IMG/VR virus record: IMGVR_UViG_3300037963_006629
Coordinates: 1 to 20,101 of that record
Direction: 5' to 3' (one strand)
Origin: a virus
DNA length: 20,101 nt
Each line of letters opens with the position of its first letter. Positions within the stretch are counted from its first letter, which is position 1. The translations under genes were made by a program, and so were the position numbers. The notes under the pieces were generated by a model, which was not told the origin of the DNA, did no database searches, and worked only from the letters and a program-made list of their open reading frames with translations. This document shows positions 1 through 20,101 of the stretch, piece by piece.

Positions 1-168
1 TTCATAATGAAGTGCGCTTCCGATGACAATCATACCATACCTATCAAGGTAGATTGCCTCACTATTGTTGTCTGCATTATCTGATTCAAGTACAGATTTA
101 AACAACCGCATAGATGCGGAAACGAAATCGATTTTTTTGATGGAGTTTTTCATAGTTTTGGGTGTCAT
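1..168 (-). CDS. Hypothetical protein, N-terminal 56 residues (runs off the window)
   Basis: An open frame of 56 codons begins with ATG at 166-168 and continues without a stop past base 1, so only the N-terminus is visible. The peptide begins MTPKTMKNSIKKIDF and later contains EAIYLDRYGMIVIG. I do not recognise a family. It starts Lys-rich and becomes mixed, with no signal peptide or membrane segment. A second in-frame ATG lies five codons in. The frame stays open upstream for about 30 codons but has no ATG there. No clear Shine-Dalgarno sequence precedes the start. The gene lies behind a sigma70-like promoter (290-318) and a duplicated leader, with a late-promoter-like motif at 185-193, so it may be transcribed both early and late. 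The reading frame is fairly certain; the function is unknown. Confidence 0.6.
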   Translation of the reverse strand, partial: MTPKTMKNSIKKIDFVSASMRLFKSVLESDNADNNSEAIYLDRYGMIVIGSALHYE

Positions 169-279
169 AGCGAGAAGTAATTTACATTTATAGTGTTTTC
201 TAGGAACTTCTTTTGCTAAGAAGAATAAAGCGGAAGGTAAGTTTTTTATCCGAAAAAGTTTTTAGGAACCTTCTTTGCT
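169..279 (-). repeat. Degenerate tandem duplication in the 5' leader of the edge gene
   Basis: This is the gene-free leader before the partial CDS. On the minus strand, 279-229 and 217-169 align by eye. Both units begin AGCAAA, continue through (G)TTCCTA and an A-rich middle, and end in a CTTCCGCT / CTTCTCGCT block. They are separated by 11 bases, and the second unit abuts the start codon. By eye about two thirds of positions match. It could be a duplicated regulatory leader or the decayed remnant of a duplicated gene start. The 7-base core motif CTATAAAT occurs only in the second unit. Confidence 0.45.
185..193 (-). promoter_or_regulatory. Late-promoter-like motif (CTATAAATG)
   Basis: The minus strand reads CTATAAATG, one mismatch from the T4 late promoter core TATAAATA. 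It ends 16 bases before the ATG of the partial gene. T4-like phages place this motif just upstream of late genes, where gp55-type sigma recognises it. The single mismatch and AT-rich surroundings keep confidence low. Confidence 0.3.
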
Positions 280-289
280 TTGTCTGACA

Positions 290-318
290 AGCATACCAGT
301 GATGGTGCTGACTGTCAA
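290..318 (-). promoter_or_regulatory. Sigma70-like promoter after the tRNA genes
   Basis: On the minus strand a perfect -35 box TTGACA (313-318) is followed by a 17-base spacer and TATGCT (290-295), which matches TATAAT at four of six positions. The -35 box starts one base past the 3' end of the tRNA-Met gene. The predicted transcript would begin near 283 and run through the duplicated leader into the partial gene. The spacing and -35 box equal those of the perfect promoter at 882-910, which supports a common early-promoter type read by host RNA polymerase. Confidence 0.5.
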
Positions 319-319
319 G

Positions 320-392
320 TGCTTCCTGAGAGGATCGAACTCTCCTTAGGCAAATTATGAGTTTGCTGCATTCACCAGATTGCTAAGGAAGC
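320..392 (-). tRNA. tRNA with CAU anticodon (Met, or Ile2)
   Basis: The 73-base minus-strand sequence folds as a standard class I tRNA. The acceptor is GCTTCCT/AGGAAGC with discriminator A. A three-pair D stem GCA/TGC carries a GG-containing loop. The anticodon stem GCAAA/TTTGC encloses the 7-base loop CTCATAA, which gives anticodon CAT. The variable loop is five bases, and the T arm is GAGAG-TTCGATC-CTCTC. The 3' CCA is not encoded. The CAU anticodon could be elongator Met or lysidine-modified Ile2; this cannot be settled by eye. It lies three bases after a second tRNA gene and was probably transcribed with it. Confidence 0.88.
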
Positions 393-395
393 AAA

Positions 396-483
396 TACTC
401 GTGGATGGATTCGAACCATCTCAAAGCCTCTAATCTGGAGGAAAAGGTTTATAAAACCTCTCTGACTACCAAGTCTCACGAGC
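396..483 (-). tRNA. Class II tRNA with long variable arm, isotype uncertain
   Basis: The 88-base minus-strand sequence has an acceptor GCTCGTG/CACGAGT (first pair G-U) with discriminator A. It has a GAC/GTC D stem with a GG loop, a T arm GATGG-TTCGAAT-CCATC, and a long variable arm whose stem CCTC/GAGG closes loop CAGATTA. The length and variable arm are class II (Leu, Ser or Tyr). The anticodon arm is odd: the best 7-base loop, TTTATAA closed by GAGGT/ACCTT, gives TAT, an Ile anticodon that does not fit class II. Leu(UAA) is possible only with a shifted or altered loop. No CCA is encoded. It is a real tRNA-like gene, but isotype and functionality are open. Confidence 0.7.
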
Positions 484-494
484 AGATGATGAAA

Positions 495-668
495 TTACTG
501 AGCTTCGTTATTTTGCTCTGTATATATTCGTATAATTTCATCATCGGCAGGCATCATTACTGCTGCCTGTCCATCTTCTTTGACTATACCTATTGTTTCT
601 CCATCTTCTACTCTTTTAAAGAGTTCATCAAAGTTCTCTTCCCATTCTTTTATTGTGAAAATCTCCAT
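495..668 (-). CDS. Small Phd/YefM-like (antitoxin-fold) protein, 57 residues
   Basis: The start is ATG at 666-668, preceded by a strong ribosome binding site (GGAGGTG, about three bases before the ATG). The TGA of the preceding gene is directly adjacent to this ATG, which implies translational coupling. The peptide starts MEIFTIKEWEENFDELF and contains GETIGIVKEDGQAAV and MPADDEIIRIY. The pattern of an N-terminal helix, 've-G-et-i-gI..dG..aV..p.dde' strands and a short charged tail resembles the N-terminal DNA-binding half of Phd/YefM antitoxins, at near-minimal length. No toxin gene adjoins it: its neighbours are another small acidic protein and tRNAs. It may act as a stand-alone regulator or inhibit a host toxin. 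The family call is by resemblance only. It is probably expressed early from the promoter at 882-910. Confidence 0.75.
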   Translation of the reverse strand: MEIFTIKEWEENFDELFKRVEDGETIGIVKEDGQAAVMMPADDEIIRIYTEQNNEAQ

Positions 669-857
669 TCACACCTCCAAAGGTTCAGCATAGAATAGTG
701 CATCGTCAGGACAAGACTCACGAATTACTTTGAGAGTATTTATGAACTGGTCAACAGTGTCGCAAACAATATCTTTGGTGTCTCCTTCACTAGAATAAAG
801 ATAAATTGTGCGTCTGGTAGGGTCTACAACACAACGTGTGAGAAACTCGTCTTGCAT
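669..857 (-). CDS. Small conserved-looking acidic protein, 62 residues (start revised)
   Basis: The chosen start is the ATG at 855-857 (MQDEFLTRCVVDPTRRTIYL...). The frame extends upstream to ATGs at 893 and 995, but a perfect sigma70 promoter occupies 882-910. Its predicted start site (about 875) lies downstream of both those ATGs, so an mRNA from it can only use the ATG at 857. That ATG has AAGG about seven bases upstream. The product is acidic, with a VVDPTRRTIYLYSSEGD strand-rich segment and a helical CDTVDQFINTLKVI segment; there are no membrane segments. I recognise it as resembling small unassigned cyanophage proteins and know no function. Its stop TGA is directly followed by the start of the Phd/YefM-like gene. 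Initiation at 893 remains possible from read-through late transcripts. Confidence 0.7.
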   Translation of the reverse strand: MQDEFLTRCVVDPTRRTIYLYSSEGDTKDIVCDTVDQFINTLKVIRESCPDDALFYAEPLEV

Positions 858-881
858 GGTGCCTTGGTTGTTTACCTTGTT

Positions 882-910
882 ATTATAGGGCATCTGAGTG
901 CTGGTGTCAA
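882..910 (-). promoter_or_regulatory. Perfect sigma70-type promoter (TTGACA-17-TATAAT)
   Basis: On the minus strand TTGACA (905-910) and TATAAT (882-887) are separated by exactly 17 bases (888-904). This is the full bacterial housekeeping consensus with optimal spacing. Transcription would start near 875, giving an approximately 18-base leader before the ATG at 857. It sits just downstream of the last oxygenase gene (stop at 937), so it marks the border between the structural/oxygenase cluster and the small-gene/tRNA unit. Early genes of T4-like phages are read from such strong host-type promoters. Confidence 0.85.
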
Positions 911-936
911 GTGTGCCGGTTTGGGAGGTGTCCTCT

Positions 937-1536
937 TTATCCAAATGTAAACCATCCAGTAAGAATGTATTTTGGTATATCTCCATGAACAACATTTCCT
1001 CTGTGAGTATGAGTATAAGATGCAGGAAATAAGATTGCGGTATTTTCTTGAGGAGGTATTCTTTCTCTTTGATATAATAATTCAGTTTCTCCTGCAGATT
1101 CTATTGTATTCAAATACATAATATAAGTAAGAACTCTATATGGTTCTGTATATGAGTGTTCAAAATGCCATACATGATATCCTCCTCCGGGATTTGTTTT
1201 CTGCATCTTATACATAGAACAATTTAAATTCACATTCTGTAAGATGGAATATTCTGCAGTATATAAATCAAAGCAATTTTGGAGGGCATTACTAATAATA
1301 TCAAAACTATATGTATCATTAAAAGCTCCAATCTGAGATCTATGATTTGTATAATCTATGAAAGTATACTGATCTTCTTTATTAAGTTTAGATGCTTTTT
1401 CATCATCCTGCCTATTACAAACTCTTCCGTAAGAACAGAGAGTATCAAATTCAGTTATTAAATGTGAACAAAACCCCTGAGGAAAAATGTTTTGGTAAAA
1501 TCCAATATGATTATGATATCTTTCTGTTATTTGCAT
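937..1536 (-). CDS. 2OG-Fe(II) oxygenase-like protein with HxE metal motif
   Basis: This 199-residue protein has a double-stranded beta-helix core typical of 2-oxoglutarate/Fe(II) oxygenases. The putative iron ligands are H124 and E126 in HVWHFE (HxE instead of the usual HxD) and a distal His in FPASYTHTHRGN (H176 or H178). K189-Y190 then fills the usual 2OG-binding Arg/Lys position before the final TGW strand. GETELLY at 149-155 matches the 'GGEl.f' strand. The first 110 residues are family-specific and contain several Cys. The substrate is unknown. The ATG at 1534-1536 has TAGGAA upstream, and the gene overlaps the preceding oxygenase by ten bases, so it is the last of a three-oxygenase run. 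The fold call is fairly sure; activity with Glu in place of Asp is less so. Confidence 0.78.
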   Translation of the reverse strand: MQITERYHNHIGFYQNIFPQGFCSHLITEFDTLCSYGRVCNRQDDEKASKLNKEDQYTFIDYTNHRSQIGAFNDTYSFDIISNALQNCFDLYTAEYSILQNVNLNCSMYKMQKTNPGGGYHVWHFEHSYTEPYRVLTYIMYLNTIESAGETELLYQRERIPPQENTAILFPASYTHTHRGNVVHGDIPKYILTGWFTFG

Positions 1537-2099
1537 GATTTCATTCCTAGATATGGTCTACCGTCATAAATGCTTTCTTTGTATTCACCGTTCTTATCGA
1601 CAAAATGAATAAAAGATTGTAAATACCATTCCTGTGTAAATCGATCTCTCCAATGATATAATTCACTTCCTTTATACAAACAAGCATCTCCAGGATTTAA
1701 TTTTATTTCAGAAATATTTTCTTTGTCTTTTGAAAAATATATTGAATTCAAATCTCCTTCATTTCCCAAAGCAATCGTTGCCGAAATCTCACATTCTGGT
1801 CTATCTTTATGGCATTCCAATTTATCTCCTTTTTTATATAATCTGGTGTAAGAATAAGTTGGAGAAAGTTCAATACCACAAAGTTCACTTATCTTTTTTG
1901 TAGAACACTGCAATACTGTTTCCATTAACGGATCTCCATAAAAAGAATATCCAAACGGTGCCTGGTGATCTGATAATTCTGCTTTGCCTGACATGATACA
2001 CAAATAAAAATATTGCTCAATGAATTTTAAAAAATTTTCTTCAATAAAATTCGGAATTACAAGATATCCATTTTTCTTAAAAAACGTTGAATCTGTCAT
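1527..2099 (-). CDS. 2OG-Fe(II) oxygenase-like protein (HKDR type)
   Basis: This 190-residue protein starts MTDSTFFKKNGYLVIPNF, a phytanoyl-CoA-dioxygenase-like opening. The metal motif is H97-K98-D99 within CHKDRPECEIS; the distal His is probably H149 in ELYHWRD after the 'LNPGDACLY' turn. Y159 and Q161 lie where the co-substrate end is expected, though no clear 2OG-binding Arg was pinned down. I chose the ATG at 2097-2099 because it forms an ATGA overlap with the stop of the preceding oxygenase. The frame opens eight codons earlier at 2123, which would give a longer overlap. The sequence is clearly different from both neighbouring oxygenases, so this is not a recent duplication. The substrate is unknown; it could be a protein residue, a nucleobase or a small molecule. 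Confidence 0.78.
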   Translation of the reverse strand: MTDSTFFKKNGYLVIPNFIEENFLKFIEQYFYLCIMSGKAELSDHQAPFGYSFYGDPLMETVLQCSTKKISELCGIELSPTYSYTRLYKKGDKLECHKDRPECEISATIALGNEGDLNSIYFSKDKENISEIKLNPGDACLYKGSELYHWRDRFTQEWYLQSFIHFVDKNGEYKESIYDGRPYLGMKSCK

Positions 2100-2746
2100 C
2101 TCAATAAACTCCCATGAACCCAAGAAACTAAAGTATATCTTTTACCCGAAGTTACTGGCGTTACTTCGTGAAGAATATGTGAAGGAAAACTAATCACCAA
2201 ACCTCTTTTCTTAGGAATTCTAATTGGATCATTAGAAGTATGCAATAAAATTTCACCTCCCTCATACATGGAAGGATCTGAAAGTTGAATTATAAGAGAC
2301 AATTTTCTTTTTACAGGCAAATTATGAGATTCACCATCTAAATGTTTAGTATAACACCCATTTTCTTTTGAATCATAATATGTAAATTGCATATTTTCAA
2401 TATAATCTAAATCATAATTCCAGTATTTTTCATTGAGATAGTTGATGTGAGCAGTCATCCTTTCATATACCCAAGAAGTCATAGAATTAGGAGTAAGAAA
2501 TGATGTTTTAGATCTTCTTATATGTGATATATCTCGCAAATTTCCAGACACGCTAGCATTTTTCAATCCAAATCTAATTCCAATGTTTATAATGTTCTCC
2601 AATTCATTATTATTGAAAATATTATCGTATTGAGTGTAAATTTGATTTGGTGAAGTTTTTAGATGCCACCTGTCTCCCCACTCCTCAAAAACTGGATCAA
2701 TTAAGGAGTCAAAGGTTTCATCGTAAGAAAAATATTTAGATATCAT
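2096..2746 (-). CDS. Prolyl-4-hydroxylase-like 2OG-Fe(II) oxygenase
   Basis: This 216-residue protein has the full P4H-type signature. IRRSKTSFL (77-84) is the usual substrate-side motif. H135-L136-D137 gives the HxD iron pair, GGEILL (163-168) is the core strand, and FPSHILHEVTPV carries distal H193. K202-R203-Y204 supplies the 2OG-binding Arg, followed by the closing VSWVHG strand. Such enzymes use O2 and 2-oxoglutarate to hydroxylate, most often proline in proteins; the substrate here is not shown by sequence. The start ATG at 2744-2746 overlaps the preceding gene by 11 bases, and the stop overlaps the next gene as ATGA. The position four genes after a fibre rich in Asn-Pro-Gly makes that fibre a candidate substrate (inference). 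Confidence 0.88.
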   Translation of the reverse strand: MISKYFSYDETFDSLIDPVFEEWGDRWHLKTSPNQIYTQYDNIFNNNELENIINIGIRFGLKNASVSGNLRDISHIRRSKTSFLTPNSMTSWVYERMTAHINYLNEKYWNYDLDYIENMQFTYYDSKENGCYTKHLDGESHNLPVKRKLSLIIQLSDPSMYEGGEILLHTSNDPIRIPKKRGLVISFPSHILHEVTPVTSGKRYTLVSWVHGSLLR

Positions 2747-3293
2747 AATTTTGTTGAGTCAATTCATATACACTATTGCAGTTATCAATCATTTCATAAT
2801 ATCTTACTCTTTTATTATAATTGTCTCCTTCAATTTTGTCAAGGTGTTCAAAAATTTCTCGTACACCATAAAAATCAAATGTTCTTACTTTATCACTACA
2901 TTTAATCTTCATTGTTACTGATTCACTAATTAAAGTTTTTAAGAATTTGGAGTAAAGAACTTTTCTTGTTTCTTCATCAATCAATACAAAATAATTTCTA
3001 TATTTAATTTTGGTGATTAATAATTGTCTAAAAAAATTATATACTTCTTTTTTTAACTCACTTTTTATTCTCAAGAAATTATCTTTAGTTGATCTATATT
3101 TTTGAATTTCTTCCGATTTAAAATTAATCCATCCTGTATTCTTATGTTCAGACCATGAGAGATCTCTCAACTGCTCGTCGGATAAATTGTTTAAACCGCA
3201 AATATTACTCCAATCTTTGGGAAGTAATTCAAAATTACCGAGAAATAGTTTTTTGTTAGTGTCAACTCTAATATAGTAATTATCAAACTTCAT
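2736..3293 (-). CDS. Hypothetical protein, possible fibre-associated accessory protein
   Basis: This 185-residue protein is read from the ATG at 3291-3293 (MKFDNYYIRVDTNKKLFLGNF). In-frame ATGs at 3296 and 3305 could add one to four residues, and none has a clear ribosome binding site. No family is recognised with confidence. The N-terminus (YIRVDTNKKLFLGNFELLPKDW) followed by GLNNLSDEQLRDLSW resembles the opening of small proteins encoded beside phage tail fibres, some of which are assembly chaperones. The middle is Lys- and Tyr-rich and mostly helical, ending in IDNCNSVYELTQQNYDI. It overlaps both its upstream (3283) and downstream (2746) neighbours, so it belongs to the same transcript as the fibre and oxygenase genes. 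Confidence 0.7.
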   Translation of the reverse strand: MKFDNYYIRVDTNKKLFLGNFELLPKDWSNICGLNNLSDEQLRDLSWSEHKNTGWINFKSEEIQKYRSTKDNFLRIKSELKKEVYNFFRQLLITKIKYRNYFVLIDEETRKVLYSKFLKTLISESVTMKIKCSDKVRTFDFYGVREIFEHLDKIEGDNYNKRVRYYEMIDNCNSVYELTQQNYDI

Positions 3294-3717
3294 CATCAGA
3301 ATCATCTACTGGATTTAGTTCTTTAAAGATTCCACCTTCTTTTAATTTCTTTAATCTATTTCTTTTATCTGCAGTCAATTGCCATGGAGCAGAACCCATC
3401 CATGTAATTTCATCTGGATTACTCAAATCCCAACTTCTCCAAGAAGAAAAGTCATTTCTAGGTCTTATTGCAACTTCTAATCCGATAGATTCTGATAATG
3501 TTCTGATAAACTCTACGACTTCAACTGGTTGCATTTGATGCCACATACTATTAGAATTTGATCTCATTATAATTTCAGTAATTCCTCCTGTTGCACTTCC
3601 AACACAGATAGAATTTGCACGTTCATCCATCATTTTTTTTGATTTTAATCTTGCCTTCCTATCAAGTAATTCCTCTTCCAACTCAAGTTCTTTTATTTTT
3701 TTAGAAGTATCAGACAT
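3283..3717 (-). CDS. Hypothetical protein with N-terminal coiled coil
   Basis: This 144-residue protein begins MSDTSKKIKELELEEELL. Residues 5-35 form a highly charged Lys/Glu/Leu heptad-like helix, probably a coiled coil. The rest contains SMWHQMQPVEVVEFI, a Trp-rich SSWRSWDL stretch and a charged acidic tail ending DDSDDEV. No enzyme motif or membrane segment is visible. It looks like a small cyanophage virion or assembly protein, but I cannot name the family. The ATG at 3715-3717 is unambiguous, lies 24 bases after the preceding stop and about 21 bases after a late-promoter-like motif at 3739-3746. Confidence 0.72.
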   Translation of the reverse strand: MSDTSKKIKELELEEELLDRKARLKSKKMMDERANSICVGSATGGITEIIMRSNSNSMWHQMQPVEVVEFIRTLSESIGLEVAIRPRNDFSSWRSWDLSNPDEITWMGSAPWQLTADKRNRLKKLKEGGIFKELNPVDDSDDEV

Positions 3718-3738
3718 TTAACAAAAAATAAATTACAT

Positions 3739-3746
3739 AATTTATA
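3739..3746 (-). promoter_or_regulatory. Late-promoter-like motif (TATAAATT)
   Basis: The minus strand reads TATAAATT, seven of eight positions of the T4 late core TATAAATA. It overlaps the stop codon of the gene at 3742-4092 and lies about 21 bases before the next ATG, the usual spacing. The only clear intergenic gap in this part of the cluster occurs here. The AT-rich context makes a chance match possible. Confidence 0.4.
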
Positions 3747-4092
3747 TATCAACTAATTTCCATTGATTATTTTCTGAAAGATATTGATATTTTTTTCCAT
3801 CATTATTAATATCATATAAAATATTTGGGTTAGGACTCCATTCATAATTTTCATTTAGTGAATAAGATTCATCCGGTTTTTCTGGAACAAATGCATTTAT
3901 TTCTTCATCAAAAAAATCTCCAATGTTTGGCATATTATTAAAAATTATTTCCCCATCGATCATTACTAAAAGAACACAATCTGTTCCAACTAAAGATTCA
4001 GGACAAAAATCTTCTGAATTACGTTGAAATCCAATACTAATATTAATAACTTGATTATTTTGATCTAGCAGTGCTGAATATGTTTGTATCAT
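3742..4092 (-). CDS. Small fibre-associated protein (cyanophage 'NxGDxFDEEINAFVPxKP' type)
   Basis: This 116-residue protein begins MIQTYSALLDQNNQVINISIG and carries NIGDFFDEEINAFVPEKPDES followed by a Trp/Asn-rich tail (YEWSPNP, NQWKLVDI). The pattern 'A.LDenn.V..vi' then 'N.G..fd...naFvppkP..sw.l......W' is one I associate with small proteins encoded next to tail fibres in marine cyanophages. Their role is not established; assembly chaperone or minor virion protein are both plausible. It starts inside the stop codon of the glycine-rich fibre gene (ATGA overlap), so translation is coupled to that gene and it may assist its folding (inference). Confidence 0.72.
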   Translation of the reverse strand: MIQTYSALLDQNNQVINISIGFQRNSEDFCPESLVGTDCVLLVMIDGEIIFNNMPNIGDFFDEEINAFVPEKPDESYSLNENYEWSPNPNILYDINNDGKKYQYLSENNQWKLVDI

Positions 4093-5105
4093 TGCGGGAA
4101 CCAGGTAATTGTTACAAAACCTCCGGGAGGGACTGTAATAGGATAATTTACAGATTGATCTATTGATACTGTTGGTATTGTAGTAGGAGTTGCATTTTGA
4201 CCAGCACCTCCATTATTCGAATTACCACCAGAACCGGGATTACCAGGATTACCGGAACTACCACCACCGCCACCAGATCCAAATCCTCCTCCACCTCCTC
4301 CTCCACCACCTGTACCATTACCATTTGAAGGTGTTCCACCACCTCCACCTTCTCCACCATTAGTAGCACCATTTCCACCATTCCCTCCAGCATCAGGTCC
4401 CGGAGCACTCACTCCTCTGTTTCCAGAATTTCCTCCAATATTTCCTCCTCCACCACCATTCCCTGAAGATTCATCATCACCTCCGTTTCCTCCTCCACCA
4501 CCATTTCCACGAGCACCACCACCTCCAGCACTACCAGGGTTTCCAGAATTCCCTGAATTACCTGGATTTCCATTTCCACGACTACCACCATTACCACCAG
4601 GAAAACTAAATCCTAATGCTGAGGATGAACCACCAATATTGCCAGGATTACCAGGATTACCAGCATTACCAGCATTACCACCACCTCCATTATTTGCATT
4701 TCCATTATTACCATTAGACCCAGGATTACCAGATTCACCACCTTGTCCAACATTACTACCGCCTGGTCGAGAACTTCCTCGACCTCCTTCTCCTCCATTT
4801 CCAGGTCCTGGAGCACTTCCTCCAGAACTACCGTCTTGGCCATTTTTTTGGCCATCACTTCCACCACCTCCACCACCTCCACCACCTCCAGAATTCCCTG
4901 AACCACCTGGATTTCCATTTCCACGACTACCACCATTACCACCATTACCAGCATTTCCAGGGTTGCCAGGATTCCCTCGACCACCTCTAGCAGTTAATTG
5001 AACAAAAGTATTTCTTTTAGGGCTAGTCCATGTACCAGGTGCATTGAATGTAATACTATTTCCCTTTACAAATGCAGGTAAATTTTTTCTAGTTATTTTT
5101 GTCAT
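4089..5105 (-). CDS. Glycine-rich tail fibre / adhesin-like protein with collagen-like stretches
   Basis: This 338-residue protein begins TFNAPGTWTSPKRNTFVQL (residues 19-37), the strand pattern of phage 'glycine-rich domain' proteins. Then come about 260 residues of mostly Gly, Asn, Ser and Pro (about 40-300), and a C-terminal cap NYPITVPPGGFVTITWFPQ. The Gly-rich part alternates poly-Gly runs with Gly-Asn-Pro and Gly-Asn-Gly triplets, and contains ten Asn-Pro-Gly motifs. Two structures fit: a polyglycine-II bundle, as in T-even gp38-type receptor-binding tips, or short collagen-like triple helices. It probably sits at a fibre tip and contacts the host (inference from composition and position after the giant fibre gene). 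An internal 57-bp repeat pair shows duplication. The stop overlaps the next ATG. There are no Cys residues. Confidence 0.8.
   Translation of the reverse strand: MTKITRKNLPAFVKGNSITFNAPGTWTSPKRNTFVQLTARGGRGNPGNPGNAGNGGNGGSRGNGNPGGSGNSGGGGGGGGGGSDGQKNGQDGSSGGSAPGPGNGGEGGRGSSRPGGSNVGQGGESGNPGSNGNNGNANNGGGGNAGNAGNPGNPGNIGGSSSALGFSFPGGNGGSRGNGNPGNSGNSGNPGSAGGGGARGNGGGGGNGGDDESSGNGGGGGNIGGNSGNRGVSAPGPDAGGNGGNGATNGGEGGGGGTPSNGNGTGGGGGGGGGFGSGGGGGSSGNPGNPGSGGNSNNGGAGQNATPTTIPTVSIDQSVNYPITVPPGGFVTITWFPQ
4543..4944. repeat. 57-bp direct repeat pair inside the glycine-rich fibre gene
   Basis: Bases 4543-4599 and 4888-4944 match except at two adjacent positions (the two middle bases at 4558-4559 versus 4903-4904). 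On the coding strand both encode GGNGGSRGNGNPG followed by (N/G)SGNSG. Because most of the gene is simple Gly codons, similarity alone is expected, but near-identity over 57 bases including third positions indicates a recent duplication or conversion. Confidence 0.8.
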
Positions 5106-5107
5106 GT

Positions 5108-8100
5108 TTAAGTTTGATAATTATATACTGAAATTAATCCATACCAAGTTGTTCCATTATCAAAAGTATTAAATACCCATAAATCCATTTCATTAGTACC
5201 AGTGCTTCTAGATGGTGTTGTTCCATTAGGGAATTTTATTGTTCCTCCAGATTTTGAATTATTCCATATAATAGTACCATTATTTCTAGATTGATTATCT
5301 ACAAAAACTTGAATAGCACTTGCTTTCCCAGCAACTTGTGTAGGTGCTGCTATATTAATTGTTGTAGATGCCGCAGTTAATCCAACTCTAAAGACAGTTT
5401 CAGTTGTGGGATTTAAAGTAACAGAACTTCCAGATTTATTTGAAAAATTTTCGTCAGCACCGCCTCCGTTAATTGTAAGTTGTCCGTCATTGTTTCTACT
5501 TACAGTAACTCCACCCGAACCAACTAGTCTAACAGAGTCATCAGTTCCACTAGAAGCTTCTAAAAATAGATATGGATTTGTATCGTTTCCTGCGTTACCT
5601 CCATTAGATTGTCTTCTGACTTTCAATTCATAAGTCTTACCAGCATCACTAGTAGCACTAATAGTAGTTCCAGAAATTGATAATCCAGTTCCTATGTCAA
5701 GATATCTTAACCTCTCTCCACTATTGTCATAGAATACAATCCTATCATCATTTGGATCAACAGCATTAATACTACCACCAGAAACTCCTAACACATCATC
5801 AACTGAAGCATCAACACCTAATCCAGCACCGGCAACAGCAGCAACTGTAAAATTAGATCCAGAACCATTTATTGTTATATTAGCTCCTGCAGATAATGTG
5901 ACCGGATCTGTATTTCCTGAACCATCAGTTAAAGTCCAAGTAGCATCACCGACTCCAGATCCCCCGTTATTCGTAGTAAGTGGTAGAGTATAAGTCTTAC
6001 CAGCATCACTAGTAGCACTAATAGTAGTTCCAGAAATTGATAATCCAGTTCCTATGTCAAGATATCTTAACCTCTCTCCACTATTGTCATAGAATACAAT
6101 CCTATCATCATTTGGATCAATAGCAGCAATATTTCCACTCTCAACCTTTAATACATCATCAACTGAAATATCAACACCTAATCCAGCACCGGTAGGAGTA
6201 GAAACAGTTATCTGCGAATCAGAATTTCTACTAACTGTAACGTTACTTCCACCAGTTATTTGAACATCATCATTAGATACTCCATCAGTTAATCTAATTA
6301 CTGGATCAGTATTAGTACCATCAGTTTGCACTGCTTTTAAATCATATCCTATTCCAGGAAGACTTGTTGGATTTACCCATGCAGGTTTAACATTAGCATT
6401 ATCCCATTTTAAAAGGTATCCATCACCACCTGATCCAGGATCTGCTAAGAATGCAGTGGAATCTAACCCATCTTGGTATAAAAGATCTCCTGCAGTACCA
6501 CCAGCAAGATCATCTGCAAGAGCTGCTGTTACTTGACCAATGACAGATTCACGTTTTAGGTCTCTAACATAAAGAGCATTTGTTCCCAATCCAGTCCAAT
6601 TAAGTACAACAACAGAAGCCCAAACTGCTGTAGTAGTTGGTGTATAATCAAAATTAATTGTTTGCCAACTAGTATTTCCTGGTTGATTTTCATATGTTGG
6701 AGAAAGACCTTTTTGTCTAGTATCTTCCTGTACTACAGGATTAGTTGCATTATTTGATACGTGAGTTTTTCCATCTGGAAGTTCTGAATCATATTCATAT
6801 ACTCTAATATAAACACCATTAGTAGAACTTGTATCGGATCTAATTTGGAGAGATAGTTTAAATGTTTGGCCAGTATTTACATCTACCCTGAATGCAGGGA
6901 ATGCCATTCCAATTGTTATGTCACTTCCACTAGTTTGTAGTTTAATGGCAGATTCGTTTGTATCCCAGACTATACTATTATAATCAGCACTACTATATGC
7001 AGGAACACAATCATAAGGATTTCCCTTATATCTAACCATCCTAACAGTATTATCATCTGGATTATATGATAAATCACTATCACCATACACAGTTTGATAA
7101 CTATCATTGGGATTAGTAGAAACAAATGTTATATAATGATTTGTATCAGTAGTTCCTTGCTCTATCTTTAATTGATCTGCATTGTCTGCAGTACCTTGAA
7201 AAGCTCCATTAAATGTAGTAGCATAAACATCTTTCCATTTAAGACTTCCTGAACCCAGATCAATTGTATCATTACTACCCGGAGTTACTGATGCTGGTTT
7301 TGCCGTAAATATTCTGGTTAATTCTTCATTAGCACCACTAACAACATTTTCTTTCAATTCAAATCCCATTTCAGCAGAAGAAGTGCTGTCCACATTTACA
7401 CGTATTCTTCCCGAATTTCCATTTATATCTGGACTACCATTTTGATGATTAAAAGTAATATTTGCATTACCTTCACTATCATTAATGGTTAATGCAACAG
7501 AACCATTACCTTTACCAATCACCACGTATTTTGGATCAAGTTCTGCTCTAAAACCAGTTTCTTGAAGAGCTAAAGTATTAGTAGACGAATTATATTGTAA
7601 TTGATCATCAGCAAATACATCTTCATAACTTCCATCAGCATCATTCTTAATAAATGATAAGTAACGTACTCCGGTAGTATCATCCTGAGATACTTTTACC
7701 TTATCAGATTGTGCAACAGTTGCAGTGGAAAAATTAACACCAACTGTTCCTACTTCATATATCAATCCTTGATTGTTAACCTTAAAGGTTGGAATATTAG
7801 TGGAGTCTCCAATTGTGCTATTACCTGGATTGAATCCAGTTATTGCCTTCAAATTACCATCTAAAACTACGGGAGATGTTCCATTAAATGATACTTCAGA
7901 AGCATTTATCTCACCAATATTATTAGTTCCACCAGTTCCATTAATACTGAAATTTTGAGCATTAGCTAATGCTGTTGCGGTTTCAGAATTTCCAATAAAT
8001 TGACCATTAAATGTTGTTGCAAAAACAGTATTCCACTTTTTCAGAGAGGAACCAATATTAATATTATTGTTTGTTTTTGGTATTAAAGAACTGACAATTT

Positions 8101-11100
8101 CAGAATTTATTATTAAATCATCACCATTATCAGATCCAAGTGTTGTATCACCATTTACTGTTAGAGTATTCGTTATGACAACATCATCAGGCAATCCGAT
8201 TCGAAGAGTTTCATTATTAGGTACTGATGTCTCTATTTCATTTGTTGTTCCAATTATTGCGAAAATCTCACTATCTAAGTCAATAGAACCTGTTCCAGTA
8301 TCACCCGAAAAATCTAAATCTTGTATCGTAATCCGATTATCAACATATGCCTTGATTGATTGTTGAGTGGCAAGTGCGGTGACACTATCAGAAATCATAT
8401 CATCTTCGTCAACTATGGAAGTAATACCAACCGTTGTAATATTAGGTCCTACTTCCAATCTAGTTGTAGATGTAATTCCACTAACAAATAAATCTTGCTC
8501 AATAGAAATATTTTTTACTGTTAAAACATTAGATGAAGCATCATATTTTAATTGATCATCAGCAAATACTTCTTCAAAATTACTATCTGGATCATTCTTA
8601 ATGAATGTTAAATATCTTTGTCCGGCAGTGTCATCCTCATATACAGCAACACTATTAGAACCGGTTGATACTCCTGTTACTGTTCCAACAAAATTATCAG
8701 CATAAACATTTGACCAGAAAAGATTAGCTGCTCCCAAATTATAAGTTGAGTCTGCCGAAGGTACGATATTACTATCTACTCTAGAAGTAATTGTTAAAGT
8801 ATCACTACTTGAGTCACCTATATCAACATTGGCAGCAAATCTCGCAGCACCATTAACATCCAACCAATAATTAGTATCTAAAGTTGCTCCCCGATTGATA
8901 AGAAGATTTCCTTCAGCATTGACTAAGAATTTTGTATTAGTATTATCTGTGTGAGTTTGAGGAGAATCACTAAGTCTAATGTTTAATGCATAGAAATTAT
9001 TACTTCCTTGGTCATCATCCATATCCAACAGGATACCATCATGATCACCATTAGAAGTTTTAATATGGAACATTGCATCAGTTCCAGAACCTCCACCTGG
9101 AAATAATCTTATTTGAGTATCTCCACTACCAAATACATGTGTTGAATTTGAACTTGCAGATAATATTCCTACGTTTAATCTATTAAGAGATGCATTATAT
9201 TTTAATTCATCATCAGCAAACAATTCCTCATAGTTGCTATCAGGATCTCTGCTGATAAAAGTCACATAATGATCTGCGTTCGTATCTCTTTCTGCTACTC
9301 TTATTCTATCAGAACCCGTACTTATTCCACTTAATGTTCCGAAAATGTTATCCGCATAAACGTTGTTCCATCTGTCATTTACAGAACCAAGATCTTTATT
9401 ACTAGTTGGTATTATATTACTATCAATTTTAGCATTAAATACTAAATTATCAGTATCAGCATTTCCAAGTGTGGTATTACCATTTACCGTCAAATTATTT
9501 GCTATGGTAACGTTATTGGGTAATCCAATCGTAAGTTGTTGGTTTGATGCTAATGTTTCTATTTCATTTGCAGTTCCGTTTATTGCAAATGATTGAGTAT
9601 TTAAATCAATAGAACCCGATCCACTGTCACCTGTAAAATCTAAATCTTGAGACGTTATTTGATTATTAACATATGTTTTAATAGACTGTTGAGTAGCAAG
9701 TGCAGTATCACTATTAGAAGACATATCATCTTCGTCAAGTATAGCAGAAATACTGATTATTGGGTTAGTCCCTACTTTTAGAATTTCAGTTGTTGTAATT
9801 CCTTGAACATCTAATGAATCTGTAAATGTTCCTGTATTTGCTGAAAGATTATCAAAAACAATATCATCATTTACATATAAGTCACCACCAACATAGAGAT
9901 CAGTACCAGTCGTTACAATACCAGTAAGTGTAGATTTTCCAGTTACGTTTAATTTATCTCCAATAAAAACATCTTTTTCAATACCAACACCACCATCAAC
10001 AACTAAAGCACCATCATCTTTACTAGTAGAATTAGTAGTTTTGTTTATTAATACACCATCATTAATAACTACAGATGATGATCCGTCAGTGTCGATCGTT
10101 AAATTTCCTGTTCCTGGTTTTGTTTTTACAACACCACCCTCAACTACAACATTACCAAGAGTTGAGACACCGGTCACAATGATATTATCAAAAAATCCTG
10201 TTCCAAAATCAAAGTTAGCTATAGTTCCAACGCCAGTAATATTAAGATCAACAGATTGTATTCCTCGACCAACAGTTAAGTTTTTGGCAATACCGACACC
10301 ACCATCAAATTGAACAGCACCACTATTAACATTACCTAAAACATTATTAGTTAATTTTGTTGACTCTATAAACCCTGATACATTAAGATCATCAAGGTCT
10401 GTCTCACCATCTACATCTAAATTACCATTAGCATCAATATTGCCATTAAATGTAGATACCCCAGAAACTCTTACATCTTGAAGATCTGATAATCTATCTA
10501 CGTCTATTGTTTTAAATTCAGAATCACCAGTTACTGTTAAATTCTGAATGAATACCTCACCTCTAAAGGTAGATATTCCCAATACATCTAATAGTTGACT
10601 TGGTATAGTACTACCAATACCAACACGATTATTATTAAAGTCATAATAAAAATTATCTGCACCGTCTACAAGACCACCACTATTATGAAACTGAATCTGC
10701 CCTATAGTTCCACCAGCACCTGATTGAGTTGTATCTGGTGAAACCCATATAAGACCTCCATTTACACCTTTGACTAATATATATCCTGTATTACCTGGTT
10801 GATTGAGGGAGTCATAAATTGTTCCACTAATTCTAAAGTTACCATCGTTAAGATGAAGTCTTTGAGTTGGATTAGTGGTTCCAATACCAACTAAACCATT
10901 ATCCAAAGACGTTATAACTGTTCCACCAGTTCCTACAGTAATTCTATCTCCAGCAGCAAATAATCCATCATTAAATGTAAATCTCGTATCTGCTGCAAAA
11001 TCATTATTATTTTTAAATAATACTGAATTATTATTTCCAGGTGGTGCTACGGTTATAGTTACAGCAACTCCAGGATTAGATCCTCCTGTTCCATCTCCTA

Positions 11101-11425
11101 TTGCTGTAATTGCACTTCCTTCGAAATTTAATTGTGTCGTACTACTCAATCCACCAACAAGAGTAGTCTCATCAAATACACTAATACTTCCAGGAATGAT
11201 ACCACCTTGATTTGGAATCCAATATCTTTCTCCAGGATACCCTTCAACATTAACAATAATAAATTGATTGCCTGCGGGAACTAAATTTGGATCATATGCC
11301 GATGGTCCAATAATTGGATCACCCAAATCTGGTTCTGCATCTCCTGGAGACAAATATCTATATCTGTCGGATGTTAAACCAGTTTGTGGAGTTTTTTTGT
11401 AACGACCTGATATAAACTTTGGCAT
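5108..11425 (-). CDS. Giant modular tail fibre-like virion protein (2105 residues)
   Basis: The protein starts MPKFISGRYKKTPQTGL and is built of beta-rich modules typical of marine myovirus fibres. Residues about 1-110 form a unique head. About 110-540 are repeated 'VGIGTT.P..LdV.G.s.f' and 'LnVtG.stL' turns. About 540-690 and 985-1135 are two copies of a module around DEDDM..ds.TALATQQSIK and DLDF-G-GSIDL. Four copies of a 'Y..FI..DPdsnyEevFADDqLkYn' block lie near 710, 930, 1250 and 1425. About 1470-1627 is a jelly-roll-like segment resembling carbohydrate-binding domains. Two near-identical NDDRIVFYDNSGERLRYLD blocks lie near 1768 and 1888. The C-terminal domain ends WVFNTFDNGTTWYGLISVYN, a common fibre end. 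No chaperone peptidase is seen. The likely role is host recognition. It starts four bases after the previous stop. Confidence 0.85.
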   Translation of the reverse strand: MPKFISGRYKKTPQTGLTSDRYRYLSPGDAEPDLGDPIIGPSAYDPNLVPAGNQFIIVNVEGYPGERYWIPNQGGIIPGSISVFDETTLVGGLSSTTQLNFEGSAITAIGDGTGGSNPGVAVTITVAPPGNNNSVLFKNNNDFAADTRFTFNDGLFAAGDRITVGTGGTVITSLDNGLVGIGTTNPTQRLHLNDGNFRISGTIYDSLNQPGNTGYILVKGVNGGLIWVSPDTTQSGAGGTIGQIQFHNSGGLVDGADNFYYDFNNNRVGIGSTIPSQLLDVLGISTFRGEVFIQNLTVTGDSEFKTIDVDRLSDLQDVRVSGVSTFNGNIDANGNLDVDGETDLDDLNVSGFIESTKLTNNVLGNVNSGAVQFDGGVGIAKNLTVGRGIQSVDLNITGVGTIANFDFGTGFFDNIIVTGVSTLGNVVVEGGVVKTKPGTGNLTIDTDGSSSVVINDGVLINKTTNSTSKDDGALVVDGGVGIEKDVFIGDKLNVTGKSTLTGIVTTGTDLYVGGDLYVNDDIVFDNLSANTGTFTDSLDVQGITTTEILKVGTNPIISISAILDEDDMSSNSDTALATQQSIKTYVNNQITSQDLDFTGDSGSGSIDLNTQSFAINGTANEIETLASNQQLTIGLPNNVTIANNLTVNGNTTLGNADTDNLVFNAKIDSNIIPTSNKDLGSVNDRWNNVYADNIFGTLSGISTGSDRIRVAERDTNADHYVTFISRDPDSNYEELFADDELKYNASLNRLNVGILSASSNSTHVFGSGDTQIRLFPGGGSGTDAMFHIKTSNGDHDGILLDMDDDQGSNNFYALNIRLSDSPQTHTDNTNTKFLVNAEGNLLINRGATLDTNYWLDVNGAARFAANVDIGDSSSDTLTITSRVDSNIVPSADSTYNLGAANLFWSNVYADNFVGTVTGVSTGSNSVAVYEDDTAGQRYLTFIKNDPDSNFEEVFADDQLKYDASSNVLTVKNISIEQDLFVSGITSTTRLEVGPNITTVGITSIVDEDDMISDSVTALATQQSIKAYVDNRITIQDLDFSGDTGTGSIDLDSEIFAIIGTTNEIETSVPNNETLRIGLPDDVVITNTLTVNGDTTLGSDNGDDLIINSEIVSSLIPKTNNNINIGSSLKKWNTVFATTFNGQFIGNSETATALANAQNFSINGTGGTNNIGEINASEVSFNGTSPVVLDGNLKAITGFNPGNSTIGDSTNIPTFKVNNQGLIYEVGTVGVNFSTATVAQSDKVKVSQDDTTGVRYLSFIKNDADGSYEDVFADDQLQYNSSTNTLALQETGFRAELDPKYVVIGKGNGSVALTINDSEGNANITFNHQNGSPDINGNSGRIRVNVDSTSSAEMGFELKENVVSGANEELTRIFTAKPASVTPGSNDTIDLGSGSLKWKDVYATTFNGAFQGTADNADQLKIEQGTTDTNHYITFVSTNPNDSYQTVYGDSDLSYNPDDNTVRMVRYKGNPYDCVPAYSSADYNSIVWDTNESAIKLQTSGSDITIGMAFPAFRVDVNTGQTFKLSLQIRSDTSSTNGVYIRVYEYDSELPDGKTHVSNNATNPVVQEDTRQKGLSPTYENQPGNTSWQTINFDYTPTTTAVWASVVVLNWTGLGTNALYVRDLKRESVIGQVTAALADDLAGGTAGDLLYQDGLDSTAFLADPGSGGDGYLLKWDNANVKPAWVNPTSLPGIGYDLKAVQTDGTNTDPVIRLTDGVSNDDVQITGGSNVTVSRNSDSQITVSTPTGAGLGVDISVDDVLKVESGNIAAIDPNDDRIVFYDNSGERLRYLDIGTGLSISGTTISATSDAGKTYTLPLTTNNGGSGVGDATWTLTDGSGNTDPVTLSAGANITINGSGSNFTVAAVAGAGLGVDASVDDVLGVSGGSINAVDPNDDRIVFYDNSGERLRYLDIGTGLSISGTTISATSDAGKTYELKVRRQSNGGNAGNDTNPYLFLEASSGTDDSVRLVGSGGVTVSRNNDGQLTINGGGADENFSNKSGSSVTLNPTTETVFRVGLTAASTTINIAAPTQVAGKASAIQVFVDNQSRNNGTIIWNNSKSGGTIKFPNGTTPSRSTGTNEMDLWVFNTFDNGTTWYGLISVYNYQT
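5630..5760. repeat. Perfect 131-bp direct repeat, copy 1
   Basis: Bases 5630-5760 are identical to 5990-6120, an offset of exactly 360 bases (120 codons), so the reading frame is kept. The block encodes DDRIVFYDNSGERLRYLD through SATSDAGKTY in the giant fibre. Similarity continues patchily beyond 5760 into the VD.DVL and GAGLGVD segments. No mismatch over 131 bases, including wobble positions, points to recent duplication or gene conversion. Confidence 0.95.
5990..6120. repeat. Perfect 131-bp direct repeat, copy 2
   Basis: This is the second copy of the block at 5630-5760, with divergence starting abruptly at 5989 and 6121. The neighbouring sequence codes for related but diverged peptide (AAIDPNDD here versus NAVDPNDD in copy 1). 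The whole 360-base module was therefore probably duplicated earlier, and only this core was homogenised recently. Confidence 0.95.
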
Positions 11426-11429
11426 ATTA

Positions 11430-12440
11430 TTACGTAGTACTATTCTCTAAGATACTCATGATGAGTTCCATTTGAAGAGGTCCGACTCTACCTCCACTAG
11501 GAGAAACACCAACATTTACTTGAAATGTATCAGTAGTAGAATTTGTTATTGCTAATACACCATTATTTAACTGACTATTTGATGTTGACGCTGGATCAGT
11601 TGGTCTTGGATATGGATGATTTGTTACAAAGTTATCCATACTACATTTAAAAGTTATCCCAAAATTAGCAATGCTTATTGTATCTCCATTCGATAATCCA
11701 TGTCCAGGTATGGTCAATACAAGAACTCCCGTATCACCATTATAATCGGCATTTGTCGGAGTAAATGGACCTCCACTACCAGAAATTACAGTAACAGAAT
11801 TTGTTACGGCACTAACAAATTGATGTAATGCTGAAACATATCTATGTGGTATTCCAAGAACAACTCCAGCATCTACTGTGAAAGTTTTTGATGTACCTAC
11901 ATTATCTACTATACTTTCAACAGTAAAACTTCTTTGTGGTTCTGGAAAAATACTCGTAGTTATTCCTCCACTGTATCCATCACATGTAAATGCAATACCA
12001 CTCATAGTCACTTCATCATTTACACTAAATCCATGACTATGAGTAGTAGTAACAGTTGTCAATCCTGTGTTATTATCATAATCTACATTTGTTATAGTTG
12101 TTATTCCAGATTGAACACCGTTTATTACGATGGAATCTCTTAGCAATGCAGATCTTTCTAAGACTAGTCTTCCGTCAATTATAACTAATGCATCATCTGG
12201 GGGTATTTCTGCATTTTTTATGACTCTAGTATTTCTTACATTTCCTGAAGTTTTAGATGCCGTGCTTGTTCTTCTATGAGTAAAAGTTATTCTGGGGTAT
12301 GTTTCACCTATACCAACATTCGAAGCAGAAGCATAAAGAACAATAGAAGAAACTCCGGTAGGTGCTGTATAAACAGTTTGCTCTCCTGGTCCTACTGGAA
12401 GTGCTATTGTAATAAATTTATTAAGTGGTGCTACTGCCAT
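11430..12440 (-). CDS. Structural protein of the baseplate/fibre cluster, 336 residues
   Basis: This protein begins MAVAPLNKFITIALPVGPGEQ. Residues 1-105 form a compact beta domain (YTAPTGVSSIVLYASAS, then NAEIPPDDALVIIDGRLVLE). Two related units follow: THSHGFSVNDEVTMSGIAFTC (133-153) and a later PGHGLSNGDTISIANFGITF. Each places a His-Gly turn before a small beta barrel, so the C-terminal two thirds arose by internal duplication. The HG..GD.v...G..F.C pattern recurs in cyanophage virion proteins; no enzymatic function is known to me. It lies between two fibre-like genes, one base and four bases from them, and is likely a connector or short fibre subunit (inference). No signal peptide is seen. 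Confidence 0.72.
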   Translation of the reverse strand: MAVAPLNKFITIALPVGPGEQTVYTAPTGVSSIVLYASASNVGIGETYPRITFTHRRTSTASKTSGNVRNTRVIKNAEIPPDDALVIIDGRLVLERSALLRDSIVINGVQSGITTITNVDYDNNTGLTTVTTTHSHGFSVNDEVTMSGIAFTCDGYSGGITTSIFPEPQRSFTVESIVDNVGTSKTFTVDAGVVLGIPHRYVSALHQFVSAVTNSVTVISGSGGPFTPTNADYNGDTGVLVLTIPGHGLSNGDTISIANFGITFKCSMDNFVTNHPYPRPTDPASTSNSQLNNGVLAITNSTTDTFQVNVGVSPSGGRVGPLQMELIMSILENSTT

Positions 12441-12441
12441 A

Positions 12442-15400
12442 TTATCTCAATGCAAGTATAAGTGGTGTTACTTCTGCCTGAATAGCTTTACTAAAGTCTC
12501 TTCCTCGAACAGTTGATGTTGTTTGATCGACCTGAATGCCTTGACCGATATCAAAGTTACCTTTTTGATCTGTTGAAGTAAATGGAATTTGAGCACCTTT
12601 AGATGTAACAATTTCATTTTCCTTAATAGGAAGGGCACCTTCAAAAGGTAACGAACTATTTATGCTGGTGCCTGAACCAACATATTCAAATGAATGAGAA
12701 CTTGTCAGGATACGACTAATTCTTTGCAATGTAAATGGATCTCCAGCAAATAATTCATAAGGAACAAATTCATTAAAAGTAATTGTTGTAATTCCTGCAG
12801 GATCATTACGATTATCAGTTGCCTCCGAAACAGTAAAATAAATTGGTTCCATTATTGCAGTTGCAAATCCTAAATTATCTCCATCAATATCCACAACTAT
12901 GTTTTGAGATGATAGATAGTTTCTACCAGAGTTAATAACATCTATAGATGTTATAGTTCCTGCAGTGCTCACATTAGCACTTGCCTCTGCTATAATTCCT
13001 TGAGGACCTTTAGGTAAAACAATTCCATCAATATCTCTTATAAGAATATCTGGTGGATTAGCTTGACTAAATTGACCTGGACTACCTCCATTTGTAACAA
13101 CTATTTTAGAAAGTTCTTGTAGTGGTTCAGTAATTCTTCCACTTCCAACAGCATCTGGATAATTATCTAAATCAATTTTAAAGTATAATGCCTGCCCATC
13201 AAATGGCCTTCTAGAATCACCTTCCAAATCAGTAACACCAGTACCAACAACAACATCAGAATTATCTCCAGGAATAACATCATCTCTTACTTTACCAGTA
13301 AATTGTGTACTGCCAAGACCAACAGCAACTAAACCAAAATTACCAAATGATGAATTAGAGTTTGTGAGATCACATTGCCCACCAGTATCAGCATAGATTG
13401 CTATGTCACAGTTAATAGTGAAGATAGAAACTAATTGAGCATATGCATTGTTAGAAAGAGATACACCAATACCATTTTCATTATATTGAGTAAATGAATC
13501 ACAAACCATGGATTTTAGATTGGCACCATCAATTGATGCAGCTGCATCATCTCCATCAATTCTCATGCCAGTACTTCCTGTCATGAAATTGGTACAGTTT
13601 CTAACATAAGGTGATCTCCACCTCTGAGTAGGACCTTCTGTTGCTGGTCCAGAATCAAGAAATCCTACATTTGCATTTGATCCCGTTATTGGAAATGCAA
13701 CTGCACCACATCCCGTGTGTGCAACACCAACTGTTGCACCAGAAAAGTTTAAGTTCTCAATCAGACATCCCCTTCTAACCCAAAAAACATCTAAAGTTGG
13801 ATTTTGTGGTTCGATAGTAACAAGTCTCAAATCCTCTCCTGTTACCGAAACGTCTGTTCTTAATCCAATAGGATTATTTTCTATGTAACGACCGGGACGA
13901 ATTTTAATGGTATCTCCAGCAAATGCTACTGTAGCAGCAGCACCAACAGTTGCCTTAGCATCACCCTCCAATAATCCACTGTTTGTATCACAACCATTCT
14001 TAGTGACCCAAATAGTGTTATGTGTCTCTACACCCGAAGGTCTCCATGAAACTCCCGTTCCAACTGATGCAAGTCTATAGTCCTCTTTACATACACCTGT
14101 GCCATTTTCTTGATTGATATCTATGAGTGCATTATCAAGTTCTAATGTCCCAGAAATTATAACATTTTCACCAACATTTAGATTTTTTTCAATACCTACA
14201 CCACCTTCAACCACTAAAGCACCGGTATCTTTATTGGTAGAATTAGTAATAGATTGAATCTTAACAGATTCACCAACATTTAGATTTTTTTCAACACCAA
14301 CACCACCTTCAACTACTAAAGCACCAGTATCTTTATCATCTGACTGTGTATTATCAAGAACTTTAGTTTGTCCACCAACAAACAATTTCTTAACTATACC
14401 TACACCACCATCAATTTGAACAGATCCATTTGAAGGTGATGAAGAATCAGTTGTATCATTGAATGTGGAAAGTCCATCAACGTCTAAAGTGCTATTAAGT
14501 GTAGTAGCTTCATCAACGTCTAAAGTATTATTAAGTGTAGTAGCACCATCAACGTCTAAAGTATTATTGAGTGTAGTAGCACCATCAACGTCTAAAGTAT
14601 TATTGAGTGTAGTAGCACCATCAACATCAAGAGTAGAATTAAGTGTTGTTTGAAGATCTACATCCAGAGTACCATCCACAAATAAATCACTAGTTACTGT
14701 TACAACACCTACTAATTTAGAATTCCCTGCAACTGTAAGTCTCTCTGAAAATTGTGTGGTCCCAATACCAACATTTGTTTGTCGATATATTGGAGCATCA
14801 TTTCCAGCTCCTATAAATCCCCATAAATCTTGTGTTTGTATTCTTGCTATTTCAAGAGGATTAGATGGATCGGGGATAGGAATAGTTGTATCTGTTCCTA
14901 AACCAAGACTATTAATCTGAACATAATTTAAAACTGTAAATGATTGTGCCGCACCAACTATAGGAATGAAAACACCTTCGTCCTGAATAAAAATTCCTTC
15001 AGAGAATGCAGGTTCAAATGTTACCCAACGAATACCATTTTCATCACGATTAAGAAATGCTCCATTTGCACCAGGAGAACCGGCAGAATCATAAATGTTC
15101 CTCGAAATGGAGATAGTCCCATCAATATCAAGTTTTAACTCTCCTTGTGTTGCAGTATTAAGACCGGTTATTCCATTTTCTGGATTTTTTTTACCAATTC
15201 CAACTCTTCCTTCATCTGTAATTACAACTGTTGAATCTTCGTCAGAATTAAATTGAAATTTTTGTACTGGATTTTTTACAAATATACCAACTCTGTCAGT
15301 TCTTGTATCAACATTAAGTGCTTCTTCATCAACACCAAACGAAAGTCTGGTCCCTTGAGATGAAGGAGATGTAAATATTCCAATATTTCTTGTTCTAACA

Positions 15401-15642
15401 TCAATATTAAGTCCCGTTCCACCTACACCAACATCTAATCTTGTTCTTACAAGTAATTCATTAACGTCTAAATTTCCATCAATTTTTACATCTTTTAAAA
15501 AATTTGCATTTTCAAAAAATAAAGACTCTCCGTAAATATCTAATTTGTTAATATTAGCTTCATCCCATACAGTAAGATCCTCAAATACTGAGTGACCAGA
15601 TCTTGTAAATATTGGATTAGATGGTACTGGGACGTTTGACAT
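12442..15642 (-). CDS. Large fibre/baseplate protein with pectate-lyase-like beta-helix (1066 residues)
   Basis: The N-terminus (SVFEDLTVWDEANINKLDIYG) and residues about 30-320 are LdVdG/VGIGttnP beta repeats like those of the giant fibre. Residues about 317-387 are an array of 12-residue TLDVDGATTLNN repeats. Three 'G-ALVVeGGVGieKnLnVG' units follow. Residues about 540-780 form a right-handed beta-helix of pectate-lyase type: IWVTKNGCDTNSG, then GDTIKIRPGRYIENNP, SVTGEDLRLVTIEP and CLIENLNFSGATVG. Such folds in phage tails bind or degrade polysaccharide, but I see no catalytic residues I can assign. The C-terminal 280 residues end in SFEYVGSGTSIN and SKAIQAEVTPLILALR, a conserved-looking cap. 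It probably contributes to host surface recognition. Confidence 0.83.
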   Translation of the reverse strand: MSNVPVPSNPIFTRSGHSVFEDLTVWDEANINKLDIYGESLFFENANFLKDVKIDGNLDVNELLVRTRLDVGVGGTGLNIDVRTRNIGIFTSPSSQGTRLSFGVDEEALNVDTRTDRVGIFVKNPVQKFQFNSDEDSTVVITDEGRVGIGKKNPENGITGLNTATQGELKLDIDGTISISRNIYDSAGSPGANGAFLNRDENGIRWVTFEPAFSEGIFIQDEGVFIPIVGAAQSFTVLNYVQINSLGLGTDTTIPIPDPSNPLEIARIQTQDLWGFIGAGNDAPIYRQTNVGIGTTQFSERLTVAGNSKLVGVVTVTSDLFVDGTLDVDLQTTLNSTLDVDGATTLNNTLDVDGATTLNNTLDVDGATTLNNTLDVDEATTLNSTLDVDGLSTFNDTTDSSSPSNGSVQIDGGVGIVKKLFVGGQTKVLDNTQSDDKDTGALVVEGGVGVEKNLNVGESVKIQSITNSTNKDTGALVVEGGVGIEKNLNVGENVIISGTLELDNALIDINQENGTGVCKEDYRLASVGTGVSWRPSGVETHNTIWVTKNGCDTNSGLLEGDAKATVGAAATVAFAGDTIKIRPGRYIENNPIGLRTDVSVTGEDLRLVTIEPQNPTLDVFWVRRGCLIENLNFSGATVGVAHTGCGAVAFPITGSNANVGFLDSGPATEGPTQRWRSPYVRNCTNFMTGSTGMRIDGDDAAASIDGANLKSMVCDSFTQYNENGIGVSLSNNAYAQLVSIFTINCDIAIYADTGGQCDLTNSNSSFGNFGLVAVGLGSTQFTGKVRDDVIPGDNSDVVVGTGVTDLEGDSRRPFDGQALYFKIDLDNYPDAVGSGRITEPLQELSKIVVTNGGSPGQFSQANPPDILIRDIDGIVLPKGPQGIIAEASANVSTAGTITSIDVINSGRNYLSSQNIVVDIDGDNLGFATAIMEPIYFTVSEATDNRNDPAGITTITFNEFVPYELFAGDPFTLQRISRILTSSHSFEYVGSGTSINSSLPFEGALPIKENEIVTSKGAQIPFTSTDQKGNFDIGQGIQVDQTTSTVRGRDFSKAIQAEVTPLILALR
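14169..14335. repeat. Two-copy 65-bp direct repeat encoding GALVVEGGVGxEKNLNVG
   Basis: Bases from 14169 and from 14271 start with CACCAACATTTAG and run in parallel for about 65 bases, with only a handful of substitutions (for example AATACCTACA versus AACACCAACA). Both encode KDTGALVVEGGVG(I/V)EKNLNVGE. The offset is 102 bases (34 codons). A diverged third copy lies at about 14360-14430, and a fourth is in the giant fibre at about 9970-10030. Confidence 0.75.
14481..14672. repeat. 36-bp tandem repeat array inside the beta-helix fibre gene
   Basis: There are five full units at 14481, 14517, 14553, 14589 and 14625 and a partial sixth at 14661. The unit reads CGTCTAAAGTATTATT(A/G)AGTG... on the plus strand and encodes the 12-residue TLDVDGATTLNN on the minus strand. 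Units three and four are identical, unit two differs by one base, and the outer units are more diverged. The period is exactly 12 codons, so copy-number changes keep the frame. Confidence 0.92.
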
Positions 15643-15643
15643 T

Positions 15644-16207
15644 TTACGTTATGATGTTGAGTGCTGCTTGAACTGGTGAACCTGATGCCGCTAGTGCCAA
15701 ATCTCCGATTAATGTTCCTTGGAAAGTTTTTAAGAAAGAGCTTGTTAATAATGCATCAGCAAGACTCCCTTTTTGAGATTTAATATCTACATTCTGTCCA
15801 AGTATTTTAATATCTTTTGTCTTGTATTCCTGCTCATAACCAATTTGAATTTTTGGTGCTTGAATTACAAGTTGTTCAGTTGCCTCAATACAAATTGCTC
15901 TTCCATGAATCTTAATGTGTCCATTATCAGCATTAACGGCAAAATCACCTTTATGAGTGATGAATTGAAATGTTGTTTGCTGCTCATTAACTAATCCCGA
16001 AGCACCAACTTCAACTTGTAGTGAACCCTCCGTCATGTATTTTGACATTCCACTTTCAGTATGAGACTGAATGAAACGAATTCCAGAATCCGTAGTAGAC
16101 ATCATTTTAAATGAGTCTCTTCCTGTTGCACCCATCTGTGGGTTTCCAGTTTCAATTATTAATTTTGGACCAAATACATCAAAATTTCTAGATTCTTGTT
16201 TTCTCAT
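15644..16207 (-). CDS. Beta-helix/needle-like baseplate protein, 187 residues
   Basis: I start at the ATG 16205-16207 (MRKQESRNFDVFGPKLIIET), two bases after the previous stop. The frame extends to a TTG at 16222 inside the previous gene, which is less likely. Residues about 60-145 alternate short strands with Gly/Asn/Asp turns about every eight to nine residues (KGDFAVNADNGHIKIHGRA, then ICIEATEQLVIQAPKIQIG). This resembles the triple-stranded beta-helix of phage spikes (gp5 C-terminus, VgrG). The last 40 residues are helical and Ala/Leu-rich (LADALLTSSFLKTFQGTLIG). The family is not certain. Given the hub-like genes just upstream, it may provide the spike shaft or its tip (inference). Confidence 0.72.
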   Translation of the reverse strand: MRKQESRNFDVFGPKLIIETGNPQMGATGRDSFKMMSTTDSGIRFIQSHTESGMSKYMTEGSLQVEVGASGLVNEQQTTFQFITHKGDFAVNADNGHIKIHGRAICIEATEQLVIQAPKIQIGYEQEYKTKDIKILGQNVDIKSQKGSLADALLTSSFLKTFQGTLIGDLALAASGSPVQAALNIIT

Positions 16208-16209
16208 AA

Positions 16210-18147
16210 CTAACTTATACAATCAATAACTTTAATGAATCCCTGTTCTCCTGATGCACCTGATGCACCGGCCGTGATTAATGAAAGATCAGGTTGAATA
16301 GTTGACATAATGGGTCTCAAAACAGCACCAAAACCATTTAAACTTCTAATATTTAGGTCTGGCAATCCATTAAATGATAGTCCACTAACAATAGAAACAT
16401 CAGTGACTCTTCCATCAATTATTGTTACCTCAAAATCATCTTCGATATCATCTATTCCAGGAATTTCTATAATATCACCGTCCTCATAATTATTCCCAGG
16501 ATTTTCTATTATCACATCTATAATGTAAAGAGGTAATTCATCAATTCCTGCTGGATAATTTTCTCCTTCACTAAACATTGCAACTCCAGTTATCTGACCA
16601 AATGTGGGTGATGATGAATTTTGATCAATAATAGCACGACCATAAGCACCGTAACCTTTATTACAACTATCCTGGAAAGTTACAATTGGAGCTCTTGTGT
16701 AACCTTCACCAGGATTTGTGATTTCAACTCCAACAATACTTCCTAGTTTAACAACAGAACCGACAGCATCCTCGGTATCAACATTATTAATAATTCCTCC
16801 AAGTATTACACTGCCTGCAGCACCAAGTCCATCACCACCAAAGAAACTAACGGTCGGTAATCCACATTCGGTTACATTTCCAAAGTTACAAGGATCAAGA
16901 TTTGATGCTTCACTTAAAGGTACTCCAAATATACTCCATTTACCATACTTTTCTTCAAAATCTCCTGAAAGATTCGATGCATTCTGAGAAATTGCAGTTC
17001 CACTGAAAATACGATTCCAAGAACTATTCTCATCATCCTCATCCATATCTTTAAATAATCCCTTATCGATTATATACTTACTACTTGCGGGACAAAATTT
17101 CTTATCATCACATTCAAAAAGATTTGCGATTTTTCTAATAGCATTGATTCCAGTCAACAAAAAGTCTTTAATATTAAAATTAAAAATATTTGTACCAAAT
17201 CCATTTAAGAGATTAACAATAGGTGCCAACAAGGGTCCTGCAATCGAATCTACAATATTAACGAGATTATTTGTGAATGAACCCATGATCTGCTCAACAA
17301 CACATTGACCAGCATTTAAAACATTTTTAATTGACCTATTAATTAATTCTTTCATTACATCTCTTGCACCCTCAATAACTTTTGTTGCTGCACAGAATAA
17401 TCCATCAAAAAGACTTTTAGCAAAACCAATTAAAGGAGTTTCAATTAAAATAATTTCAGGAATCGTTCTCCCCAAACTAGTAAGAAGTGCTGTTAATGCA
17501 TTAATTCCTTGATTAATTAAACCAGATAATGCATCACTCAATGATCCAAGCATCTTATTAGTGAATCCGGTAATCGTACTACCAATCAAATCAACAACAA
17601 AATTAATCTCATTGGGGAGATTTATTGCTGCATTACCAACCTGTGTAACTCTATCAAAGAAGTTTGTTAAATATGCCTCAACCTTTGCTAGAGTATTGTC
17701 TCTGCAAGGATCTGCCTGTATGATAGTTTGGCTTGTTGTTGTAGATTCAGGTTCTTCGGGATCTTCTGGTTTTTCTTCACAATTTCCTTCTGTTTCTGCA
17801 TCTTCTTCTGGAGGAAGTGCTTCCTCTTCTGTAACTAATTCTTGAAATCTTTCTATTCCACTGTTTAATAAATCTGCCGGAGTTAATTTACCAGATTCAA
17901 GATCTTCTAATACTTTTGTTTCGAAGTCAAGAACACTAACACTTTTAATTTCAACTTCTGTTGGATCTGTTAAATTACCTTGAATAGTATCAGTATCTCC
18001 AGAGTTTACTCTCCTTTCAAGATCTTTAAGTTTATCAAAATTCTCTGGTGATATTTTTTTTAATTCAGAAGTGCCATCAAATTCGGAATAATACTCCAAG
18101 AACCCTTCTTTGTCTTTAAATCCAATTGTTACTATAAGTTTAGACAT
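16210..18147 (-). CDS. Baseplate-region structural protein with acidic linker and NPG-GY repeats (645 residues)
   Basis: It begins MSKLIVTIGFKDKEGFLEYYSEF, a small N-terminal alpha/beta domain, then a helical segment. A very acidic Pro/Glu linker follows at about 105-140 (EEALPPEEDAETEG, PEDPEEPES). Residues about 150-340 are a helix-rich, Leu/Ile/Asn-rich stretch (ALSGLINQGINALTALL, AGPLLAPIVNLLNGF) that could be a buried or membrane-interacting bundle. Cys residues cluster near 344-352 (FECDDKKFCPASS). The C-terminus carries two related motifs, EITNPGEGYTRAPIVTF (about 476) and IIENPGNNYEDGDII (about 548), a repeat seen in several cyanophage virion proteins and also hinted at in the 1066-residue neighbour. 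The exact role is unknown. A late promoter motif lies 24 bases upstream. Confidence 0.72.
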   Translation of the reverse strand: MSKLIVTIGFKDKEGFLEYYSEFDGTSELKKISPENFDKLKDLERRVNSGDTDTIQGNLTDPTEVEIKSVSVLDFETKVLEDLESGKLTPADLLNSGIERFQELVTEEEALPPEEDAETEGNCEEKPEDPEEPESTTTSQTIIQADPCRDNTLAKVEAYLTNFFDRVTQVGNAAINLPNEINFVVDLIGSTITGFTNKMLGSLSDALSGLINQGINALTALLTSLGRTIPEIILIETPLIGFAKSLFDGLFCAATKVIEGARDVMKELINRSIKNVLNAGQCVVEQIMGSFTNNLVNIVDSIAGPLLAPIVNLLNGFGTNIFNFNIKDFLLTGINAIRKIANLFECDDKKFCPASSKYIIDKGLFKDMDEDDENSSWNRIFSGTAISQNASNLSGDFEEKYGKWSIFGVPLSEASNLDPCNFGNVTECGLPTVSFFGGDGLGAAGSVILGGIINNVDTEDAVGSVVKLGSIVGVEITNPGEGYTRAPIVTFQDSCNKGYGAYGRAIIDQNSSSPTFGQITGVAMFSEGENYPAGIDELPLYIIDVIIENPGNNYEDGDIIEIPGIDDIEDDFEVTIIDGRVTDVSIVSGLSFNGLPDLNIRSLNGFGAVLRPIMSTIQPDLSLITAGASGASGEQGFIKVIDCIS

Positions 18148-18170
18148 TTATTTCAATATTCCTATGGTGG

Positions 18171-18178
18171 TATTTATC
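18171..18178 (-). promoter_or_regulatory. T4-type late promoter motif (GATAAATA)
   Basis: The minus strand reads GATAAATA, a full match to the relaxed late core NATAAATA and seven of eight to TATAAATA. It overlaps the TGA stop of the OB-fold gene and precedes the ATG at 18147 by 23 bases. That leaves room for a short leader with AGGAAT as ribosome binding site. It is in the largest intergenic gap (18148-18176) of the structural cluster. Confidence 0.6.
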
Positions 18179-18671
18179 AGGTTCCTGGAAATTTTCTTCT
18201 TACAGACTTATCACTGCCGGATCCTTTAGGAATTGGTTTTGGAGTAAAGTGTCCAAATCTTTCAGAAACTTCTTGCCTTTTTAAAATATTTTTAGGTTGT
18301 TGTTTACCAAAAAATCCAGATTTTGCATCAAATCTTCCAGTGCCATATACAGTTTCATTATTTCTTCCAAATACACCAACTATAAAGGAGATTCCACTAA
18401 TTTTTTCTAGAACCACAACATCTCCTTGCGATATTCTACATGATTTTGAGACAGATGCTCCACCACTACCTGCTGTTGTTGGTAAAAGTGCTATTGCATA
18501 TTCAATATTCTCGTCACTCACATCTATAGTGTCAGTGTAAGAATCCATAATTGCAACTTTATATCTCCATCCGTGTCCATCACCACTTATCTGCTCTTTT
18601 TGACTTTCAAAATTCACAACAACTCCAAGATATTTGTTTGATGGTTGTTTTGATAGATTATTAAATTCCAT
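18177..18671 (-). CDS. Baseplate hub OB-fold protein, gp5 N-terminal-like (164 residues)
   Basis: Residues about 13-105 have the strand pattern of the OB-fold at the N-terminus of T4 gp5 and related hub/spike proteins: YLGVVVNFESQ, then GWRYKVAIMDS, CRISQGDVVVLEK and SFIVGVFGRNNE. The gp5 lysozyme domain and long beta-helix are absent. Residues 106-164 are a basic, Pro-rich tail (QQPKNILKRQ, PKPIPKG, SVRRKFPGT). The ATG at 18669-18671 has GGGGAG about eight bases upstream, the best ribosome binding site in the structural cluster. It follows the hub candidate gene by two bases, matching the gp27-gp5 pairing of myovirus hubs. Family assignment is by pattern and context. Confidence 0.68.
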   Translation of the reverse strand: MEFNNLSKQPSNKYLGVVVNFESQKEQISGDGHGWRYKVAIMDSYTDTIDVSDENIEYAIALLPTTAGSGGASVSKSCRISQGDVVVLEKISGISFIVGVFGRNNETVYGTGRFDAKSGFFGKQQPKNILKRQEVSERFGHFTPKPIPKGSGSDKSVRRKFPGT

Positions 18672-18673
18672 TA

Positions 18674-19957
18674 TTATACTCCCCTATATTTTCCATAAGA
18701 ATCACGAACTAATGTCATTGATGTGTATGATCTTTTTGGATCAAAATGATGACAAAGATTTTCTATTAAATATCTACCACTTTGAGTAGGATCAATAGCA
18801 TTTCCAGATTTATTATCCTGAGTTATCATTTCAAAATCACACTCGATAACATCTCCTGCTCTTAAATTTATATTACAAGGAACTGTTATTTCACAAATCT
18901 GAGAAAATAAAGAATTATATCTCATCGTAGATTTTGCAGTCCATTCTATTGGACTATTATTTACATCACAACTAATTCCGGAGTCAAAATTACCAACATC
19001 CAAAATATGAAAATGAGTTCTTGTATATGATCCAAAGTCTGGAATATCATAATCTATTCCTCCGAGAGATTCCTCTAATCCATCAAGTTTAAATATTTTT
19101 TCGGTATATTCAAACGTTAATGGATTCCAAAAAATGTTTCTACTTGCAAAGAGTCCAGATTTTATTGCTGTAATTAAATCATCCCTCTTAACATCAACTT
19201 TTTTTTCTATTTTAAAATCATTACTATCATTATCCAGATTTGCTCTTACAACATTATTTTTATAATAAGTTGCAACAGGTTCTTGTGATATCAAATCATC
19301 AATTGCTCTAAAATTAAATCCATCCTGAGTTTCATAAAAGAAATATCCAGGATTTCCTTTTACAGGAATTGTTTTTGGAGCAATCTTTTCACATATGAGT
19401 TTGTACAGTGATTCATTTCCCCCATAAAAATTCATAGAATTTCTAGAAGGACTTGTAAAAATTTTATTATCAGGAACTTTTAAATATTCTTTAATTATTT
19501 TTCTAACAGAATTTGAAATATTTCCTGTATATTTTCTATTCACAGGGAGTTGAATTTGCTTTGCATGTGACGAAACAATATTTAATAGAGGAAATTCTTT
19601 ATTCGATTCTTGACCTAGAGGTATTTGATTATTGAGTAAGAATGGTTTTTTTGTAAAATCTAATGTACCATATTTTGTATCAATTTTAAATCTGACACTG
19701 ACATCACCAGTAAGTGGAAGTGCAGAACTTAATGTTCCCCGTATTTCTTGTTTTTCATATTTTGAATTATATGTAAGTGCAGAAGCTACATCTGCTATGG
19801 TTAAAGCACCAGTAACATTGGGTGATAGAATGCTTTCATAATAATCAAAATTAATGACCTTTGTAGGACTTTCTTCATTATCACCTAAAGATACTACTCT
19901 TCCATCTTTTATTATTTCAAATATTTGAAGTATTGATTTTTCAGATGCACTTGCCAT
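18674..19957 (-). CDS. Baseplate hub protein, gp27/D-protein-like (427 residues)
   Basis: It begins MASASEKSILQIFEIIKDGR. Residues about 30-130 look like the first hub barrel (FDYYESILSPNVTGALTIAD). Residues 140-230 have a SVRKIIKEYLKVPDNK helix and a GYFFYETQDGFNFRAIDDL segment. The C-terminus reads LRAGDVIECDFEM, then SGRYLIENLCHHF and SYTSMTLVRDSYG. This 'aGd.i......sG.Ylie...H.....y.t.m.l.RD' ending is the usual close of gpD/gp27-family hub proteins, in which two barrels form the ring that holds the spike. The next gene is an OB-fold candidate, as expected for a hub-spike pair. GGAG lies about 14 bases before the ATG. The length is close to that of T4 gp27 (391). Confidence 0.72.
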   Translation of the reverse strand: MASASEKSILQIFEIIKDGRVVSLGDNEESPTKVINFDYYESILSPNVTGALTIADVASALTYNSKYEKQEIRGTLSSALPLTGDVSVRFKIDTKYGTLDFTKKPFLLNNQIPLGQESNKEFPLLNIVSSHAKQIQLPVNRKYTGNISNSVRKIIKEYLKVPDNKIFTSPSRNSMNFYGGNESLYKLICEKIAPKTIPVKGNPGYFFYETQDGFNFRAIDDLISQEPVATYYKNNVVRANLDNDSNDFKIEKKVDVKRDDLITAIKSGLFASRNIFWNPLTFEYTEKIFKLDGLEESLGGIDYDIPDFGSYTRTHFHILDVGNFDSGISCDVNNSPIEWTAKSTMRYNSLFSQICEITVPCNINLRAGDVIECDFEMITQDNKSGNAIDPTQSGRYLIENLCHHFDPKRSYTSMTLVRDSYGKYRGV

Positions 19958-19962
19958 TTATC

Positions 19963-20100
19963 TTAGGTTCTCCATATTGATGATAATTGTGGACTTGAAC
20001 TTGAAACGGGAACAATTTTTTCTACTGGCATTGGATATGGAAAAGGAACAAAAGTTTCTTGTGGTTGAATAGCATATATGAATACAGATTGATTACTCAT
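19963..20100 (-). CDS. Hypothetical 45-residue protein, or C-terminus of a larger one, at the window edge
   Basis: The frame ends at TAA 19963-19965 and has an ATG at 20098-20100, one base from the window end. It could be a complete small gene (MSNQSVFIYAIQPQETFVPF...) or the end of a longer ORF. The peptide is Pro- and Ser-rich (PFPYPMPVEKIVPVSSSSP), extended, and unrelated to anything I recognise. The stop lies five bases before the hub gene's ATG, which fits a co-transcribed baseplate-region gene. The other two minus frames here contain early stops. Confidence 0.5.
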   Translation of the reverse strand: MSNQSVFIYAIQPQETFVPFPYPMPVEKIVPVSSSSPQLSSIWRT

Positions 20101-20101
20101 A

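Follow-up and report, generated by a model that had tools for sequence, protein, structure and literature searches.

A recurrent linkage between 2OG-Fe(II) oxygenases and a glycine-rich fibre-tip protein in aquatic phages points to possible modification of the host-binding fibre

2OG-Fe(II) oxygenases are among the most often repeated unexplained genes of marine phages and are often filed as auxiliary metabolic genes. The clusters of such genes in Kyanoviridae have been catalogued in this way, with the function given as DNA repair or as cryptic (PMC9146016, PMC9301287); the DNA-repair guess for phage 2OG oxygenases is repeated in PMC9146016, while viral use of prolyl 4-hydroxylase (P4H) 'remains cryptic' according to PMC9301287. 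In the account of Eriksson et al. (1999) given in the latter paper, the P4H of Paramecium bursaria chlorella virus-1 (PBCV-1) is presented together with viral peptide substrates. On the side of the adhesins, gp38 of S16/T2/PP01-type phages is a Gly-rich tip protein whose gene follows the distal fibre gene and whose small beta domain is interrupted by Gly-rich runs (PMC6851490, PMC12892980), an arrangement similar to the one considered here. No description of a link between phage hydroxylases and Gly-rich fibre adhesins was found in the open-licence literature, although such an absence is weak evidence.

The window, that is, the whole stretch of 20,101 bases that was analysed, was checked, and all ORFs were found at the positions given by an earlier sequence-only reading of this DNA. 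The Gly-rich fibre-tip gene, u116, u144, u189 and three oxygenase genes (ox1, ox2 and ox3) form a run on one strand, mostly in overlapping frames. The features of the region are as follows:

5108..11425, minus strand: long tail fibre protein of 2105 aa, encoded immediately upstream of the adhesin gene and the proposed carrier of the adhesin.
4089..5105, minus strand: Gly-rich putative tail-fibre tip adhesin of 338 aa, with a modelled beta base and two Gly-rich insertions carrying 10 NPG motifs.
3742..4092, minus strand: u116, a small protein corresponding to the C-terminal domain of phrog_7759, in the fibre position directly after the adhesin.
3283..3717, minus strand: u144, a conserved module gene present in 54 loci.
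2736..3305, minus strand: u189, a conserved module gene; its counterpart in one surveyed locus (L008) matches phrog_10508 (tail fiber).
2814..2842, minus strand: perfect sigma70 consensus TTGACA-17-TATAAT, 68 bp before ox1 and inside u189.
2096..2746, minus strand: ox1, 2OG-Fe(II) oxygenase, PKHD/P4H-like, PF13640; H135xD137...H193...R203.
1527..2123, minus strand: ox2, 2OG-Fe(II) oxygenase, phrog_2954; H105xD107...H157; the ATG at 2099 is the more likely start.
937..1536, minus strand: ox3, 2OG-Fe(II) oxygenase, PF13640; H124xE126...H178...K189.

The genes had been described as overlapping, which holds for most junctions (4–28 nt): the overlap is 4 nt between the Gly-rich gene and u116, 23 nt between u144 and u189, 11 nt between u189 and ox1, 4 nt between ox1 and ox2 when counted from the ox2 ATG (28 nt from the annotated TTG), and 10 nt between ox2 and ox3, while u116 and u144 are separated by a gap of about 24 nt. 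The late-type promoters that had been proposed were not confirmed, since the canonical T4 late motif TATAAATA is absent from the whole window and the perfect sigma70 consensus is present instead. The latter was not seen before ox1 in five relatives and is therefore not taken as evidence for separate expression; dedicated late expression of the module is not supported. A neighbouring tail protein has homologues at 28–41% identity in T4-like Synechococcus and Prochlorococcus phages of the Kyanoviridae type, as well as in records from marine single cells; a scan with u189 as the query revealed no relatives.

The 338-aa protein comprises 131 G, 51 N and 26 P, and X-Pro-Gly occurs in it 17 times in total. 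All ten Asn-Pro-Gly motifs previously noticed were located (residues 45, 48, 65, 127, 150, 153, 180, 189, 286 and 289), compared with a mean of 1.38 and a maximum of 6 in 5000 shuffles of the Gly-rich core. In an AlphaFold model, confident beta strands at residues 16–40, 161–168 and 308–335 make up a small base, while the two Gly-rich insertions (about residues 41–160 and 169–307) are of low confidence. NPG pairs lie near all four ends of the insertions, and near the beta base (up to about 22 residues away) the PG density is 7.5%, twice the 3.7% seen mid-insertion. The base-plus-insertions architecture, as modelled, resembles that of gp38 polyglycine adhesins. Since a Foldseek search with the model revealed no match at E≤0.001, the solved gp38 included, we describe the protein as one that would work like gp38 rather than as gp38 itself. 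A collagen triple helix was rejected: the longest Gly-X-Y runs have 11 triplets, with much Gly at X and Y. Pfam Collagen is matched by 1 of 22 homologues of the protein. The Gly-rich protein gave no tblastn hits, probably owing to low-complexity filtering, and DNA patterns were therefore used for searches.

The enzymes encoded downstream belong to the 2OG-Fe(II) oxygenase superfamily, carrying the HxD/E...H iron triad in a double-stranded beta-helix, and fall into three separate families, in agreement with their earlier description as three different oxygenases. Both ox1 and ox3 pass the PF13640 cut-off of 27 bits (53.6 and 45.3 bits, respectively), this Pfam family is also matched by all members of the ox1 and ox3 alignments, and the 2OG-binding Arg/Lys after the distal His is R203 in ox1 and K189 in ox3. 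The full P4H signature attributed to ox1 turned out to be only the generic 2OG triad H135-x-D137...H193...R203; its closest solved relatives are PKHD-type hydroxylases (3dkq, PiuC), with P4Hs next, and its family profile gives 3e-16 for PKHD/PiuC versus 6e-10 for P4H. In ox3, HxE takes the place of HxD, which is unusual, and the family profile matches 3itq (Bacillus) at 3e-13, 5c5t at 2e-8 and, weakly, lysyl hydroxylase LH3. The entry 5c5t, which we take to be the PBCV-1 prolyl 4-hydroxylase, is among the solved relatives of both families. Judged by its profile, ox3 appears more P4H-like than ox1 and closest to bacterial and PBCV-1 prolyl 4-hydroxylases.

The third enzyme, ox2, matches PF13532 below the cut-off (24.2 vs 31.2 bits), and its family profile yielded no significant match among solved structures. 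Its assignment as a 2OG oxygenase is based on the HxD and distal His found in all family members and on the AlphaFold model (mean pLDDT 89.8), which in Foldseek resembles 2OG oxygenases of known structure, with TM-scores of 0.70–0.71 for PPHD/PHD2 and 0.58 for AlkB. The canonical Arg/Lys 10–14 residues past the distal His is lacking, and R94, R108, R159 and H173 are invariant instead. The labels 'ferrochelatase' (phrog_2954) and 'DNA endonuclease' carried by relatives were rejected as mis-annotation in view of the HxD/distal His and the model matches to 2OG oxygenases.

The survey of P4H genes and NPG-rich fibres proposed by the sequence-only reading revealed their co-occurrence, with a dose-response on Pro-Gly density. 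Viral contigs were fetched via Gly-rich DNA patterns alone, and an oxygenase gene was scored within 6 kb in non-redundant, flanked loci; it was nearby in 1/13 loci with fewer than 1 PG per 100 aa, 7/12 with 1–2, and 20/23 with at least 2 (Fisher p=4e-6 for the densest versus the sparsest class). After removal of NPG-selected loci the difference (2/3 vs 1/11) was not significant (Fisher p=0.09). Among loci fetched by the GNPGNPG DNA pattern, 52 of 70 Gly-rich ORFs had a 2OG gene on the same strand no more than 5 kb away, whereas any 2OG gene was present in 6 of 50 loci with chance matches (no Gly-rich ORF with the motif). In a Pro-blind poly-Gly set, the median Pro content was 6.1% beside 2OG genes versus 3.1% otherwise (p=6e-5). 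A later scan with HMMs already built found an oxygenase in 17/21 cases, each of the four misses being truncated on one side where the contig ends. In bacteria, none of 101 in-frame GNPGNPGNPG ORFs (24 of them Gly-rich) had an oxygenase neighbour.

The reverse search, from the enzymes, found a Gly-rich ORF beside the cluster in 45/79 and 46/73 loci versus 17/176 in the background. A single-sequence viral scan with ox1 had returned only four relatives, and motif patterns and profile scans were therefore used. In enzyme-selected loci Pro accounts for 9.5% of X and 11.7% of Y positions, with no bias to the position before Gly, while in the GNPG type (2.2% vs 25.7%) it is biased to that position; a general Pro bias before Gly was thus discarded as a signature of the module. 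Altogether, 39 arrangements were recorded across 103 loci, partly an effect of truncation, and the members remain together; ox3, for example, lies behind ox2 in the window and before the adhesin in L007, L008 and L037. Oxygenases independent of such fibres, named beforehand as evidence against the proposal, do occur: in about 40% of the well-flanked loci of the ox1 family no Gly-rich ORF lies close by, and lone ox1 relatives are located between uvsY and uvsW in S-ShM2 and near primase in CRP-810; most loci are nevertheless fibre-linked.

Among isolates, a Gly-rich ORF lies beside the 2OG cluster in S-CAM8, S-SSM5, HTVC008M, HTVC023P, HTVC033P, Mosig, S-PM2 and Syn1. The carriers are diverse and include Kyanoviridae myoviruses as well as the pelagiphages HTVC023P and HTVC033P (about 50–60 kb); cultured carriers comprise the Synechococcus phages S-SSM5 (gp40) and S-CAM8 and the pelagiphages HTVC008M (gp065) and Mosig (gp62). 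A Nol-like carbamoyltransferase sits between the adhesin and the oxygenases in S-CAM8 and S-SSM5, and in S-PM2 and Syn1 the oxygenases adjoin Gly-rich proteins with few PG.

The recurrence of the Gly-rich/oxygenase pairing in many gene orders across aquatic phages suggests that these phages modify their own host-binding fibre. We assign a probability of about 0.58 to the reading that the locus is a self-modification module, whose oxygenases hydroxylate residues of the phage's own Gly-rich fibre tip; the earlier interpretation to this effect is partly supported. As regards fold, substrate, target residue and purpose, we infer the following. The 338-aa protein would form the tip with which the long tail fibre binds its receptor and would follow the gp38 adhesin plan, its Gly-rich chains extending from the small beta base probably as a polyglycine-II/polyproline-II (PGII) helix bundle, with loops that would contact the host. 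The three oxygenases would hydroxylate helix residues before assembly; the likeliest target would be the Pro of X-Pro-Gly (GNPG), a motif most frequent at the stems, and the preceding Asn could be a second one. By analogy with hydroxyproline in collagen, the modification would be expected to make the bundle stiffer and more stable, or to furnish the surface of the adhesin with new hydrogen-bonding groups. The motif can also be purely structural, since S16 gp38 has NPG with no adjoining oxygenase.

An unlikely but still serious alternative is a host-range cassette, in which the oxygenases act on a host protein or on something at the host surface (LPS, an outer-membrane protein, nutrient uptake) and move together with the adhesin since both serve the phage–host interface. 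Tail-fibre regions are hot spots of exchange, the PKHD-type relatives closest to ox1 include PiuC, a pseudomonal iron-uptake factor, and the intervening carbamoyltransferase of S-CAM8 and S-SSM5 would also fit; however, such a cassette predicts neither the rise in oxygenase presence with adhesin Pro-Gly density nor the P4H-like family profile of ox3. The same covariation with Pro-Gly density of the Gly-rich protein makes it improbable that the enzymes act on another virion or fibre component, such as the 2105-aa fibre or a chaperone (e.g., u116 or u144), despite the retention of u116, u144 and u189 in the module and the PG-poor neighbours of the fibre-linked oxygenases in S-PM2 and Syn1. Slightly more doubtful still is linkage by descent, in which the genes would all belong to a single tail locus common among phages, with high Pro-Gly as a lineage trait that has no functional tie to the enzymes: on the ox1 tree, Pro-Gly-rich neighbours do cluster (17 changes vs 42 expected by shuffling), but this still leaves at least 17 state changes, 39 gene orders, and carriers as different as Kyanoviridae myoviruses and pelagiphages of about 50–60 kb. 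Finally, it is very improbable that these are auxiliary enzymes of the usual kind, or enzymes acting on nucleic acids (DNA repair, oxidation of nucleotides or bases), lying near fibres by chance, as proposed for DNA repair from uvsX/uvsY/uvsW neighbours (PMC9146016) and as the positions of the S-ShM2 and CRP-810 relatives and the presence of AlkB among the best ox2 structure matches might suggest, since members of the module families mostly lie beside fibres and have changed position along with the adhesin gene, and the ox2 model is nearer to PPHD/PHD2 than to AlkB.

Beyond this locus, we see even chances that a mobile, self-contained module is widespread among aquatic phages and hydroxylates Pro, and perhaps Asn, of their own polyglycine-type adhesin, a type of modification not described before, and that this is the main role of many unexplained marine-phage 2OG oxygenases. 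The linkage supplies a concrete substrate hypothesis for these enzymes that is testable in cultured phages. Should self-modification prove true, enzymatic hydroxylation would tune phage adhesins as it does collagen, and the recognition of hosts would hinge on the infected cell's oxygen, iron and 2-oxoglutarate.

Compared with known systems, the module is similar to PBCV-1 in having a virus-encoded 2OG prolyl 4-hydroxylase-like enzyme, the PBCV-1 peptide substrates being found in its own proteins; PBCV-1, however, is a eukaryotic large DNA virus with one enzyme instead of three families, and with neither a tail-fibre adhesin module nor a polyglycine-II architecture. The solved polyglycine adhesin, S16 gp38, contains five PG, two of them NPG, far fewer than the window adhesin, its gene has no oxygenase beside it, and there is no detectable fold match between the two proteins. 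The Bacillus collagen-type P4Hs (3itq/5hv0), the best matches of the ox3 family profile (3e-13), are cellular enzymes, and ox3 differs from them in having HxE rather than HxD. PPHD, the EF-Tu prolyl hydroxylase (4iw3), which ranks with the best structural matches to ox2 (TM 0.71), is likewise cellular, and ox2 has no Arg/Lys at the position that usually binds 2OG. The PKHD-type hydroxylases (Sbal_3634 3dkq, PiuC) are the best sequence matches of ox1, whose catalytic half (residues 124–212) aligns to 3dkq, while the context of ox1 is a fibre module. The Kyanoviridae 2OG-Fe(II) oxygenase clusters (T4-GC 412/615/240 etc.) comprise the same enzyme families, with several members per genome, often located behind tail fibres.

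On the minus strand of the window, seven genes, mostly overlapping, run head to tail from 5105 down to 937, followed by two tRNA genes of the phage:

4089-5105, minus: Gly-rich protein (putative tail-fibre tip), first gene
3742-4092, minus: u116, gene for a small protein, second
3283-3717, minus: u144, small conserved gene, third
2736-3305, minus: u189, conserved gene, fourth
2096-2746, minus: ox1, oxygenase, fifth
1527-2123, minus: ox2, oxygenase, sixth (likelier start, the ATG at 2099)
937-1536, minus: ox3, oxygenase, seventh
319-392 and 395-484, minus: tRNA-Met(CAT) and tRNA-Ile(TAT)

A tail fibre protein of 2105 aa is encoded immediately upstream of the Gly-rich gene, with further tail and baseplate genes beyond; the neighbouring tail protein shows 28–37% identity to relatives in T4-like phages of Synechococcus and Prochlorococcus, and 41% to a relative in a marine single-cell record. 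The perfect sigma70 consensus TTGACA-17-TATAAT occurs twice in the window, at 2842-2814(-) and 910-882(-) (0.055 expected); the former lies 68 bp upstream of ox1 and is absent at the equivalent place in five relatives. Next to the tRNA genes, a 57-aa ORF (495-668, minus) matches Phd/YefM-like antitoxins below the Pfam cut-off, and no toxin partner was recognised for it.

All three enzymes are certainly 2OG-Fe(II) oxygenases, as the sequence-only reading had proposed, on the basis of their triads, Pfam membership (ox1 and ox3) and the AlphaFold fold (ox2). The ox1 motif H135xD137...H193...R203 is invariant across the alignment; the "full P4H signature" formerly ascribed to it is a generic triad only, and ox1 is a member of PF13640 whose nearest solved relatives are PKHD-type hydroxylases (3dkq, PiuC), followed by prolyl 4-hydroxylases (P4Hs). 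The ox2 motif H105xD107...H157 is likewise invariant, and the AlphaFold model (pLDDT 89.8) has a 2OG oxygenase fold, with matches including PPHD (4iw3; TM-score 0.71) and PHD2 (0.70). The conserved triad and this fold led us to reject the "ferrochelatase" label of the ox2 family (phrog_2954; RefSeq, Kyanoviridae); "DNA endonuclease (V)" PHROG labels similarly overlap the ox3 family. ox3 carries H124xE126...H178...K189; of the 63 family members, 43 have Glu at the second ligand position and 19 have Asp. Its family profile is nearest to the Bacillus P4Hs 3itq and 5hv0, then to the P4H entries 6iuq and 5c5t (the latter the PBCV-1 enzyme) and, weakly, to lysyl hydroxylase LH3.

The Gly-rich protein contains 131 Gly, 51 Asn and 26 Pro in 338 aa, and the ten NPG motifs noticed earlier were all counted, against 1.4 expected by shuffling. 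An AlphaFold run with 22 homologues in the input alignment gave high confidence only for strands 16-40, 161-168 and 308-335, which we interpret as a base bearing two long Gly-rich insertions. Close to this putative base lie the NPG pairs 45/48, 150/153, 180/189 and 286/289, each at one of the insertion ends or near it. Across the family, PG density close to the base (up to about 22 residues away) is twice that in the middle of the insertions (7.5% versus 3.7%); given the relatedness of the rows, the p-value for this difference is not an independent one. A collagen triple helix was rejected, the Gly-X-Y runs falling short of the length it needs and containing too much Gly.

Viral contigs were retrieved by DNA patterns blind to the enzymes, coding for GNPGNPG or, as controls, for GNAGNAG and poly-Gly. 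In the GNPGNPG set, 52 of 70 Gly-rich ORFs had a same-strand oxygenase within 5 kb, and any 2OG gene was found in 6/50 loci without a Gly-rich ORF bearing the motif. Among non-redundant loci with at least 3 kb downstream and at least 1.5 kb upstream, oxygenase presence climbed with Pro-Gly density from 1/13 through 7/12 to 20/23, bearing out the suggested co-occurrence of P4H-type genes and NPG-rich fibres. Without the NPG-selected set, the flanked test gave 2/3 versus 1/11 (p = 0.09, few loci); in the poly-Gly set alone, Pro was twice as frequent beside oxygenases. High-density loci lacking an oxygenase were mostly contig ends, the flanked exceptions being L046, L051 and L265. These loci also supplied part of the training set for the oxygenase HMMs, but the members pass Pfam. 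A later scan with unchanged HMMs found an oxygenase in 17/21; the other four loci were truncated at one end. In bacterial genomes with GNPGNPGNPG, 0 of 101 in-frame ORFs had an oxygenase neighbour.

Surveyed from the enzyme side, a Gly-rich ORF lay near the cluster in 45/79 loci retrieved via the ox2 family and 46/73 via ox1, compared with 17/176 background loci. Occurrence of the oxygenases independently of such fibres, named beforehand as evidence against the proposal, holds for 10 of 26 well-flanked ox1-family loci and for S-ShM2 and CRP-810, whose ox1 relatives lie among DNA genes. On a quick ox1 tree of 126 rows, with modest support, Pro-Gly-rich neighbourhoods are clustered (17 changes versus 42 expected by shuffling), one 35-row group containing 34 such loci. 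Across 103 loci the module members remain linked in 39 different gene orders, a number that includes some truncations; examples are given below.

Gene orders of the module
Window: Gly-u116-u144-u189-ox1-ox2-ox3
L007, L008, L037: ox3-Gly-u116-u144-u189-ox1-ox2
L029: Gly-ox3-ox1

Among isolates, S-CAM8, S-SSM5, HTVC008M, HTVC023P, HTVC033P, Mosig, S-PM2 and Syn1 carry a Gly-rich ORF beside an oxygenase cluster. The adhesin is present in 66/70 loci bearing u116, u144 or u189; u144 (window 3283-3717; 54 loci in all) nearly always adjoins it and is a candidate assembly factor or chaperone. In S-CAM8 and S-SSM5, the Gly-rich ORF is separated from the oxygenases by a Nol-like carbamoyltransferase on the opposite strand (L002 12223-13833, L003 10219-11883), and HTVC008M (L354) has a tryptophan halogenase (PrnA) gene, I899_gp079, near its 2OG cluster. 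Two further loci, L144 and L171, have fibre-like ORFs with Gly-rich repeats and few Pro-Gly beside ox3-family oxygenases, with GHQ-type repeats in one L144 ORF and in L231; in such ORFs other residues might be the targets.

From the observed genes, enzyme class, linkage and covariation we infer a substrate, a target residue and a purpose. Judging by gene overlap, adhesin and oxygenases would most likely be made from one transcript region, and the enzymes would hydroxylate the Gly-rich chains, the simplest target being Pro in GNPG at the bundle stems. In collagen, such hydroxylation stabilises the helix; by analogy, it could here rigidify the fibre tip or decorate its surface. With enzymes from three different families, the phage could be targeting as many residues or contexts, such as Pro before Gly or Asn before Pro. 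Against this stand the NPG motifs of S16 gp38, which has no adjoining oxygenase, the few PG in some oxygenase-linked Gly-rich proteins, and the confinement of the preference for Pro before Gly to the GNPG type.

In gp38 of phages S16 and PP01, a beta domain bears Gly-rich chains folded as polyglycine-II helices (PMC6851490, PMC12892980). The general plan appears to be alike, but the model of the window's Gly-rich protein has no significant structural match; therefore, we propose that it works like gp38, not that it is gp38. Phage P4H-type genes are described as abundant and their use as "cryptic" (PMC9301287), and the multiple 2OG oxygenases of cyanophages have been ascribed to DNA repair (PMC9146016); our search of open-licence literature found no report tying oxygenases to Gly-rich fibres. 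A known case is PBCV-1, whose prolyl 4-hydroxylase has peptides of the virus itself as substrates (Eriksson 1999, cited in PMC9301287). In the window, virus-encoded hydroxylases would likewise serve a viral structural protein, here within a phage adhesin module.
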